In this document: positions 1 to 64,000 of the stretch, piece by piece
How positions within the stretch are numbered: position 1 is the stretch's first letter
Layout: every line of letters begins with the position of its first letter
Assembly: GCA_900100245.1 (NCBI GenBank)
Contig: FNEU01000013.1
Coordinates: 1-64,000, forward strand
Direction: 5' to 3'
Length of the DNA stretch: 64,000 nucleotides
From: Lachnospiraceae bacterium G41
GTDB lineage: Bacteria > Bacillota > Clostridia > Lachnospirales > Lachnospiraceae
Position numbers and translations under genes: made by a program
The notes under the pieces: model-generated
Seen by the model: only the letters and a program-made list of their open reading frames with translations
What the model was told of the DNA's origin: nothing
Databases searched by the model: none

Positions 1-177
1 CATCAGATGTCCTTCTATTATCTCCACTCCCTTGTATGCACACAGTTGCTTGATTATGTCTCGCACACTTTCTTTGTATTGATTGTAAATTATTTTTCGC
101 CTATACTTTGGAGTGAACACTATGTGGTACTTACAAATCCATTTAGTGTGTGATAGACTATTTGCCTTATTGGCCAT
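1..177 (-). CDS. tnpA: IS200-family transposase TnpA, N-terminal part, cut by window edge
   Basis: Fifty-nine codons are visible, from an ATG at 177 to the left edge. The translation begins MANKANSLSHTKWICKYHIV and continues with FTPKYRRK, the opening of IS200/IS605-family Y1 transposases, which move single-stranded DNA by a HUH nuclease. The visible part ends at EGHLM, just before the expected HUH metal-binding motif, so the catalytic residues lie outside the window. The Shine-Dalgarno GAAGGTG sits inside the 3' arm of a long leader hairpin (181-241), as in known IS200 elements where translation is repressed. Whether the element is intact cannot be judged from here. Confidence 0.9.
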   Translation of the reverse strand, partial: MANKANSLSHTKWICKYHIVFTPKYRRKIIYNQYKESVRDIIKQLCAYKGVEIIEGHLM

Positions 178-180
178 TAA

Positions 181-241
181 AATCACCTTCCCTTCGCTAT
201 TTGTTTGGCTTGAACAACCTCATTATAGCGGAAAGGTGATT
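181..241 (-). promoter_or_regulatory. IS200 tnpA leader hairpin hiding the ribosome site
   Basis: AATCACCTTCCCTTCGCT (181-198) pairs imperfectly with AGCGGAAAGGTGATT (227-241). On the minus strand the 3' arm contains the GAAGGTG ribosome site of the transposase, 6 nt before its ATG. In IS200 a leader stem of this kind is known to block translation and to stop transcription entering from outside. T-runs flank the stem on both strands, so it may also terminate transcription. Confidence 0.75.
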
Positions 242-263
242 TTTTTGTATAACACACACCGCG

Positions 264-280
264 CACCCGCATAGCGGGTG
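264..280. repeat. Probable IS200 left-end recognition hairpin
   Basis: A perfect 7-bp stem, CACCCGC / GCGGGTG, with the 3-nt loop ATA lies upstream of tnpA, where IS200/IS605 elements carry the subterminal hairpin recognised by their transposase. The exact tip of the element cannot be fixed. By family layout it should fall within a few tens of bases to the right. Confidence 0.6.
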
Positions 281-291
281 GTTTATATTTC

Positions 292-306
292 GCACGCTTC
301 GCGAGC
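292..306. repeat. Core of an interspersed hairpin repeat next to the IS end
   Basis: GCACGCTTCGCGAGC is identical to the 15-nt core of the repeat at 29346-29370: a CGC/GCG stem closed by TTC, with unpaired A on both sides. The outer arms found in the other copies are missing here, so this may be a remnant or a coincidence beside the IS200 tip. Confidence 0.35.
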
Positions 307-331
307 TCAACAGGGTCACGACCCATAATAA

Positions 332-361
332 AAACGACGTGTTTAAAAAAACACACCGTTT
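332..361 (-). terminator. Rho-independent terminator after znuB
   Basis: Arms 332-344 and 349-361 form a 13-bp stem with two G-T wobble pairs and a 4-nt loop. Read on the minus strand, the stem is followed by TTTTTATT. It lies about 50 nt beyond the znuB stop and probably ends the ddh-lgt-znuACB transcript before the IS200 element. Confidence 0.7.
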
Positions 362-409
362 GAGAGTATAGCACCTGAAAAGTATTGGTGCAAGAAAAAA
401 TTATTTTAT

Positions 410-1261
410 TCAGTGTTTAACGAAAAACTTACCGATGATAACAAAGATAACAAAAACTATTACATTAATGCATACAACCGTCGCACCAATCGGCGTCGAA
501 AGAATGATGGATGCAATGATTCCCGATACCGCGCAGAAAACTCCGACAACGCCCGAAGCGATAACAACCGACAGGAAGCTTTTGAATATTCTCTCCGTCG
601 ATAAAACAGGGAATACAATAAGTGCCGAAATAAGAAGCGAACCGACAAGCTGCATGCTTAAAACTATAACAACCGCAATTATGATTGATAAAAGAATCTT
701 ATAAAGATTACATCTTATACCTGTTGCGGATGCAAAGCTTTCGTCAAAGGTAACGGAAAATATTCGATGATAAAAGACAACGAAGAATGCCACTACCACG
801 AGGGAAAGCACTATGCATAAAAAAACATCTCCCGTTGATAATGTCAGAATGGACATCGAGCCAAAGAGCGTCGAACACACATCTCCCGAGAGGTTTGCGG
901 TTCTTTTATTCGGAACAATATTTAAAAGAAGATAACCGAATGCAAGAGCTCCGACTGAAAGCATTGCTATCGCAGCATCGCCCTTAATCTTCTTTTTATC
1001 ATTTGAACCCATGAGAATAACCGCTACCAGAATAGTCACGGGAAGTACCAGTATCATTTTATCTGTAATGGAAAATACCGTTGCGATACAGAGTGCTCCG
1101 AATGCAACATGAGAAAGACCGTCTCCGATAAAAGACAGTCTCTTAAGTACAATGGTCGTTCCAAGAAGCGATGCGCAAAGTGCAATTAACGTTCCTACTA
1201 TCAAAGCATTTCTTACCATGGAACGAGACAGATATTCAGCCAGTATAGTTAAAACAGACAT
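410..1261 (-). CDS. znuB: Zinc/manganese ABC transporter permease (ABC-3 family)
   Basis: This is a 283-residue membrane protein with about eight hydrophobic segments, the usual size for ABC-3 permeases that carry zinc or manganese across the membrane. The family's early region is visible (GTTIVLKRLSFIGDGLSHVAFG, residues about 34-55), as is a late SMQLVGSLLISALIVFPVLS segment that contacts the ATPase. Its start overlaps the ATPase gene by 13 nt, with AAGGAG 8 nt upstream of the ATG, so the two are translated together. It is the last gene of the znuA-znuC-znuB run. Metal specificity cannot be read from the permease, and zinc is inferred from the ZnuA-like partner. Confidence 0.88.
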   Translation of the reverse strand: MSVLTILAEYLSRSMVRNALIVGTLIALCASLLGTTIVLKRLSFIGDGLSHVAFGALCIATVFSITDKMILVLPVTILVAVILMGSNDKKKIKGDAAIAMLSVGALAFGYLLLNIVPNKRTANLSGDVCSTLFGSMSILTLSTGDVFLCIVLSLVVVAFFVVFYHRIFSVTFDESFASATGIRCNLYKILLSIIIAVVIVLSMQLVGSLLISALIVFPVLSTERIFKSFLSVVIASGVVGVFCAVSGIIASIILSTPIGATVVCINVIVFVIFVIIGKFFVKH

Positions 1262-1938
1262 CCGCCGTTCTCCTTAATAAATTCATGCTTGGTACAGAAT
1301 ACGCATTTTTCTTTGCCGATATGCAAAATGTGTGTTGCATATTTTTTAGCAGCTTCCAAATCATGCGATACCATTATTATTGTTATCTTTTCTTCTTTGT
1401 TGATTTTGTAAATGAGTGCATAGAGCTGTTCCTGAGCGTAAGGATCAAGACCTGCTACAGGCTCGTCTAAAAGAAGTGCCTTTCCTGTGGCGCAGAGCGC
1501 TCTCGCAAGCAGAACTCTTTGCTGCTGTCCGCCGGAGAGTTCGGGATAAGAGCGTTTTGCCAGATCGGTTATTTCAAGTTTTCTCATGGCTTCCATTGCC
1601 ATGTTCTTTTCTTTTTTACCAAAAAACGGACGCCATCCCAATCCGTTCAGGCATCCAGAAAGTACTATTTCATATACGGTAGCGGGAAAATCTCTCTGGA
1701 TAAAAGTCTGCTGGGGAAGATAACCGATTTCTTTCTGCTTGAGATTGTCACCGTATACTATACTTCCGCCCATGACTTTTTCGAGTCCCAAAATACACTT
1801 CATCAGTGTGGATTTGCCCGATCCGTTTTCTCCGACAATATAAAGGTAATCACCTTCGTTGATTTCAAAATTGATATTGTCGGCAACTATTCTTTTTTCA
1901 TATCCGACAGAAACGTCGACACCTTTAATCTGTGCCAT
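1249..1938 (-). CDS. znuC: Zinc ABC transporter ATP-binding protein
   Basis: This 229-residue ABC ATPase powers the neighbouring permease. Visible motifs in order are Walker A GENGSGKST (about residues 36-44), the Q-loop region at GYLPQQ, signature LSGGQQQR (about 135), Walker B ALLLDEPVAGLDP and the switch histidine in IMVSHD. Length is normal for ZnuC/TroB-type ATPases. It sits 7 nt after the binding-protein gene and overlaps the permease gene, giving the order binding protein-ATPase-permease. The C-terminus carries CVFCTKHEFI, a small cysteine/histidine cluster of unknown meaning. Confidence 0.9.
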   Translation of the reverse strand: MAQIKGVDVSVGYEKRIVADNINFEINEGDYLYIVGENGSGKSTLMKCILGLEKVMGGSIVYGDNLKQKEIGYLPQQTFIQRDFPATVYEIVLSGCLNGLGWRPFFGKKEKNMAMEAMRKLEITDLAKRSYPELSGGQQQRVLLARALCATGKALLLDEPVAGLDPYAQEQLYALIYKINKEEKITIIMVSHDLEAAKKYATHILHIGKEKCVFCTKHEFIKENGGCLF

Positions 1939-1945
1939 ATAAATC

Positions 1946-2902
1946 CTATTCCTGTTTTAATGCATCAAGATTACTCTTCATCAGAGAATAATATGATGCA
2001 CCCTCTTCTATTCTCTTTAAACTTACACACTGAATCGAATCGAGGGTAACTGTTTTCGCGTCCTTACCCGACTGTTCTATTACAGTATCAGCAAGTTCTT
2101 TATCTCCGCTTTCTGTGATGTAAATCACATTCTCGTCTGAGTTTCCAAGGCATTCGGAAAGTTCAACCACGGGAGCAAACGAAAGATTACTCTCGCTGCT
2201 GCAGCCCGGAAACGCTGCCATGTAACTAAAACCGTAATCCTCTGCCAAATATCTGAAAGGAAATCTGTCAGCTATTATAAGCGTGCGCGGATTAGCATTA
2301 AAATATTCTTCGTATTCTTTATCAAGTTCGGAAAGCTTTTCTTTATATGAAATTAAGTTTCCTGATATTTTATCCGGGTTAGAAGTTTTATCCTTAAGGG
2401 CATTTCCGATAACGTCCACACATTTAATACTTCTTTTAAGAGAAAGCCATATGTGTTCATCGTACGCTTCTTCTTCCTCTTCTTCCTGGGCAACAACTAT
2501 GCCCTCATCGTTTTCAAGGAGAATATCTGAAGCGATTTCATCCATGAGACAGATGTCCGTTCTTTTATCACTCGGATGTTTTTCGGAATATTCCTTAGCC
2601 CATTCTTCTGACTCACCGCCGATGTAAATAAAAACATCGCAGTCCTCTATATCGACCAAATCTTTTACGGTGGGCTGATACGAATGCATATCCGTACCGT
2701 CATCCTCTAAAAGAATTACTTCAATATCGTCGCATTCTTTTATGATTTCTTTGGTCCAGTCATATATGGGGAAAACCGTACAGACAACAGTAATTTTGTT
2801 ATCCGCTTTTCCCGATACTTCACAACCGGTTAAGAAAGCTAAAAGAGCGGCGAAAAGAATTATTGTCTTTATAAATAAACTTTTATTCCTGTTTTTCTTC
2901 AT
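1946..2902 (-). CDS. znuA: Zinc-binding lipoprotein of ABC transporter (ZnuA/TroA family)
   Basis: This 318-residue cluster A-I metal-binding protein starts with a lipoprotein signal ending LTGC at about residue 27. The family pattern is present: CTVFPIYDWTKEI, a first metal histidine in DMHSYQPTVKDL, and DEHIWLSLK, the counterpart of the usual D-x-H-x-W-L-S motif. In place of the histidine-rich loop common in ZnuA there is a run of glutamates, EEEEEEAYDEH. The gene overlaps the end of lgt by 20 nt, so it is probably coupled to it. Zinc is the likeliest substrate; manganese cannot be excluded. Confidence 0.85.
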   Translation of the reverse strand: MKKNRNKSLFIKTIILFAALLAFLTGCEVSGKADNKITVVCTVFPIYDWTKEIIKECDDIEVILLEDDGTDMHSYQPTVKDLVDIEDCDVFIYIGGESEEWAKEYSEKHPSDKRTDICLMDEIASDILLENDEGIVVAQEEEEEEAYDEHIWLSLKRSIKCVDVIGNALKDKTSNPDKISGNLISYKEKLSELDKEYEEYFNANPRTLIIADRFPFRYLAEDYGFSYMAAFPGCSSESNLSFAPVVELSECLGNSDENVIYITESGDKELADTVIEQSGKDAKTVTLDSIQCVSLKRIEEGASYYSLMKSNLDALKQE

Positions 2903-3695
2903 CTTCCTTAACTTCTTCTTTTGTCTTGCTTTCCTTGGGCAGATTGATTATAACGGCTGCTCCGATTGCAACAGGTAAAACAAGAAGTGAAATAAACTGG
3001 GATGTGGATAATGTACCGCTGCCTAAGTTAAGCGCACCTCTCGGGTCTGCTCTGAAAAACTCAACGATGAATCTTCCGATTGCATAAAGTATTACGTAAA
3101 GTACGCAAATGTTTCCTTTCTTTTTGATTTTCATCGAAAGCAAAAGAAGGATACCGCAAATTGCGAAATCGCCTGCTGCTGAGAAAAGCTGTGTGGGCCA
3201 TACCTTAATGCCTGCCATCGCATGAGGCGAAGGGAAAGTAACGCCAAGGAAAGAATCTGTCGGTCCGCCGTAGCAGCAGCCTGCGAGGAAACATCCTACA
3301 CGTCCGAATCCCTGTATCATTGCTATAAAAGGAATTACAAAGTCAAGATATTCGAGCGCATTGATCTTTTTAATCTTAGCGTATATAAGAATTGCAGCAA
3401 AACCGAATATGATTCCGCCGTAAGCTACAAAGCCTGAGAAAATCTCAGGGAAGCCGATAACGTTCTTCGGATTGGTGAAAAGTTCCTTGTAGCTTACTAT
3501 GATATAAAGAATCTTAGCGCCAAGGAAGCCGGCAATAACACCGACAAGTCCGATATCCGTGATCACGTCTCCGTCCATATTTTTCTTTTTAGCTCTTAAA
3601 AGACAAAGACCCATGGCAATGATAAAACCTAAGGCTATCATTACCGAATATCCGTGAAGAGTAAATTTTCCTATAGTTAATAAATCGTTATGCAT
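2883..3695 (-). CDS. lgt: Prolipoprotein diacylglyceryl transferase
   Basis: Lgt moves a diacylglyceryl group from phosphatidylglycerol onto the lipobox cysteine of prolipoproteins at the membrane. The 270-residue protein has about seven hydrophobic segments. The Lgt signature region appears as GRVGCFLAGCCYGG, a cysteine-rich variant frequent in Firmicutes, followed late by YAIGRFIVEFFRADPRG with the conserved R-E-R pattern. The C-terminus is charged (KESKTKEEVKEDEEKQE). It lies 27 nt after ddh and overlaps znuA, so it is mid-operon. At least six lipoproteins in this window would be its substrates. Confidence 0.88.
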   Translation of the reverse strand: MHNDLLTIGKFTLHGYSVMIALGFIIAMGLCLLRAKKKNMDGDVITDIGLVGVIAGFLGAKILYIIVSYKELFTNPKNVIGFPEIFSGFVAYGGIIFGFAAILIYAKIKKINALEYLDFVIPFIAMIQGFGRVGCFLAGCCYGGPTDSFLGVTFPSPHAMAGIKVWPTQLFSAAGDFAICGILLLLSMKIKKKGNICVLYVILYAIGRFIVEFFRADPRGALNLGSGTLSTSQFISLLVLPVAIGAAVIINLPKESKTKEEVKEDEEKQE

Positions 3696-3722
3696 AATCT
3701 TTTTTCTTTCTTTTTTCTTTAA

Positions 3723-4709
3723 TTAAAGAAGTGTCTTTCTTAATTCTGCGCCCTCTTTTTCCATAAGGAGTGCGGGTGCAACATCAAATATTGTCTTGCA
3801 GCCGAAATCTTTTTTATTTGCAAGTCTGTATGCTGCTCTTGCGTATGCAGTAAGAACGCATGCTGTGAACTCGGGGTTTGATTCAAGCTTAAGTGAGAAT
3901 TCCATCATATGATTGGTCTCTTCGTTCCAGCCTGTCTTGCCGCTTCTTAAAACAAATCCGCCGTGAGGAATGCCTGAATGGTTGGCATTGAATTCTTCCT
4001 CGCTGATGAAGTGTACTGTTGTATCATAATCTGCGAAGTAGTTGGGCATTGTAACGATTTCCTGCTCAACAGCCTTTGCGTCTGCGCCTTCTTCAAGAAC
4101 TACGAAGCACTCTCTTGTGTGTTTCTGTCTTGTGGTAAGCTCAGGATTTTCACCGTTTCTTACACTTTCAAGTGCCGACTCAACGGGGATTGTGTACTGC
4201 TTTGCATTCTTAACGCCTTTGATACGTCTTACAGCGTCCGAATGTCCCTGGCTTACGCCCTTGCCCCAGAATGTATAATCCTTGCCGTTTGTAAGGATTG
4301 CATTGCCGATAAGTCTGTTAAGTGAGAAGAGACCGGGATCCCAACCGATTGAAATGATGGAAACCTTTTCGTTCTCAAGACATACCTTATTAACATTCTC
4401 GAAATGCTCGGGAATCTTTGCATGTGTATCAAATGAATCTATACAGTTGAAGTACTTTGAATACTCCGGAGTCTGCTTAGGCAAATCTGTAGCTGAACCG
4501 CCACAGATGATTGCTACATCTATTTTATCCTTCCAGTCAGCGATATCTGCAACATTAACAACCTTTGCGCTTTCTGTAAGAATCTTTACACTGTCGGGGT
4601 CTCTTCTTGTGAATACTGCAACAAGTTCCATATCCTTGTTCTGCTTGATTGCACACTCAACTCCGCGACCTAAATTACCGTAACCTATAATACCTATTCT
4701 GATGCTCAT
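3723..4709 (-). CDS. ddh: meso-Diaminopimelate D-dehydrogenase
   Basis: This 328-residue NADPH-dependent enzyme interconverts tetrahydrodipicolinate, ammonia and meso-diaminopimelate, a one-step route to the peptidoglycan/lysine precursor. The N-terminal Rossmann motif is IGIIGYGNLGRGVE, followed by VFTRRDPDSVK, which fits NADP binding. The middle section WDPGLFSLNRL and FWGKGVSQGHSDAVRRIKGV is characteristic of Ddh, and length matches the family. The gene has its own promoter (4743-4771) and AGGAGG. It heads an apparent operon with lgt and znuACB. Confidence 0.93.
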   Translation of the reverse strand: MSIRIGIIGYGNLGRGVECAIKQNKDMELVAVFTRRDPDSVKILTESAKVVNVADIADWKDKIDVAIICGGSATDLPKQTPEYSKYFNCIDSFDTHAKIPEHFENVNKVCLENEKVSIISIGWDPGLFSLNRLIGNAILTNGKDYTFWGKGVSQGHSDAVRRIKGVKNAKQYTIPVESALESVRNGENPELTTRQKHTRECFVVLEEGADAKAVEQEIVTMPNYFADYDTTVHFISEEEFNANHSGIPHGGFVLRSGKTGWNEETNHMMEFSLKLESNPEFTACVLTAYARAAYRLANKKDFGCKTIFDVAPALLMEKEGAELRKTLL

Positions 4710-4742
4710 AAATAAAGCCTCCTTTAAAATACATACGAGTAC

Positions 4743-4771
4743 ATTATATTTTTATTTGTTTTTTTATGCAA
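4743..4771 (-). promoter_or_regulatory. SigA-type promoter upstream of ddh
   Basis: On the minus strand TTGCAT (4766-4771), a 17-nt spacer and TATAAT (4743-4748) precede the ddh ATG by about 35 nt. No terminator separates ddh from lgt and znuACB, so this is probably the promoter of the five-gene unit. No clear Zur-type palindrome is visible around it. Confidence 0.65.
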
Positions 4772-4774
4772 TTA

Positions 4775-5782
4775 TTATTTTTTATAAGAGGCTTCAAGGC
4801 CCTTTTTTACGGCAAATCTTATTTCGTCGGTATCTTTTCCAAATCTCGTATCGTTAATATTTCCAGCTTCGTCCCTCGTGGAGATTGAGATAGTATATAC
4901 ACCATCTTTTACGAATAAATCATTGCTGAAAATATATGTATAGGTATAGCCTGTTTCGTCCTTTCTCTCTTCTACGTAGTAATCCGTACTGTTTTTAAGC
5001 TCAATCACTCTGGCATTTGCGGCAAAAAGAATTCTGGCATTCTCGATATCAACCTTACTTAAATTCTTTTCCGTAATCGTGAAATCTTTTATTTCTTCCG
5101 TTACCGTACCGATGATTTCTTTGTTTTTATCACCAAATTCAAAAGTCGAGCCATTTCTGTTGATCATAAAAGAAATAATCCGCTCACACTCATTTCCCGC
5201 TTTGTCCGAAAGAAAAACATTAAGCGTATAGTAATCGTCCCTAAAAGAAGAAGCATCAAATATGTTTATGCTATTCTCGTTTTCTGTAAAAAAGTATTTG
5301 TATTCATCTTTGCTGTTTCGCCCTGTGATTCTCACATAAGATTTTTTTGTATCAAGCCATTCATCTATAGCGATAATACTTACATTCAATTCGCCGTTTA
5401 TAACCTGCCCTTCCTTTATGCCTACGGTTATTTCTTCGGGCGCTGTATAATCCTGAATATAAACATCACTTTTATAAGTACTTTCGTTTCCTGCGGCATC
5501 TTTTATACTTATATGGAAACTGTCCTTCCCTTCCTTGAAAACATATTCCTTTTTTATTTCTCCGACCATTTTGTTGTCAGATATAATCACTGTCGCTTTC
5601 CTGACCTTTGAAGTAAACTCCTGTTCATCATCGGTTATTTCGACTTTTATTGTTGGTGGGATCGTATCCTTTTCTTCACATAAAACCTGTATATGCAATA
5701 AGAAGCAAAGACAAAATATTAAAAACAAAAAAGTTGTCGCACGAAAAACGCATTTAGTTTTATGATACTTTTTTCTTTTCAT
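4775..5782 (-). CDS. Exported protein with bacterial Ig-like repeats
   Basis: Unrecognised beyond domain type. The 335-residue protein has a basic start and a hydrophobic segment (about residues 13-33) that looks like a signal peptide or anchor. Then come repeated beta-rich units: one opens DTIPPTIKVEI (about 39), the next DYTAPEEITVGI (about 109), and each has a D-x-AGN tail (IKDAAGNES, LSDKAGNEC, TRDEAGN). This pattern is typical of bacterial Ig-like surface domains. Its start overlaps the small membrane protein upstream by 23 nt, tying it to the kinase operon. It could be a ligand, a partner or a substrate of that kinase's outer domain. Confidence 0.6.
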   Translation of the reverse strand: MKRKKYHKTKCVFRATTFLFLIFCLCFLLHIQVLCEEKDTIPPTIKVEITDDEQEFTSKVRKATVIISDNKMVGEIKKEYVFKEGKDSFHISIKDAAGNESTYKSDVYIQDYTAPEEITVGIKEGQVINGELNVSIIAIDEWLDTKKSYVRITGRNSKDEYKYFFTENENSINIFDASSFRDDYYTLNVFLSDKAGNECERIISFMINRNGSTFEFGDKNKEIIGTVTEEIKDFTITEKNLSKVDIENARILFAANARVIELKNSTDYYVEERKDETGYTYTYIFSNDLFVKDGVYTISISTRDEAGNINDTRFGKDTDEIRFAVKKGLEASYKK

Positions 5783-5948
5783 TCTTCGCTCTCCTGTTTA
5801 ACTTTTTAATCTTCAAGAGTTTCAAAAAAGCCTTCGCACTTTTCTCATAAAAGAAGCTATATGCAAATAGAAACGCAGAAACAAAAGAAAGCGCAATAAA
5901 GAAAAGTTCTATAAAATCAATATTCTCGCTCAAAATATTTTTCAACAT
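5760..5948 (-). CDS. Small single-pass membrane protein in kinase operon
   Basis: This 62-residue protein has one hydrophobic segment (about residues 11-33, FIELFFIALSFVSAFLFAY) and a lysine/arginine-rich cytoplasmic tail. I do not recognise a family. I chose the ATG at 5948 over an in-frame TTG at 5954 because GGAGAG then sits at normal spacing. It overlaps the kinase gene's end by 32 nt and the next gene's start by 23 nt, so the three are almost certainly one translationally coupled unit. Confidence 0.6.
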   Translation of the reverse strand: MLKNILSENIDFIELFFIALSFVSAFLFAYSFFYEKSAKAFLKLLKIKKLNRRAKNEKKKVS

Positions 5949-7500
5949 AATCAAGCTCTCCTTTCGCTTCTTTTATCCTTTTTAAAATTCCTTCTTTTTC
6001 TTTTTCAAATTTCCTACCGCCGTTTTCTTCGTTTAAGATTTTTTCGATAACCTCAAGTTTATTATTCATTTCATCAATGCTTATTCCTTCCCTGTAAAAG
6101 TCCGCACCGTATGCAAGGATTGAATCTGCGAATAACGAATAAACTTCTATTCTTACAACACCTTCTTTTTGGGATACATCGTTTAATATTTCACTTAAAT
6201 CGGAATAATATTTTGCATACATCCCGGCATCCTTCCCTTCTAAAATCATCATCTGTATTTCCGATAAAAAATGACCGATTCTTGCATAAACATCTCTGTC
6301 TCTTTCATCAACTGATGCTTTGTCAAACCAGTATGTCGCCCGAATATAGTTTTCATTTTCATCATTAAGATCTTTTTGAATGTAATTATCATTTTCATCA
6401 TTCATGTCTTTGTAATAAAATAGATAAATCCGTCCGATACTCTCGCATATTGTTTTTAAATCGTTCTCTTTTAATTTCTTTTCATCTCTTTCGAGTAGTT
6501 TTTCAATTTCCTTGCTTTCAAAATCATCGAAAACATAATCGTTTTTATATTCATCCAAAAGACGTAAATACCATTCACTGCACGGTTCTTTTTCTATAAG
6601 TTTTAAAAGATTTTCTTTTCTTTCATTTGAATCAGGTGAATCACATGCGCCCTTAACAAGAGCTTCATAATCCAATCTTTTCGACTTAACTTTCGTGCAT
6701 AGAAAAATGCCTGTTATTGATACAAAAAACATAAGTAAAAAGAAAAGATTTTTTCCCACAATCCTCTTTAATCTTTTCACTTCTTTTTCATTTACATTTT
6801 TAATTTTTTTTAATGCTTTAAGCGCAGTATCCGCACTTTTATATCTTTCATTCGGATTAGTTTTAAGACACCTGTTTATAAATAGAACCATTCCGGGCGA
6901 GGGTTCTTTTTTTAATATGTATTTAAGTGTCGCACCAAAAGAATAAATATCTCCCGCAACACCCGCATCTTTTCCGATAAGCTGTTCAGGTGGTGCAAAG
7001 TTTTTGCTTGCCATATTGTTTTCTGATTTCTCAAATGAAAAAGAAATACCAAAATCAATTAACTTAATTTCGTTATTGTTCGTAAGCATAATATTCGACG
7101 GTTTTAAGTCACGGTAAAGTATCTTTTTAGAATGAAGAAATATGAGACAGTCAAGAATTGTATTACCTATTTTAATAGCTTCACTTTCACTGAAACCTCC
7201 GTACTTTTTCACATATTCTTCAAGATTTAAACCGTCAATTAAATCCATCACAACGCAGTATGAATTTTCGGTTCTTAAAATATCCACGATTCGAGGCAGT
7301 GCAGGGTGATTTACATTTTTTAAAACAAAAGCTTCGGCGTATCCCGCGTTTAGAAAGGTCGCATCTTTTAGGAGAATTTCTTTCATCGCAAGGTATGTTC
7401 CGACACGCATATCCTTAACCTTATATACTCTGGACATACCGCCGCTTCCGATAATACTTTCAACCCTGTATCTGCCGATAAGTTCACCATTTTTAACCAT
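5917..7500 (-). CDS. Membrane Ser/Thr protein kinase with extracellular domain
   Basis: This 527-residue protein has an N-terminal Hanks-type kinase: glycine loop IGSGGMSRV (about 17-25), catalytic lysine K40 in AMKE, catalytic loop YRDLKPSN (129-136) and DFG (149-151). The usual HRD histidine is tyrosine here. A transmembrane segment follows (about 251-269), then about 255 outer residues that are acidic and helix-like, without PASTA repeats. It contains a near-duplicate DMNDENDNYIQKDLNDENENYI stretch. It is therefore not a typical PrkC. The first gene of the three-gene module, it has GAGGA upstream of the ATG. The signal sensed is unknown. Confidence 0.85.
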   Translation of the reverse strand: MVKNGELIGRYRVESIIGSGGMSRVYKVKDMRVGTYLAMKEILLKDATFLNAGYAEAFVLKNVNHPALPRIVDILRTENSYCVVMDLIDGLNLEEYVKKYGGFSESEAIKIGNTILDCLIFLHSKKILYRDLKPSNIMLTNNNEIKLIDFGISFSFEKSENNMASKNFAPPEQLIGKDAGVAGDIYSFGATLKYILKKEPSPGMVLFINRCLKTNPNERYKSADTALKALKKIKNVNEKEVKRLKRIVGKNLFFLLMFFVSITGIFLCTKVKSKRLDYEALVKGACDSPDSNERKENLLKLIEKEPCSEWYLRLLDEYKNDYVFDDFESKEIEKLLERDEKKLKENDLKTICESIGRIYLFYYKDMNDENDNYIQKDLNDENENYIRATYWFDKASVDERDRDVYARIGHFLSEIQMMILEGKDAGMYAKYYSDLSEILNDVSQKEGVVRIEVYSLFADSILAYGADFYREGISIDEMNNKLEVIEKILNEENGGRKFEKEKEGILKRIKEAKGELDYVEKYFEREY

Positions 7501-7583
7501 AGTTTTATCCTCTAAATTCCGACAGATTAAATTGTTTAAATGGGAAAAAATAAGATATGCTTTTTGTTAAAGAATCAATCAGA

Positions 7584-7608
7584 GCCAGGCACCCTTCGGG
7601 AGCCGGAC
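7584..7608. repeat. Interspersed covarying hairpin repeat, copy 1
   Basis: The order is GCC-A-GGC-A-CCC-TTC-GGG-A-GCC-G-GAC. CCC pairs with GGG and GGC with GCC, with unpaired A facing A between them. The same plan with different, compensating stem bases occurs at 29346 and 56385. It lies between the kinase gene start and the terminator of the DHH gene. Confidence 0.65.
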
Positions 7609-7616
7609 ACCGAAAC

Positions 7617-7648
7617 CAAAAAGCGCCACAACTCTTCGTTGTGACGCT
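7617..7648 (-). terminator. Terminator after the DHH phosphoesterase gene
   Basis: AGCGCCACAA (7622-7631) pairs with TTGTGACGCT (7639-7648) with one mismatch. On the minus strand it is followed by a T-run (TTTTTGG). It lies about 40 nt beyond the stop at 7687. Confidence 0.75.
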
Positions 7649-7686
7649 AATTTTACTCTTAAAAAATTAATTTGTAAATAATGTTT

Positions 7687-9192
7687 TTAGACTGCCTCTA
7701 CAGGGTCATAAGTTTTAAAGAAAATATCTCTCTCAATGATATAAATGTCTTTGTGATCGTCTTCTCTGCATGCAAGGAAATCTCCGGGTCTTCCGAGGTA
7801 GTAGCTCTCTTCATCCCATGCGGTAAATACCTTTTCAATCTTACGTAATTCTTTTGCGTAAACGCTTGAAGTATCATGATTGATGCAGGCCTTTGCGTGA
7901 GATACAAGATTTAAAACCCTGCCCTCATTTTTAATATGTATCGCGGGCTCGTATTCTCCCTTGAATTCATACTCCTGTTCGAGTATCTGATAGGTATCGA
8001 AAAACTTCTGTTTCTTTATCGGCCATACTTCACCTTTAAATCCGATGAGGATATAAAAATCGCCGTCAACTTCGATATCAACATCACCCTCAATGGTTCT
8101 TATGGTAATCGGTGTGCCGACAGGAAGAAGTTCAGACAAATCGACAAATCCGCGGATAATCGGCTTCTTGACATATTTCTTCATGCCCTCAAGCGATATC
8201 TCGTAATCCTTGGCATATATGATTTCGCTGTTTGCGAAATATCTGTCGAGTCTGTCTCTTAAATACTCATCCATTTCGAGTTCGTTGAAGTTTCTTACGT
8301 AGAGATCTTTGTCGATATAGCCACCGGATTTTTCCACATGTCCGCCGCCGGAGCCTATATTCTCCGTCAGATAATCCGCGAGTTCATTAGCTTTAACTTC
8401 CTTGGTACAGCTTCTGATGGATAATTTGTATCCCGCGCTCATTTCGTTGTAAACAACCGATACTTTAACTTTGTCAACCTGAAGCGCCAGATCGTTGATG
8501 AAGCCGAGAATATTCGGATCGCAGGGTTCGGAATATACTATCAGATATTCGTGTTCTTCGTTGAAATCATAATGAATTAAAGCCTGTCCCGCAATCTTTA
8601 ATTCGGGAAGCGAAATGTTCGAATTTGTAAACAGTTTTACCAGTGATTTGGAATATTTAACGGAGTCAATCATATCTCGGTCAAGAGGGTGGCTGACTTC
8701 CATAAAATTACCCGTATCAGTCATAAGTCCGTAGTAGAAAGCCGTTCCGAGTTTTATGTTGTCATCGATGAAAAATCCTTCCTTCATCATCATCGACCAG
8801 ATAAGCGTCGAACAGCTGCCAAGGTAAGGTGCAACCTCTCTGAAATCACCGACACCGGTTCCCTGATGGTGGTCGATAATTGCTATCGTCGATGCGGTCA
8901 GATTGCTTACATTTCCTTCACCGTGCTGACAGTCGACTGTTATTAAAAGCGCATCGCCGAAATCGGTGTCTTTCTCGACATACTCTATCGGAATACCGCA
9001 TTCGTTAATCATTAAAACCAGATTGGATTTCTGAATCTGACTTCTTCCGCTGTATACAATTCTTACTTTTTTTCCAAAAAGCGAAGAAAAGTATGTGTAG
9101 AGTCCGAATGCGGATGCGAGTGCATCGGGGTCCGGATTATCGTGCGGCTGAATAATTATATTGTCGTATACTTCAAGTTCTTTTAATCTCAT
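7687..9192 (-). CDS. DHH/DHHA1-family phosphoesterase with C-terminal extension
   Basis: This 501-residue protein belongs to the NrnA/oligoribonuclease-like branch of DHH phosphoesterases, which cleave nanoRNA, pAp or cyclic dinucleotides with manganese. Metal motifs are visible: PHDNPDPDA (16-24), DCQHGEG (about 88), DHHQGTG (107-113). The DHHA1 glycine motif GSGGGHVEKSGG is at about residue 280. Residues from about 320 to 501 are extra compared with NrnA and end RPGDFLACREDD, resembling a PGDYG-type domain. It overlaps the WYL regulator by 4 nt. Substrate is uncertain; a c-di-nucleotide or nanoRNA role would suit the nearby c-di-GMP genes. Confidence 0.75.
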   Translation of the reverse strand: MRLKELEVYDNIIIQPHDNPDPDALASAFGLYTYFSSLFGKKVRIVYSGRSQIQKSNLVLMINECGIPIEYVEKDTDFGDALLITVDCQHGEGNVSNLTASTIAIIDHHQGTGVGDFREVAPYLGSCSTLIWSMMMKEGFFIDDNIKLGTAFYYGLMTDTGNFMEVSHPLDRDMIDSVKYSKSLVKLFTNSNISLPELKIAGQALIHYDFNEEHEYLIVYSEPCDPNILGFINDLALQVDKVKVSVVYNEMSAGYKLSIRSCTKEVKANELADYLTENIGSGGGHVEKSGGYIDKDLYVRNFNELEMDEYLRDRLDRYFANSEIIYAKDYEISLEGMKKYVKKPIIRGFVDLSELLPVGTPITIRTIEGDVDIEVDGDFYILIGFKGEVWPIKKQKFFDTYQILEQEYEFKGEYEPAIHIKNEGRVLNLVSHAKACINHDTSSVYAKELRKIEKVFTAWDEESYYLGRPGDFLACREDDHKDIYIIERDIFFKTYDPVEAV

Positions 9193-10181
9193 TTTTTCTC
9201 CAATCCTAGTCTTTTCATCATTTCTTCGTTCATCTCATCCACAACGTTCTGCGGTCCGATGATTTTGGCGCCCTCTCCGAGTCCGAAAACCCATCCGAAA
9301 AACTGTTTGCTGACATTGACGTTTTCGATTACAAGGAATTTCTTTGCGCCTGTTTTGACTATATTTACGTCCTTTCCGAACTTGTCGATAACGACACCGG
9401 AAAGTTCGTTGTCAAACTCCATTTTTACTCTCTCCGTTCTGCCTGAATACATTCCGAAGACTCTTCCTGAATATTCGGAAACATTGATCTTTTTAAATTC
9501 AGACATTCCTTCTCTTCTTGCTTCAACAAGACTCATTTTGTTCATCTTGTCGACTCTGAAATGCTTTATCTTTTCATCCTGCGAATCGTATGCAATCAGA
9601 TAATAATTCTCATCGCTCCAGATAAGAGCCCAGGGCGATACATAATAGAATTCACCGTCTCTTCTGTACTCAATTTCTTTTTTCGCATTGTAATTAAAAT
9701 ATCTGAATCTTATCTGGCTGTTTTCGGCTATTGCGGTATGAATCATATCGACATTGATGTAGATGCTTTCATTCATCGTCTTAACTCTGTCGCCGACCAC
9801 AACCTGTCTTTCAAGCTTGCCTGCATTGTAAGTGCTCGTTAAACTCTCGAGTTTTTTGATAAGCGCTTTACTCTTTTTATCCGTGATAAATTTTGATGCC
9901 GAAACAGAATCTACGAGCAGCTTTAATTCTGCGAGTTCGAAGGTTCTTTCTCCTAAAAAATAACCGTAGTATCTTCCCGAATCATCGCCGATTACGTCAT
10001 AACCGAGTTCCCTAAGTGCTTCGAGGTCCGTATAAACGCTTTTTCTTTCAGCGGATACATCGTAGCTTTCAAGCTCACTTATAATCTGAGACATAGTCAA
10101 GGAATGCTCCTCATCCGTCAGCCTCTCTAGTATCTTAATCAGATAAATCAGCTTGAATTTCTGATTGTTTCCTTTTGCCAT
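9189..10181 (-). CDS. WYL-domain transcriptional regulator
   Basis: This 330-residue regulator has an N-terminal winged helix (KLIYLIKILERLTDEEHSLT, then SAERKSVYTDLEALRELGYD) of the DeoR/YafY type. The WYL domain begins near residue 140, with YYVSPWALIWSDENYYLIAY as the core and a C-terminal WCX-like extension. WYL proteins often bind nucleotides or nucleic acids and control defence or stress genes, but no defence gene lies nearby. It overlaps the DHH phosphoesterase by 4 nt, so it may sense that enzyme's substrate or product. RBS GGGG lies 7 nt upstream. Confidence 0.85.
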   Translation of the reverse strand: MAKGNNQKFKLIYLIKILERLTDEEHSLTMSQIISELESYDVSAERKSVYTDLEALRELGYDVIGDDSGRYYGYFLGERTFELAELKLLVDSVSASKFITDKKSKALIKKLESLTSTYNAGKLERQVVVGDRVKTMNESIYINVDMIHTAIAENSQIRFRYFNYNAKKEIEYRRDGEFYYVSPWALIWSDENYYLIAYDSQDEKIKHFRVDKMNKMSLVEARREGMSEFKKINVSEYSGRVFGMYSGRTERVKMEFDNELSGVVIDKFGKDVNIVKTGAKKFLVIENVNVSKQFFGWVFGLGEGAKIIGPQNVVDEMNEEMMKRLGLEKK

Positions 10182-10193
10182 AATTTTCCCCTT

Positions 10194-12923
10194 TTAAAAT
10201 ATTTTTTCCGCTTTTTTATCATCATTACCGCTGTTTTCAAACTGCTTTGAAATCTCGTCGGGAAGTTCGTCCAAAGGTTCGGACTTCGGGCGCGCGGTAT
10301 AAAATCCCTGAATATAATCCACGCCGTATTCTGTCACAGCCTTTAATTCTTCTTCGGTCTCAACGCCCTCGCCTACAACTCGCATATCGTTTAATTTTGC
10401 AAACTCGATGATGTTGTTGATAAAGAGCTGCTTGTTCGAATCTCTGCTTATATCCTTGATTAAGAATCTGTCGATCTTAACGATGTTAGGTGTATATCGT
10501 AAAAGATTCTGAATGTTACTCTGTCCCGAACCGTAATCGTCTACGGCAAGCTGTCCGCTCATATCATCCACGGTCAGTGTTTTAATCTTAAAGAGTTCAC
10601 CGTCGGAAATCGAATTCTGCTCTGTGATTTCAAATACGCAGTACTTAATGTAATCCCTGTATTTTTCAGTGAAGAGTTTAAAGTCTTCGTCATTTAAGAA
10701 ATGACCGGGAATACTGTTGATAAAAAGTCTTCTGCCTTTGAATTTATCAAAATGCTCTACGTAATAATCCATTATTCCGAAAAGCGTCATCTTTTCGAGT
10801 TCATAAAGCTTTTTATATTTTGCTGCAGCCTGTAAGAGTACAAGCGGTGAAATATCCACTCCGCCGGATGTTCTCATCAGTGCTTCGTACGCATATATTT
10901 CGCCTGTAACCGCATCGACGATGGGCTGGAAATGATATGTTAAAAGCTTCTTGTTTAAGACAAGCATCAAATCGTCGTAATGATCTTTTGAGTCTTCTGA
11001 AAGTGCATCCTCAAGATAATTCTTTCTCTTGTCATGAAGAATGTTAAGATACAGTTCGCCGTATGCAAGTCGCATCACGGAACGAAGGTCCGAATCCCAG
11101 CCTTTGCCTTCGATGGTGTATCCAACGTTTAACTCTAAATCATAATCCTTGTACTTCGCAGGATTGTGGCTTTCGACAGACTCAAGTAATGTTTTAACTT
11201 CTTCGTTTAAAATATTCTTAGCTTCTTCGGGATCGTTTAAATCTTCGGTGTAATCCACTACCGCAAATTCATCATCGGAGATACGTGCGATGAATTTTTT
11301 ACGGCCGGAATTTTTGGAAAATGCTCTCGCAATAAGTCCGGCTACATCTTCTATTTCGCCTACTCCGTAATTCTCGTAAATGTATTTGTATTTATCGAGT
11401 TTAAAAATGGCCATCGCAAATGCGCTAAGGTGACTTTCCGTTTTGCCGGAAAATTCATTGAACCATTTTTCAAGTCCCTTAAGGTTTGAAATCTGCGTCA
11501 TCGGATCAAGGAATGCAGCCTGTTCAAGTTCCATCTGCATGCCTTTTTGAATCATTCTGGTATAGATGGTTCCAAACGAAAGGTTTAAGGCTCTCGACAT
11601 TCTGTTTACACGGTTTGCCATGTATCCGATATCGCTTGTTTTATAAAAATACAGTCCGTACTGATAGTCCTCAACATAAAGTGAATTAACCACGAATACG
11701 GTCTCATCTTTTAGCCATTCTTCCGCATCGGGAACAATCATTTTAAGGTCATCTTCCATGAGCCCGAATTCTTCCTTGCTCTCTGAAGAAAGGATGATGT
11801 ACTCATTCGAATGGTCTATATCAAGATTGCTCTGATACATAATGTTAAGCGATTCAAAAAGCATCGATCTGATGCAAAGATACGATTTGTCGCCTAAATT
11901 ATAATTAACCAGTGCATCGAGCATTTCGGGAAGATTTTCGCACATAAGGAATTTATCCGCACCCGCAAAAACATAGGATTCATGTGATGAGAAATCCCTG
12001 TTTATACGCATGCATTCAGCCATTCTTTCCCTGTAGTCGGAGAAATCTTCTTCGCTAGGGCATCCGCAGGATTCGTTGTAAATTACCTTGTACGGAATCT
12101 TTACAATTCTCTTCTCTGCTTTGCCTGAAAAAATCTCTCGTAAAATATTCGCACAAGCAAGTGCCTCGCCTTCAATATTTCGTCTGACAGTCGTTATATT
12201 GGGGATAAAATATTTACCCTCTTCAATACCGTCATAGCCTGTTACAATAACATCTTCGGGAACTTTATATCCGAGTTTTTTAAGCTTTGTACAAACCGCA
12301 ATCGCCATAATATCGTTGGCGCAGAAAATCGCTTCGGGCGGTTTCTTTCTTTCACGAATTATTCTGTCGACTTCCTCACATGCCGTGGTATCTTTAAACT
12401 CTCCGTATCCGACCATACTGTCGTCAAAGTTGATGTTTTCATCGCCTAAAGCTTTTTTATAACATGCAAGTCTGTCAAGCGTATCGGGATCCCATCTGTA
12501 TCCGCCCATAAAGAAAGTATCCTTGGCGCCGTGATCCCTGATAACATGTCTTATAAGATTTTTGTAAGAGGTTTTGTAATCGTCCGAAACGCAGAAACAT
12601 CCTTCGTTTTCGGAATTAATTAAAATCACCGGAACATTCTTTTCCCTGGCCTTTGATATAAGTTCGGAACCGCTCTGTTTATTCGCAAGTCCCCTGTCAA
12701 AAATAATAAGGCAGTCAAGAATATCATAGTTGATGATATTGTATACGCTGGATGCGCCCGAATCATAAATACTGCCGTCGTAAACGCTCAAAAGACTATT
12801 GAAAACAATCAGTTTGAAATTCTCCCTGACTATTTCCTCGTTAAGCATTTTGACAAAATCGGACTTAAATCCCGTATGAACAGCCGATATGCACAAACCG
12901 ATAATTTTTTTCTTTCCTATCAT
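10194..12923 (-). CDS. LacI-type ligand domain fused to degenerate GGDEF and EAL domains
   Basis: This 909-residue cytoplasmic protein has no signal peptide or membrane segment. Residues about 5-290 match the ligand-binding part of LacI-type regulators without its HTH (GLCISAVHTGFKSDFV, FCANDIMAIAVCTKL, DVIVTGYDGIEEGK). A linker follows, then a GGDEF domain (about 470-640) whose active motif is ISDDEF, so cyclase activity is unlikely. The EAL domain (about 660-895) keeps YEALMR, the asparagine in FINSIPG, FEITEQ, VDDYGSG, KIDRF, GEGVE and QGF. It is therefore probably a ligand-controlled c-di-GMP phosphodiesterase. It lies 34 nt after glnA. Confidence 0.85.
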   Translation of the reverse strand: MIGKKKIIGLCISAVHTGFKSDFVKMLNEEIVRENFKLIVFNSLLSVYDGSIYDSGASSVYNIINYDILDCLIIFDRGLANKQSGSELISKAREKNVPVILINSENEGCFCVSDDYKTSYKNLIRHVIRDHGAKDTFFMGGYRWDPDTLDRLACYKKALGDENINFDDSMVGYGEFKDTTACEEVDRIIRERKKPPEAIFCANDIMAIAVCTKLKKLGYKVPEDVIVTGYDGIEEGKYFIPNITTVRRNIEGEALACANILREIFSGKAEKRIVKIPYKVIYNESCGCPSEEDFSDYRERMAECMRINRDFSSHESYVFAGADKFLMCENLPEMLDALVNYNLGDKSYLCIRSMLFESLNIMYQSNLDIDHSNEYIILSSESKEEFGLMEDDLKMIVPDAEEWLKDETVFVVNSLYVEDYQYGLYFYKTSDIGYMANRVNRMSRALNLSFGTIYTRMIQKGMQMELEQAAFLDPMTQISNLKGLEKWFNEFSGKTESHLSAFAMAIFKLDKYKYIYENYGVGEIEDVAGLIARAFSKNSGRKKFIARISDDEFAVVDYTEDLNDPEEAKNILNEEVKTLLESVESHNPAKYKDYDLELNVGYTIEGKGWDSDLRSVMRLAYGELYLNILHDKRKNYLEDALSEDSKDHYDDLMLVLNKKLLTYHFQPIVDAVTGEIYAYEALMRTSGGVDISPLVLLQAAAKYKKLYELEKMTLFGIMDYYVEHFDKFKGRRLFINSIPGHFLNDEDFKLFTEKYRDYIKYCVFEITEQNSISDGELFKIKTLTVDDMSGQLAVDDYGSGQSNIQNLLRYTPNIVKIDRFLIKDISRDSNKQLFINNIIEFAKLNDMRVVGEGVETEEELKAVTEYGVDYIQGFYTARPKSEPLDELPDEISKQFENSGNDDKKAEKIF

Positions 12924-12957
12924 TGCAAAACCTCAATACAAACCCATTTGTATGTAA

Positions 12958-14382
12958 CTAAACATTGTAATAAAGGTCGAATTCGGCAGGATGAGGTATC
13001 TTGTTGATACCTGCACATTCAGCCTTTTTAACCTTTATGAAATTATCAATAAGCTCTGCGGGGAATACATCGCCGGCCTTAAGATAATCATTGTCTTTAG
13101 AAAGAGCTTCAAGCGCTTCGTCCAAAGATGTGGGAAGACCCGTGAGTTTTGCCTTTTCTTCCTCGGGAAGATTGAAAAGATTGCAGTCGTAAGGGCCCCA
13201 GCCGTTAGCGTGAGGATCGATCTTGTTTAACACACCGTCGATACCTGCCATCAAAATTGCGGCATATGCGAAGTAAGGATTACATGTCGCGTCGGGGTTT
13301 CTTAACTCAAATCTTCTTAATTCCGGAGCCTTGGCGTAAGCGGGGATTCTTATAACCGCACTTCTGTTACTTGTTGCATATCCTACAGTTACAGGTGCTT
13401 CAAATCCGGGTGTGAGTCTCTTGAAGGAATTGGTTGAAGGATTTGTGATTGCACATAAAGAAGCAATGTGTTTTAAAATACCGCCCATAAAATAATGAGC
13501 CGTCTCGCTTAAATGTGAATAACCGTTGTCATCTGAAAATACAGGTTCGCCGTCTTTTAGGAGGAGCATATGAACATGCATTCCGCTTCCTGCCTCGCCG
13601 TATACGGGCTTGGGCATAAATGTTGCGGAAAGGCCGTATCTTGCAGCCACATTTCTGATGATGTATTTAATCAAAACCGTAGCATCGGCCATTTTCGAAA
13701 GTTCGCCTAGCTTGGGTTCAATTTCAAACTGTCCTGCGGCACCTACTTCGGGATGATGATATTTCACAGGTATTCCTGCTTTTTCAATCTCAAGAACCAT
13801 TTCGCTTCTGGCTTCAAAGCTTGTATCCTGAGGCTTTGCGATATGATATGCCTTCTGTTCCCTGATGACATTTCCCTGGCCTTCGTAAGCGCCGTTCCAG
13901 GGTGCCTGTGCCATATCGATTTCGTATGAAACCGCATTATGTGATACTTCCCATGTGACTTCGTCAAAAAGATAAAATTCAAATTCGGGAAGAATATTCA
14001 TAGTATCGGCTATACCGGTACTCTTTAAATAATCGATTGCAGAATTGATGATGTTTCTCGGATACTGCTTAAGCGGTCTGTTGTTCGGATAATCAATAAT
14101 CATCGCATTACCCGTCATCGAAAGTGTAGGGATATCGCAGAAAGGATCGATAAATGCCGTATCCGGATCCGGGATAAATACCATGTCGGATTTTTCAACT
14201 ACCGCATAACCGTAGTTTGATGCATCAAATCCGATACCGTTTTTCATAATACTCTCATCAAAGCCTGTAGCCGGAATGGTAACGTGGCGGTAATTACCGT
14301 TGATATCCACCATTTTAAAATCGACCATTTCGATTCCGTTCTCTTTGATCATGTTAATGACATCATTAACTGTCTTGCCCAT
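12958..14382 (-). CDS. glnA: Type I glutamine synthetase
   Basis: This enzyme makes glutamine from glutamate, ammonia and ATP. The 474-residue protein has the GSI motifs GIGFDASNYGYAV (N-terminal beta-grasp), the glutamate-binding metal helix PEFEFYLFDE, GSGMHVHM, GYATSNRSAVIRIP and RRFELRNPDATCNPYFA. At the position of the enterobacterial adenylylation tyrosine (NLYDLP) it reads NLFNLP, so that modification cannot occur. AGGGAGG lies 6 nt upstream. Neighbours are the tocopherol-cyclase-like gene before it and the GGDEF/EAL gene after it. No GlnR or glnA riboswitch-like element is evident. Confidence 0.95.
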   Translation of the reverse strand: MGKTVNDVINMIKENGIEMVDFKMVDINGNYRHVTIPATGFDESIMKNGIGFDASNYGYAVVEKSDMVFIPDPDTAFIDPFCDIPTLSMTGNAMIIDYPNNRPLKQYPRNIINSAIDYLKSTGIADTMNILPEFEFYLFDEVTWEVSHNAVSYEIDMAQAPWNGAYEGQGNVIREQKAYHIAKPQDTSFEARSEMVLEIEKAGIPVKYHHPEVGAAGQFEIEPKLGELSKMADATVLIKYIIRNVAARYGLSATFMPKPVYGEAGSGMHVHMLLLKDGEPVFSDDNGYSHLSETAHYFMGGILKHIASLCAITNPSTNSFKRLTPGFEAPVTVGYATSNRSAVIRIPAYAKAPELRRFELRNPDATCNPYFAYAAILMAGIDGVLNKIDPHANGWGPYDCNLFNLPEEEKAKLTGLPTSLDEALEALSKDNDYLKAGDVFPAELIDNFIKVKKAECAGINKIPHPAEFDLYYNV

Positions 14383-14422
14383 ATGTAACCTCCCTTAATA
14401 TATAAAAATCTTCCTTTTGTTT

Positions 14423-15559
14423 TTACTGTTGGCAGTACTCTCCGTATTCGCAGCCAACATTTCTGGCTTCGATTACATCTACAAGTTCAAGACCCTCCCT
14501 CTTTTTCTCGTATAATTTGAGTATTGCTTTGCCGGTACCGCCGTTCCAAAGGCGGTTATGCTTTTTCGAACCGTCGGGCGCAACATAGTTTACAAAAAGC
14601 ATTTCTTTTTTGGGACAGACAACATTTATCTGCAAAAGGCTCTTTTTATTTTCAAGCCATACTTTCCAGATAACCTTGTCCGTGGTTTCATTGCAGGTGA
14701 AACGCTGTCTGGAAAGACTCCAGGGCTTTGAGAAATTGTAATCATACTCTCTGCCTTCGTGGAAAAGACCTCCTAAAAGTTTGCCGTCCAAAGCAATTCC
14801 GAATACTCTTGGTCTTCCGCCGCCTACGTCAAAAACACTATTCTCCAACTGCTGTTTTTTGACTCTTGAGTACAGATTGTTGGATGAAAGCCAAAGCCAG
14901 GGCGATGTAAAGTCCCTGCCCCAGTTTTTGTCAGCGTATCCAAAGCATTTATCGGGTATAACATTGTATTCCCTGCCGTTAAACTTAATGGTTCCGCTGT
15001 ACTTAGTCTTCATTCCTTCCGCATGCCAGTACATATCAAATGCCTGAAGCTCACGCATTATCTTGCCTGCGCCATATCCGACATTATATGAAATCTGTTT
15101 TTCGATATTGATTTTCCATTCGATTTCGCCTGCATCACACATCCATTCCGGATGGCGCGAGGCACCGCCCTTTGATACCTTTACGATACCACAGGTTTCA
15201 TTTTCGCTTAAAAAGCAGTTGCCCGCTTTGATTATAAAAGGAGTACCGGGTCTGATAATGACCTTTTTGATGCCGTAGAATCTGTGAAGCTGAACATGCT
15301 CTTCGCCCCAGCAGCCGGCCTTGATCATGACATATGAGGGCTTTTCGTTTTTGCTTCCCCCGCCCTGTGTCTGTCCGAACACGGGATATTTCTTCCCGTA
15401 CTTTGGATTAATTACAAAAAACTCGATAAAAAATGCCTTCTCTTCTCCTGTAGCCGCATCAAGCGCAGTAAATGAATGCCACCACCAGTCATATCCTTTC
15501 TTGCCAAAGGATTTGTTGAGCATAAGGGCATCCCTTTTTTCATCATGAATATTGAACAT
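14423..15559 (-). CDS. Tocopherol-cyclase-like family protein
   Basis: This 378-residue soluble protein has no signal peptide and is rich in aromatic residues. The section FWHAEGM-like DMYWHAEGMKTKYSGTI (about 188-204), followed by YADKNWGRDFTSPWLWLSS (about 222-240), matches the pattern of bacterial proteins annotated as tocopherol cyclase-like. An anaerobe of this type makes no tocopherol, so the name gives the fold only. The opening DEKRDALMLN and DWWWHSF are also family-typical. A TATAAT-like box and GGGAGG precede the ATG. The substrate is unknown; lipid or terpenoid-like ligands are plausible. Confidence 0.6.
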   Translation of the reverse strand: MFNIHDEKRDALMLNKSFGKKGYDWWWHSFTALDAATGEEKAFFIEFFVINPKYGKKYPVFGQTQGGGSKNEKPSYVMIKAGCWGEEHVQLHRFYGIKKVIIRPGTPFIIKAGNCFLSENETCGIVKVSKGGASRHPEWMCDAGEIEWKINIEKQISYNVGYGAGKIMRELQAFDMYWHAEGMKTKYSGTIKFNGREYNVIPDKCFGYADKNWGRDFTSPWLWLSSNNLYSRVKKQQLENSVFDVGGGRPRVFGIALDGKLLGGLFHEGREYDYNFSKPWSLSRQRFTCNETTDKVIWKVWLENKKSLLQINVVCPKKEMLFVNYVAPDGSKKHNRLWNGGTGKAILKLYEKKREGLELVDVIEARNVGCEYGEYCQQ

Positions 15560-15652
15560 ATATTAACCTCCCGCACATATCAAAATTATAACATCTTTTT
15601 AAGTAAATTTTAACTAAAAAATATAATATATAAGGCATTTTTCAAAATAAAA

Positions 15653-15694
15653 AAAGACCGGCATTTTCGCTTATTCACGATTGTACCGGTCTTT
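15653..15694 (-). terminator. Terminator after the DMT transporter gene
   Basis: An 11-bp stem with one mismatch (AAAGACCGG / CCGGTCTTT arms, 15653-15663 and 15684-15694) is followed on the minus strand by TTTTTTT. It lies about 75 nt beyond the stop at 15772 and separates the transporter unit from the glnA unit. The rest of 15560-15771 is AT-rich without other structure. Confidence 0.8.
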
Positions 15695-15771
15695 AAAAGC
15701 TTATTATGATTTAAAGAAAGTTAAATTGTGATTTAACTTTTACCGTGTTTGTTTTAAAACAAGGCTTTTTC

Positions 15772-16764
15772 CTATTCCATTTCTCCTATGCCTTCTGAGA
15801 TACCGAGTATCACGATTCCGACAATAACTGCGATAACGCATGCGTACTGGCTTGCCTTTAGCTTCTCTTTTAGGAAGATTCTTGAAAGAATTACGGATAC
15901 GATACAGTATGAAGCCACCATCGGAGCGGCAAGCATGGGTTTTGATGCCATTGCAAATACATAAAAGATCTGTCCGAATTCTTCAAAGCAGGCAGCCGAA
16001 CCCTTGGTTGTTAATTCTGAAATAGCAAAAGGATTGTATGCTTTTTTTGTTTTGATAAGCATATAGATATAGCAGACTATACCTGCAAGAAGGAATGTGA
16101 GCCCGTAAAGGATGAGCACATCTATTTCACCAAGCCCTAAACCTGTTTCCTCATCAAGGATGATTCCGTCGGCTGCTGTTCCGATTGTATCGAACAGGCA
16201 GTAAATTATCGGGAATAAAAGTGCAAGTGCTCCGAACTGATATTTTCTCTTCTTTTTCTTTTCCTCATCGGATTTGGCAGTCTCTAATTCTTCTTTTCTC
16301 GAAAGCCTGTTTTCAACTATCGCAAGAGCAACCACTCCGAGAACAATAATAACTGTTCCGATAATGTTTAATGCCGAAAAATCACCGAGATCGTCATTGA
16401 TGGTTCCTGTAATAAGGAAAAATATCATCATTGCAATCATGGAAAAAGCTCCCGAAGCATTCTGTATCGGAGAGATAATAGATACTTCAAGATATCTTAA
16501 TCCCGCATATCCGACTACCATGGATATGATGTATGCAAGTGATGCAGGTGTGTACTTAATAGCGTTTACAACGAGGCTTTTAACGTTAAAGCCGCTCTCT
16601 GAAAACGGAAGCAGTATAAATGCTACTATTCCCATTACAAGTCCAACCCATACCGCGATTTTCAAATGAGAATGCTTGTCTGTTTCATCAGTACCCATTT
16701 TGTAAAAAAGGTCTGCGCATCCCCAGCCGATGGTTGCAATTAATGCAAAAATAAACCAACTCAT
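15772..16764 (-). CDS. DMT-superfamily (EamA-like) transporter
   Basis: This 330-residue membrane protein has about ten hydrophobic segments in two halves, the drug/metabolite transporter plan. The first half begins FALIATIGWGCADLFYKMG and contains LRYLEVSIISPIQNASGAF; the second ends KASQYACVIAVIVGIVILGI. Between them is a charged loop (SRKEELETAKSDEEKKKKRK) of about 30 residues that is cytoplasmic by the positive-inside rule. Substrate is not predictable from sequence. It is followed upstream by a MATE gene in the same direction, 37 nt away. Confidence 0.8.
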   Translation of the reverse strand: MSWFIFALIATIGWGCADLFYKMGTDETDKHSHLKIAVWVGLVMGIVAFILLPFSESGFNVKSLVVNAIKYTPASLAYIISMVVGYAGLRYLEVSIISPIQNASGAFSMIAMMIFFLITGTINDDLGDFSALNIIGTVIIVLGVVALAIVENRLSRKEELETAKSDEEKKKKRKYQFGALALLFPIIYCLFDTIGTAADGIILDEETGLGLGEIDVLILYGLTFLLAGIVCYIYMLIKTKKAYNPFAISELTTKGSAACFEEFGQIFYVFAMASKPMLAAPMVASYCIVSVILSRIFLKEKLKASQYACVIAVIVGIVILGISEGIGEME

Positions 16765-16801
16765 TTCATGTCTCCTGTTCTAGCTTTTTTTATTTTCTCA
16801 T

Positions 16802-18199
16802 TTATTCATTTTCCTGTGTTGCCACAAGATTAGAAATCCATATTCCTTTTTTAATCATTATATATCCGACTATAACCTTGATAAAATCAAGCGCCTGTAC
16901 GCATATGTAAATTCCGAAGATGTGCATATTGGTATAGCGCGAAAGTATAAATGCACATGTTCCGCATACAGTCCATGAAAAGACGGAGTCAAATATAAAC
17001 GTGATAACTGTTTTTCCTCCGCTTCGAAGCGTAAAATACATCGAGTTTAAGAAGCCCTGCAAAGGGAAGAAAATCGCGGTTATTATGATAAACACCGTAG
17101 CCATGTGCTTCGATGATTCCGTGGTATCGTAAAGCTTCGGAAACCAGCCTGACAGTGCTATTAAAGCAACCGTTAATCCAAGACAGCAAGCGGCGGTAAA
17201 CCACATAAGCGTAACCGATGAATCCTTGGCTTTTTTGAATTCTCCCGCACCGAGCATCTGTCCGATGACAATACCTACGGCGTTTCCGAGTGCAATAAAT
17301 ACAACATTTAAAAGATTGCAGATGGCATTGGAAATATTCATTCCCGCAAGTACATCCAGACCTCTTCTTGAATAGCATGTGGTCATAAAAGCAATCGCAC
17401 CCGCCCATAAAAACTCGTTTAACATGATGGGTACGCTCTTCCTTAGGATAGGCTTAATCATTGCAGTATTCTGCACGAAAAGCCTTTTATAAAGACCTTT
17501 GAGGAAAATATGCTTTTTGCTTCTTAAATGTGCCCAGACTACAAGCACCGTAAACTCTGCCACTCTTGCAATCACAGTTGCATAAGCAGCGCCTTCCACT
17601 CCGAGCTTCGGAAATCCGAATTTACCGAAGATTAAGAGATAGTTAAACAGAACATCCACCAATACGGAAATAACACCCGCAACCATGGGTTTAAAGCTCT
17701 CGTCGGTTTCTCTTAAACTCGTTGCATAAACCTGTGTTAGCACGATAAACGGAATGCCGAGAAGCATTATTCTTAAATAATTTTTTGCAAGAGATAAAGT
17801 TAATGCCGCATCAATTTCTTCGGACTGACCTTTCATATAAAGTCCTATCAAAGCGGTATCGAAATTAAAGAATATAAGTATTCCGAGAAGTCCTACGAAT
17901 ATCGCCATCCAGAATTTAATTCTGAATACGTCCTGTACGCCTTTTATATCTCCGTTGCCGTAATACTGGGCACCGTAAATTCCGGGGCCCGAAAGCGCAC
18001 CGAATAATGCCAGCCAGAAAACAAACATAAGCTGTCCCGCTATCGAGACAGCAACTATTGCTTCCGTACCGAGGCTTCCGACCATTAAGTTGTCGACAAG
18101 TCCTACGGCATTGCCGATTCCGTTTTGAATCATAATCGGAATCGCAAGAAGGCATGTTTTCTTAAATAATTCTTTGTCTATTCTTGTTTTTGTTTCCAT
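16802..18199 (-). CDS. MATE-family efflux transporter
   Basis: This 465-residue protein has twelve predicted membrane segments in two homologous halves. The first half shows PIMIQNGIGNAVGLVDNLMVGSLGTEAIVAVSIAGQ cut into the usual MATE pattern, with an aspartate and asparagine in VDNLMVG. The second half starts KSVPIMLNEFLWAGAIAF. MATE proteins expel cationic compounds or organic acids using Na+ or H+. It lies between the DMT transporter and mntP and may be cotranscribed with the former. The substrate is unknown. Confidence 0.88.
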   Translation of the reverse strand: METKTRIDKELFKKTCLLAIPIMIQNGIGNAVGLVDNLMVGSLGTEAIVAVSIAGQLMFVFWLALFGALSGPGIYGAQYYGNGDIKGVQDVFRIKFWMAIFVGLLGILIFFNFDTALIGLYMKGQSEEIDAALTLSLAKNYLRIMLLGIPFIVLTQVYATSLRETDESFKPMVAGVISVLVDVLFNYLLIFGKFGFPKLGVEGAAYATVIARVAEFTVLVVWAHLRSKKHIFLKGLYKRLFVQNTAMIKPILRKSVPIMLNEFLWAGAIAFMTTCYSRRGLDVLAGMNISNAICNLLNVVFIALGNAVGIVIGQMLGAGEFKKAKDSSVTLMWFTAACCLGLTVALIALSGWFPKLYDTTESSKHMATVFIIITAIFFPLQGFLNSMYFTLRSGGKTVITFIFDSVFSWTVCGTCAFILSRYTNMHIFGIYICVQALDFIKVIVGYIMIKKGIWISNLVATQENE

Positions 18200-18249
18200 T
18201 TATTCTAATCTGTGATATTTCTAATTAAACTAATTTGAGCCGTGCCCGC

Positions 18250-18837
18250 TTATTTTATCATACCTGACACAAATATTTCCAGCCCTATTCCGATAAGAAT
18301 TATTCCGCCGAAAATTTGTGCCTTGGTCGATAATTTGTCTCCGACCTTTTTGCCGATTAGTAGTCCAGCTATACAAATGATAAAAGTCACCACAGAAATA
18401 ATTCCTGCGCATAAAAGAGCCGAAAATATTCCGTATTCGGCAATCGTAAATCCGGCAGAGAGAGCATCTATCGAAGTTGCAATTCCCTGAACGATTAAAA
18501 GTCTTATAGTAAGTACTCCGGCAACCTCTTCTTTTCCGTTATTTCTTACGGCTTCGATAATCATCTTCATTCCGATAAACACCAAAAGAATAAGTGCAAT
18601 CCAGGGAATAAATTTTTCAAATATCTTAAAATATTTTATAACCGTATGAACGCAGATCCAACCGATTAAAGGCATCAGTGCCTGAAAGAAAGCAAATACT
18701 CCCGCTATCGAAAAGAATTTACTTTTTTTCATTTTGGGTTCATTAAGACCGTTTGCAATCGATACGCTGAACGCATCCATTGCAAGTCCTATACCGAGTA
18801 ATATGCTGTTTACGATTAAAACTGCTATGCTGTTCAT
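18250..18837 (-). CDS. mntP: MntP-type manganese efflux pump
   Basis: This 195-residue protein has six hydrophobic segments, close to the 188 residues of E. coli MntP. Both signature motifs are present: GLAMDAFSVSIANG (about 17-30) and a second repeat TSIDALSAGFTIA (about 116-128), each with the conserved membrane aspartate. It exports manganese. I saw no yybP-ykoY riboswitch-like leader: the gap to guaB is only 72 nt and is filled by a strong hairpin. GAGGG lies 5 nt before the ATG. Confidence 0.88.
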   Translation of the reverse strand: MNSIAVLIVNSILLGIGLAMDAFSVSIANGLNEPKMKKSKFFSIAGVFAFFQALMPLIGWICVHTVIKYFKIFEKFIPWIALILLVFIGMKMIIEAVRNNGKEEVAGVLTIRLLIVQGIATSIDALSAGFTIAEYGIFSALLCAGIISVVTFIICIAGLLIGKKVGDKLSTKAQIFGGIILIGIGLEIFVSGMIK

Positions 18838-18857
18838 AAACCCTCATTGTCAACAAC

Positions 18858-18886
18858 AGGCGCGGGAGTTTTTTTCTCCCGCGCCT
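18858..18886. terminator. Strong hairpin between guaB and mntP
   Basis: AGGCGCGGGAG and CTCCCGCGCCT form a perfect 11-bp GC-rich stem with a 7-T loop. After the stem the minus strand reads TGTTGTTG, a weak U-tract, while the plus strand reads CTTTTATG. It probably ends or attenuates guaB transcription before mntP. Confidence 0.6.
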
Positions 18887-18909
18887 CTTTTATGATTAGT
18901 TCTTTTAAC

Positions 18910-20376
<1,467 letters not shown>

Positions 20377-20410
20377 TTATTTATATAAATTTTATAGTGA
20401 CCGTAATAAA

Positions 20411-20911
20411 TTACGATTTTTTGACTTTCTGCGGATAAAATCTGACGATAGGCGACATGAAATCATCGTTTAGCGAAAGAAAAATCTTTCTTTTGCCGTT
20501 GTACCAGAGCTCGTAAACCTTGGTTTCGTCAGTATCCTCTCCTGCGCTGTAGTCGGAAACCGCTGCCTGTCTGTTGGCATAGCCTCTTAAAGCGTCGCTT
20601 CCTTTTACGGCGAGAATCTCCATTTTATTTAAATCAATCGTATCGACCTGTTTTCTGCTGTTGGTATTGTATATTCTGTCGATTCTTATCTCTTTGTCAA
20701 GATATGTGTACTCGTATTCTACGGACATTCTTCTAAAATATACGAAGAACGAAGCGACTCCGCCGGCCACAATACCTATAATAAAAAAGGGGCTCACCAA
20801 AATCGCCGCCGGCAGCGCAAGGACTGCCACAACCAAAAATGTGTACCCCAACACTTTATTTAAAACACTGTCGCGCTGCTTGATAAGCAGCTCTTTCATG
20901 GTTTCGCTCAT
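20411..20911 (-). CDS. Small membrane protein, DUF6106-like
   Basis: This 166-residue protein has two adjacent hydrophobic segments (about 20-58) and a C-terminal soluble beta-rich domain with VEYEYTYLDKEIRIDRIYN and a closing FYPQKV. It resembles clostridial proteins annotated DUF6106, but this is from pattern memory only. No function is known. GAGG precedes the ATG at 20911. It is cotranscribed with or read through into guaB, and is divergent from the MBOAT gene. Confidence 0.5.
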   Translation of the reverse strand: MSETMKELLIKQRDSVLNKVLGYTFLVVAVLALPAAILVSPFFIIGIVAGGVASFFVYFRRMSVEYEYTYLDKEIRIDRIYNTNSRKQVDTIDLNKMEILAVKGSDALRGYANRQAAVSDYSAGEDTDETKVYELWYNGKRKIFLSLNDDFMSPIVRFYPQKVKKS

Positions 20912-21097
20912 TTTTTACCTCGTACAAATTGAGTGTCCACTAGTCACTTTTCTGTCTCAAAAATAAAAATATTAGACATATTCTATAATATTTGGAATTT
21001 TCTTTCAACCCCTATATTGCTTTTTATTTATAACTTTTTTAAAATATTATTGTCGGCGGGCAAAAAATTGCCTGCCTGTGTATTTTCGGAGGGCGCA

Positions 21098-22594
21098 ATG
21101 CTTTTTAACTCATATATTTTCATACTAATATTTATTCCTTTGTGCCTTTTGGGATACTTTCTTTTAAACCGCTTTAAACTCCGCATTGTGGCGCAGTGCT
21201 TCCTCTTCGGAATGTCTTTGTGGTTCTACGGATATTTCAACTACTGGTATCTTTTTATTATAATAGCGAGCATATTAATCAATTATTTCTGCTATGTTTA
21301 TATAGGGAAACTTCGCGAAAAAGGTGGGAGCGGTAAGGGCTTAATGATTGCCGGCGTAGCGGTGAACCTTGGAATCCTCGGATTTTTCAAATATACGGAC
21401 TTTTTTATCGATACGGTTAATCATGTATTTAAGAGTGATATCGGTCTTTTACATATCCTGCTGCCCCTCGGAATCAGTTTCTTTACTTTCCAGCAAATTT
21501 CTTTTATAGTCGACACCTACAGAGGTCAGGTCGGCAAATACAAGTTTATATACTATGCTTCGTTTGTTGCATTCTTCCCCCAGCTTATCGCCGGACCTAT
21601 TGTAACTCACGACGAAATGATCGGACAGTTTCTCGATGAATCCAAAAAGAAGCTTAATTTCGACAATCTGACCAAAGGCATATTTATGTTCACGATTGGT
21701 CTTTCAAAGAAAGTTCTTTTGGCCGATGTGTTCGGAAGCGTGGTTAATTACGGATATGTGGCACCCGAAAGGCTAACCTTCCTTTCCGCATGGGTGGTTA
21801 TTTTATCATATACCTTCCAGATATATTTTGATTTCTCGGGCTACTGCGATATGGCTTTGGGCCTCGCGAAGATGTTTAATATCGACATTCCATTAAACTT
21901 TAATTCGCCTTATCAGTCCGTCACAATCACCGAATTCTGGGACAGATGGCATATGACGCTTACACGTTTCTTCACAAGATATGTCTACATCCCTCTTGGC
22001 GGCAACAGAAAAGGCAGAGTACGTACATATATTAATGTATTCATCGTATTTCTTTTAAGCGGTTTCTGGCACGGTGCAGGCTGGACATTCATCCTCTGGG
22101 GCGTTCTTCACGGCGTATTCGTGATTATAACAAGGCTCATAAAAGATATTATCGGCGATAAAAAAATCGCCAATCCTGTTCAGTATATTTCGCGCGGAAT
22201 ATCGTGGATTATTACATTCTTCTTTGTAAACATCACATGGGTGTTCTTTAGGGGAGAAAGTATCGGCAACGCGCTCTTCGTCTTAAAGAAAGCATTTACA
22301 TTTAATACGGGTGCTGCAGGTCTTGTAGTCGACCCTATTATTCACGGCGCATTTAAAACACCTGAGATGTCTGAATTAATGGCTTTAACAAACATCGATG
22401 CAAAGATTCCGAATCTCCTTACCTGGGGCTTCTTACTTGTATCGTTTGTTATAGCAATCTTCCTTCCCAATTCAAAAAAGATGTTTGATAAGTTTAAACC
22501 TAATGTAATCACTTTGATATTTACGATTGTTTTCTTCGTATGGAGTTTCTTATCCATCAGTGGAGTAAGCACGTTCCTATATTTTAACTTTTAA
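21098..22594 (+). CDS. MBOAT-family O-acyltransferase (AlgI/DltB-like)
   Basis: This 498-residue multi-pass protein moves acyl (usually acetyl) groups across the membrane onto an extracellular polymer. The AlgI pattern is visible: PLGISFFTFQQISFIVDTYRG cut into conserved parts, LIAGPIVTHDEMIGQF, FNSPYQSVTITEFWDRWHMT and GFWHGAGWTFILWGVLHG with the catalytic histidine. I chose ATG 21098, with GGAGGG 4 nt upstream; an in-frame start at 20933 would add 55 residues without a ribosome site. It is followed 17 nt later by an SGNH-type partner. The target polymer is probably a surface glycan. Confidence 0.85.
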   Translation: MLFNSYIFILIFIPLCLLGYFLLNRFKLRIVAQCFLFGMSLWFYGYFNYWYLFIIIASILINYFCYVYIGKLREKGGSGKGLMIAGVAVNLGILGFFKYTDFFIDTVNHVFKSDIGLLHILLPLGISFFTFQQISFIVDTYRGQVGKYKFIYYASFVAFFPQLIAGPIVTHDEMIGQFLDESKKKLNFDNLTKGIFMFTIGLSKKVLLADVFGSVVNYGYVAPERLTFLSAWVVILSYTFQIYFDFSGYCDMALGLAKMFNIDIPLNFNSPYQSVTITEFWDRWHMTLTRFFTRYVYIPLGGNRKGRVRTYINVFIVFLLSGFWHGAGWTFILWGVLHGVFVIITRLIKDIIGDKKIANPVQYISRGISWIITFFFVNITWVFFRGESIGNALFVLKKAFTFNTGAAGLVVDPIIHGAFKTPEMSELMALTNIDAKIPNLLTWGFLLVSFVIAIFLPNSKKMFDKFKPNVITLIFTIVFFVWSFLSISGVSTFLYFNF

Positions 22595-22611
22595 ACTAAA
22601 AAGGTTTACAG

Positions 22612-23676
22612 ATGAAAAAGAGCAAAGTATTCTTTACAATCTTCATAATTGCTTTCGTGATTTTGGTATCGCTTCCCGCGGCACTTGTTGTTTACGTGGA
22701 TCCTTATTTCCATTATCACAAACCGCTTGAGGGAAAGAACTATATTTACAGAGACCAGAGATATTTAAATGACGGAATCGTCAAGAATTTTGATTATGAC
22801 GCAATGATAACAGGAAGTTCAATGACCGAGTGCATGAGACCGTCTGTAATGGATTCACTCTTTGGCACTAAGGGAATCAAGGTTCCGTTCTCGGGCGGAA
22901 GTTACCTCGAAGTCGGCGATTTGGTGCGAACCGCATGTAAAGAAAATCCCAATCTTAAAATGGTAATACGCGGACTTGACTGCAACCGTTTCTTTAATAC
23001 CAAGGATGATCGCGATTATGAAGCAGATTCATATCCTACATATCTTTATGACAATATTATTTTAAACGACACGAAGTATGTATTCAGCAAGAATGCAATC
23101 GTAGATGCGGCCCTCATATTAATCCGGCGTGGTGAAGCTGCACACTACTCTTCAATGGATACATATTCAAACTGGAGCGCAGATTATAACTACGGAAAAG
23201 ATGCTGTGTTAAAATCATACTTTCGTGAGAATGTAACTCCCGCAGAAACTCAGGTTCATCTGACCGACGAAGAAAAGCAGATTATGTATGAGAATATTAC
23301 TGCGAATGTAACAGACATTGCAGACGAAAATCCCAACGTTGAGTTCTATCTTTACTACACACCTTACAGCATTTATTACATTGATTATTATAAAAGACTC
23401 GGCGAACTCGACAGACAAATAGAAGCAGAAAAGTATATTACTTCCCTGCTCCTTGATCATGAAAACATTCATGTATATTCATTCTATATGCAGCACGAAT
23501 TAATCGAAGATTTAAACAACTACAAAGACCTTGCTCATCACGGTCAGGCCGCAAGCGATATGATTCTTAACTGGATTTACGACGGCACGGGCGAACTGAC
23601 AAAAGATAATTATGATACGTATTATGATGAGCTTCGTGATTATTATTTCAGTTTCGATTATGATTCGGTATTTTAA
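22612..23676 (+). CDS. Membrane-anchored SGNH-like partner of the MBOAT protein
   Basis: This 354-residue protein has an N-terminal membrane anchor (about 7-30) and an extracellular domain. It has a GSS nucleophile-like block (MITGSSMTE, about 65-73) and, near the end, DLAHHGQAASDMIL with the D-x-x-H arrangement of SGNH hydrolases. AlgI/DltB-type acyltransferases are commonly paired with such a protein (AlgJ/AlgX or DltD), which passes the acyl group to the polymer. The gene is 17 nt after the MBOAT gene and ends just before a strong terminator, so the pair is a two-gene unit. Confidence 0.65.
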   Translation: MKKSKVFFTIFIIAFVILVSLPAALVVYVDPYFHYHKPLEGKNYIYRDQRYLNDGIVKNFDYDAMITGSSMTECMRPSVMDSLFGTKGIKVPFSGGSYLEVGDLVRTACKENPNLKMVIRGLDCNRFFNTKDDRDYEADSYPTYLYDNIILNDTKYVFSKNAIVDAALILIRRGEAAHYSSMDTYSNWSADYNYGKDAVLKSYFRENVTPAETQVHLTDEEKQIMYENITANVTDIADENPNVEFYLYYTPYSIYYIDYYKRLGELDRQIEAEKYITSLLLDHENIHVYSFYMQHELIEDLNNYKDLAHHGQAASDMILNWIYDGTGELTKDNYDTYYDELRDYYFSFDYDSVF

Positions 23677-23700
23677 ACGGATAATTTGCAATACATTTAA

Positions 23701-23728
23701 AAACCGGTATGACAATTCATACCGGTTT
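23701..23728. terminator. Bidirectional terminator between SGNH gene and rarA
   Basis: AAACCGGTATGA and TCATACCGGTTT form a perfect 12-bp stem with loop CAAT between convergent genes. It is followed by ATTTTAATT on plus and by TTTAAATG on minus. Confidence 0.85.
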
Positions 23729-23742
23729 ATTTTAATTATTCT

Positions 23743-25065
23743 TTATTTATCTTTCTTAATCTTTTTAAAATGCTCTTTTATCTTCGTCTCATAACCCAAA
23801 TCACCGGGCTTGTAGAAATTCAGATCTTTCAATTCATAAGGCAGATACTGCTCTTTTACGTAATGATTCTCATATAGGTGCGGATACTTGTATTCGACAC
23901 CGTGACCCAATTCTTTGGCGCCGGGATAATGTGCATCTCTTAAGTGCAAAGGTATCGGCTGGTTGCCGGTCTCTGCCACGACTTTGTGTGCTTCTTCCAA
24001 AGCAACAGTGCAGGCATTGGATTTTGGCGCACATGCAAGATAAATTGCCGCTTGTGAAAGAATAAGTTCTGCTTCGGGAAGTCCGACTCTTTCAACCGCA
24101 AGGGAAGCATTGGTTGCAACCACAAGTCCCATAGGGTCTGCGTTTCCGACATCTTCCGATGCAAAAATCATCATACGTCTTGCAATAAATGTTACACTCT
24201 CGCCCGCCTCAAGCATTCTGACCAAATAATACTCTGCGGCATCGGGGTCTGAACCTCGCATACTTTTTATAAAAGCGGAAATCGTATCGTAATGATTGTC
24301 TCCGTCCTTATCGTATTTAAGTGTTCTTTTCTGAACGCATTCTCCTGCCACGTCAAGCGTGATGTGAATCTTGCCGTCTTCGCCTCTCGGTGTGGTCATA
24401 ACAGCCAGTTCAATGCCGTTTAAGGCCACTCTCGCATCTCCGTCGGCCACATCTGCCAGAAACTCCACGGCCTCATCATCTATCACTGCATTCATTGCTC
24501 CAAGGCCTCTGTCGGAGTCGGTAACCGCCGTTAAAATAAGCGATTTGATATTCTCCTTTGACAAAGGAGATAGTCTGAAAATATTAGATCTCGAAACTAA
24601 CGCCTTATTAACCTCAAAGAAAGGATTCTCCGTAGTCGCACCGATTAATGTAATCGTACCGTCTTCAACGTAAGGCAGAAGGAAATCCTGCTGGGCTTTG
24701 TTGAATCTGTGTATCTCATCGATAAAAAGAATCGTTTTTCGCCCCGTAAACGCAAGTTCTTTTTTAGCCCCTTCAACTACCTCTTCCATATCTTTCTTGC
24801 CCGATATGGTCGCGTTAAGCTGCTTAAACTCGGCCTGTGTCGTATTGGCGATAACTTTCGCAAGCGTGGTCTTACCACATCCCGGAGGACCGTAAAAAAT
24901 AAGCGAACCTATACGGTCTGCTTCTATCGCTCTTCGAAGCATTTTGCCCTCGCCTAAAATGTCTTCCTGACCTACAACCTCATCGATGGTTCTCGGACGC
25001 ATCTTACCTGCAAGGGGCGCTTCTTTTTTAAGATTCTGTTCTTTGGCAAATTCAAAAATATCCAT
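23743..25065 (-). CDS. rarA: Replication-associated recombination ATPase RarA/MgsA
   Basis: This 440-residue AAA+ ATPase acts at stalled replication forks. Motifs are the family start LAGKMRPRTIDEVVGQEDILG, Walker A FYGPPGCGKTTLA, ATISGKKDMEEVV, Walker B ILFIDEIHRFNKAQQD, sensor 1 LIGATTENPFFEVN and arginine finger region SRSNIFRLSPL. The C-terminal MgsA domain has GSDPDAAEYYLVRML and RDAHYPGAKELG. Length is normal. It sits 8 nt after the DUF4250 gene. Confidence 0.95.
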   Translation of the reverse strand: MDIFEFAKEQNLKKEAPLAGKMRPRTIDEVVGQEDILGEGKMLRRAIEADRIGSLIFYGPPGCGKTTLAKVIANTTQAEFKQLNATISGKKDMEEVVEGAKKELAFTGRKTILFIDEIHRFNKAQQDFLLPYVEDGTITLIGATTENPFFEVNKALVSRSNIFRLSPLSKENIKSLILTAVTDSDRGLGAMNAVIDDEAVEFLADVADGDARVALNGIELAVMTTPRGEDGKIHITLDVAGECVQKRTLKYDKDGDNHYDTISAFIKSMRGSDPDAAEYYLVRMLEAGESVTFIARRMMIFASEDVGNADPMGLVVATNASLAVERVGLPEAELILSQAAIYLACAPKSNACTVALEEAHKVVAETGNQPIPLHLRDAHYPGAKELGHGVEYKYPHLYENHYVKEQYLPYELKDLNFYKPGDLGYETKIKEHFKKIKKDK

Positions 25066-25073
25066 AAGTATGC

Positions 25074-25247
25074 TTATTTAAACTGATTCTGTGAAGCATC
25101 GTACTTAAAACCCACAGATTCAAGTCTGCTTTTTATATCGTTAACATCCACGTCCAGTCCGTCAGCCAGTGCATCAAGGCTGCCGTATTCGTCACGCAGT
25201 TTCATGTTTACAAAACTAAGTAAAATAAAAGGATCTTCAGGTATCAT
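25074..25247 (-). CDS. DUF4250 micro-protein
   Basis: This 57-residue protein is too short for ordinary gene callers. It begins MIPEDPFILLSFVNMKLRD and continues YGSLDALADGLDVDV, ending FKYDASQNQFK. This matches the DUF4250 family, small clostridial proteins whose helical pattern resembles a DNA-binding helix-turn-helix (a regularly spaced LDALADGLDVDVNDI). No strong ribosome site precedes ATG 25247. The gene is packed between murD and rarA, 48 and 8 nt away, in the same direction. Function is unknown. Confidence 0.75.
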   Translation of the reverse strand: MIPEDPFILLSFVNMKLRDEYGSLDALADGLDVDVNDIKSRLESVGFKYDASQNQFK

Positions 25248-25295
25248 AAATATACACTTTCATTTATAAATAATTGACGGTAATCATAAAAGAAT

Positions 25296-26504
25296 CTAGC
25301 CTTTGCCCTGATTCTCCAATATTTTTTTCTTAAAATATTCGCCACGCTCCGCGAAGTTCTTAAAATATCCGTAGCTTGCAGCCGCAGGGGAAAGTACCAC
25401 AGCATCGCCGGAGTCCGCATACTTTAAAACAACTTCCAGTGCTTCGTCTATATCCTTGACCTTTTTGCAGTTAAAAGGTCTTTCTGCTTCTTCGTAGATT
25501 CTCTCGCCCGTAGCGTATGCACAAAGGAATATGATGTCTCTTGCTTCTTTTATGAACTTAATCAGTTCCTCGTAGCCTATGCCTCTGTCCATACCGCCGA
25601 TTATCGCAATCTTGATATTCGGAATACTCTTGCATGCATTAATCGTCGCAAGGGGGATGGTTGATATCGAATCATCGTAATAATCGATGCCGTCGACATT
25701 GCCGATAAACTCAAGTCTGTGAGGAAGTCCTTCGAATTTTTCAATCTCCGTGATTGTATCATCCTCGTTTAATTTAAGCCCGCTGACACAAACTTTCTTA
25801 ACAAATTCGGCGTTCCACTGATTATGCTGGCCGAGGATTTTTAAATCATATTTATGCTCTTCGAATTCGGGGATTCTGTATTCAAGGCCGCGCATGTTAA
25901 GTCTCGGTACGCTTTCGCCCACGAATATTTTATCGCCCGGAACCTGGTACTTGCCGATGTTCATTTTGGCAAGCGCATATTTTTCAAATGTTTTGTAATA
26001 ATCCAGGTGTTCTTCGTAGAGATTTAAAAATACGGCAAAGTGAGGCGATACGCGTACGTTGTTAAGCTGATGACAGCTCATCTCCATTACCGCGATTGCC
26101 TGCGAATCCGAAGCCATTTCCTCATAATAATCCAGGCATGGAATACCGATATTTCCTACCAGAACCACTCTGTTTGAAATAAGATTTGAAAGAACGTGAT
26201 AAAGCATACTGGTCGTGGTACTCTTGCCCTTAGTACCTGTAATGCCTATCACACGGTCTCTGAACTCCTCCAAGAAAAGTTCGGTCTGTGAAGTGAATTT
26301 TTCATCGGGATAGTCTCCGGGAATGCCGGGACTTTTTATGATAAAATCGTATCCTTCTTCATTCAATTCTTCAGGCTTTCCTTCGAATACTTCTATCTTT
26401 GAAGGTTTGCAGAATTTTTTTAGAAAACCTTCTGTGGATTTGCCCTCTATACCGTAGCCCCAGATGAGTACGGATTTGTTATCAAATTTCTCGGTTATGC
26501 TCAT
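25296..26504 (-). CDS. murD: UDP-N-acetylmuramoylalanine-D-glutamate ligase
   Basis: MurD adds D-glutamate to UDP-MurNAc-L-Ala in peptidoglycan precursor synthesis. The 402-residue protein has an N-terminal Rossmann-like domain (VLIWGYGIEGKSTEGFL), the Mur-ligase P-loop GITGTKGKSTTTS (about 94-106), the central histidine/lysine region and the MurD-typical DSISTIPLATINACKS and IIGGMDRGIGYEEL. It is about 35 residues shorter than E. coli MurD. No other mur gene is near; mgtC lies 15 nt upstream and DUF4250 follows. Confidence 0.85.
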   Translation of the reverse strand: MSITEKFDNKSVLIWGYGIEGKSTEGFLKKFCKPSKIEVFEGKPEELNEEGYDFIIKSPGIPGDYPDEKFTSQTELFLEEFRDRVIGITGTKGKSTTTSMLYHVLSNLISNRVVLVGNIGIPCLDYYEEMASDSQAIAVMEMSCHQLNNVRVSPHFAVFLNLYEEHLDYYKTFEKYALAKMNIGKYQVPGDKIFVGESVPRLNMRGLEYRIPEFEEHKYDLKILGQHNQWNAEFVKKVCVSGLKLNEDDTITEIEKFEGLPHRLEFIGNVDGIDYYDDSISTIPLATINACKSIPNIKIAIIGGMDRGIGYEELIKFIKEARDIIFLCAYATGERIYEEAERPFNCKKVKDIDEALEVVLKYADSGDAVVLSPAAASYGYFKNFAERGEYFKKKILENQGKG

Positions 26505-26519
26505 TTCTTTTATCCGTCT

Positions 26520-27227
26520 TTACGAAAGTTTTTTGGGTACGCTTTCAATAGCATATATAACTTCATCAAGTGCAACCAGATCATCCAGAAGATTGGCTCC
26601 CACATCACTTCCGTTTATGGGAAAGATAGCTTCGATTCCGATATGATCCATACGGCCGCTTCTTGAAGATACAACCATAAAATTCTTAGCCTTAAAATCT
26701 TTTTCAAGTATCTTAAGGAAGGAATTTACTTTGTTTTCATCTCTTAATTCAATGTATATTTCAACATTTTTTCTGCGTTCTTTTTTATCATTTTCAAGTG
26801 TGTATAAAACCGATGTTGCTATAAGAACTATAACCGTACATGTGCAAGCTCCGACATAAAAACCAAAGCCCGTAGCGATGCCTATCGCACCTACAGCCCA
26901 GATGCCTGCCGCGGTGGTCAGTCCGACGATATGATCCCTGCCTTTGGTAAGAATGGTTCCGACGCCGAGAAAACCCAAGCCAGAAATAACCTGTGCGGGA
27001 ATTCTCGCAGCATCCGTGTTAATTCCGATGTTAAATACTATGTACAAAGATATCAGCGAAGTCATGCTGGCGCCAAGGCACACGAGTATATGCGTTCTGA
27101 AGCCTGCAGGTCTCTTGTATTTTTCTCTTTCAAGTCCTATACAGCCTCCGAGGAAAGCCGCCAAAAGGAGTCTTATAATAACGGTTATCGAGTTGAAACT
27201 CTCAAGAAAATCGATTACTTCAGTCAT
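26520..27227 (-). CDS. MgtC/SapB-family membrane protein
   Basis: This 235-residue protein has about five N-terminal hydrophobic segments with the MgtC/SapB signature LAAFLGGCIGLEREKY (about 22-37) and RIPAQVISGLGFLGVGTIL (about 75-93), then a cytoplasmic ACT-like C-terminal domain. The family is linked to magnesium limitation and to regulation of membrane energetics. A promoter (27264-27292) and CGGAGG precede the gene. Its role in this non-pathogen-like context is unknown. murD follows after 15 nt. Confidence 0.85.
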   Translation of the reverse strand: MTEVIDFLESFNSITVIIRLLLAAFLGGCIGLEREKYKRPAGFRTHILVCLGASMTSLISLYIVFNIGINTDAARIPAQVISGLGFLGVGTILTKGRDHIVGLTTAAGIWAVGAIGIATGFGFYVGACTCTVIVLIATSVLYTLENDKKERRKNVEIYIELRDENKVNSFLKILEKDFKAKNFMVVSSRSGRMDHIGIEAIFPINGSDVGANLLDDLVALDEVIYAIESVPKKLS

Positions 27228-27263
27228 ATTTACCTCCGTCTTTTTTACGCCTTACAAAAGAAT

Positions 27264-27292
27264 ATTATATCATAAAAAGCTTATATTTTAAA
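27264..27292 (-). promoter_or_regulatory. Promoter upstream of the mgtC-murD unit
   Basis: On the minus strand TATAAT (27264-27269) is preceded by a 17-nt spacer and TTTAAA (27287-27292), a weak -35. It lies between the terminator of the diguanylate cyclase gene and the MgtC start, and is the only candidate in that gap. Confidence 0.5.
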
Positions 27293-27302
27293 AGAAATAC
27301 TC

Positions 27303-27334
27303 AAAAAACGGCGTGCCAAAGCATGCCGTTTTTT
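27303..27334. terminator. Terminator after the diguanylate cyclase gene
   Basis: The arms AAAAAACGGCGTGC (27303-27316) and GCATGCCGTTTTTT (27321-27334) pair over 14 bp with one wobble and a CAAA-type loop, directly after the stop at 27336. The A- and T-tracts make it work in both directions. Confidence 0.85.
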
Positions 27335-27335
27335 A

Positions 27336-28784
27336 TCAGTCGGTTATTCTTCTTCTGTATTCGGAATTGGGATTACAGTTTCTCTCCAAATCGGTAGCCC
27401 TTCTGTTGTATTCAGGGTGATTCTCATAGAACTTTTCTTTTTCCTTATACATGTTTTCGTCCGCGATATGCAAAGCTTTTCTGACTTCAAACGAAGCATC
27501 CACGAAACAGCTTCCTATCGCGAATTTGATTCTGTCCGATTCGTCGGACAGCTTTCTGATATTGTCGATGAGCGCATTGAATTCTTCCTCTTTTTTGTTC
27601 TCAACGATTATGAGGAATTCATCTCCGCCGACTCTGTAAATATCAGCATCCTTGAAGTTTTCTTTTAGAAGTGCTGCCGCATCTTTTAGGAGCTGATCCC
27701 CCACCAGATGACCTTTACTGTCATTGATTGCTTTAAGACCGTTTAAGTCCATAAAAGCAACGCCGTACGGATTTTTGATTACGTAATCGCCGTTTACAAT
27801 ATCGGTAATCATATTGTTCATGGCATTACGATTGAAAACGTTTGTCAGAGAATCCATTATGCTCTGCGTTTTCATTTTTTCATACAGGAGATAATTGTTT
27901 ATTTCCGCTGCTAAAAGAAATGTTGTTATCTCGAGAATCTGCTTGATATTGAGTGTGTCGGATACATCAAAATTGGTTGCCCAGATATATCCGATTGTTT
28001 CTTTGTTGGCTCGAAGCGGATAAATTACAAGATTTGATACATGCGCCATCCTAAGCGAATCGTACCAGAGTTTGTTTATCTTTTTTAACTCTTCCATATC
28101 TGCTTCGTCATGAATGATATAGCAGTTGCTTCCGGCAACAAGTTCACTCCAGGATTCGATGATTTTAAAGAATTCATCGTCCAGATAGTCTTCCATTCTT
28201 CTTGCGTCTTCACCGGGTGTTATACTGTGTGCGAGTACGGATGCTGTTCTGTTTTTAAAATCCGTCAAAAGAATGCAGCATCTGTTGGCTTTGCATGCTT
28301 TCCTTATATCATCGATAACCGCTCCCATTGCCGCCTTAAAATCCGATGTCTCATGAAGCATTACGCTGGTCTTTATTACCTGGGCGGCGGTCTGCGCTGT
28401 AACATCGCTTAATTTGTCGGCCTCCGCATTCGGAGTCATATCATATGAGAACAGACTGTAGCCGATATCTTCCCTGTCGGAAACCAGGGGCATCATAAAA
28501 ATATCCATCCACGAATTGTATCTTTCAGCATTCACATACGCATGGATGAGTCTGTTTTCAAATATGCATCTTGCGGTCATTGCCTCAAAATTATAGTCAC
28601 GTAAAATGTACTCATAATAAGGACGACCCGGAATAAAATCTTTCGGATCCACATTTACAGACTTTAGATATAAATCGTTTGCAGCCTCGATGCAGGGCTC
28701 TGAATGCGTACCGTTGGGATTGACTTTAACCGATACGACGCACGCAAGCTTTTTTAAGTTTTTTACAAATAACTGATAATCCAA
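27336..28784 (-). CDS. Soluble diguanylate cyclase with GAF-like sensor region
   Basis: This 482-residue protein has no membrane segment. Residues about 5-120 are PAS-like, about 130-310 GAF-like (CCILLTDFKNRTASVLAHS, LVIYPLRANKETIGYIWATN), and about 315-460 form a GGDEF domain with an intact active site RVGGDEFLIIV and the substrate helix NRNAMNNMITDI. It should make c-di-GMP. No RxxD inhibitory site is evident just before GGDEF. The start is TTG at 28784, supported by GGAGGGG about 7 nt upstream and lack of an early ATG. It is transcribed alone, with its own terminator. Confidence 0.85.
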   Translation of the reverse strand: MDYQLFVKNLKKLACVVSVKVNPNGTHSEPCIEAANDLYLKSVNVDPKDFIPGRPYYEYILRDYNFEAMTARCIFENRLIHAYVNAERYNSWMDIFMMPLVSDREDIGYSLFSYDMTPNAEADKLSDVTAQTAAQVIKTSVMLHETSDFKAAMGAVIDDIRKACKANRCCILLTDFKNRTASVLAHSITPGEDARRMEDYLDDEFFKIIESWSELVAGSNCYIIHDEADMEELKKINKLWYDSLRMAHVSNLVIYPLRANKETIGYIWATNFDVSDTLNIKQILEITTFLLAAEINNYLLYEKMKTQSIMDSLTNVFNRNAMNNMITDIVNGDYVIKNPYGVAFMDLNGLKAINDSKGHLVGDQLLKDAAALLKENFKDADIYRVGGDEFLIIVENKKEEEFNALIDNIRKLSDESDRIKFAIGSCFVDASFEVRKALHIADENMYKEKEKFYENHPEYNRRATDLERNCNPNSEYRRRITD

Positions 28785-28843
28785 AAAAATCCCCTCCGAT
28801 TTTTAGTCCACCAAAATATTTATCGGTTACTATTATCCCATTC

Positions 28844-28873
28844 TTGACAAGAAAAATCTATGTTTTTTATAAT
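28844..28873 (+). promoter_or_regulatory. Consensus SigA promoter of the CYTH gene
   Basis: TTGACA (28844-28849) and TATAAT (28868-28873), both perfect consensus, are separated by 18 nt and followed by GGAG and ATG 28897. It is the best textbook promoter in the window, for a single small gene. Confidence 0.85.
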
Positions 28874-28896
28874 TTAAACAGGTTTTGGAGGTTATT

Positions 28897-29340
28897 ATGG
28901 GAAAAGAAATTGAAAGAAAATTCAAAATTAGAGAAATGCCCGACTTAAGCGCTTATCCTTTTAAGTGTTTGGAACAGGGTTACCTTAATACAAACCCCGT
29001 TGTAAGAGTCCGCAAGGAAGACGATACATATTATCTCACGTACAAGGGAAAAGGCTTTTTAGAGAGAGAAGAATACAATCTCCCGCTTAACAAAGAATCC
29101 TACGAACATCTTATCGTGAAGGCTGACGGAAAGATCATAAAAAAGAAAAGATATCTCATTCCTTATGAGAATTACACAATAGAGTTAGATATTTTCGAAG
29201 GCGAACTTGCACCTTTGGTATTTGCAGAAGTCGAATTCGAGACTTTGGACGAAGCCACATCCTTTACTCCTCCGGAATGGTTCGGTGAAGATGTTACCAA
29301 GGACAAGAACTACTCTAACGCACATCTGGCGTTATCATAA
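28897..29340 (+). CDS. CYTH-domain phosphatase/cyclase-like protein
   Basis: This 147-residue protein starts MGKEIERKFKI with the CYTH signature E-x-E-x-K near the N-terminus. It carries the tunnel-barrel acidic/basic pattern VVRVRKEDDTYYLTYKGKG, KKKRYLI, ELDIFEG and AEVEFETLDEA. Single-domain bacterial CYTH proteins of this size are often inorganic triphosphatases. I placed the start at ATG 28897, because the in-frame TTG at 28885 overlaps the ribosome site GGAG. The gene stands alone on the plus strand and is followed by the interspersed hairpin and a terminator. Confidence 0.88.
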   Translation: MGKEIERKFKIREMPDLSAYPFKCLEQGYLNTNPVVRVRKEDDTYYLTYKGKGFLEREEYNLPLNKESYEHLIVKADGKIIKKKRYLIPYENYTIELDIFEGELAPLVFAEVEFETLDEATSFTPPEWFGEDVTKDKNYSNAHLALS

Positions 29341-29345
29341 ACAAA

Positions 29346-29370
29346 GCCAGGCACGCTTCGCGAGCCGGGC
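29346..29370. repeat. Interspersed covarying hairpin repeat, copy 2
   Basis: The order is GCC-A-GGC-A-CGC-TTC-GCG-A-GCC-G-GGC. All three stem blocks pair completely (GCC/GGC, GGC/GCC, CGC/GCG) with unpaired purines between them. It begins 6 nt after the CYTH stop and directly precedes the terminator at 29381. Confidence 0.7.
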
Positions 29371-29380
29371 TCCGATAAAA

Positions 29381-29407
29381 AAGCCGGAAGGTAAATCCTT
29401 CCGGCTT
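29381..29407. terminator. Bidirectional terminator between CYTH gene and clpX
   Basis: AAGCCGGAAGG and CCTTCCGGCTT form a perfect 11-bp stem with loop TAAAT, with A-rich sequence before and TTTAATTTA after, between convergent genes. Confidence 0.85.
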
Positions 29408-29411
29408 TAAT

Positions 29412-30917
29412 TTATCCTCTGATCTCTACGATGGGACCGCCCTTTCCTTCGATGTAATCTCCGGTAATGGTTACGGTGCCAATGTTTTCATCCTTTGGAA
29501 TTTCATACATAATATCAAGCATGAATTCTTCGATGATGGCACGAAGTGCTCTGGCACCCGTGTCTTTTTCTTTTGCCTTCTTTGCAATGGCTCTTAATGC
29601 GGAATCATCAAAAATAAGCTTAACTTCATCGAGTTCAAGAAGCTTTTGATACTGCTTTAAGATTGCATTTTTCGGCTCTTTTAGGATGTCTACGAGTGCA
29701 TCCTCATCCAGGCTGTCCAAGGGGCAGATAATCGGAAGTCTTCCGACGAATTCGGGAATCATTCCGTACTTTTTGATATCCTCCGTGGTAACCTTGTGAA
29801 GAAGCTTTTTGTCTTTATCGTATTTGTCTTTCAGTTCACTGTTAAAACCAATGCCTGCCTGCTTTGTAAGACGTGCCTTGATGATTTCCTCCATATCGGG
29901 GAATGCACCGCCGCAGATAAAGAGAATATTTCTCGTATTAACCGTGGTCATAGGAACCATTGCATTCTTGCTGGTAGCGCCTACCGGTACTTCTATCTCA
30001 GCACCTTCAAGAAGCTTTAACATTCCCTGCTGAACCGATTCACCCGATACGTCGCGGTGATTGGTATTGGGCTTCTTTGCAAGCTTGTCGATTTCATCGA
30101 CAAAGATAATACCGCATTCTGCTTTATCCACATCGTTGTCAGCTGCAGCAAGGAGCTTGCTTACAACACTTTCGATATCATCGCCTATATAACCTGCTTC
30201 GGTAAGTGCAGTTGCATCAGCGATTGCAAGCGGCACGTCAAGAAGCTTCGCAAGAGTCTGTACGATATAAGTCTTACCGCAGCCCGTGGGACCGAGCATT
30301 AAAATGTTTGATTTTTCTATCTCAATCTCATCCATTGTGTCGGTTGCGACTCTTTTATAATGGTTGTAAACGGCAACGGATAAAATCTTTTTGGCTTCTT
30401 CCTGACCTATTACATATTCATCAAGCTTAGCCTTTAATTTGTGAGGCGCAGGAATATCCTTAAGCTTGATAATGGGCTCTTTTTTCTCGTCGGGATTTCT
30501 CTTCTTAATCTTAGTTCTGGGATTGATATTTCCACCCATCAAATCGTTAAGATTTAAGAAAAATGTACCGTGAGGAGTAGCCGGACCTTTAGGCTTATCG
30601 TCCTTCTTTTCTTCCTTCTTTTCAGGCTCGTCTTCGCCTGCTTCTTTTATGATTGTTGCCTCTTCTTCAGTTTTGTTTTCTTTAATACCTGTCGGTGCTT
30701 CGTTAGGATTTACGCCGCCCATTCCCGGAAACATTCCGGCCAAGGTGGCAGGATCCATTCCAAGCATATCCTTATAAGGGGATTGATTTAACATGTCTGT
30801 GCTCTTTTGCAGGCAGTCAATGCATATGCAAAGTGAGTCGGACATTTTAAGCATTTTCCCCGCTACACTTTCGGTTCTGTGGCAGACCGAACAGATATCT
30901 TCGTATTCGTTGTTCAT
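29412..30917 (-). CDS. clpX: ATP-dependent Clp protease ATPase ClpX, long-linker form
   Basis: ClpX unfolds tagged proteins and feeds them to ClpP. The N-terminal zinc finger CSVC...CICIDC (about 8-34) is followed by a linker of about 120 residues, rich in E and K, then the AAA+ core: Walker A LGPTGCGKT, Walker B IIFVDEIDKLA, sensor/Arg elements and C-terminal GARALRAIIEEFM. At 501 residues it is about 75 longer than usual ClpX; the excess is in the linker. The pore loop reads GYIGDD rather than GYVGED. An IGF tripeptide (AGIGFNS) for ClpP docking is present. No clpP or tig is nearby; it sits last in the polysaccharide cluster. Confidence 0.93.
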   Translation of the reverse strand: MNNEYEDICSVCHRTESVAGKMLKMSDSLCICIDCLQKSTDMLNQSPYKDMLGMDPATLAGMFPGMGGVNPNEAPTGIKENKTEEEATIIKEAGEDEPEKKEEKKDDKPKGPATPHGTFFLNLNDLMGGNINPRTKIKKRNPDEKKEPIIKLKDIPAPHKLKAKLDEYVIGQEEAKKILSVAVYNHYKRVATDTMDEIEIEKSNILMLGPTGCGKTYIVQTLAKLLDVPLAIADATALTEAGYIGDDIESVVSKLLAAADNDVDKAECGIIFVDEIDKLAKKPNTNHRDVSGESVQQGMLKLLEGAEIEVPVGATSKNAMVPMTTVNTRNILFICGGAFPDMEEIIKARLTKQAGIGFNSELKDKYDKDKKLLHKVTTEDIKKYGMIPEFVGRLPIICPLDSLDEDALVDILKEPKNAILKQYQKLLELDEVKLIFDDSALRAIAKKAKEKDTGARALRAIIEEFMLDIMYEIPKDENIGTVTITGDYIEGKGGPIVEIRG

Positions 30918-30939
30918 CTTGTCTCCTGATTAGTCTCTT

Positions 30940-32211
30940 TTATTTGCCCTGAAGCGTTACTTCAATCGTAAACTCTTCATACTCTGTTCCGTTGTATCTT
31001 TCGTAGGTAATATGGACTTTGCTGCCCTTTGCGTATGAAGCAAGGTACTTTTTAAATTCAGCCATCGATACAATGGAATCGCCTTCAAATTCGGTAATGA
31101 TGTCGCCACGCATAAGTCCTGCCATATCGGCGGTACCGCCGGGAACAACTTCCGAAATATAAACGCCCTTGGGAATAACGGCACCTTCGTTTGTATATAG
31201 TGTCGAATTTATTTCAACTGCCGAAATACCAAAGTACGACTGCTGGTCCTCGGGTAATTCGGTTAACTGCTGCTTGTTCATAAGCTCGCGGATAATGGGG
31301 TCAGCTTCATTAATCGGGATTGCATATCCCATGCCTTCTACCGCATTACCGAAGAGTTTATCGGAGTTGATACCGATGAGTTCGCCCTTCATGTTAAGGA
31401 GAGCACCGCCGGAGTTGCCGGGGTTAATCGCTGCATCGGTCTGAATGAAATTGCCGGGTTCGCCGGACTCAGTAATGATTTCTCTGTCAAGTGCACTTAC
31501 TACACCTGCGGTTACGGACTGGCCGTATCCTAAAGCATTACCGATTGCTACAACGCCTTCTCCTACCTTTGTTTCATCGGAATTGCCGATAATTGCAATC
31601 TTTATACTACCGAGTGTTGAATCGTTTAACTCGGATAAATCAACGGCTACAACAGCAAGGTCCATTGAGACCTTTTTGCCTTTAACCGTTGCGGGAGCAT
31701 CTGTTCCGTCGCAGAAATTAATGGATATCGTCTTGTTGTTTTCAACAACATGATAGTTGGTGGCAATTAAAAGTTCAGTATCGGACTGACCAACGATAAT
31801 ACCGCTTCCTGCACTTTGTCCCTCGTATTTATATCCGTTGTAATCATAATCTCCGACTACATTGATTGATACGATGGCGGGCATACAGTTTTCCGCTACT
31901 TCCGCAACCGTATATCCTTCATTTGACATAACGATATCTTCAACTTCTTCGATTATTTCTTCCTGTTCTTCAGGTATCTTGGCGTGGAAATCGTTTTCTT
32001 TGTCATTGGGCTTTATAGGATCCGAAGGACCCGGAGTAAATGTAGTCTGGGAAGGAGTTTCACCTACAACCGCAGGAACAACAAGTTTGTTCGAAACAAT
32101 GGCAATACCTGTATATGTAACGCCTGCACACACTCCGAACACAATTCCCAAAAGAATTATCCATAAAACAGATAAAATTTTATTAGGTTTTTTCTTATTC
32201 TCTGAACTCAT
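30940..32211 (-). CDS. HtrA-like membrane serine protease with PDZ domain
   Basis: This 423-residue protease is anchored by one membrane segment (about 12-36). A flexible, acidic linker follows, then a trypsin-like domain with catalytic histidine in ATNYHVVENN, aspartate in SMDLAVVAVD and serine in NPGNSGGALL, and a C-terminal PDZ domain (GISAVEINS ... PGGTADMAGLMRGDIITEFEGD). HtrA proteases degrade misfolded exported proteins. I chose ATG 32211, 8 nt after GGGAGG, over an in-frame GTG at 32220. It is 26 nt after a glycosyltransferase gene and 22 nt before clpX, so both are probably read from the polysaccharide operon. Confidence 0.92.
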   Translation of the reverse strand: MSSENKKKPNKILSVLWIILLGIVFGVCAGVTYTGIAIVSNKLVVPAVVGETPSQTTFTPGPSDPIKPNDKENDFHAKIPEEQEEIIEEVEDIVMSNEGYTVAEVAENCMPAIVSINVVGDYDYNGYKYEGQSAGSGIIVGQSDTELLIATNYHVVENNKTISINFCDGTDAPATVKGKKVSMDLAVVAVDLSELNDSTLGSIKIAIIGNSDETKVGEGVVAIGNALGYGQSVTAGVVSALDREIITESGEPGNFIQTDAAINPGNSGGALLNMKGELIGINSDKLFGNAVEGMGYAIPINEADPIIRELMNKQQLTELPEDQQSYFGISAVEINSTLYTNEGAVIPKGVYISEVVPGGTADMAGLMRGDIITEFEGDSIVSMAEFKKYLASYAKGSKVHITYERYNGTEYEEFTIEVTLQGK

Positions 32212-32237
32212 AAATAACACCTCCCGTCGGAGAAAAT

Positions 32238-33485
32238 TTATTTAGTTTCTTCTTTATCGTTTTCCTTTTTATCAGTCTTTATTTCAGGCTCGTTATCGCT
32301 CTTCCAAGCTACTTCCCTGTTGGTTGTAACAGCATGTGAACGGTCAATCATCTTATCCTTGGGACGAACCTTTATTTCATCACGAAGAGTTGATTTTCTG
32401 CCGGTTTCTTTATAAGGGTCGGTATTGCTTGATGCCTTATGTACCATTCTGCCGTCCTTATACTCTGTTTCCGTTATACCATATCCTGCATGGAAATTAA
32501 TCTTTTTGTTGTTTTCGTAAACATCCTTGCCAATCCAGTACTCGGGAAGCGATGAAAACTTCGTTAGCAAGAATCTTGGCAAAAACTCATGTATAAGGCC
32601 TAATCTGTAGCCCATAAACTTAAATCCGCTGTTTATGATAAGTTTGGGTATAAGATAAGCTTTTTTTCTTTTTTTAAGATATTCTATTGTCTTTGATACA
32701 AGCTTCTTTCCTTCGCCGACAGATGAAATATTCTTAAATATATCGGGATAGTCAGCCTGTGACACACCAAGATCGAAGTTTCTTTTAAACAGCGTAATAT
32801 TTCCGTAATCATGTGAATGAATTACTTCCGCACTGGCGGTATAAGCTATCTTATATCCGGCCTTAATCAGGTGTGCGGCATAAATCATGTCCTCGTTGAA
32901 TATTACATATTCCTCGAATCCGCCAAGTTTCTCATACACATCTCTGTCATATGCCGCGCAGACATTCGAGCAAAAATATGTCTTGATTCCGAGTTCATTT
33001 ATATCAGATACGCTTTTAAGCCTCGATTTTCTTGGGTAATTGAAATTTCTTGTAAATTTTTCTATTTCTCCGGAATTCTTCTTTGCAACCTGTCTTGCAT
33101 ATGAAGCCGCTGCTTTTCCTGTAATAATGGGATTGATGAGCTTTTCAATCATCTCCTCATTCTTAGGTACGGCATCATCCGTCATCATAACAAAAATATC
33201 GGCCTCTGATCTTAAGACGCCGTCTCTTCTTGTTCTGCCGTGATTGAACTCTCTTTTTGAAATATGCGTAACGTGAATATTATCGTACGCTTTTTCCAGA
33301 GGATGATTAAACATAAGTTCCGAATAATATCTTTCCTCGGTGTTCATCACTATTATTCTGTTAATCGGATACGTCTGTTTTTCGAGCATATCAATAAGCC
33401 TTATAAAAGATTCTTTAGGCTTATATGCCGGAATTATGACGTCCACAATAGGATTCTCTCTCATATATTTCAAAAAGGTCTCCAT
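32238..33485 (-). CDS. Family 2 glycosyltransferase (rhamnosyltransferase-like)
   Basis: This 415-residue protein has an N-terminal GT-A fold: VDVIIPAYKPKESFIRLIDML, then FMMTDDAVPKN with the DDA metal motif (about 105-107) and GGFEEYVIFNEDMIYAAHLIKAGYK with the ED acceptor region. The motif FNHGRTRRDG is typical of bacterial rhamnosyltransferases using dTDP-rhamnose. The C-terminus (about 360-415) is charged and probably disordered. It lies between the LCP gene and the HtrA gene, with gaps of 24 and 26 nt, and likely adds a sugar to the lipid-linked polymer started by WbaP. Confidence 0.85.
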   Translation of the reverse strand: METFLKYMRENPIVDVIIPAYKPKESFIRLIDMLEKQTYPINRIIVMNTEERYYSELMFNHPLEKAYDNIHVTHISKREFNHGRTRRDGVLRSEADIFVMMTDDAVPKNEEMIEKLINPIITGKAAASYARQVAKKNSGEIEKFTRNFNYPRKSRLKSVSDINELGIKTYFCSNVCAAYDRDVYEKLGGFEEYVIFNEDMIYAAHLIKAGYKIAYTASAEVIHSHDYGNITLFKRNFDLGVSQADYPDIFKNISSVGEGKKLVSKTIEYLKKRKKAYLIPKLIINSGFKFMGYRLGLIHEFLPRFLLTKFSSLPEYWIGKDVYENNKKINFHAGYGITETEYKDGRMVHKASSNTDPYKETGRKSTLRDEIKVRPKDKMIDRSHAVTTNREVAWKSDNEPEIKTDKKENDKEETK

Positions 33486-33509
33486 ATTTTACTATGGAGA
33501 CCGCACTTT

Positions 33510-34649
33510 TTATTTTCCGTACATTGCTGCTTCAGATTTAATCTTTTGAGATAAATCCTTAACCGTCGCAGATGGAGTATACTCAATTCCCGGATACAAG
33601 AATTCGTGTAGTTCTTTTACATTGCTTTCAAGATCTACAGGAATAACGCAATCTCCTTTAGCTCCAAGAAGACCGGAGGTTTTATTTTCACCAAACGGAA
33701 AACCGTCTGAAGCAACTATATTGTACTTGGAAGCTTCAGTAGCCATAGGAATTATTTCCTTGTCCAAATCCATATTGGTTGCTATATAAGGGAATACATC
33801 CGTACAAATCTTGGAAATCTGTACGGGATCAATCTTCTTGGCCTTTACCACTATCTGTTTCAATACATCACGCTGTCTCTCGGTACGCTTATAATCAGCT
33901 CCGGCCGTATAACGGATACGGCAATATGCAAGTGCCTGATAACCGCTTAGTGTCTGAAGTCCCGTATTCTGTACCGGAATATAATCATCGGTAAGTACAG
34001 CATTGGTCTCAGTCGAATACATTGATCTCTGATAGTCATTTAAGTATTTTATCTCATTCTGCTGAATATCAATATCTACACCGCCGACAGCATCAATGGT
34101 ATTCATTACGCCGTCAAATCCGACTGTAACAAACTGAGTAATGTACAAATCCAAATTCTGATTAAGCATATTCAATGCTCTTGCCGGTCCGCCGTAAGCA
34201 TATGCAGCATTACATTTCTGTAAACTTACATTCTTATCAGGCTCGGCGATATTTAAAAGCGTATCTCTGTAAACACTGCAAAGTCTCGTTTCGCCGGTTT
34301 CATTGTCGATTGCGCAAATGATAATGGTATCGGTTCTGGTACCATTTTTAAGCGTGCCGTTACGTGCATCAACTCCGAAAAATGCCAAAGTGGTATAAGT
34401 CTTTTTGATTTCCTCGACGATGGGATCATCCTCTTTGACATTTGTAACAATCTCTTCCGGTTTAAGTTCATACTTTTTAACACCGGTATCCTCGTCCGTT
34501 GCTCTGAAAGCATAGATAAGAACTACTATTACGGCAACAAGTACTAAAGCTTCAAGACCGATGATGACATTTCTGACAACTTTATTGCCGCCTTTTTTCT
34601 TTCTTCTTTTAACGTTTCTGTTTCCGTTTCCTCTTGTCCTGTCTGACAT
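33510..34649 (-). CDS. LytR-CpsA-Psr (LCP) family glycopolymer ligase
   Basis: LCP enzymes join lipid-linked glycopolymers to peptidoglycan outside the membrane. The 379-residue protein has a lysine/arginine-rich cytoplasmic start, one membrane segment (about 28-48) and the LCP domain: FFGVDARNGTLKNGTRTDTI with conserved R-x-D-T, LCSVYRDTLL, GFDGVMNTIDAVGGVDIDI, GYQALAYCRIRYTAGADYKRTERQRDVL split over the conserved arginines. ATG 34649 is preferred to TTG 34655 for ribosome-site spacing. Its place beside WbaP and glycosyltransferases says the cluster makes a wall-attached polysaccharide. Confidence 0.93.
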   Translation of the reverse strand: MSDRTRGNGNRNVKRRKKKGGNKVVRNVIIGLEALVLVAVIVVLIYAFRATDEDTGVKKYELKPEEIVTNVKEDDPIVEEIKKTYTTLAFFGVDARNGTLKNGTRTDTIIICAIDNETGETRLCSVYRDTLLNIAEPDKNVSLQKCNAAYAYGGPARALNMLNQNLDLYITQFVTVGFDGVMNTIDAVGGVDIDIQQNEIKYLNDYQRSMYSTETNAVLTDDYIPVQNTGLQTLSGYQALAYCRIRYTAGADYKRTERQRDVLKQIVVKAKKIDPVQISKICTDVFPYIATNMDLDKEIIPMATEASKYNIVASDGFPFGENKTSGLLGAKGDCVIPVDLESNVKELHEFLYPGIEYTPSATVKDLSQKIKSEAAMYGK

Positions 34650-34674
34650 CTCCAAATCCTACCTAGGTAGCCTC

Positions 34675-36075
34675 CTAATAAGCATTTTTATTGACAAACC
34701 CTTTAAGGAATGTCAAAAGAATAATCTGAACATCCAACCCTATTGTCCAGTTTTCGATATAGTATATATCGTATTCAACTCTTTTTCTGATGGAAGTATC
34801 TCCTCTGTATCCGTTTACCTGAGCCCAGCCGGTAAGACCCGGTCTTACCTGATGCTTAACCATGTAACGTGGGATTTCTTCCTTAAACTGCTCTACGAAC
34901 TGAGGTCTTTCAGGTCTCGGTCCGATTAGTGACATATCCCCTTTTAAAATATTGAAGAACTGCGGCGTCTCATCAAGACTGGTTCTTCTTAAAAACTTTC
35001 CGAAGCCGGTGACTCTCGGATCGTTTTTCGTGGTCCACTCTTTTTCCTCTTCTTCGGGCTTCTGTTCAATCATTGTTCTGAACTTGTACATCTTAAAGAC
35101 TTTATTGTGAAGTCCGACTCTTTCCTGAACAAAGAGAACAGGTCCGTCTTTTCTGCTTTTAATAACTATAACCGATAAAAGCATAATCGGAGAGAAAAGA
35201 ATAATGGCCACAAGTGAGCCTATTATATCAACAGCTCTTTTTAAATACCAGTTAAAAGTACTGGTTAACGGAACTCGTCTTATATTAATGACAGGCAGTC
35301 CCGATAAATCTTCTGTGTAGGGTCTGGACGGAATAACGGAATTGTAATCCGGAATAAACTTTGTATGAACACCGGATTTTTCGCACTTTCCTACGATTTC
35401 CTCAAGTCTTTTATAATTCTTAAGGGGAAGTGCTATGGCTATTTCGTCTAATTTGTTCTGAGGAAGAATCTCTTCAAGATTGTCTATTCTTCCAAGAACC
35501 TGTATTCCTTTATAATATGTTCCCGCGGGTACTTCATCATCAAGAATTCCTCTGATAAGATATCCCCACTGAGGATTGACAAGAATTCTGTCTATATATT
35601 GCTCGCAGGCTCTCGAATATCCGACGATAACAACCTGCTTAGTATTACGCCCTTTTTTTCTGATGACCGAAAGAATCTTTCTGACCGCAACTCTGTATGC
35701 AGTCATTAAAACCACATTGAGTACCGCAAATAAGATAATCAGCGAACGGGAAAAGTTGGGCTGGTTAATCAAATAGAGTACTACCAGGAATATCATTGCA
35801 CCGATGACATTTGCTTTGATAACATCAAAGAATTCACCGATTATGGAAGACATTCTTTTTGGTTTGTAAAGGTTCAGTGTTGCAAATATGGCAAGGTATC
35901 CCGGAAGAATGAAATACAGGGCAAAAAAGTAAGTTTTCCACGGTAAAACGCCCTGGTCTACCGGTGTGAAAATTACCATTCTGCCGTACCATGCCAGAAA
36001 GTATGCTAAAGCCGTTACTAGAAAATCAAGCACAACATGCAATCTGTTAAAAAATGTTTGATTGTCCTTAATCAT
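34675..36075 (-). CDS. Undecaprenyl-phosphate sugar-1-phosphate transferase (WbaP-like)
   Basis: This enzyme starts polysaccharide synthesis by moving a sugar phosphate from a nucleotide sugar to undecaprenyl phosphate. The 466-residue protein has four N-terminal membrane segments, a nucleotide-binding-like CoA middle domain (QVVIVGYSRACEQYIDRIL), one further hydrophobic helix (RAVDIIGSLVAIILFSPIM) and the catalytic region FRTMIE, RRTSLDETPQFFNILKGDMSLIGPRPERPQF and RPGLTGWAQVNGYRGDTS. The start is ATG 36075, with an in-frame TTG at 36081 as the alternative; no strong ribosome site is visible. A promoter lies at 36117-36145. Confidence 0.93.
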   Translation of the reverse strand: MIKDNQTFFNRLHVVLDFLVTALAYFLAWYGRMVIFTPVDQGVLPWKTYFFALYFILPGYLAIFATLNLYKPKRMSSIIGEFFDVIKANVIGAMIFLVVLYLINQPNFSRSLIILFAVLNVVLMTAYRVAVRKILSVIRKKGRNTKQVVIVGYSRACEQYIDRILVNPQWGYLIRGILDDEVPAGTYYKGIQVLGRIDNLEEILPQNKLDEIAIALPLKNYKRLEEIVGKCEKSGVHTKFIPDYNSVIPSRPYTEDLSGLPVINIRRVPLTSTFNWYLKRAVDIIGSLVAIILFSPIMLLSVIVIKSRKDGPVLFVQERVGLHNKVFKMYKFRTMIEQKPEEEEKEWTTKNDPRVTGFGKFLRRTSLDETPQFFNILKGDMSLIGPRPERPQFVEQFKEEIPRYMVKHQVRPGLTGWAQVNGYRGDTSIRKRVEYDIYYIENWTIGLDVQIILLTFLKGFVNKNAY

Positions 36076-36116
36076 AAGCAACTTGCGTCCATCAACTCAG
36101 ACGCCCTCGAATTATA

Positions 36117-36145
36117 ATGATACAATACGAAATTGTTTTTTTCAA
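36117..36145 (-). promoter_or_regulatory. Internal promoter before WbaP gene, with leader hairpin
   Basis: On the minus strand TTGAAA (36140-36145), a 17-nt spacer and TATCAT (36117-36122), itself next to a TATAAT, stand in the 72-nt gap before WbaP. The short leader then contains GCGTC...GACGC (36085-36104), a small hairpin just before the start codon. Confidence 0.6.
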
Positions 36146-36147
36146 GC

Positions 36148-37104
36148 CTAATAAATTATGTTCTTTATCATGTCAAACTCTATCTTTAAGGCTCTTTTTC
36201 TCTTGGCCGAATCGAAAACAATTTTCCTTGCTCTTTCGGCCTCACTTCTTTTAACTTTTCTTCCTTCTTTGATTCCGGCTCTGTAAACTTTGCCCAAACC
36301 TTTTTTAATAAAGAAAAGCTGTTTTATTATAATTCCCGTTTCCATCGCAGGGAAATTAACTATCTTTTGTAAAACCGTCTGGTTTTTGAATCTAACCAGA
36401 ATGGAGTTTCTTGCGGCAAGCTTTACCTTGTATTCGTTATAGCGCGAACCGCTTGTAGCGCTTCCCTCGTGGAAAACCTTTGCCGAAGGCTCATACTTAT
36501 TCGTATATCCAAAGATGCGTGCCCTGTATCCGATGTCCACATCCTCCAAATAGGAAATATGGTTTTCATCAAAGAGGCCAAGTTCATTTAGGATGCTTCT
36601 TCTGTAAATAGCCGCACCTGCACAGGATGAAAAGATTTCGCCAGGTTGGTTGTGGCTGTCCGCAAGCTTGTCTTTGCCCCTGGTTCTGGCCCAGCCTAAT
36701 ATATTATAGAAATCTCCGGCATTATCAATAAGCGCATGGTTAAAGGCGGAAAGCATTTTGCACTGAATGGAAAATGTGCCATTACCTTCCTCATCCATAG
36801 CTTTTACGAGAGTGCTTAAACAGCCGTCATCCACATATGCATCATTATTTAAAAGAAATACATATTCGGCTTCGGAAGCTTTTATTCCGTCGTTTACGCT
36901 GGCAGCGAATCCGCGATTTTCATTATGTTTAATGAATCTTGCTCTCGGATACTCCAAAACTACTTCTTCTATTCCTTCCACTGTTGAAGCATCGTCAACA
37001 ACTATAATGTCGTAATCCGTGAAGTCCTGCTTATCAAGTGCCGCCAGGCATTTCTTAAGATACATTATTCCGTTGTAATTGGGTATTACTACACTTAACT
37101 TCAT
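36148..37104 (-). CDS. Family 2 glycosyltransferase
   Basis: This 318-residue glycosyltransferase opens with KLSVVIPNYNGIMYLKKCL, IIVVDDASTV and VFLLNNDAYVDDGCL (metal-binding DxD equivalent NDA), and continues GLFDENHISYLEDVDIGYRARIFGY with the acceptor-site ED. It resembles the WbbL/rhamnosyltransferase group. The C-terminal 60 residues are strongly basic and hydrophobic in patches, probably a membrane-associating tail. It follows the next glycosyltransferase by 9 nt; the WbaP gene has its own promoter downstream. Confidence 0.85.
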   Translation of the reverse strand: MKLSVVIPNYNGIMYLKKCLAALDKQDFTDYDIIVVDDASTVEGIEEVVLEYPRARFIKHNENRGFAASVNDGIKASEAEYVFLLNNDAYVDDGCLSTLVKAMDEEGNGTFSIQCKMLSAFNHALIDNAGDFYNILGWARTRGKDKLADSHNQPGEIFSSCAGAAIYRRSILNELGLFDENHISYLEDVDIGYRARIFGYTNKYEPSAKVFHEGSATSGSRYNEYKVKLAARNSILVRFKNQTVLQKIVNFPAMETGIIIKQLFFIKKGLGKVYRAGIKEGRKVKRSEAERARKIVFDSAKRKRALKIEFDMIKNIIY

Positions 37105-37113
37105 AAAGGTTAA

Positions 37114-38517
37114 TTACTCCCGCTTGCGATCGGGATCGTATAAAATCTTATACCCAAGTTCTCTTACCTTCTTGCAGAAAGCAAGGCTTATATCCACATA
37201 ATCAGGAGCATTTTTCGCAAGTTTTGATTCTACCATCTCATCATAGAGTTTTTCAAGAGCAGGATTGATTCGCATGTTTCTTACATCTCCGGCCTCAACC
37301 TGCTGTATGAGTGAACCTCTGTGCATATATCCGCCCATACCCTTTGCAAGTCCGCGGTACATTACGGTTCCGTCTTCTCTCATCGCACCGCCGGAAAGCT
37401 TGCCTAATCTGTAAATAGGTCCGCATACCATTCCTAGTTCCGGTCTCGTTGTGAAAAGGAGGTTTTTATATTCAATATGATAAAATCCCAAATGTGATGT
37501 ATGGCTTACGGTAACGGCCCAGCCCATAGTCTTGCAGAAATCATCCACTGCACGGCGACCTGCTTCATATGCATACTCTTTGGCATCGGTATTGCCTGCG
37601 GTAGAATTTGCATGACATCTCCAGTGATATAAAATCTTGGGCACATGAAGAATTCTCTCTTCGGGGTCGTCCATGCTTTTTACCGCTCTTAAGAAAATAT
37701 CGTAATCCTGAGCACCGTCATATTCGGGACGGAACAAAAGTTCCTGAATCAGATTTCTCTCTATAAATGCAAGATGACAGATATAATTGTTTGTCAAAAA
37801 CATATCCAGATTGAAATTAGGCTTTCTGTTAGGTTCAAAGAAAGACTTACCTTTTGCGTCCGTCTTGTCTTCATCCGAATAAACAAGCTTAGCTCTGTAT
37901 TCATTGGTAACAAGTGCTTTTGACATATAGTAAAGCGCATCGGGTGTTAAAAGATCGTCATGATCGAGTACTCCGACATAGTCTCCCGTAGCAACCTTTA
38001 CGCCTTTATTAATGTTCGCGGAGATTCCTCCGTTAGAAGTAAGATGGATATATCTTATAAGGCATCCGTCGTAATCGTAAGACACATCTGTATCTGCGGA
38101 AAGTCTGTGGATACTTTTTACATCCTCTTCGCTTAATGCTCTTCCTGCAGGTCTGTCCCCGTTGACCACGCCGGTCATGTTTTCGATTTCATCCATGAGT
38201 CTTTTGTTTCTCGAGCCGTCAACCACGATGAACTCCCAGTTGTTATAGGTCTGTCCGAGGACGCTGGCAATCATTTCATCGAAATACATGATATCTGTTT
38301 CGAACGCAGGAACAACCAAAGAAAACTTGATGCTTGAAGAAAATCTGCTGCTCCATGCTTTCTGTGCTTTTAATTCTTCAGTTGTGGCAAGCTGATATCT
38401 GAAACTTTTAGGAGGTTTGCTGAGTGCTGTATCTGCTACGGCTACAGCTGTCTTTTCAATTCCGTTTCTTCTTAAATATCTGTTTGCTTTTCCGTACAAT
38501 TCGTTTGCCTTAGCCAT
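37114..38517 (-). CDS. Family 2 glycosyltransferase with N-terminal helical extension
   Basis: This 467-residue protein has about 65 N-terminal residues of helix (KANELYGKANRYLRRNG) before the GT-A domain: FSLVVPAFETDIMYFDEMIAS, NWEFIVVDGS, DYVGVLDHDDLLTPDAL with the catalytic DHDD (about 190). Then follow RNLIQELLFRPEYDGAQDYDIFLRAV with the acceptor QDYD and KILYHWRCHANST. This layout is seen in large cell-wall polysaccharide glycosyltransferases. GGAG lies 7 nt before the ATG. It is 15 nt downstream of the phosphoglucomutase gene and 9 nt upstream of the next glycosyltransferase. Confidence 0.87.
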   Translation of the reverse strand: MAKANELYGKANRYLRRNGIEKTAVAVADTALSKPPKSFRYQLATTEELKAQKAWSSRFSSSIKFSLVVPAFETDIMYFDEMIASVLGQTYNNWEFIVVDGSRNKRLMDEIENMTGVVNGDRPAGRALSEEDVKSIHRLSADTDVSYDYDGCLIRYIHLTSNGGISANINKGVKVATGDYVGVLDHDDLLTPDALYYMSKALVTNEYRAKLVYSDEDKTDAKGKSFFEPNRKPNFNLDMFLTNNYICHLAFIERNLIQELLFRPEYDGAQDYDIFLRAVKSMDDPEERILHVPKILYHWRCHANSTAGNTDAKEYAYEAGRRAVDDFCKTMGWAVTVSHTSHLGFYHIEYKNLLFTTRPELGMVCGPIYRLGKLSGGAMREDGTVMYRGLAKGMGGYMHRGSLIQQVEAGDVRNMRINPALEKLYDEMVESKLAKNAPDYVDISLAFCKKVRELGYKILYDPDRKRE

Positions 38518-38532
38518 TTCCAGTCTCCGTTA

Positions 38533-40257
38533 TTATGCAAGTTTACTCTTAAGTGCCTCTGTTAATTCTGCTACTTTCTTCTTAGCGTCTTCAAGGCTCT
38601 CACCCTTTACACCCATGTAGAACTTAATCTTGGGTTCTGTTCCCGAAGGTCTTGCACAGCACCAGCCGTCATCGGAAAGTTCGAAGTAAAGAACGTTTGA
38701 ATTAGGAAGTCCTGTTGAGCTCTTTTCGCCGGTAGCAATATCAATTCTTTCATCCTTTGTATAATCTCTAATGGCAAGTACTTTCCAAGCGCCGAACTCC
38801 TTGGGAGGATTGGCTCTTAAGTTCTCCATGATGGCTGCGATCTGTTCACTGCCTTCCTTGCCCTTCATGGTGATTGTATAAAGGTCTTCTTTGTAATATC
38901 CGTACTTCTCGTACATATCAAGCATCATATCCCATACAGTAATGCCCTGCTTCTTGCAGTATGCAGCAACTTCGCAAAGACACATAACTGCAACGATTGC
39001 GTCCTTGTCTCTTGCGTGGGTACCTGCGAGACATCCGTAGCTTTCCTCGAGACCGAATACGTAATTGTTGGTACCTTTCTCGATAAACCACTTAATCTGC
39101 TCGCCGATATATTTGAATCCTGTAAGGACTTCTACTTCTTTTACGTTGTATGCCTTACAGATTACGTCTGCCATGTTGGTGGTAACGATTGTCTTAACAA
39201 GTGCGGGGTTCTCAGGCATCAGGCCTAATTTTGTACGCTCTCTTAAAATATATTCTGCGATAAGCATACCTGACATATTTCCTGTGAAAGGAACATATTC
39301 GCCTGATTTTGTATCGTATGCGTAAATTCCGAGTCTGTCTGCATCGGGGTCGGTTGCAAGAACAACGTCCGCATTAACCTCTTTTGCAAGCTTAAGTGCA
39401 AGCGTGAATGCCTTAGGATCTTCGGGGTTGGGATACTCGAGTGTTGTAAAGTTGGGATCCGGCATTTCCTGCTCGGGAACAACGATTACGTTTTCGAAGC
39501 CGAGTTCTTTTAAGATTCTTCTGGCAGGTACATTACCTGTTCCGTTGAAAGGAGTATAGACAATCTTTAATTCCTTGCCCATTTCTTTTATGATCTCAGG
39601 ATGAATAATCTGCTTCTTTAATTCAGCCATGAAAGCATCGTCTATTTCCTTGCCTGTCTGGATGTAAAGACCTTTGCTTATTGCCTCGGCCTTATCCATT
39701 GTTTTAACTGTATGATAATCGGTTACGTTCTTAACGTAGGAAATAATCTCTTTGTCTCTGGGGCTTGTAATCTGAGCGCCGTCTTCCCAATATACCTTGT
39801 ATCCGTTGTATTCGGGAGGATTGTGGCTCGCTGTAATTACAATACCTGCGGTACATCCTAAATATCTGACTGAGAATGATAATTCGGGTGTGGGTCTTAA
39901 AGCATCAAAAACATATGCCTTAATTCCGTTAGCTGCCATACAAAGTGCTGCTTCATCGGCAAACTCGGGAGAGAAACGTCTCGAATCGTATGCAATCGAA
40001 ATACCCTTCTCCTGTGTTCCCTGCGCAAGAATATAATTTGCAAGGCCCTGTGTAGCCTTTCTGACGGTATAAAGATTCATTCTGTTGGTTCCTGCGCCGA
40101 TAACGCCTCTTAAACCGCCTGTACCAAATTCGAGTTCTCTGTAAAATCTATCTTCTACTTCCTTATCATCATTTCTGATAGCAAGTAATTCTTTCTTTGT
40201 TTCTTCGTCAAAATAATCGTCTTCAAGCCAGAAGTTAAACTGTTCCCTGTAATCCAT
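38533..40257 (-). CDS. Phosphoglucomutase/phosphomannomutase
   Basis: This 574-residue alpha-D-phosphohexomutase interconverts hexose 1- and 6-phosphates, supplying sugar-1-phosphate for nucleotide sugars. It has the phosphoserine loop GIVITASHNPPEYNGYKVYW (about 130-150), metal loop LATDPDADRLG (about 300-310), sugar-binding GLEESYGCLAG and the phosphate-binding RPSGTEPKIKFY near the end. Size fits the Bacillus PgcA group. ATG 40257 has AAGGAG 8 nt upstream; the longer frame from 40305 adds 16 unsupported residues. It is first in the polysaccharide cluster, which fits a supply role. Confidence 0.93.
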   Translation of the reverse strand: MDYREQFNFWLEDDYFDEETKKELLAIRNDDKEVEDRFYRELEFGTGGLRGVIGAGTNRMNLYTVRKATQGLANYILAQGTQEKGISIAYDSRRFSPEFADEAALCMAANGIKAYVFDALRPTPELSFSVRYLGCTAGIVITASHNPPEYNGYKVYWEDGAQITSPRDKEIISYVKNVTDYHTVKTMDKAEAISKGLYIQTGKEIDDAFMAELKKQIIHPEIIKEMGKELKIVYTPFNGTGNVPARRILKELGFENVIVVPEQEMPDPNFTTLEYPNPEDPKAFTLALKLAKEVNADVVLATDPDADRLGIYAYDTKSGEYVPFTGNMSGMLIAEYILRERTKLGLMPENPALVKTIVTTNMADVICKAYNVKEVEVLTGFKYIGEQIKWFIEKGTNNYVFGLEESYGCLAGTHARDKDAIVAVMCLCEVAAYCKKQGITVWDMMLDMYEKYGYYKEDLYTITMKGKEGSEQIAAIMENLRANPPKEFGAWKVLAIRDYTKDERIDIATGEKSSTGLPNSNVLYFELSDDGWCCARPSGTEPKIKFYMGVKGESLEDAKKKVAELTEALKSKLA

Positions 40258-40364
40258 ACGTATTTGCTCCTTTACAATTATTGATTTTTGCGCATAAGCA
40301 CACACTATATATTTTAACTCTTTTTTACATTAAATACAACAAAATCAAGTCCTCCTAAAAGAGA

Positions 40365-40388
40365 AAAAGCAGTCCGAAGACTGCTTTT
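40365..40388 (-). terminator. Terminator overlapping the DUF2752 gene stop
   Basis: AAAAGCAGTC and GACTGCTTTT form a perfect 10-bp stem around a CGAA loop. The minus strand continues TTTTTCTCTTTT. It starts at the stop codon of the 40387 gene. The remaining bases to 40257 are AT-rich and probably hold the promoter of the phosphoglucomutase gene. Confidence 0.85.
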
Positions 40389-40830
40389 ATAAACATGTGA
40401 TATGAAATGCCAGAAACAATATGTTTCTTAATACCCACTGTCCCAGTAAAATGCCTATTCCTACGAGGATTGTTACCGTCACAGGGAACCCCTGAAAGCC
40501 AAGTTTTTTAGTAGTTTTCACCAGTATTGTATTGATCATAAATACCAGATAATCGGCATATGTATACGGTACGAAGGGATTCATCAGAATACTCTTAAGT
40601 AAATGACCGTGTATCATATGATAAAAACTTCTGGTTCCGCCGCATCCCGGACAGTATATGTGGATTATACTGTAAACCGCACATTTAATACCGCCGTCGA
40701 TAAGATAATCTCCAAGTAAGAAAAACACTATAATGGTCGGAATCGTCAGTATGCCAAATACTATTCCGAGCTTAAACCAGGTGTCGGTAAGATCATCTTT
40801 AAATAAGCGTTCGCTCATATTATCTTGCAT
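40387..40830 (-). CDS. DUF2752 membrane protein
   Basis: This 147-residue protein has about three hydrophobic segments and the DUF2752 hallmark CPGCGGTRSFYHMIHGHLL (about 65-83). There the cysteines and the TR pair are conserved and may bind metal. Function is unknown. Its ATG overlaps the end of the DUF4190 gene by 11 nt, and an ATG four codons later (40818) is an alternative start. Such pairs occur together in Clostridia, and both are membrane proteins with low-complexity neighbours. Confidence 0.75.
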   Translation of the reverse strand: MQDNMSERLFKDDLTDTWFKLGIVFGILTIPTIIVFFLLGDYLIDGGIKCAVYSIIHIYCPGCGGTRSFYHMIHGHLLKSILMNPFVPYTYADYLVFMINTILVKTTKKLGFQGFPVTVTILVGIGILLGQWVLRNILFLAFHITCL

Positions 40831-41185
40831 TTAAGATGTTGATGATAATGATTACAAGCCAAACGATAATAACGATAACTGAAGCAACGAGGCCGATAAT
40901 ACTTGTGATTAAACCGCCTGTAGCGGGGCCGCCTGCTTTTTTCTTCTTTGCAATAATGCTTAAGATCAAGCCTACAATACCTAAGATAAAGTTAAGGCAA
41001 GGGAATGCGCAGCAAAGAAGTGATGCGATACCTACGATAAGACCTGCTATTGAAAGTCCTTTTGAACCGCCTTCGGCAACTGCTTCTTCTGCATCTGCAG
41101 CATAGCTGTAAGTAACCTGCTCAGCCTGTTCTACTGTTTCCTGTACATCCTGAACGGGTGTCTCGTTTAAATTGTTGTTATCCAT
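40820..41185 (-). CDS. DUF4190-type two-helix membrane protein
   Basis: This 121-residue protein has an acidic N-terminus (about 1-38), then two hydrophobic helices: GLSIAGLIVGIASLLCCAFPCLNFILGIVGLILSII divided by cysteines, a short basic loop KKKKAGG, and GGLITSIIGLVASVIVIIVWLVII. This repeat of G-x-x-x-G-rich helices is the DUF4190 pattern. The cysteine pair/trio CCAFPC in the first helix is noteworthy. GGAGGG precedes the ATG. The function is unknown; it is coupled to the DUF2752 gene. Confidence 0.65.
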   Translation of the reverse strand: MDNNNLNETPVQDVQETVEQAEQVTYSYAADAEEAVAEGGSKGLSIAGLIVGIASLLCCAFPCLNFILGIVGLILSIIAKKKKAGGPATGGLITSIIGLVASVIVIIVWLVIIIINILNAR

Positions 41186-41248
41186 TTTTCTTTCCCTCCG
41201 GATTGGTAAAAAATTTTATATGTATAAACACACATATAGGCAAATTAA

Positions 41249-44200
41249 TTAAATGTGGCTGATATCCGTAAACATTGCAAGATCCATATCAATGGTGCAG
41301 ATGTCATTTAAGTTAAGATCATGAACATTATTGTGACCCGTGCTTCTGCAGATATCCATCAAATCTTCGGTCATACTGTTGGCCATATCGATGTCAAAGC
41401 CTTTTTCTACAAGTACGAAGTTAGCTCCGAGTGCAAGAATCTTTGCAAGTTCCTTTGCATCCTTTAATGATTCAACACGAACTAAAATCTCAAGCTTTGA
41501 ATTTACTCTGTTAAGATAATTTCTTGCTCTTCTTAATGCGTAAGGAAGAATTCTTAATGAAATATCATTTAAGATTACGTAATCAAGTTTTGCAAATACA
41601 CATGCTTCCAAATCATCTTCGATTCTGCCGGCTACAAGATCGATACCGATAGGTACGCCGTTGAATCTTGCTCTTGCGATTTCAACTTCTTCCTTAAGTT
41701 CTTCCTTGCTGGAAAGATTAGGAATATGTCCGTCTTCACCCTTTACAAGTACCAGTGCCTGATTTGTATAATTCTCGGCCTTAGTGTTGTTGGGAATATG
41801 TTCTCCCCAAATAAAGAGTTTTGAGAAGCAGAAAGGCTGCAATACTTCTACAGGGCTTGCCGTACGTGCACCGAGCACGGTTCTTGTTTCAACTTCAGCT
41901 TCTCTGTCCAAAGGAAGAGGATTGCACTGTGCGGGAAGGAGAATTATGTTTTCAAGACCGTATGCATTGTTGCGGTCTGCAAAGCGATAATCTTCAAACA
42001 GCTTCTTTGCATTCGAATCATAAATAACCGTATACTTGGGATCTCTCTTAAGAACCGAATATTCTACGGATGATTCGTCAGCATTGGCTACGTTTTCGTC
42101 AAGGCTTATATAATCTCTTTCTTCGTCTTCTTTTTCGCTTTCGGGCTCTGTGAAGAAATCATCTTCTGTCTCAGCTTCTGCTTCGGGTTCTGCTTCAGGT
42201 TCTGCTGTTTCTTCTGCAATTTCTTCAGCTTCTGCGGTTTCTTCTTCGCTTTCGTCGCCTGCTGCCACTGCTGCCGCACCTGCTACTGCTGCCGCACCTG
42301 CCAAACCTGCAACTGCTGCTGCAGCGCCAAGGCCTTCTCCCTCTTCTTCTGCTGCATCTTCTGCAACTTCTTCTGCCTTATCAAATATTTCTTCTGCTGC
42401 TTCTTCTATTTCATCTGCTACTTCTTCGGTAGCTTCTTCTGCTGCTTCTATTTCTTCTGCTTCCTCTTCAATCTCATCGGCTGCTTCTTCAGCGGCTTCT
42501 TCGAATAAATCTTCTGCTTCAGCATTTTCTTCAGAAGCTCCTTCGTCTTCTACAGCTTCTGAATCTTCTGCTTCTTCGGATTCAATTTCTTCAGCAGCTT
42601 CTTCGTTATCTTCTGATTCAGCTTCTTCCTCAGTTGCTTCATTTTCTTTGGCAACTTCTTCTTCGCTTTCTACTGCTTCTTCGGCATTTTCTTCCGAAGC
42701 TTCTTCAAATTCGAAAGGCTCATCAGCATCTTCAGTTGCTTCTTCGGATTCCTCAGCACTTTCTTCTGCAGTTTCTTCGCTCTCTTCAGATTCTTCTGCA
42801 GGCTCTTCTGCTAATTCTTCTGTGTCCTCTATAGCTGCTTCTTCAGTATTATCTGTTGCATCTTCGGAATCGGAGCCGAAATCTTCTTCGTCATTATCGA
42901 AATCAAGGAATACTACACCTTCATCCTCGTCTTCGATTTCGCCGGTTGCTTCTGCCTCTTCAGCAGCTTCTTCAGTATCTGCATTCTCTTCTGCTGCTTC
43001 TTCGGATGCTTCTTCGTTTTCTACAGCTTCTTCATTTTCATCTGCTTCTTCAAAAGCGAATCCTTCTTCGTCTTTATTTTCTTCAGACTCTTCTGCAGTT
43101 TCTTCTGAAATTTCTTCGTTTACTTCTTCGTTTACTTCTTCGTTTTCTTCAGCTGCTTCATCTGCTTTAGCTTCTTCAAAGAAACCATCAGTTTCTTCTG
43201 CTGCTTCGTCTGCTACATTTTCTGTTGCTTCATCGGTAGATTCTTCTGTTTCCTCGGTTGCTTCTTCAGCTTCTTCAGCTACTGCTTCGTCTGCTGTTTC
43301 TTCAGCATTCTCTTCAGAATCTTCAACTACATCTTCAGTATTCTCTTCAGCTTCTTCAGCATTCTCTTCAGCAACTTCTTCTGCAACTTCTTCAGATGTT
43401 TCTTCAGTTGCTTCTGCAGCCTCTTCTGTTTCTTCAGCTGCTTCTTCGCTTACTTCATCGGTTGCTTCGGGAGTTTCTTCAAAGGAAAGAGCTTCGTCGT
43501 CGTTAGGAATTACAACTTCCTCGTCCTCTTCTTCCTCTTCTTCCTTCTTAGGCTCAGCGCCTACCACCTTCTTAATGGTTCCGAGACCGTCACCATAGTA
43601 AGGAGCGAATTCTTTATTGTTTTCTTTGTTCTTTGCTTCTTCTTCAGCCTTAAGTTCTTCTTCTGTCTTTACAGGCTTGCCTGAATAGAATGTGGAAATA
43701 ATGCCGTTGTCGATTCTTTCGTCTTTTTCTTCAACCTTTGTTTCGCTTGCAATCTCTTTGTCGGTATTCTCACCGCCGATAACTCTCTGAACACTGCCGA
43801 CATGGCTGAATGAAAATGCGGGCTTTTCTTCTTTTTCTTCTTTAACTTCTTCAGTCTTCTCGCTGTCGTCTTCTTTCTTCCAAAATTCCTGACGCTTCTC
43901 GATTACGAATCCGCCGGTAGGAGCACTTTCTTCTGCCTTTTCCTCAGCTTCTTCTTTTGCTTCTTCTTCCTTGGCATTCTCTTCAAGGATCTCGTCTATG
44001 AAATCTTTATGCTCGCTCTTGGGCTTTTCTTCATCGGATGTAAAGCTCTCGGCCTTGGTGAAAAGACTTGCAAAATCAGGACCTTCGTTTTCAGACTCGG
44101 GCTTTTCAACATTGGGCTTTTCTTCTTCGGATGAGAATTCTTCAGCCTTGCTGAATAAATTAGCAAAATCGGATGTTTCACTCTCGCTTTCAGGCTTCTC

Positions 44201-44623
44201 TACATCGGGTTTTTCTTCATCAGAAGAAAACTCGCTTGCCTTAGAGAAGAGACTTGCGAAAACAAGATTTTCATCATCCGATTCACTCTTTTCGGGTATT
44301 TTCTTTTCTTCGGCAGACGAAAATTCGCTTGCTTTTGTAAACAAGCTTTCAAAATTGGGGCCTTCGTCTCCTGCCTCAGATTTAACTTCTTCGGTTTCTT
44401 CTTTTTCTTCCGAATTCATTCCTGCTGTTTCTTCATCAGCTTCCTCGAAAACAAAATCGTCTCCGTCATCGAATTCGTCATCTTTGTTTTCATCTGCTTC
44501 GATTAATTCGAAAGCGGATTTGTCAGCATCACATATGGGACAACTGTATAAATTTTCAAAGGTCTCACCGGCCTGCTGTTCGTCAAAAACATAACCACAT
44601 ATTTTACATTCATATTTTGCCAT
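41249..44623 (-). CDS. Giant acidic rubredoxin/glutamate-synthase-like fusion
   Basis: This 1124-residue protein has three parts. Residues 1-40 are a rubredoxin-type iron site: CKICGYVFDE, then CPICDAD. Residues about 45-840 are extremely acidic low-complexity sequence: four 31-residue repeats (90-205; DFASLFSKAEEFSSEEEK type), a KR-containing part, then about 470 residues of E/A/S/D/T with only about five lysines and no arginine until the end. An alanine-glycine hydrophobic block GLGAAAAVAGLAGAA lies near its end. Residues about 844-1124 resemble part of the FMN barrel of glutamate synthase (ILLPAQCNPLPLD, VLGARTASPVEV, VPIGIDLVAG, DICRSTGHNNVHDLN), but the GEGG and GDGTG flavin motifs are absent. 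ATG 44623 follows GGAGGG. Function is unknown. Confidence 0.75.
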   Translation of the reverse strand: MAKYECKICGYVFDEQQAGETFENLYSCPICDADKSAFELIEADENKDDEFDDGDDFVFEEADEETAGMNSEEKEETEEVKSEAGDEGPNFESLFTKASEFSSAEEKKIPEKSESDDENLVFASLFSKASEFSSDEEKPDVEKPESESETSDFANLFSKAEEFSSEEEKPNVEKPESENEGPDFASLFTKAESFTSDEEKPKSEHKDFIDEILEENAKEEEAKEEAEEKAEESAPTGGFVIEKRQEFWKKEDDSEKTEEVKEEKEEKPAFSFSHVGSVQRVIGGENTDKEIASETKVEEKDERIDNGIISTFYSGKPVKTEEELKAEEEAKNKENNKEFAPYYGDGLGTIKKVVGAEPKKEEEEEEDEEVVIPNDDEALSFEETPEATDEVSEEAAEETEEAAEATEETSEEVAEEVAEENAEEAEENTEDVVEDSEENAEETADEAVAEEAEEATEETEESTDEATENVADEAAEETDGFFEEAKADEAAEENEEVNEEVNEEISEETAEESEENKDEEGFAFEEADENEEAVENEEASEEAAEENADTEEAAEEAEATGEIEDEDEGVVFLDFDNDEEDFGSDSEDATDNTEEAAIEDTEELAEEPAEESEESEETAEESAEESEEATEDADEPFEFEEASEENAEEAVESEEEVAKENEATEEEAESEDNEEAAEEIESEEAEDSEAVEDEGASEENAEAEDLFEEAAEEAADEIEEEAEEIEAAEEATEEVADEIEEAAEEIFDKAEEVAEDAAEEEGEGLGAAAAVAGLAGAAAVAGAAAVAAGDESEEETAEAEEIAEETAEPEAEPEAEAETEDDFFTEPESEKEDEERDYISLDENVANADESSVEYSVLKRDPKYTVIYDSNAKKLFEDYRFADRNNAYGLENIILLPAQCNPLPLDREAEVETRTVLGARTASPVEVLQPFCFSKLFIWGEHIPNNTKAENYTNQALVLVKGEDGHIPNLSSKEELKEEVEIARARFNGVPIGIDLVAGRIEDDLEACVFAKLDYVILNDISLRILPYALRRARNYLNRVNSKLEILVRVESLKDAKELAKILALGANFVLVEKGFDIDMANSMTEDLMDICRSTGHNNVHDLNLNDICTIDMDLAMFTDISHI
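44009..44356 (-). repeat. Four tandem ~31-residue coding repeats in the acidic protein
   Basis: Codons for residues about 90-205 hold four units of the form N/DFASLFS/TKAxEFSSxEEKPxVEKPESE, period about 31 residues (93 nt). The last is partly degenerate (FTSDEEKPKSE). Unlike the later acidic tract they mix lysine, proline and a conserved aromatic-leucine F-x-x-L-F motif that could form an amphipathic binding helix. Confidence 0.75.
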
Positions 44624-44661
44624 TAAAATGCCCTCCCACAAGCATAAACCTAATCTCTTAT

Positions 44662-44690
44662 ATCATATATTTTTTAAGGCCGAATGTCAA
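44662..44690 (-). promoter_or_regulatory. Promoter of the acidic fusion gene
   Basis: On the minus strand TTGACA (44685-44690), a 17-nt spacer and TATGAT (44662-44667) precede the GGAGGG/ATG at 44623 by about 35 nt. The strong -35 suggests the gene is well expressed. Confidence 0.7.
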
Positions 44691-44764
44691 GAAAAACAAG
44701 GATTATTTAAGCCTCATTTGTCCATCAAAAATCCTGCATTTTTTGCGTCTCTTTACGAGTGTTT

Positions 44765-44843
44765 TTTCTTTTATGAGCGATACTTTTTCTTGCTAGCGCC
44801 CTTCATCCTCGTATATACTCTAAATGAACGCTCATAAAAGAAA
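44765..44843. repeat. 15-bp perfect inverted repeat bracketing the truA promoter
   Basis: TTTCTTTTATGAGCG (44765-44779) and CGCTCATAAAAGAAA (44829-44843) are exact reverse complements 49 nt apart. The truA -35/-10 lie between them. They could be paired operator sites for a looping repressor or a long-range leader structure. Confidence 0.7.
44790..44819 (+). promoter_or_regulatory. Probable promoter of truA
   Basis: TTGCTA (44790-44795), an 18-nt spacer and TATACT (44814-44819) would start transcription near 44826, at the edge of the right arm of the 15-bp inverted repeat, with ATG 44863 following AGGAA. Confidence 0.55.
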
Positions 44844-44862
44844 TCATAAAAGGAACGTAAAA

Positions 44863-45600
44863 ATGCCAAATTTCAAATTTATTCTTACATATGACGGAAC
44901 AAAATATTACGGCTGGGAGCATCAGCCCAAGGTCGAGGAAACAATACAGGGAAAAATGGAAAGCGTTCTTTCAAGAATGCTGAACGAAGACGTGGAAGTG
45001 ATTGGGTGCGGCCGTACCGATGCGGGCGTAAGCGCAAGGGGTTATGTCTGCAACGCACATCTTAAAACAAACGATACACCTGAGGCAGTTAGGGATTATT
45101 TAAACAGATATCTTCCCGACAATATCTGCGTCGATTCATGCGTGATTGCAAGCGACAGATTTCATGCAAGATACAATGCAGTCGGAAAGACCTACAGATA
45201 CACCTGCTACATCGGCGATACAAAACCCGTATTTGACAGGAAATATGTTTATTCGCTTGATTTTAAACCCGATATCGAAGAAATGAGAAAAGCGGCAAAA
45301 TATCTGATGGGCGAACACGATTATGCTTCTTTTTGTTCAAATCCCAAAATGAAAAAATCCACAGTCAGAAAAGTGTATTCGATAGTAATTGAGAAAAACG
45401 GTGATTACTTAACCTTTACATATCACGGTTCAGGCTTCTTACAGCACATGGTAAGAATCATGACCGGTACTCTCCTTGAAGTCGGAGAAGGAAAACGTGA
45501 AGCCTCGTCAATCCCTGCTTTGATAGAAGCAAAAGAGCGAGCAAAAGCCGGAGCTTGCGCCCCGGCCAATGCCCTTTGCCTTATTAGGGTGGAGTATTGA
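44863..45600 (+). CDS. truA: tRNA pseudouridine(38-40) synthase
   Basis: TruA isomerises uridines 38-40 in the tRNA anticodon arm. The 245-residue protein starts MPNFKFILTYDGTKYYGWE, has the catalytic aspartate in GCGRTDAGVSARG (about 51-63), DRFHARYNAVGKTYRY and the C-terminal GSGFLQHMVRIMTGTLLEVG. Length is normal. I placed the start at ATG 44863, after AGGAA; a longer frame from 44824 adds 13 basic residues that include the inverted-repeat arm. The gene ends 21 nt from the convergent sugar permease with no terminator in the gap. Confidence 0.95.
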   Translation: MPNFKFILTYDGTKYYGWEHQPKVEETIQGKMESVLSRMLNEDVEVIGCGRTDAGVSARGYVCNAHLKTNDTPEAVRDYLNRYLPDNICVDSCVIASDRFHARYNAVGKTYRYTCYIGDTKPVFDRKYVYSLDFKPDIEEMRKAAKYLMGEHDYASFCSNPKMKKSTVRKVYSIVIEKNGDYLTFTYHGSGFLQHMVRIMTGTLLEVGEGKREASSIPALIEAKERAKAGACAPANALCLIRVEY

Positions 45601-45621
45601 GGAAATGAAAATTTGAAAAAC

Positions 45622-46650
45622 TTATGACCTCTTCTTTGCTCTCCTTGCAAGTACTACACTCTGCAGGAGGATAAAGAAGCACAACATTCCGCCGGTGGTA
45701 ATACTTTGCCACCAGGGATCGTTAAGTCCGCTGGAAACAACTATCTTTTTAATAGTTGTAAGTGTAAGGGTTCCGAAAAGAGTACCTACAACATTTCCTA
45801 CACCGCCGGTAAGAAGCGTGCCTCCGATAATCGAAGATGCAATCGCATTCATTTCCATACCTGCAGCGTTCGTTGCATTTCCGGCACCCGTATGCATCAT
45901 AAATACAAATCCCGAAACACCGCTTAAGAGTCCGCTTAAAACATAGCTTATAAAGCGGGTTCTTTTTACGTTGATACCAAGCATCAAAGCACTCTGCTGG
46001 TTACCGCCCATCGCATAGAAGTTACGGCCGAGCTTAAAGTATTTGAGTAATACAAGAATCAGTAATACACAAACAAAAGCAATCACTACGCCAAGTTCAA
46101 TTCTGGCCGGAACTCTGTTACCGTTCTTGGCAACATAACCGAGCCATGGTATCTCTATTTTTACATCACGAAGTTTTGCAAAGCCTTCATGGTCAATCTT
46201 CTGGGGATTAACCGAAAGTATTGTCGTAAAACCTCTTGCGAAAAACATACCCGCTAACGTTACTATAAAGGGCTGTATTTCCAGATAACTTACAAGGAAT
46301 CCGTGAACCAGTCCGAAAGCAACTCCGATACCGAGTGCAAGAAGGACTGATACAAATATATTTCCGCCATTGTTTAAATAGATTATGCAACTCATTACAA
46401 CCAGTGAAGTTACAGCACCTACGCTGATATCGATGCCGCCGCCGATCATTACGATTGTTAAACCGCAGGATACGATAATAAGACTCGCATTGTCGTTAAG
46501 CATATCGAATATCTGCTGCGCATGTAGGAAACCGCCTCGAAGGAATGCCATTGCAAGCAGATACATTGCAACGAATATAAAGATTGTAATCGTCATTAAA
46601 AGCTGAGTATCTGTAAGCGGTTCTCTGCGAAAATCTCTGTTATTTCTCAT
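45622..46650 (-). CDS. Sugar ABC transporter permease 2 (YjfF-like)
   Basis: This 342-residue permease belongs to the ribose/galactofuranose BPD_transp_2 family, with about ten hydrophobic segments. It has GLTIVMIGGGIDISVGAVTSL (about 62-82) and ASSIIGGTLLTGGVGNVVGTLFG (about 275-300), the region contacting the ATPase. As the second of two adjacent, unlike permeases it forms a heterodimer, as in the YtfQRT-YjfF galactofuranose system of E. coli. It follows permease 1 by 2 nt and ends the operon. Confidence 0.85.
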   Translation of the reverse strand: MRNNRDFRREPLTDTQLLMTITIFIFVAMYLLAMAFLRGGFLHAQQIFDMLNDNASLIIVSCGLTIVMIGGGIDISVGAVTSLVVMSCIIYLNNGGNIFVSVLLALGIGVAFGLVHGFLVSYLEIQPFIVTLAGMFFARGFTTILSVNPQKIDHEGFAKLRDVKIEIPWLGYVAKNGNRVPARIELGVVIAFVCVLLILVLLKYFKLGRNFYAMGGNQQSALMLGINVKRTRFISYVLSGLLSGVSGFVFMMHTGAGNATNAAGMEMNAIASSIIGGTLLTGGVGNVVGTLFGTLTLTTIKKIVVSSGLNDPWWQSITTGGMLCFFILLQSVVLARRAKKRS

Positions 46651-46652
46651 AA

Positions 46653-47732
46653 TTATTCCGCTCCTTTCATTGATACTCTTTGTTTATTGCTTTTTACCCT
46701 GGACACGGTCTTTTGGAATTTACTCTTAATAACGGGAGATCCGATTACAACGAGAAGGATGATAACTATAGCCTTGTAAGCCTTTACATCCGTTGAAGGA
46801 ACCTTCATTGCATAAAGAGTAATGGTAAGCATCTGAATAACATAAGCACCGATAATACTTCCGCTTATCTTAAACTTACCGCCGCCTAAGTTGTTACCGC
46901 CGATGGCAACCGCAAGGATGGCATCCATTTCGATATCAAGTAAGAGTGTCTCGTGGTTTATAAGACCGAGACGGCTTACACCGATGGTACCTGCAACTGC
47001 CACGCAAAGTCCTAAGATGATAAAAGATAAAAGCTTTATGAATGTGGAATTGATACCGTTAAGACGTGCAGCGCTTCCGTTGATACCTACCGACTGTGTG
47101 AAAAGTTCAAGTGAGGTAAAGTGAAATACAAGTACGAAAATGATTGCTACTGTGATAACGATAAGCACCGGTGTGGGAACCGGAATGCCCGGAATAAATC
47201 CGCCTATTGCGGTAATAATGGGGCTTGAAACCGTAGGTGTCGCACCACCGTTAATCCAGTATGCTATCGAACGTCCGCACGTGTATAGGATTAGCGTCGC
47301 TATCATCGGTTGTATCTTAAACACCGAAACAAGAGTTCCGTTAAATGCACCGAAGATCATTGCGACCACACATGCGAAAAGAAATGCTGCCGCAACGGTT
47401 ACTCCCGTAATATTGGGAGATACTTTAAGAATTTTTACAAATGCACTGCCGGCTATGGCTGCTGCGGCACCGACACTGATATCCTGTCCGCCGCAGGCTG
47501 CGGTTACAAGTGTCATGCCCATTGCAAGAACAGCCAGTTCGCTTGCACCGTTTATAATACTTATGAGGTTGCCCGCAAGTACCATGTTTCCGTTGTTGTT
47601 CTGTGTAATCTCAATTGAGAAGAACGACGGATCTCTAACCAGGTTAAAACCTACCAAAAAGAGAATGGCAATAATGGGAATTGTAAGCTGGCCGAGCCCG
47701 CCCTTAAAAAATCTTCTGAAGTTATCCTTCAT
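46653..47732 (-). CDS. Sugar ABC transporter permease 1 (YtfT-like)
   Basis: This 359-residue BPD_transp_2 permease has MGMTLVTAACGGQDISVGAAAAIAG (about 70-94) and AILAVAIGGNNLGGGKFKISGSIIGA (about 270-295), typical of the RbsC/YtfT group. Its start overlaps the ATPase gene by 11 nt. It pairs with the YjfF-like permease downstream. The exact sugar cannot be read from the permease, but similarity of the whole operon points to galactofuranose or a related hexo/pentofuranose. Confidence 0.85.
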   Translation of the reverse strand: MKDNFRRFFKGGLGQLTIPIIAILFLVGFNLVRDPSFFSIEITQNNNGNMVLAGNLISIINGASELAVLAMGMTLVTAACGGQDISVGAAAAIAGSAFVKILKVSPNITGVTVAAAFLFACVVAMIFGAFNGTLVSVFKIQPMIATLILYTCGRSIAYWINGGATPTVSSPIITAIGGFIPGIPVPTPVLIVITVAIIFVLVFHFTSLELFTQSVGINGSAARLNGINSTFIKLLSFIILGLCVAVAGTIGVSRLGLINHETLLLDIEMDAILAVAIGGNNLGGGKFKISGSIIGAYVIQMLTITLYAMKVPSTDVKAYKAIVIILLVVIGSPVIKSKFQKTVSRVKSNKQRVSMKGAE

Positions 47733-49233
47733 TTACAGCCTCCCCTCCGGCTATGGTCTTCATAACCTGCGCCTGATTTAAATCGGAGCCTGTTAATTCT
47801 CCGACGATATGTCTGTCTCTCATAACAATAAGACGCGAACATGTACGAAGCATCTCTTCTACTTCGGATGAAATAAATGTAACGCTTACTCCGTCCTCAG
47901 CCAGTTTAAGAACCAGTTTCTGGATCTCAAGTTTGGTCCCTACGTCAATACCTCTGGTAGGTTCATCCAGTATAAGATAATCGGGATGAGTCAAAAGCCA
48001 TCTTGCTAAAATAACCTTCTGCTGGTTACCGCCGCTTAACGATCCGACCGGAGTTTCCCTGCTGGCTGTTTTTATGTTAAGAACCTTGATGTATTCATCC
48101 GCAAATGCTTCCGCTTCGCTTCTTGAAATGGGCTTAAAGAATCCCTTCATTACCTGGAGAGCAAGGATGATATTCTCACGTACCGAAAGCTCCGCAATAA
48201 TACCGTCTCTCTTTCTGTCTTCTGCCAGATAACCGATACCGTGCTTCATGGCATCAATGGGTTTTGTAATCTTTACGTCTTCGCCCTTTATTTTAACGTT
48301 GCCGCCATTAACCTTGTCGGCACCGAAGATTGCTCTTACACTCTCGCTTCGTCCCGAACCAAGAAGACCGGTAAAACCGTTAACCTCGCCTTTGTGAATA
48401 CAAAAATCAAAAGGCATGGCTTCATTACTTGAAAGAGACTCGGCTTCATAAAATATTTCTTTGTTTTCAACCTTTTTTTCTTCTGTTTCTCCAAGGTTTG
48501 AAAGTTCGTCAAGTTCTTTACCGATCATCTTGGCAACCAGTTCAACCTGGGGAAGTTCTTCTGTCAAATACTCACCTACGAGTTCACCGTTTCTTAGAAC
48601 CGTGATACGATCACATACTTCGTATACCTGCTCGAGGAAGTGAGTAACAAATATAATTCCGACACCCTGTTTTTTCAGATCTCTCATAAGATCAAAAAGC
48701 ATATTAACTTCTTTGTCGTCCAAAGAAGATGTAGGTTCGTCCAAAATAAGAACCTTACATTCCATATCAACCGCACGTGCAATCGCTACCATCTGCTGAA
48801 CGGCGAGCGAACAGCTTCCGAGCTGCTGTGATGCTCTTGCGGGGATTCCCAATTTTTTAAGGATTTCATTGGCACGATTTTCGTTATCTCTGTGAAATAC
48901 TAGTGCACCCTCTCCACGACCGATAAACATATTCTCGGCAACCGTAAGATTCGGGCAGAGCGTAATCTCCTGATAAACCGTACTGATACCCTTGTTCTGT
49001 GCATCCTGAGGTGAATGAATCGATACATTCATTCCTTCAACGGTTATTTCACCGCCATCCATTCCGTAAACGCCCGTAAGGATTTTTATGAGCGTAGATT
49101 TTCCGGCGCCGTTTTCTCCCATCAAAGCATGGATTTCACCTTTTCTTAAAGTAAAATCCACATCACTTAAGGCTTTAACGCCCGGAAAAACTTTATTTAT
49201 ATGTCGCATCTGCAGTAATTCAACTTCCTGCAT
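47722..49233 (-). CDS. Sugar ABC transporter ATP-binding protein (YtfR/RbsA-like)
   Basis: This 503-residue protein contains two fused ATPase domains. The first has Walker A GENGAGKST (about 38-46), a signature region at LGSCSLAVQQMVAIARAV and Walker B VLILDEPTSSLDD. The second has a divergent P-loop GLLGSGRSE, signature LSGGNQQKVILARWL and Walker B YLILDEPTRGIDVG, the usual RbsA/MglA arrangement. GGAGG sits 7 nt upstream of the ATG. The gene follows the binding-protein gene by 85 nt and overlaps the first permease. Confidence 0.93.
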   Translation of the reverse strand: MQEVELLQMRHINKVFPGVKALSDVDFTLRKGEIHALMGENGAGKSTLIKILTGVYGMDGGEITVEGMNVSIHSPQDAQNKGISTVYQEITLCPNLTVAENMFIGRGEGALVFHRDNENRANEILKKLGIPARASQQLGSCSLAVQQMVAIARAVDMECKVLILDEPTSSLDDKEVNMLFDLMRDLKKQGVGIIFVTHFLEQVYEVCDRITVLRNGELVGEYLTEELPQVELVAKMIGKELDELSNLGETEEKKVENKEIFYEAESLSSNEAMPFDFCIHKGEVNGFTGLLGSGRSESVRAIFGADKVNGGNVKIKGEDVKITKPIDAMKHGIGYLAEDRKRDGIIAELSVRENIILALQVMKGFFKPISRSEAEAFADEYIKVLNIKTASRETPVGSLSGGNQQKVILARWLLTHPDYLILDEPTRGIDVGTKLEIQKLVLKLAEDGVSVTFISSEVEEMLRTCSRLIVMRDRHIVGELTGSDLNQAQVMKTIAGGEAVNEG

Positions 49234-49318
49234 AATCGTTCCTCCGTTAATTTTTTATGGCGCAGCCGGGCTGATTATTTCACAGCCCAGCCACGCCATG
49301 TAGGTAGGTTCAATTTAA

Positions 49319-50305
49319 TTATTCGCCTAAACCGTATGTATTGATGTCGTCATCTGTAAGAGTCTTAGCATCGAAACCTTTTTCTTCGTTGATAATCTTC
49401 TTGGATGTAACTGTCTTCTTGCCCTGGATAATATCGCTGATGATCTGTGCCTGGAAAGGTGAGCACTGTCCGTCATAGTTCCAGTTGCCGGCCTTTAATT
49501 CTCTTAAAGCCCACTTGTTGCAGTCAAAGCCCATAACAACAACTTTGCCGTTGATACCATGAGAGATACCTGCTTCGTCAAGAGCTGCTACGGCACCTTT
49601 AGCCATACCGTCGTTCTCTGCGTAGATTACGTTGAAGTCATCACCGCTGTTGATAACGGATTCAACGATCTTCTTAGCTTCTGCTTCGTCCCATGTAGCT
49701 GTCTGCTGAACAACCTTGTTCATCTTGCCTGATGCGAACTGAGCGTCAAGAGCACCTGTACGTCCGATCTGAGCATCCGAACCCATAGCACCCTGGATAT
49801 GGATTACATTGTACTCATCGAGGTTCTGTGCAAGTAACCAGTTAACTGCTGTTTCGCCTTCTTTGCTCATGTCTGAAACAACTGCTGCTTCGTAGAGACT
49901 TTCGTCTACATCGATCATACGGTCGAAAAGGAATACTTTAATTCCGGCTTCTTTAGCTTTCTTTAAAACTTCATCCCAACCGGTTGTTTCTGCTGCTGAA
50001 ATAAGCAGATAGTCAACACCTTCAGTGATAAATCCCTGAGCTGCCTGAAGCTGCTCGTCGTTCTTCAAACTGTAAGCTGTCTTAAGTTCATAACCGTTTG
50101 CTGCAGAGAAAACAGCTTCCATGTCCTTAACGTTAGCTTCACGGTAACCTGATTCTGAAGGAGGGTTGTTTACAACACCAACCTTGATAGGTCCCTTTGA
50201 TCCGCCTGAAGAACCTGTTCCGCCTCCTGTTGTACAAGCTGAGAATAAAAGCGTTGTAACAAGTGAAGCAATGAGAAGTAACGACCCAAATTTTTTCTTT
50301 GTCAT
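49319..50305 (-). CDS. Sugar-binding lipoprotein of the ABC operon
   Basis: This 328-residue periplasmic-binding-type 1 protein is anchored by a lipobox LFSAC (about 20-24), followed by a glycine/serine linker TTGGGTGSSGG. The ligand domain has VGVVNNPPSESGYREANVKDM, AAQGFITEGVDYLLISAAETTGWDEVL, FLFDRMIDVDES and VVMGFDCNKWALREL. This is the YtfQ/RbsB type. AAGGAGG precedes the ATG. It heads the transporter operon and is separated from the sensory operon by a terminator. It is presumably the transport receptor, distinct from the 53160 protein. Confidence 0.9.
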   Translation of the reverse strand: MTKKKFGSLLLIASLVTTLLFSACTTGGGTGSSGGSKGPIKVGVVNNPPSESGYREANVKDMEAVFSAANGYELKTAYSLKNDEQLQAAQGFITEGVDYLLISAAETTGWDEVLKKAKEAGIKVFLFDRMIDVDESLYEAAVVSDMSKEGETAVNWLLAQNLDEYNVIHIQGAMGSDAQIGRTGALDAQFASGKMNKVVQQTATWDEAEAKKIVESVINSGDDFNVIYAENDGMAKGAVAALDEAGISHGINGKVVVMGFDCNKWALRELKAGNWNYDGQCSPFQAQIISDIIQGKKTVTSKKIINEEKGFDAKTLTDDDINTYGLGE

Positions 50306-50365
50306 CTTATTTTTTCCTCCTTATAATTTGTCGCACCGCGACTGTTTAACTGAATGATAGAGCAT

Positions 50366-50428
50366 AAAAAAAAGAAGGTAAATCAAGCATCATACCGACT
50401 TGGTTGAATATAATCCTGATTTGCCTTC
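50366..50428 (-). terminator. Terminator after the response regulator gene
   Basis: GAAGGTAAATCA (50374-50385) and TGATTTGCCTTC (50417-50428) pair over 12 bp with one wobble around a long loop. On the minus strand eight Ts follow (50366-50373). It splits the sensory operon from the transporter operon. The next bases hold GTCGC/GCGAC (50329-50341), a small palindrome before the binding-protein gene. Confidence 0.75.
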
Positions 50429-50456
50429 ACTTTTTTAAAAACGGTTAAAAATTATT

Positions 50457-51710
50457 TTATTCCGGTTGATTTTGATACTGCGAACGATAATCCGACGGCG
50501 TCATTCCGACATTTTTCTTAAAGATATAACTGAAATAATGGGAATCGTTATATCCTATCTCCGTGGCTATCTGAGAACTTTTAAGATTACTCGTTTTAAG
50601 CAGTTCTTTTGCTTTGCTGAGTCTTAAATATATAAGATATTCCGTAAACGACTGACCGGTTGTCTGAGAAAAAACGGTAGAAAATCTGCTCTTACTCATA
50701 TTAACCGCTTTTGCGACATCCTGAAGCATCAGGTTCGCATTGGAATAATTTTGTGACATGTACAATTTGGCTTCGCTTATAACCGAAGGCACTTTTTCAT
50801 CGGACACTTCGCCCATTTCCCTTACTCCTAAAATAACCGCACGCTCGTCTTTTCTTTCTGCAAGAAGGTGTCTTATATGTCTTGCGGTTTTAAAGCTCTG
50901 GAAAATTTTCTCGGGGTTATCCACTATTTCGCCTATGCCCACACGGATTTCCTTGCACTCGGATCTTTCGAGTTCCTGTGATAAAGATGTGGCAACAGCG
51001 TATGCTCTCTCTTCCGCATCTTCTGCGGTATCTCCTAAAACAAGCAGTCTTGTACCTGTACGGCTTGCGGATGCATTAACTATTCCGCCGCTGCTTTCCG
51101 CTAAAAGAGCAGCCGCTTCCTGACCTGTACCGGTAGGAGAAAAAGCAGCATCGATTACAACGTAAAAAGGTGCAGGAACGGGACATCCCATGCTACGAAG
51201 CTGTTTCAAAACATTGTGCGCATCCTCTAATGCGGTTTCATCGGAGAAAAGCGAACCGATGAGTTTTTCTTTTAGGAACTTGCCTCCGTCCTCCATTCTT
51301 GCACGAAGGCTTGCCGCATGCTCGAGGGTTTTTCTTTCTTCTTTTAACTGTGCGCTTACCTTATCAAGCGCTTCTCTTAAATCCGCGGAATTAATCGGTT
51401 TTAAAAGATATTCTCTTACGCCGAGCTTGATGCACTGTCTTGCGTATTCGAATTCATCGTAACCGCTTAAAACTATAATGCCTATCCAGGGCATCTGGCT
51501 CTTTAATTCCCTGCAGAGTTCCAGACCGTCCATAAAAGGCATTTTAATATCTGTTATAACTATATCGGGGTTGGTGTCGCGAATAATAGGAAGCGCCATC
51601 TCTCCGTCAGGTGCTTCTCCGACAAGCGAATAAGGAGTATCTTCCCACGGGAAAGATTCTCTTATTCCTTCTCTTATTACTATTTCATCATCAACCAGAA
51701 ATACTTTCAT
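50457..51710 (-). CDS. YesN-like response regulator, AraC family
   Basis: This 417-residue regulator has an N-terminal receiver (about 1-120) with phospho-acceptor aspartate in IVITDIKMPFMDGLE, threonine/serine switch in IIVLSGYDEF and lysine in YLLKPINSA. A middle region follows, then a C-terminal AraC HTH pair (about 310-412; LMLQDVAKAVNMSKSRFSTVF, SSQIATEIGYNDSHYFSYIFKK). It overlaps the histidine kinase gene by 20 nt. It probably activates the sugar ABC operon just downstream; the target site is not identifiable by eye. Confidence 0.93.
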   Translation of the reverse strand: MKVFLVDDEIVIREGIRESFPWEDTPYSLVGEAPDGEMALPIIRDTNPDIVITDIKMPFMDGLELCRELKSQMPWIGIIVLSGYDEFEYARQCIKLGVREYLLKPINSADLREALDKVSAQLKEERKTLEHAASLRARMEDGGKFLKEKLIGSLFSDETALEDAHNVLKQLRSMGCPVPAPFYVVIDAAFSPTGTGQEAAALLAESSGGIVNASASRTGTRLLVLGDTAEDAEERAYAVATSLSQELERSECKEIRVGIGEIVDNPEKIFQSFKTARHIRHLLAERKDERAVILGVREMGEVSDEKVPSVISEAKLYMSQNYSNANLMLQDVAKAVNMSKSRFSTVFSQTTGQSFTEYLIYLRLSKAKELLKTSNLKSSQIATEIGYNDSHYFSYIFKKNVGMTPSDYRSQYQNQPE

Positions 51711-53160
51711 GTTCCGATATCTCCTCTTTCGTTCTGCAAGGTACCTTAAAGCTTACCTTCGTACCTTCCGAATTACTTTCTATCATAAGTCCGTCTGCCT
51801 GGTTATAGTACAGACGAATTCTCATATTTACGTTTACGAGGCCGAAACCGCCTCCACCGCCCTCGCTGACGGAAGGCTGGCCTTTCTTCATTCTTTCGTT
51901 TAAATCTTCAAGCTGTTCCTCAGTCATTCCCAGACCCGTATCGGAAACAGAAAATACAAGGAAACCGTCTTCGGCTTTTCCCTCAACCTTAATCATACCG
52001 CCGCCACGTTTGATTTTAATGCCATGGTAAAGCGCATTTTCAATTAATGGCTGAAGCATCAGCTTAAGCATATAGTATTCACCGATTTCATCGGGAATAT
52101 CGATTTCGTATTTCATGATATCGCGGTATCTTGTCTGCTGAATCTTAAGATAACCTTCGATATGTTTTTTCTCCTGACTGATAGGAATCCAGTCGGCACC
52201 GGATGAAAGGCTGATTCTGAAGAAGTCGCTTAGCGCACTGGTAAGCTGGATAACTTCGTCTTTTTCTCCTGCCTCGGCTTTCCACATAATAGCATCAAGC
52301 GTATTGTAAAGGAAGTGCGGATTTATCTGCGCCTGAAGAGTTCTGAGTTCTGCCTTTCTTAACCTTTTGGCATCGAGTTCACTCTTTTTCATCATGGCTT
52401 CCAGATCGTCGGCCATGGAATTAACCTGCTTGGTAAGGTTTCTAAGTTCGGTAACATCCGTGTCCGGAAGTCTCGCATCAAGAGTACCTTCTGCTAAAAG
52501 AGCCGTTACCTTTTCAAGTTCTTCGATGGGCTGTCTTACAAAGAAAGCAGTCTTTTTCATCGATCTGTTTCTAAACCATATCGCGAGAATAACTATGATT
52601 ACTTCGGCAGCGGCAGTAATAATGATAACCCATAAAAGGCTGATACTCATCTTAGCGGAAGATTCGATTTCTTTGGCTACGTATTCGTTTAACATACTGT
52701 CGACGAGCGCAGCAACGTCTCTGACTTCAACTAACACCGCTTCGTTTTCAACAACCGGAACCTGCTTGTCGATATTGTCTCTTATGATATCGACATAATT
52801 TTCCAGCGTTTCCATGGTACGGCCTGCGACCATCAAAGAAAGACGGTTCTCCTCGCTTGTTTCCTCGGAAATTCTTTCTACCGTATCTTCAACATCATGC
52901 ATCATGACATAGATTTTGCTTTCCGCAAAAGTCTCACGTCCGCTGATGATGTTCCACGCAGCTCCGGGAATGTCTTCCGCAACAACGGTTTTAAGACCTG
53001 CAATTGTTTCCATTCTCTGAATGGAGCTGTGATATTTATACGCGTAAAAAAGCATCAGCAAAAGACTGATTATAATAGGGAATACAAGCATAAGAACCAT
53101 TCTGTGCGAAAGGTCGTTTATTCGCCCGAGTATGCTTTTTTCTTTGCCTGTTCTTTTCAT
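51691..53160 (-). CDS. YesM-like sensor histidine kinase
   Basis: This 489-residue membrane kinase has two membrane segments (about 22-42 and 172-195) flanking an external domain of about 130 helical residues. HAMP follows (about 200-260), then the phospho-acceptor LQAINPHFLYNTLDAIMWK-type motif (QINPHFLYNTLDA) and an HATPase domain with QPLIENALYHGI and DTGLGM. This is the His_kinase/LytS-YesM class. ATG 53160 is preferred to TTG 53163, because GAGG then has proper spacing. The ATG overlaps the stop of the binding-protein gene (TGATG), so receptor and kinase are translationally coupled. Confidence 0.93.
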   Translation of the reverse strand: MKRTGKEKSILGRINDLSHRMVLMLVFPIIISLLLMLFYAYKYHSSIQRMETIAGLKTVVAEDIPGAAWNIISGRETFAESKIYVMMHDVEDTVERISEETSEENRLSLMVAGRTMETLENYVDIIRDNIDKQVPVVENEAVLVEVRDVAALVDSMLNEYVAKEIESSAKMSISLLWVIIITAAAEVIIVILAIWFRNRSMKKTAFFVRQPIEELEKVTALLAEGTLDARLPDTDVTELRNLTKQVNSMADDLEAMMKKSELDAKRLRKAELRTLQAQINPHFLYNTLDAIMWKAEAGEKDEVIQLTSALSDFFRISLSSGADWIPISQEKKHIEGYLKIQQTRYRDIMKYEIDIPDEIGEYYMLKLMLQPLIENALYHGIKIKRGGGMIKVEGKAEDGFLVFSVSDTGLGMTEEQLEDLNERMKKGQPSVSEGGGGGFGLVNVNMRIRLYYNQADGLMIESNSEGTKVSFKVPCRTKEEISEHESISG

Positions 53161-54158
53161 CAATATCCTCTTTCGGGAATCTTGGAGGTATCCTGCTCAT
53201 CCGAGAAAACCTGTTCTACAGGATGGATAACTTCGTTAACTTCTTCGCCCGCTTTAAGTTTGATTGCGGTCTCCATTACTTCTTTGCCCAGTTTCGGAGT
53301 ACATTCCACAACACAGTTAATTTTGCCTTCTTTTAAAACATCTATGGCTTCCTGTCCGCCGTCTATCGAAATTATAATAATGTCTTTGCCGGGAGCATAT
53401 CCCGCCTTCTCTATCTCAGGCAGTGCGCCGAGCGTCATTTCGTCATTGTGCGAATAAATTACATCTATATCATCACCGTATTCGTCAAGCAGATATCTCA
53501 TGCATTCGGCACCGCGGCTTTTAAGAAAATCACCGTCAATGCTTTCAAGAATATTCATTCTCGAATCGTTTGCAATCGCATCCGCAAATCCCGCCTGACG
53601 CTGTCTCATGGGTGTCGAATTTTCCGTGCCCGTAATCTCCACGATATTTACATGGTCAAGACCGAGAGCATCGGCTTTTCTTATAAGGTACTCTCCCGCC
53701 ATGACACCTTCCCTGTAAAAGTCGGCGCCGATAAGGCATGTGGTAAGACCTTCTTTTTCGGTACTAATATCCCTGTCAACGAGAATAACGGGAATACCCG
53801 CATCCTTGGCTTCGGTCAGCACATTGTCCCAACCGTCTTCAACTATGGGCGAGAAAGCGATAACATCTACTTTATATGCTATAAATCTTCTGATGGCCGC
53901 AATCTGGTTTTCCTGCTTCTGATTGGCATTTTCGAACATCAAATTGATACCGTATTTTTCTGCCTGTTCCTCTATATCCTTGGTATTGCCGATTCTCCAT
54001 GCACTCTCCGACCCGATTTGCGAAAAACCTAAGATAAGACTTGTCTCGCTTTCCTGATTCGAGCCCTTTGAGCATCCCGCGAACAAAGATAACGAAAGCA
54101 CAAAGCCCACTGCCATGCAAATATATCTTTTTAATAACCCTTTTTTATGATTTCCCAT
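53160..54158 (-). CDS. YtfQ-like sugar-binding lipoprotein of the sensory operon
   Basis: This 332-residue binding protein has a lipobox SLFAGC (about residue 29). The ligand domain closely follows E. coli YtfQ: LGFSQIGSESAWR, NQKQENQIAAIRRFIAYKVD, FSPIVEDGWDNVL, VILVDRDI, VEITGTENSTPMRQRQAGF and IYSHNDEMTLGALPEI. Galactofuranose-type ligands are therefore likely. GAGGGA is 8 nt before ATG 54158; a longer frame to 54197 lacks support. It is cotranscribed with the kinase and regulator rather than the transporter, so it is probably the extracytoplasmic sensor. Promoter at 54200-54228. Confidence 0.9.
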   Translation of the reverse strand: MGNHKKGLLKRYICMAVGFVLSLSLFAGCSKGSNQESETSLILGFSQIGSESAWRIGNTKDIEEQAEKYGINLMFENANQKQENQIAAIRRFIAYKVDVIAFSPIVEDGWDNVLTEAKDAGIPVILVDRDISTEKEGLTTCLIGADFYREGVMAGEYLIRKADALGLDHVNIVEITGTENSTPMRQRQAGFADAIANDSRMNILESIDGDFLKSRGAECMRYLLDEYGDDIDVIYSHNDEMTLGALPEIEKAGYAPGKDIIIISIDGGQEAIDVLKEGKINCVVECTPKLGKEVMETAIKLKAGEEVNEVIHPVEQVFSDEQDTSKIPERGY

Positions 54159-54199
54159 ATCAATTTCCCTCTGAAATACGGAATTAATTTTCCACATAA

Positions 54200-54228
54200 A
54201 GTATATATTGAAAAGTATTATTTATCAA
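54200..54228 (-). promoter_or_regulatory. Promoter of the binding protein-kinase-regulator operon
   Basis: On the minus strand TTGATA (54223-54228), a 17-nt spacer and TATACT (54200-54205) lie 42 nt before ATG 54158. A divergent TATAAT (54274-54279) serves the plus-strand lipoprotein, so the 140-nt gap holds two outward promoters. Confidence 0.65.
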
Positions 54229-54298
54229 GAATTCCAAAACCCATAATAATGTGTTTCTTAATCGTATATATATTATAATGGGATAAAGGAGATTGATT

Positions 54299-54964
54299 AT
54301 GCATAACAGAATAAGAGCTTTGATTTTATGTTTTTCATTTTGTCTTTTAACGGTTTTTTCGGGATGTCAGAATGTAAAAATCATAAAAGAAACAACTGCG
54401 GAAACCGCATTCAAGCCGGTTGAATTCGAAAAAGTCGGAAATCATACATATTATCGATCCGATATTTTTAAAGCCGACACAATGGAGGAATATAAAAAAG
54501 GAAATATCCTGCCTCTTATTGAAGAGGCGGATAAAAGTCTCGATGAAGATGTTTTATTAACCAATTTTAACATCTCTATTGCTTCCGGAAATATGAGACT
54601 GTATGGTTTTCTGATGAGTGACGGAATTATTTATCAGGAGATTAATCTGTATGCGGATAAGGATAATAATTCCGTATATGTCTGGAGCGAAGAATATAAA
54701 GATGTTACTCTTCCGCAAAAGGGAACCCTAATGGACGCCAAGGACTTTTATGATGATGTCTTTGATTTAGCCAGAAATCATAAAAGTGAAATGTTTATAA
54801 AGGGTACGGAACAGCCGATAAGCGGAGAATATTATATAAAGGGAAATCTTGACGGAACAGTTTATTATGATTTCATAATTAATTATAACAGTGCGGTATG
54901 GATTGATGCATACACAGGTGAGATTATTCACACATATTTCTTTAACGGATTATATACTGACTAA
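54299..54964 (+). CDS. Lipoprotein of unknown function
   Basis: This 221-residue protein has a lipoprotein signal ending VFSGC (about 20-24). The mature part is mixed alpha/beta, rich in tyrosine and aspartate (HTYYRSDIFKADTMEEY, EYYIKGNLDGTVYYDFIINYNSAVWIDAYTGEIIH). The last segment resembles the PepSY-like ending seen in small secreted proteins, but I cannot assign a family. ATG 54299 follows AAAGGAG; a TTG at 54293 is inside the spacing. TATAAT lies at 54274-54279. It is monocistronic, ending at a terminator. Confidence 0.7.
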   Translation: MHNRIRALILCFSFCLLTVFSGCQNVKIIKETTAETAFKPVEFEKVGNHTYYRSDIFKADTMEEYKKGNILPLIEEADKSLDEDVLLTNFNISIASGNMRLYGFLMSDGIIYQEINLYADKDNNSVYVWSEEYKDVTLPQKGTLMDAKDFYDDVFDLARNHKSEMFIKGTEQPISGEYYIKGNLDGTVYYDFIINYNSAVWIDAYTGEIIHTYFFNGLYTD

Positions 54965-54970
54965 CATAAA

Positions 54971-55004
54971 AAAGTGTCGGACGCTTTCAAACGTCTGACA
55001 CTTT
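54971..55004. terminator. Bidirectional terminator between lipoprotein and flavodoxin-fold genes
   Basis: AAAGTGTCGGACG (54971-54983) pairs with CGTCTGACACTTT (54992-55004) over 13 bp with one mismatch, flanked by an A-run and a T-run of seven, between convergent genes. Confidence 0.85.
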
Positions 55005-55006
55005 TT

Positions 55007-56365
55007 TTATTTTTCTTTGATTATTTTCTTAAACGGCATTAACATTCCGTCAGTCATCTTGCCGTTCATTTTCTTCTTAATCGACGGATTTCTCATCATA
55101 CCGCCGACTAGATACATCGCAAGCATTGCACCACTTTTCTTCTGAGGGAAATCATAGAATTTATGCTTCTTATAAAACTTATGGTCCTCTCGCATCAGCC
55201 CCTGCATCTGCCAGATAAGGTCTCTGAATATCTTCATACCGCCGACACCGTAAAAGTTCTTCGGGGGCAGATATCCTTTTTCGACATCATAAAAGAGTGT
55301 AGCCGCGAGTTTGTCGATTTCTTTGTCGGGATTGTACTGATTGGTAGCTATGCCGGATAAAGGATTACCTCCTACCTGAGCTCTCGCCTCCATCAGAAGG
55401 CGAAGGTTTTCCTCCGCGTCAAGGCATCCGTCCACGAGATATCCGACGGGCTTGCCCATCGTAACAGTACGGTGTCCGTTGCAGAACTGCCTGTCATCAA
55501 ACATTTTAAAACGATAACCCATGCTGTGATCTTTTATGGTGTAAGCATAAACGGTCGCATCAGCGGACTGTATGTGTTCTCTTAAGAAAGTATCGAAGCC
55601 GTCCTTATAGATACATTTGCCGTCTGCCGCACAGTTAAAGCATCCCAGGCATCCGCCCGTAAAAGGGAACTCACCTATATTGACAATCTCTGTTTCATAT
55701 GGAAGTCTCGATTTTAATCTCTCGCACATATTCTCCAGGCGATTGTCCGAAGAATTTGAAAAATCCGCAACTATTACAATCCTCTTTGATTTATCCGAAA
55801 CTCCTGCTTTAAGTTTCAGCGGCTCTGCGAGGGAAACGCATTTCTTTAATTTGCCGGGTTTTACGGTTTTGGGCAAAACTTTGGAAAAACCCTCTTTTAT
55901 ATTCCATAATACATTGTCAAAAAATCCGAGTGCCTCTTTCTGACCTTTTTCATGCAAAAGATCTTCCATATCCGCAGACAGTCCGCGGATGATTTTAAAG
56001 CCCATGTCATTTAAGTTTTCTTCAATGAAATTATGTGCCGTTATATCATAAAAGTGGAGCGATGTGCTCACCTGTGTGGCATACTTTTCGGAAAAATCGA
56101 TTCCGCTTTCTTTCATAAGTTCCACAAATCTGTGAAGCTGTGAAGGCACCAAAAAAGTGTACACGGGATAAGAAAAAATAACCAGATCGGCCGCTTTTAA
56201 GGGACGAATCCAGAAATCTTTGTCGTTCTCCATTTTTCTTATCTGCTGCCCTACATGGAGTACTTTGTAATTATGGTCGGGAAAATGTTTTTTGATGTAT
56301 CTGAGTGTACATAAAGTGATGCTGTTTTTGCCTGTCGGCGAACCGTTTAATATTAATATGTTCAT
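55007..56365 (-). CDS. Tandem flavodoxin-fold NAD(P)H-dependent oxidoreductase
   Basis: This 452-residue protein has two flavodoxin-like halves. The first opens NILILNGSPTGKNSI (FMN phosphate loop) and has LVIFSYPVYTFLVPSQLHRFVELM. The second starts about residue 193 with RIVIVADFSNSSDNRLENM, a loop that has lost the usual GSP-x-x-x-S pattern, and contains GCLGCFNCAADGKCIYKD, the cysteine motif of iron-sulfur flavoproteins. The first half lacks these cysteines. It could bind one or two FMN and act as a quinone or metal reductase. GAGGGA precedes the ATG. It stands alone. Confidence 0.75.
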   Translation of the reverse strand: MNILILNGSPTGKNSITLCTLRYIKKHFPDHNYKVLHVGQQIRKMENDKDFWIRPLKAADLVIFSYPVYTFLVPSQLHRFVELMKESGIDFSEKYATQVSTSLHFYDITAHNFIEENLNDMGFKIIRGLSADMEDLLHEKGQKEALGFFDNVLWNIKEGFSKVLPKTVKPGKLKKCVSLAEPLKLKAGVSDKSKRIVIVADFSNSSDNRLENMCERLKSRLPYETEIVNIGEFPFTGGCLGCFNCAADGKCIYKDGFDTFLREHIQSADATVYAYTIKDHSMGYRFKMFDDRQFCNGHRTVTMGKPVGYLVDGCLDAEENLRLLMEARAQVGGNPLSGIATNQYNPDKEIDKLAATLFYDVEKGYLPPKNFYGVGGMKIFRDLIWQMQGLMREDHKFYKKHKFYDFPQKKSGAMLAMYLVGGMMRNPSIKKKMNGKMTDGMLMPFKKIIKEK

Positions 56366-56384
56366 ACTTATCCCTCTTAATGGA

Positions 56385-56407
56385 GTCAGGCACCTGCGGA
56401 GCCAGAC
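56385..56407. repeat. Interspersed covarying hairpin repeat, copy 3
   Basis: The order is GTC-A-GGC-A-CC-TGC-GG-A-GCC-A-GAC: a fully symmetric stem with two A-A mismatches. Compared with the copies at 7584 and 29346 the outer pair changed from GCC/GGC to GTC/GAC and the inner from CGC/GCG to CC/GG, always keeping pairing. It shares the trailing ACACC with copy 1. Confidence 0.7.
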
Positions 56408-56421
56408 ACCATTTATTCCTT

Positions 56422-56457
56422 AAAATAAAATACCGGACGCCCAAAGGGAGTCCGGTA
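56422..56457 (-). terminator. Terminator after proC
   Basis: TACCGGAC (56431-56438) and GTCCGGTA (56450-56457) form a perfect 8-bp stem. The minus strand then runs TTTTATTTTA. It lies 16 nt beyond the proC stop. Confidence 0.75.
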
Positions 56458-56472
56458 CAGTAATTCACAAAA

Positions 56473-57267
56473 TTACAGTTCTCTGTTTCTTTCAACGCAT
56501 GCTTCCACAGCATCCATAACAACACCTCTGAAACCGCCTTCTTCAAGAACCTGAACGGCTGCAATGGTTGTACCTGCGGGTGAGCATACCATATCCTTTA
56601 ATTCTCCGGGATGTTTGCCGGTCTCAAGCATTAAAGCCGCGCTTCCCTTTACTGCGGAAGCTGCGAACTCATAAGCCTTGTCTCTTGTAAGGCCTGCTGC
56701 CACACCTGCGTCAGCCATGGCTTCGATAAACATAAATACATATGCGGGTGCGGAACCGCTTATGCCCACAACCGCATCCATCTGAGACTCGGTAACTTCT
56801 ATTGCCTTACCGCAAGCACTTAAAATGCTGATTGCGGTCTTCTTATCTTCTTCGCTTACGTTTTTATTTGCACATACGCCTGTACATCCCTCGCCTATAA
56901 GTGCGGGAGTGTTGGGCATACATCTTACTATCTTCATATCGGAACCGATATTCTCTTCAAGCCATGCAACAGTCTTTCCGGCAGCGATTGAAATAACAAG
57001 TGTATCCTTGTTCCATGCATCCTTAATTTCCGCGAGCATACCGCCCATAAACTGAGGCTTAACCGCAAGAAGAACCACATCCGAATTAGCAAGTAATTCT
57101 TTGTTGTCGGATGCAATCTTAATTCCGTATTTATCAACCGCTTTATTTTTCATACTATCGCTTACATCAAAGCCGATAATATTTTCTTTTGCGACAATTC
57201 CTTTATTTACGATACCGCCTAAAATGGCACCGCCCATATTTCCGAGTCCGATAATACCGATACGCAT
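56473..57267 (-). CDS. proC: Pyrroline-5-carboxylate reductase
   Basis: ProC catalyses the last step of proline synthesis, reducing pyrroline-5-carboxylate with NAD(P)H. The 264-residue protein starts with the Rossmann motif IGIIGLGNMGGAILGG and has VLLAVKPQFM, IVRCMPNTPALIGEGCTG, the signature GISGSAPAYVFMFIEAM and SPAGTTIAAVQVLEEGGFR. Length is standard. AAGGAG lies 8 nt upstream. The preceding lipoprotein gene is 30 nt away in the same direction, with no obvious link in function. Confidence 0.96.
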   Translation of the reverse strand: MRIGIIGLGNMGGAILGGIVNKGIVAKENIIGFDVSDSMKNKAVDKYGIKIASDNKELLANSDVVLLAVKPQFMGGMLAEIKDAWNKDTLVISIAAGKTVAWLEENIGSDMKIVRCMPNTPALIGEGCTGVCANKNVSEEDKKTAISILSACGKAIEVTESQMDAVVGISGSAPAYVFMFIEAMADAGVAAGLTRDKAYEFAASAVKGSAALMLETGKHPGELKDMVCSPAGTTIAAVQVLEEGGFRGVVMDAVEACVERNREL

Positions 57268-57297
57268 TTTTATATCTCCTTTTATTGTTTTTATGTT

Positions 57298-57891
57298 TTA
57301 TTTTTTAATGCCCGCACCCCATGCGGATATCATAATATTTCTTATGGCATCAAAAGCATCCATTCCGTTTTCAGGCATTGATTCCGAAGTGATTCTGTAA
57401 TACTCGTCGCCCTGAGAAAATCTTACCACATATTTTTTTCCGTTAATTCCGATTTCATCCTTCCATTTGGTCATCTTATACTTTTTAACAGCCTTCATAC
57501 AATCATCAAAAGTAGAAGCCGGAACCAGGCGTGCATAGGATTTTTCAGGTTCACCATCCGGTGTTTCATATCTTATGAGAATCAGGTATCCGTTATAATC
57601 ACATGTATAAAGCACATATTCTTCGGAATCGTTACCCCCGACGGTTGCCACAACCGCCTCGTAATAATCAAATACGATATTGTCTCCTATCGCACTGTTT
57701 ATAAGGTCTTCTTCGGTAATATCAAGTGATTCAACATCCGCTATCGGTTCATTTTTATTGACGATATTGTTAACCTCAGCATTAGCATTAACATCGTTAT
57801 CTTTATTGCTAATCGGCTTTTCGCAACCAAACAAATGAAGCATCATCATCACTCCTAGTATAATTCCAAATACTTTAAAAACAGATTTCAT
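57298..57891 (-). CDS. Lipoprotein of unknown function
   Basis: This 197-residue protein has a lipoprotein signal ending HLFGC (about 19-23). An asparagine-rich linker follows (DNDVNANAEVNNIVNKN), then a compact domain with DYYEAVVATVGGNDSEEYVLYTC and KKYVVRFSQGDEYY. I do not recognise a family. ATG 57891 has GGGAG 6 nt upstream; the longer frame to 57936 adds a basic stretch before the signal peptide. It is between the helicase and proC genes and probably cotranscribed with proC. Confidence 0.65.
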   Translation of the reverse strand: MKSVFKVFGIILGVMMMLHLFGCEKPISNKDNDVNANAEVNNIVNKNEPIADVESLDITEEDLINSAIGDNIVFDYYEAVVATVGGNDSEEYVLYTCDYNGYLILIRYETPDGEPEKSYARLVPASTFDDCMKAVKKYKMTKWKDEIGINGKKYVVRFSQGDEYYRITSESMPENGMDAFDAIRNIMISAWGAGIKK

Positions 57892-57957
57892 AAAAACTCC
57901 CTTGGTTTCCCTTTTAATACATTCATATCTTATCACATTATGAAGAAAAAAAGAATT

Positions 57958-60114
57958 TTAAATTAATTCAAGAGAAACCTTAAAAGAAATCATCCTCTCT
58001 GTCTCGCTGCCGTCAAACTTGATAACGTATGCCTGCATTTCCTGATCTGTGGAAACGATTGTGCCTTCTCCGAGAATCATATGCTTTACCCTGCTGCCCT
58101 CGGGGAAAAGATCGCTCTTGTCTTTTATGAGAAGTTTGTCGGAAAGTTCGACATATTCTTTGGTTTCTTTTATGAGGGCGTCGTTGGGTTCGTTTATATA
58201 TTCAAGGTACTGTTTTTCGATATCAAATAAAAATCTCGAAGGGAAGCGCGGCGAACCGTCGAAGTTTCTGCCCATGGCTTCGGTCAAAAAGAGTTTGTCT
58301 TTGGCACGGGTGATTGCGACAAACGCAAGACGTCTTTCCTCTTCCATCGCAACCTGCGTACGAATTTTCTTTGAAGGGAAAATTCCTTCGTTTAAGCCGC
58401 AGATAAATACATTTTTAAATTCAAGACCTTTGGCCGCATGAATGGTCATAAGCTTGACACGGTCCTTGGTGTCCTCGAGATCCGTATTGGTATAAAGTGC
58501 AATGTGCTTTAAATAACTGTCGAGGTTGGTCTCTTCGCCGCAGGTTACTTCATAGTCATAAACTGACTGCTTAAGCTCCGCGAGATTGTCAAGTCTCTCC
58601 TGCGCACCCTCGGTTCGCAAAACTTCCTCGTATCCGCTTAACTCAAGAACCTTGGTTAAAAGTTCGGATATGCTCTTGGTTTCAAGATTTTCGGAAAGCT
58701 TGTCGATTAAGTCCAGAAATTCAACGGCTTTGGTGCCCTTAAATACCGGATTGTCGATATTCGCCTTAAGAGCGTTAAAAAGAGTCGTGTGGCTGTTTTC
58801 GCTTGCTTCCTCAAGGAACTTAATACGTCTCTCACCCATATTGCGCTTGGGCGTATTGATAACGCGCTTGAACGCCAGATCGTCCGCCGAAACCAGCATT
58901 CTAAGGTAGGAAAGCGCAACCTTTATTTCAACACGGTCGTAAAACTGTACGCCGCTGTAAATAACATAGGGAATCTGTTTTGTAAACAAAGCATTTTCAA
59001 GACTTCTTGTCAGAAAATGCGATCTGAAAAGAATCGTCATGTCTTTGTAGTTTTCATTGTTCTTTTCTTTTAACTCAGTTATTTTTTCGGCTATAAAATC
59101 AGCCTCATCATCCGCGTTCTTCGCAAAGTAAGCAGCCGTATTGTCTCCTTCGCCTCTTACGGATACAAGATTTTTTTCTTCCCTGTATTTATTCTTTGAG
59201 ATAAGTGAATTGGCCACATCGATGATACTTTTAACCGAACGGTAATTATCATTCATCATGATGGTCTTCGTGCCTTCAAACTTTTTGTCAAAGTCCAAAA
59301 GATAATGAATGTCCGCACCACGCCATGTATAAATCGTCTGGTCGGGATCGCCTACGACGAAAAGATTTTTATGATAATCCGAGAGCACTTCCATTAAGTC
59401 ATACTGCGGCTTGTCAATATCCTGAAACTCGTCAATCATGATATACATGAGTCTTTTCTGCCATTTTTTGCGGGATTCTTCGCTTACCTTGAATGTGTAA
59501 AGCGTAAAGATAATAAGATCGTTGTAATCGAGTCCGAAGCATTTCTTTTCCTGATAGAGATAACCATAAAAGATAATATCTTTGGGCGTAATCGCGGAGT
59601 CGTATTTTTCTTTTAGGGTCTCAAGCGACATATCGAACATGTCAAGATAATAATCCGGGCGTTCGAAGAGTTTTAACATCTCAATCATATCGCGTGCTTT
59701 CGAGAAAGTCATATCACGAAGAGAAAGATTTCTTTCTTCATAAATGACCGAAAGCATGGAATCGATGTCGGAGTTGTCCAAAACAAGAAAAGACTTCGGG
59801 TAATTAAACACGAAGCTTTCTTCTTTTAAAACGTTTGCACAGAAACCATGGAAGGTATTGATGTATCCGGTGTCTCTGTCGCCCGTTAACATATGAATAC
59901 GCTGCCTCATTTCGTTGGCAGCCTTATTTGTAAAAGTCACGCAAAGAATATTGCCGGCAGGAATTCCGACTTCATTTACAAGATATGCAAATCTGTGCGT
60001 AAGTGTTCTCGTCTTGCCGCTTCCGGCACCCGCTATTACGCGCACATATCCTTCGGTGGTTGTAACCGCTTCTTTCTGAGAAGAATTTAATTTATCAAGT
60101 ATCTGTTCTGCCAT
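57958..60114 (-). CDS. UvrD/PcrA-like superfamily 1 DNA helicase
   Basis: This 718-residue 3'-5' helicase has motif I AGAGSGKTRTL (about 28-38), TFTNKAANEMRQR, motif II IDEFQDIDKPQYD, motif III VGDPDQTIYTWRGAD, motif V VKLMTIHAAKGLEFKNVF and motif VI RRLAFVAITRAKD. The C-terminal end (about 660-718) has a tudor-like piece GSRVKHMILGEGTIVS, seen in PcrA, where it contacts RNA polymerase. It unwinds DNA in repair and replication-transcription conflicts. TATAAT lies about 30 nt before the start. Confidence 0.92.
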   Translation of the reverse strand: MAEQILDKLNSSQKEAVTTTEGYVRVIAGAGSGKTRTLTHRFAYLVNEVGIPAGNILCVTFTNKAANEMRQRIHMLTGDRDTGYINTFHGFCANVLKEESFVFNYPKSFLVLDNSDIDSMLSVIYEERNLSLRDMTFSKARDMIEMLKLFERPDYYLDMFDMSLETLKEKYDSAITPKDIIFYGYLYQEKKCFGLDYNDLIIFTLYTFKVSEESRKKWQKRLMYIMIDEFQDIDKPQYDLMEVLSDYHKNLFVVGDPDQTIYTWRGADIHYLLDFDKKFEGTKTIMMNDNYRSVKSIIDVANSLISKNKYREEKNLVSVRGEGDNTAAYFAKNADDEADFIAEKITELKEKNNENYKDMTILFRSHFLTRSLENALFTKQIPYVIYSGVQFYDRVEIKVALSYLRMLVSADDLAFKRVINTPKRNMGERRIKFLEEASENSHTTLFNALKANIDNPVFKGTKAVEFLDLIDKLSENLETKSISELLTKVLELSGYEEVLRTEGAQERLDNLAELKQSVYDYEVTCGEETNLDSYLKHIALYTNTDLEDTKDRVKLMTIHAAKGLEFKNVFICGLNEGIFPSKKIRTQVAMEEERRLAFVAITRAKDKLFLTEAMGRNFDGSPRFPSRFLFDIEKQYLEYINEPNDALIKETKEYVELSDKLLIKDKSDLFPEGSRVKHMILGEGTIVSTDQEMQAYVIKFDGSETERMISFKVSLELI

Positions 60115-60180
60115 ATGATATACCTTTTACCCCATATAGATGCATTATATCATAAAGCGAACAAAGTTTCGAGTATTTTT

Positions 60181-60489
60181 TTAATCATATTCAAACAAGC
60201 CCTGAATAACATCCGAGATATCCATAATGTCTTCATAGGCTAAATAATCCATCCTTCTGCAATTTCTTAATTCGGGATCAATCGCTTTTATCTGCTCACA
60301 TATGACTGTTCCTTTTGTCTTATCCTTTCCGTTAATTGCTATATGCACAGGTCCGGGTAAAACATTTTGCAAAATCGGGCAAACATGAAAAATGCCTGTA
60401 GCTCTAATAAAAGCATTTTTGCTCACAATCACAAAAAGTTGTTTTTTATATGTATCAATTTGTATTATATCCCCTTGATTATATTTCAT
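60181..60489 (-). CDS. mazF: MazF/PemK-family toxin
   Basis: This 102-residue toxin is a sequence-specific mRNA endoribonuclease by family. It has the fold opening KYNQGDIIQIDT, a central VCPILQN strand, the acidic/basic TKGTVICEQIKAIDPELR (where MazF proteins carry the G-x-V/L-x-EQ-x-R/K motif) and a C-terminal helix. Two cysteines flank the likely active site. Its ATG overlaps the antitoxin stop as TAATG, a translational coupling that keeps toxin behind antitoxin. Length is typical. Confidence 0.85.
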   Translation of the reverse strand: MKYNQGDIIQIDTYKKQLFVIVSKNAFIRATGIFHVCPILQNVLPGPVHIAINGKDKTKGTVICEQIKAIDPELRNCRRMDYLAYEDIMDISDVIQGLFEYD

Positions 60490-60731
60490 TACAGCAACTC
60501 TCTTCCTTTCGGCTCACCCCAGTCAAAATCAGAAACGGATATTATTCCGTTATATGCTTTTAATCTCTCTTCAAAAGTCTTATGAACAAACTGTTTTCTA
60601 AGAACTATTGCATCATTTTCAATTTCAATATTTAAAACATCTGATACTTTCAAATCCAGTTTATCAAGTATTTCTTTGGGTATTCTTATTCCCTGGCTAT
60701 TTCCCCAGGCTCTGATTGCTACACTATCCAT
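60489..60731 (-). CDS. mazE: MazE/AbrB-type antitoxin
   Basis: This 80-residue antitoxin has an N-terminal SpoVT/AbrB DNA-binding fold (DSVAIRAWGNSQGIRIPKEIL, then LKVSDVLNIEIENDAIVLR) and a C-terminal toxin-wrapping tail (SVDFDWGEPKGRELL-like ending). AAGGAG precedes ATG 60731. It binds the toxin and represses its own promoter; two palindromes overlapping the -10 and the leader (60747-60758, 60757-60771) are suitable operators. A longer frame from 60758 would start inside that operator and is rejected. Confidence 0.88.
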   Translation of the reverse strand: MDSVAIRAWGNSQGIRIPKEILDKLDLKVSDVLNIEIENDAIVLRKQFVHKTFEERLKAYNGIISVSDFDWGEPKGRELL

Positions 60732-60746
60732 AATATTATCTCCTTT

Positions 60747-60785
60747 ATGTATATACATTATATCGTATAATTATTTTAACATCAA
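60747..60785 (-). promoter_or_regulatory. mazEF promoter with two overlapping palindromic operators
   Basis: On the minus strand TTGATG (60780-60785), a 17-nt spacer and TATAAT (60757-60762). The -10 is half of the palindrome ATTATA-TCG-TATAAT (60757-60771), and a second perfect palindrome ATGTATATACAT (60747-60758) follows immediately. The layout suits autorepression by the MazE-MazF complex. Confidence 0.7.
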
Positions 60786-60786
60786 T

Positions 60787-60819
60787 AAAAAAATAGAAGT
60801 TAAAATGACTTCTATTTTT
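60787..60819 (-). terminator. Terminator overlapping the stop of the 60812 gene
   Basis: AAAAATAGAAGT (60789-60800) and ACTTCTATTTTT (60808-60819) form a perfect 12-bp stem, with a T-run on the minus strand. It insulates mazEF, whose -35 begins 2 nt further on. Confidence 0.85.
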
Positions 60820-61303
60820 CTTGTAATTTCTGTAATATTCTTTCCATACGTTCGTTCTTAACATGCCACACTATTTCTAATGGCCAAGGGAGATCCAAGA
60901 TATACTGACGATCTTCGAGAGATAAAACATCAAGAGTTTTCTCAAACGTTTTTCTGTCACGATATAATCTTTTACCAAAATCAATTTCAACATATTCTTT
61001 TAAGTTATTATCTTCCACAATCACCTGCTTAAAAGAGGTTCTGCCGAGACTGTCCTGAACCTTTTCATAAGTTACACGTTTCTTGGGAGAATTGTCCGAA
61101 GGTTCTTCAAGCAAAATTACCCCTGTATCAATGTAGTGCTTCCATACCGTCTCGCGGATTCTTTCGACGGGTGTCGGAAAATCCAGTCTTTTATGAATTT
61201 CTGATACGGAATACCCTTTATCCGCCAGTGCACGGATTGCATCTCCTGAGGCAAAATCAAGTGTAAAATCCGCAAGAGCTTTTTTAAAATATTTATCGCT
61301 CAT
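60812..61303 (-). CDS. Hypothetical protein with winged-helix-like N-terminus
   Basis: This 163-residue soluble, strongly charged protein is of unknown family. Residues about 20-60 (SGDAIRALADKGYSVSEIHKRLDFPTPVERI) have the spacing of a helix-turn-helix. The rest alternates beta (KRVTYEKVQDSLGRTSFKQVIV) and helical, tryptophan-containing segments (LPWPLEIVWHVKNERMERIL). It begins 4 nt after the stop of the large lipoprotein gene, so the two are coupled. A regulator or a cytoplasmic partner of that lipoprotein is possible, not shown. Confidence 0.6.
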   Translation of the reverse strand: MSDKYFKKALADFTLDFASGDAIRALADKGYSVSEIHKRLDFPTPVERIRETVWKHYIDTGVILLEEPSDNSPKKRVTYEKVQDSLGRTSFKQVIVEDNNLKEYVEIDFGKRLYRDRKTFEKTLDVLSLEDRQYILDLPWPLEIVWHVKNERMERILQKLQEK

Positions 61304-61307
61304 AGTT

Positions 61308-62891
61308 TTACCAGACAGTAATAGAAATTCTGTCGGAACCTTTCGAAAACTTAACTTCCCCCGAAGAAGTTTTGCATTTATACAACTCTTCGTCTATGCC
61401 TTCTTCAGGATCAAAACCGATTTGAATCATATCGGGCGAAGGATGTTTTTTGACTATGGTAAGGCCCGTTATGTCTATGCCGTCATGCTGATAGGTTTCC
61501 ATTTTAAAAGTACCGCCTGTGATATATAAGGTTCCTGTCAGAACAAGGTGTCCGCCCTTTCCGACACAGATAGCCTCATAATCCATATTCGGAAGCGTGC
61601 ATTCTCCGATATCCATTGTTACATCGGTGCAGATATAATAAAAATTATTTGAGGTCTGCCCCGTGAGACTGTGATATTCTCCGTTTGTGAAAATTTCTTC
61701 CAGGACCTTTATCTCCTTTTCATTTCTCGCCTCGTAATCATCACGTGGTCCGATTACCTTTAATAATATCTCGTTATCTTTGACCTCATATTCGCAGTAA
61801 GGATCAAAAAACAAAGAATTCTTTTCATTTCTTTCAACATTTTGAGGATATTCAAACAACTCGGGAATTATTATACTGCTCTGAGGAGTACCTTTTATTC
61901 TCACTATATCTACGATTGAATTCTGAGTATTCCAGTAGACCTCTTCTTCGGTCTCGCCGGGTCTCGGCCCTGCAGGTTTAAGCTTAGTCGCAGATTCCAT
62001 ATCTACGGTAAGACCTGATAAATCAACGGATTTGGCATTCTCTATGCATAAAGGCTGAAAGTTTTCGATATCAAGAGAGAAATTTCCGCTAATTGTGACG
62101 TTTTGACCGTTGCAGTCAAGAACAATATCTTTATATGCAGAGGCAGTATTTAAAGACAAAGTAATATCCTTTGAAATCTTTATTGGATATGAACCCTCTC
62201 CGATATTGTTTTTGTGTAAAAAATCAATAACGGAATCCAAATCGGACTGGCTTGCACAAATCCATTCTTCAGTTTCTTTGTTATAATACGGACTCTGTTC
62301 TTCTATTTTGGGGCTCTCGCCTTCGGGAAAATCTGCTTGATGTGTCGGACTTATAAAGTTCATTCCGTCCGGAATCACAAATTTAACTTCGCCTGTTTTG
62401 TTTTTCTCTTCTAATGCTGCGTTTGCTCCGTCGATTGCCCGCTGAAGCATTTCGCTTCCTTCTTCATCGCTCATATTATTTTTTATGAGCGCAACCTGCA
62501 TATCCTCATTCTCCGTATCAATTGAAAGTTCATCAATCGACATACGGAAAACCTCTCTTGTAACTTCAAAGCAGTCACCTTCCATATAAGCGCGTTCGGC
62601 TACCTTCATTGCATCGTTGTTCTTAATCTCATATGTAATCACTCCGCCTCTGTCGTTTAGATATAATACAAACTCGGCTTTGATTTTTAAAAATATCGCG
62701 TAGCCGTATTCTTCGGGAACTTCTTTTACGCCCGGCATAGCAGCGTAATTAATTTCACCGTCTCCGTCAAGAGGCTGTTCTATCGGCATTTCAGGCTCGT
62801 TTTTTGTGCAGGCAACTAATAAAAGAATCCCTGCTGCAATCAGAGAAAAAATTGCAAAAATATTAAATTTCTTTTTGTTCTTCTTTTGCAT
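61308..62891 (-). CDS. Large lipoprotein with possible RsgI-like and beta-helix-like parts
   Basis: This 527-residue lipoprotein has a lipobox LLVAC (about 24-28). After a proline/acid linker, residues about 60-120 (AIFLKIKAEFVLYLNDRGGVITYEIKN with NNDAMKVAERAYMEGD) resemble the middle domain of anti-sigma factor RsgI, a weak match by eye. Residues about 225-300 (ITLSLNTASAYKDIVLDCNGQNVTISGNFSL, SVDLSGLTVDMES) and 430-490 (ECTLPNMDYEAICVGKGGHLVLTGTLYITGGTFKM) look like beta-helix rungs of surface adhesins. Function is unknown. DUF2809 precedes it by 10 nt and the 163-residue protein follows by 4 nt. Confidence 0.6.
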   Translation of the reverse strand: MQKKNKKKFNIFAIFSLIAAGILLLVACTKNEPEMPIEQPLDGDGEINYAAMPGVKEVPEEYGYAIFLKIKAEFVLYLNDRGGVITYEIKNNDAMKVAERAYMEGDCFEVTREVFRMSIDELSIDTENEDMQVALIKNNMSDEEGSEMLQRAIDGANAALEEKNKTGEVKFVIPDGMNFISPTHQADFPEGESPKIEEQSPYYNKETEEWICASQSDLDSVIDFLHKNNIGEGSYPIKISKDITLSLNTASAYKDIVLDCNGQNVTISGNFSLDIENFQPLCIENAKSVDLSGLTVDMESATKLKPAGPRPGETEEEVYWNTQNSIVDIVRIKGTPQSSIIIPELFEYPQNVERNEKNSLFFDPYCEYEVKDNEILLKVIGPRDDYEARNEKEIKVLEEIFTNGEYHSLTGQTSNNFYYICTDVTMDIGECTLPNMDYEAICVGKGGHLVLTGTLYITGGTFKMETYQHDGIDITGLTIVKKHPSPDMIQIGFDPEEGIDEELYKCKTSSGEVKFSKGSDRISITVW

Positions 62892-62901
62892 AAAACACCC
62901 T

Positions 62902-63282
62902 TTATTTTTCTTCGGATTTTTTAATGAGTATTATTTCATAGACTCCAAGTAAAATACATCCTACTGTGTAGCATAAAATATCTTTAAGATCAAATACACC
63001 GCCTATAAGCACCCTGAAAAATCTGCTGCCGCCAAGTCCTAATAAATCCACGATATGAAAATACTGCAATACTTCTACGAGTACCGCAAAGAAGAAAACA
63101 TACAACGGTAAAAGATGCACTTTTTCAGGTATAAAGATTCGTACAAAACAATACACCGCAACAACCACAATCACATCGCCTATATAAGGTCTGACGAAAT
63201 TGTCGTGTACAAAGAGTGCAATCAAAACCTCTATGGCTATTAGTATAATTGTTGCAAGTGCGTAAATAAGCCTTTTTTTCAT
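62902..63282 (-). CDS. DUF2809 membrane protein
   Basis: This 126-residue protein has four hydrophobic segments and the DUF2809 layout: GDVIVVVAVYCFVRIF, then VEVLQYFHIVDLLGL and FDLKDILCYTVGCILL, with conserved aspartates and glutamate in membrane positions. Function is unknown. Its ATG follows directly after the TAA of the flavin-reductase remnant (TAAATG), with no separate ribosome site, so its translation may depend on that remnant being read. Confidence 0.8.
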   Translation of the reverse strand: MKKRLIYALATIILIAIEVLIALFVHDNFVRPYIGDVIVVVAVYCFVRIFIPEKVHLLPLYVFFFAVLVEVLQYFHIVDLLGLGGSRFFRVLIGGVFDLKDILCYTVGCILLGVYEIILIKKSEEK

Positions 63283-63432
63283 TTATAATATTTCAACCAC
63301 TTCACCGATATACATGTCATGCTCTGCATCGCCCCAGCTTATTGTCATGGTATTAAAGCTCTCCTTATTGCCTGCAGTAAGAAGCGCCCATTTTTTATCA
63401 AACTGACTGAAAATATCTGTTGTAAATTCCAT
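63283..63432 (-). pseudogene. Flavin-reductase-family remnant with internal deletion
   Basis: This 49-codon open frame reads MEFTTDIFSQFDKKWALLTAG, then NTMTISWG, the N-terminal FMN-binding start of clostridial flavin reductase-like proteins of about 170 residues. It then jumps within three residues to HDMYIGEVVEIL, the very C-terminus of the same family. About 110-120 central codons are missing, yet frame and both ends are kept, with GGAGG 8 nt upstream. The result cannot fold as a flavin reductase. It may survive as a translated leader for DUF2809. Confidence 0.7.
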
Positions 63433-63525
63433 TTTCATTTCCTCCTAAAAGAATCTCTCTAAATTTTTATTATACCAAAAATCCGTCTTTTATTCTACGT
63501 AAAGCCTAATCACAGTGAAACTTAA

Positions 63526-63553
63526 AAACCCGAAAGCATTTGCTCTCGGGTTT
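63526..63553 (-). terminator. Terminator after the right-edge gene
   Basis: AAACCCGAAAGCA (63526-63538) pairs with TGCTCTCGGGTTT (63541-63553) over 13 bp with one mismatch, and a T-run follows on the minus strand. It lies 5 nt beyond the stop at 63558 and isolates the remnant-DUF2809 unit. Confidence 0.8.
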
Positions 63554-63557
63554 CTTT

Positions 63558-64000
63558 TCAATCGTTAATAGAAGCCACAGGCTCCCTGTCCACAGTTATC
63601 GTACAGGTTCCGCCGTGGTCGTTGAAATAATCCTCTATGTGGGCAATCTCTTCATTGTAATCATCATATTGTGTCGTACTGATATGATCGATGATAAAAG
63701 CATCTCCGCCTTCTGCGTGAATCCTGAAATTATCATCGTAAATCATTTCGTAGCCGTACGTTTCGCCGTTAATCTCGCACTGAATTACGGTCTTGTAATA
63801 GTTCGTATTCGAAGCCTCATGATATCTTAGAAGAATGATTGCGCCAATGTACAGAAAGCATAAAAGAATAAATCCTACAATAACACACGCTATAATTGTG
63901 ATTATTCTCTTTCCGGTCTTTCTTTTACGGTTAGCCTGATTTGCAAGCTGCTCGTTTAATATCGCAAGCTGTTTTGCAATCTCTTCCATTCTGGGATCAC
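63558..64000 (-). CDS. Single-pass membrane protein, probably open at the right edge
   Basis: The visible 143 residues from ATG 63989 begin MEEIAKQLAILNEQLANQ (coiled-coil-like). A basic stretch RKRKTGKR, one membrane segment (about 29-52) and an extracellular acidic domain with GETYGYEMIYDDNFRI and a closing CTITVDREPVASIND follow. No ribosome site precedes this ATG, and the frame stays open to the edge with codons for D-P-R. The real start is therefore probably outside, perhaps with a zinc-ribbon-like piece. The family is unknown. Confidence 0.6.
   Translation of the reverse strand, partial: DPRMEEIAKQLAILNEQLANQANRKRKTGKRIITIIACVIVGFILLCFLYIGAIILLRYHEASNTNYYKTVIQCEINGETYGYEMIYDDNFRIHAEGGDAFIIDHISTTQYDDYNEEIAHIEDYFNDHGGTCTITVDREPVASIND

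Follow-up and report, generated by a model that had tools for sequence, protein, structure and literature searches.

A rubredoxin-linked, degenerate glutamate-synthase-like protein with a long acidic arm in a genus of Lachnospiraceae

The window analyzed in this study is a stretch of 64,000 nucleotides from Lachnospiraceae bacterium G41 (assembly GCA_900100245.1, contig FNEU01000013.1, positions 1 to 64,000). The gene considered here lies on its minus strand and encodes, in this order, a rubredoxin-like domain, an acidic arm of ~815 residues and a C-terminal barrel derived from glutamate synthase (GltS). The features of the locus are listed in Table 1. The initial annotation had given the extent and length of the gene exactly, leaving its strand unstated. 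Frame 1 of the plus strand contains many stops over 41249-44623, and a plus-strand ORF of 482 aa (42150-43598, poly-Ser) was rejected as a gene, being the mirror of the Glu/Ala codons. The whole protein has a pI of 4.05 and a net charge of -312, and is the most acidic among the 50 window ORFs scored, itself counted (35% D+E; next 21%, median 14%). Among 6 promoter-like sites, where chance alone would give 5.8, the promoter ranks first; its TTGAC and TAT[GA]AT elements are kept in 8/8 aligned rows (the window and 7 orthologues) and the open frame is preserved in relatives, which supports the promoter and the frame open over 3.3 kb noted initially.

Table 1. Coordinates of the gene, its parts and its downstream neighbours in the window.
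Feature	Position	Strand	Residues	Basis or remark
DUF2752 protein, downstream neighbour	40387..40830	minus		Pfam 56.8 bits
DUF4190-like small protein, downstream neighbour	40820..41185	minus		Pfam E 1.7e-5, below cut-off; synteny
Whole gene	41249..44623	minus	1124 aa plus stop	ATG 44623, stop 41249
Degenerate glutamate-synthase-like barrel (putative pseudoenzyme domain)	41252..42043	minus	861-1124	
Glu/Ala-rich tract, predicted disordered	42044..43558	minus	356-860	composition, shuffle control, tandem repeats
Ala/Val/Gly hydrophobic segment in tract (26 residues)	42257..42334	minus	764-789	
FAPYYGDGLGTIKKVVG island	43559..43609	minus	339-355	
NGIISTFY island	43685..43708	minus	306-313	
GSVQRVI island	43778..43798	minus	276-282	
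FVIEKRQEFW island	43880..43909	minus	239-248	E[KR]RQ[DE]FW conserved
Four repeats F-x-x-L-F-x-K-A-x-x-F	44024..44353	minus	~91-200	
Rubredoxin-like domain	44489..44623	minus	1-45 (Cys 6, 9, 28, 31)	Pfam; AF2
Ribosome-binding site GGGAGGG	44631..44637	minus		by eye; within region conserved among aligned rows
Sigma-70-type promoter TTGACA-17-TATGAT	44662..44690	minus		11/12 consensus positions

A homologue of the DUF2752 neighbour was present at 15 of the 16 orthologue loci examined, and the further neighbours are presumably phosphoglucomutase and, divergent, truA; most ORF names given without a Pfam test are likewise tentative. No PerR, rubrerythrin or hydrogenase gene adjoins the window gene, which is located neither in nor near an rbr/perR operon. 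Such a siting, seen in C. difficile, is not general: among five loci of intact relatives only L069 has a preceding ORF that looks Fur/PerR-like by eye. Genes resembling hydE, hydG and hydF follow the gene in four divergent members (L065-L068). The idea that the gene is tied directly to the maturation of [FeFe] hydrogenase was dropped, since in the genome of the window hydF is on another contig.

Pfam RUBY_RBDX matched residues 4-39 with 27.9 bits (cut-off 26.5), AF2 modelled residues 1-40 with pLDDT 91-93, and both C-x2-C pairs are present, so that all four rubredoxin cysteines are kept. The N-terminal domain, correctly recognised in the initial annotation from its CxxC-CxxC pattern, is thus predicted to be a rubredoxin-like iron-binding electron carrier.

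The arm was initially described as about 800 residues of acidic low-complexity sequence. Its acidity was borne out (residues 46-848 comprise 42% E+D and 6% K+R), but low complexity does not hold for the ~310 residues of section 46-355, which includes conserved motif islands. Within the N-terminal 358 residues, the AF2 pLDDT beyond the rubredoxin is mostly <60, and three of the four F-x-x-L-F-x-K-A-x-x-F repeats were modelled as short helices in this low-confidence model. The pattern E[KR]RQ[DE]FW was found in 22/22 proteins; these arm counts leave out L033, whose contig starts near the domain, and the second fetches L062, L063, L064 and L066 stand for L058, L052, L056 and L060, respectively. 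As a DNA pattern it matched 6 of 150 family genomes, where it lay in this protein type only in two genus members. A predicted disordered chain bearing conserved short motifs, as expected of a multi-motif scaffold, was found. The short islands could instead be local folding nuclei.

In the Glu/Ala-rich part, composition is kept more than sequence: D+E stays at 40-50% across 8 orthologues, and of the four more distant pairs, two had a tract identity only just above that of the top-scoring shuffle among 10 (0.434 against 0.429 and 0.398 against 0.392). The tract is repetitive, with 20 overlapping rows of tandem repeats, and, with dN/dS of 0.28-0.44 from an uncertain alignment, is the fastest-changing part of the protein; its exact length in this assembly could be slightly wrong. 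When the length of the middle part was compared, as had been suggested initially, the distance from the rubredoxin to the barrel anchor ranged from 596 to 894 residues among the window protein and 8 complete close orthologues. Growth of the Glu/Ala part by itself could still be neutral. The Ala/Val/Gly segment reaches a 19-residue hydropathy of 1.94, and a similar segment was seen by eye in L031, L032, L034, L035 and L064; a transmembrane role was discarded because the segment is weaker or absent in the other orthologues printed.

The origin of the barrel was recognised through comparison with intact relatives, since single-sequence searches did not reveal it. Profile-profile comparison (hhalign) with intact rubredoxin-GltS proteins gave a probability of 100 and an E value of 3.8e-47, which upholds the GltS-like assignment of the initial annotation at the level of homology. 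Pfam Glu_synthase (PF01645) reached only E 0.31 and 10.6 bits on the barrel, under the gathering cut-off of 20.4; for the C-terminal part, NCBIfam gave no more than weak matches to aldolases and kinases; phmmer against PDB with the protein found aldolases at best (E 0.086); and the degenerate profile returned nine weak matches among solved structures (E 0.35 or worse), none of them GltS. The barrel was modelled only poorly (mean pLDDT 51, pTM 0.50). Among the 50 Foldseek matches listed of the 1416 obtained with this model there were many TIM-barrel enzymes (query TM <=0.39) and no glutamate synthase. Because of the quality of the model no conclusion about the fold was drawn, and folding is inferred from conservation.

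The intact relatives shown carry SFGAL, EGG (mostly GEGG), KPGMGGHLPG, GRGGAT, TGGLR and C(x)5C(x)4C, all of which are missing from the window protein. We take SFGAL, EGG, KPGMGG, GRGGAT and TGGLR to be FMN-site and catalytic-loop motifs, and the 3Fe-4S motif C(x)5C(x)4C was tested as C.{4,5}C. The six patterns (SFGAL, EGG, KPG.GG, RGG[AT][TG], TGG[LI]R and C.{4,5}C) were absent from 27/27 degenerate rows, which represent 23 distinct genomes (23/23) and four second fetches of the same gene, and all six were retained by 26/26 intact relatives, namely 26 of the 28 loci fetched after L023 and L030 had been dropped for want of an anchor. Rubredoxin cysteines are present in 27 of 28 frames, the exception being the 430-aa frame of L020. 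The absence of GEGG noted initially therefore stands, but GDGTG, also reported as missing, is not carried by the intact relatives shown either. Sequence comparison showed that the barrel has lost the putative FMN-site, catalytic-loop and 3Fe-4S motifs through discrete deletions. Strong purifying selection nevertheless acts on the degenerate barrel, with dN/dS of 0.021-0.112 in 8/8 pairs, and 45 of 242 alignment columns were invariant among 18 diverse barrels.

The barrel domain was matched in 24 of the 31 genus genomes; G411 and the second copy of G410 matched it and were not in the alignment. Three of the other seven (G397, G414 and G421) show a match to the rubredoxin part in frames of 314, 779 and 403 aa, which were taken as cut copies, and the remaining four show none of the protein. 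Among the matches listed, no intact rubredoxin-GltS protein was the best match in any of the 31 genomes. The domain is also encoded on 10 contigs from other assemblies; nine of these carry the acidic arm as well, and the remaining one, L033, begins close to the domain. The degenerate genus forms constitute one clade (support 100), and an origin from the shorter rubredoxin-GltS proteins of Clostridia, to which the initial annotation had pointed, is supported. The wider surveys sampled 397 and 392 genomes, and other degenerate forms may exist outside these; viral contigs scanned for more diverse rows yielded none.

The nearest studied relative that we found is CD0828 of Clostridioides difficile. 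According to PMC11980386, this NADH/FMN-reducible protein is required for H2O2 survival. It measures 480 aa, with a loop of ~40 residues between its domains, and carries C(x)5C(x)4C together with a predicted 3Fe-4S cluster and FMN; NADH reduces the protein, and its gene belongs to a PerR/OseR-regulated rbr operon. The comparison was made through that source and the Lachnospirales relatives. On this basis, the window protein likewise comes from an anaerobe and has an N-terminal rubredoxin, a linker and a GltS-like barrel, but it differs in lacking those motifs, in its ~815-residue acidic arm and in having no such operon neighbours. The rubredoxin-GltS proteins of Lachnospirales are direct homologues with identical domain order, whereas their linkers are short (eight aligned with N-terminus).

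The best reading of these sequence features is a flavin-free pseudoenzyme adaptor that would hold the rubredoxin, and probably its partners, on a polyanionic leash. With moderate confidence, we consider that a rubredoxin-GltS redox protein has here evolved into a non-catalytic adaptor with an arm that docks partners; in other words, this protein of one gut-bacterial genus is now probably a tether or meeting point for proteins rather than an enzyme. What favours this scaffold reading is that the linear motifs are conserved and that the degenerate barrel is under selection. In such an adaptor, the barrel would still fold and serve for binding or oligomerisation, the arm would be disordered, and its aromatic/basic islands (E[KR]RQ[DE]FW, GSV..VIG and others) would dock partner proteins, while the negative charge may keep the arm extended and repel unwanted partners. 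At the other end, the rubredoxin would pass single electrons to docked partners or take electrons from them, the most plausible partners being members of the rubrerythrin, flavodiiron and [FeFe]-hydrogenase oxygen-defence set. The genome itself encodes rubrerythrin-type proteins (C21, C19), a flavodiiron-like protein of 612 aa (C14) and hydrogenases (C17). The family would neatly exemplify an enzyme-derived domain that shared deletions have rendered non-catalytic and that has been kept under strong selection and provided with an extreme acidic arm. A works-like analogy can be drawn with CsoS2, a disordered carboxysome scaffold (PMC11365436) in which conserved short motifs recur along a lengthy disordered chain; no homology was shown, and no microcompartment evidence was found for the window protein.

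A more ambitious version has a modest chance of being right: a genus-wide redox hub, in which the rubredoxin, tethered by a polyanionic leash of ~800 residues that bears several linear docking motifs and is anchored by the dead barrel, gathers oxygen-defence or hydrogenase proteins and passes electrons among them. If true, a tethered, enzyme-free electron distributor would have replaced an enzyme, and anaerobes would have a new way to organise electron delivery.

It is unlikely that the arm is an ion or iron buffer that binds Fe2+, Mn2+, Mg2+ or Ca2+ in bulk and collapses, with the rubredoxin handling iron redox. The 42% E+D over ~800 residues, with composition kept more than sequence, would suit such a role, and the acid-rich disordered AGARP is described in PMC12557392 as collapsing with divalent ions, but the conserved aromatic/basic islands and the strong conservation of the degenerate barrel would be left unexplained. 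A regulator or sensor, whose barrel binds a ligand or the true GltB and reports nitrogen or redox state with the rubredoxin as redox switch, is decidedly unlikely: the barrel is strongly constrained and a GltB-type protein (C20, 462.7 bits with PF01645) is encoded elsewhere in the genome, but it lies on a different contig with no genomic link seen, and nothing points to a surviving ligand pocket, all six patterns tested being gone. The repetitive, fast-changing tract and its variable length would agree with a relic, that is, a decaying enzyme whose linker was expanded by Glu/Ala codon slippage without function; the barrel dN/dS of 0.02-0.11, the kept frame and promoter and the motif island in 22/22 proteins make this very unlikely. 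That the shortened barrel is still an enzyme, with some new mode of binding flavin or a different cofactor, would fit its invariant columns and the presence of a rubredoxin, yet it is highly improbable in view of the loss of every FMN-site, catalytic-loop and Fe-S pattern tested in all 23 genomes and of the weak matches, none to GltS, among solved structures. An assembly artefact in the acidic tract, which the initial annotation had named as a danger and which a 22-contig draft genome with repeats prone to mis-assembly might suggest, can be set aside with near certainty, given the tract-bearing contigs from other assemblies.

With members that are intact, fused to a hydrogenase, fused to a rubrerythrin or dead, the family amounts to a natural experiment on the role of the poorly understood CD0828-type proteins. 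The intact relatives L008 and L015 are fused to rubrerythrin and L096 to [FeFe] hydrogenase. A joining of rubredoxin, rubrerythrin and hydrogenase modules is also seen in CperHydR, an [FeFe] hydrogenase-rubrerythrin chimera for H2-driven peroxide reduction in a Clostridium (PMC11926857); that protein is a working enzyme, and the abstract of the report mentions neither a GltS-like barrel nor an acidic arm. In another family of the order (genome G689), L102 resembles the window protein in having a rubredoxin, a Pro/Glu-rich linker and a barrel devoid of the six patterns, but at 433 aa it has a much shorter linker, it retains RGG and GG[LI]R, and it scores 109 bits with PF01645. In the tree it does not join the genus clade, although its branch is long, and by these sequence characters L102 is a separate, putatively degenerate rubredoxin-GltS protein.

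The C-terminal domain of the acidic rubredoxin protein, which the initial annotation had described as glutamate-synthase-like but devoid of flavin motifs, was close to invisible in single-sequence searches. A family search of 397 genomes with this domain returned matches in 80. In two of these, its own genome and G120, the match spanned almost all of the query with at least 262 bits; in the others it reached no more than 59 bits and was best over query residues 141-249. The 28 weaker-match loci that were fetched had open frames between 430 and 723 aa long, and in 27 of the 28 there were rubredoxin-type cysteines. Among these, L011 encodes a rubredoxin-glutamate synthase-like (rubredoxin-GltS) protein of 474 aa with an N-terminal rubredoxin just below the Pfam cut-off, and L008 and L015 carry a C-terminal rubrerythrin in addition to rubredoxin-GltS. 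Profile-profile comparison of the window domain with intact relatives gave a probability of 100 and an E value of 3.8e-47, which upholds the original description. In the alignment, the domain is a GltS barrel from which discrete blocks are missing: some 40 residues around SFGALS...CSGEGG, the segments surrounding KPGM and PGEKV...SPSKF, the GRGGATGSSP loop, and a further block of about 40 residues that contains the Fe-S cysteines; TGGLR is replaced. The six patterns SFGAL, EGG, KPG.GG, RGG[AT][TG], TGG[LI]R and C.{4,5}C were present in 26 of 26 intact relatives and in 0 of 27 degenerate rows (23 distinct genomes). In glutamate synthase, motifs of the SFGAL/EGG/KPG.GG/RGG/TGG[LI]R type make up the FMN and catalytic site. 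The Fe-S motif C(x)5C(x)4C is the one described for CD0828, the rubredoxin-GltS-like protein of Clostridioides difficile (PMC11980386). Ancestry of the barrel and loss of all tested cofactor-site patterns are established. The annotated N-terminal rubredoxin was likewise recovered, RUBY_RBDX matching residues 4-39 at 27.9 bits, over the Pfam cut-off; in a model of 358 residues predicted from 9 sequences, pLDDT was 91-93 at residues 1-40 and mostly below 60 in the remainder.

An origin of the gene in misassembly is contradicted by the presence of the domain on ten contigs from assemblies of other rumen or gut Lachnospiraceae; within the genus, 24 of 31 genomes have it, among them 12 of the 13 of high quality. 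The dN/dS was 0.021-0.112 for the barrel domain in all 8 pairs that include the window, 0.079-0.251 for the N-terminal part in the 6 of 8 pairs that were unsaturated, and 0.279-0.440 for the tract, where the alignment is uncertain. The dead barrel is under selection, and the gene is neither artefact nor decay.

In the trees, all degenerate forms of the genus formed one clade (support 100) on a long stem of 1.04-1.07 substitutions per site, which is most simply explained by a single occurrence of the deletions. This clade sits among intact forms, at nodes with support of 32-100, and its exact sister is insecure because of the long branch. Among the matches listed, the best genus matches to the intact profile were GltB-type frames, the degenerate protein or the rubredoxin part only, and none was an intact rubredoxin-GltS; the dead form thus seems to have taken the place of the intact one in the genus. 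With the degenerate profile, 34 of 392 genomes of the order matched at E 1e-20 or better, the best score outside the two genus members being 102.9 bits versus 378-417 for those two. One of these further matches, a gene from another family of the order (L102), lacks the six patterns, keeps RGG and GG[LI]R, and has a Pro/Glu-rich linker; it branches outside the genus clade on a long, weakly placed branch and probably took a second, convergent route towards becoming a pseudoenzyme. Two gene copies occur in genome G410 (C21 and C68); either a real duplication or redundancy in the assembly may account for them.

Promoter-like matches near the window gene were as a class no commoner than chance (6 found, 5.8 expected). 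The one assigned to the gene scored 11/12 and the remaining sites 9, and its TTGAC and TAT[GA]AT were conserved in 8 of 8 aligned rows (window and 7 orthologues), from which L032, L033 and L036 of the 11 close rows were left out because their contigs start in or just before the gene. Bases farther upstream have diverged, and the annotated promoter is established as conserved. The Ser-rich frame on the opposite strand was rejected as a by-product of Glu/Ala codons; it is a trap for automatic gene callers.

Coordinates of the window gene, its surroundings and features of homologous loci
Feature	Location	Strand	Remarks
Window gene	ATG 44623 to stop 41249	minus	1124 residues
Promoter TTGACA-17-TATGAT	44690-44662	minus	promoter-pattern scan
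Ribosome site GGGAGGG	5' of window gene	minus	by eye
DUF2752 and DUF4190-like neighbours	window 40387-41185		downstream of acidic gene
Ser-rich frame	window 42150-43598	plus	482 aa; rejected
DUF4190-like neighbour	L062:9413-10261		
DUF4190-like neighbour	L064:8882-9745		
GltB of the genome with neighbouring frames	L073:3988-9158		GltB, 501 aa
[FeFe] hydrogenase + intact rubredoxin-GltS fusion	L096:1214-4078	minus	955 residues
Degenerate rubredoxin-GltS gene	L102:679-1977	minus	

The acidic low-complexity tract of the initial annotation holds for composition (42% D+E and 6% K+R over residues 46-848) and fails as plain low complexity for residues 46-355, which contain repeats and conserved islands and differ from the Glu/Ala-rich zone 356-860. 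The first zone has four copies of F-x-x-L-F-x-K-A-x-x-F and islands in which some residues do not vary among the nine sequences compared, the window's and those of 8 orthologues: FxIEKRQEFWK, GSVxxVIG, NxxIxTxY, VKxEExxxAEEEA and FxPxxGxGxGTxxKVxG. E[KR]RQ[DE]FW was found in 22 of 22 proteins, the most divergent included; the other islands were recognised less regularly in divergent members. The back-translated E[KR]RQ[DE]FW pattern matched in 6 of 150 family genomes, within this protein type only in the two genus members. Identity across the Glu/Ala tract was clearly above chance in the four closest relatives (0.58-0.68 versus a maximum of 0.45 in 10 shuffled copies per comparison) and modestly or barely so in four more distant ones (0.40-0.47 versus 0.39-0.43), while D+E stayed at 40-50% throughout, so conservation applies to composition more than to order. 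Conservation of the islands and of the acidity is established. When proteins with both end domains were compared, the distance from the rubredoxin to a fixed barrel anchor was 596-894 residues (window, 862, and 8 complete close orthologues). The charge-hydropathy rule, a rough guide that is slightly negative for the rubredoxin too, predicted the arm to be disordered except for 40 residues surrounding and including an Ala/Val/Gly segment of 26 residues.

We give even chances to the window protein being an adaptor, in which the dead barrel would fold and bind something, the arm would be extended and dock partner proteins, and the rubredoxin would carry iron and exchange electrons with them. A buffer, a sensor, a relic and a still active enzyme are the rival readings. 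Among the papers listed in searches of open-access full text, none dealt with a rubredoxin-GltS protein that is degenerate or has an acidic arm, as judged from titles and abstract starts.

Downstream, a DUF2752 homologue was found up to about 6 kb from the acidic gene in 15 of 16 orthologue loci (9 of 9 close, 6 of 7 divergent, absent in L066), and 6 of 9 close loci, together with L062, L063, L064 and L066, have a recognisable DUF4190-like gene; an open-access full-text search found no paper naming either domain. The DUF4190-like neighbours in L062 and L064 begin with a long stretch of low complexity, with repeated QNQGF-type units in L062, so that two adjoining genes carry such expansions. 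In the divergent loci L065-L068 the gene stands first in a row that also includes a radical-SAM protein, thiamin pyrophosphokinase (TPK), putative hydE- and hydG-like genes and a hydF-like gene; in L065, the sole locus of the four tested with Pfam, HydF, radical SAM and TPK domains were confirmed. This hydrogenase-maturation link is absent at the window locus.

CD0828 (480 aa) belongs to the rbr operon. NADH reduces it, at a higher rate when FMN is present; it hands electrons slowly to rubrerythrin (Rbr) and Sor, which its authors doubt to be the physiological partner, and is required for H2O2 survival (PMC11980386). A [FeFe] hydrogenase-rubrerythrin chimera of C. perfringens is described as an H2-dependent peroxide reductase (PMC11926857). 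The natural fusion in L096, whose hydrogenase part contains PF02906, PF02256 and ferredoxin clusters, suggests that hydrogenase electrons may feed the rubredoxin-GltS family. Possible partners exist in the window genome: two of its proteins are of rubrerythrin type, one is flavodiiron-like and includes flavin-reductase and rubredoxin parts, and another two match the [FeFe] hydrogenase family. The intact L069 is preceded by a frame of Fur/PerR-like look (by eye). The GltB in L073, whose GltB domain was tested, has ferredoxin-type cysteines at its N-terminus, and its neighbours, judged by eye, resemble partner subunits of glutamate synthase, an oxidoreductase and glutamine synthetase.
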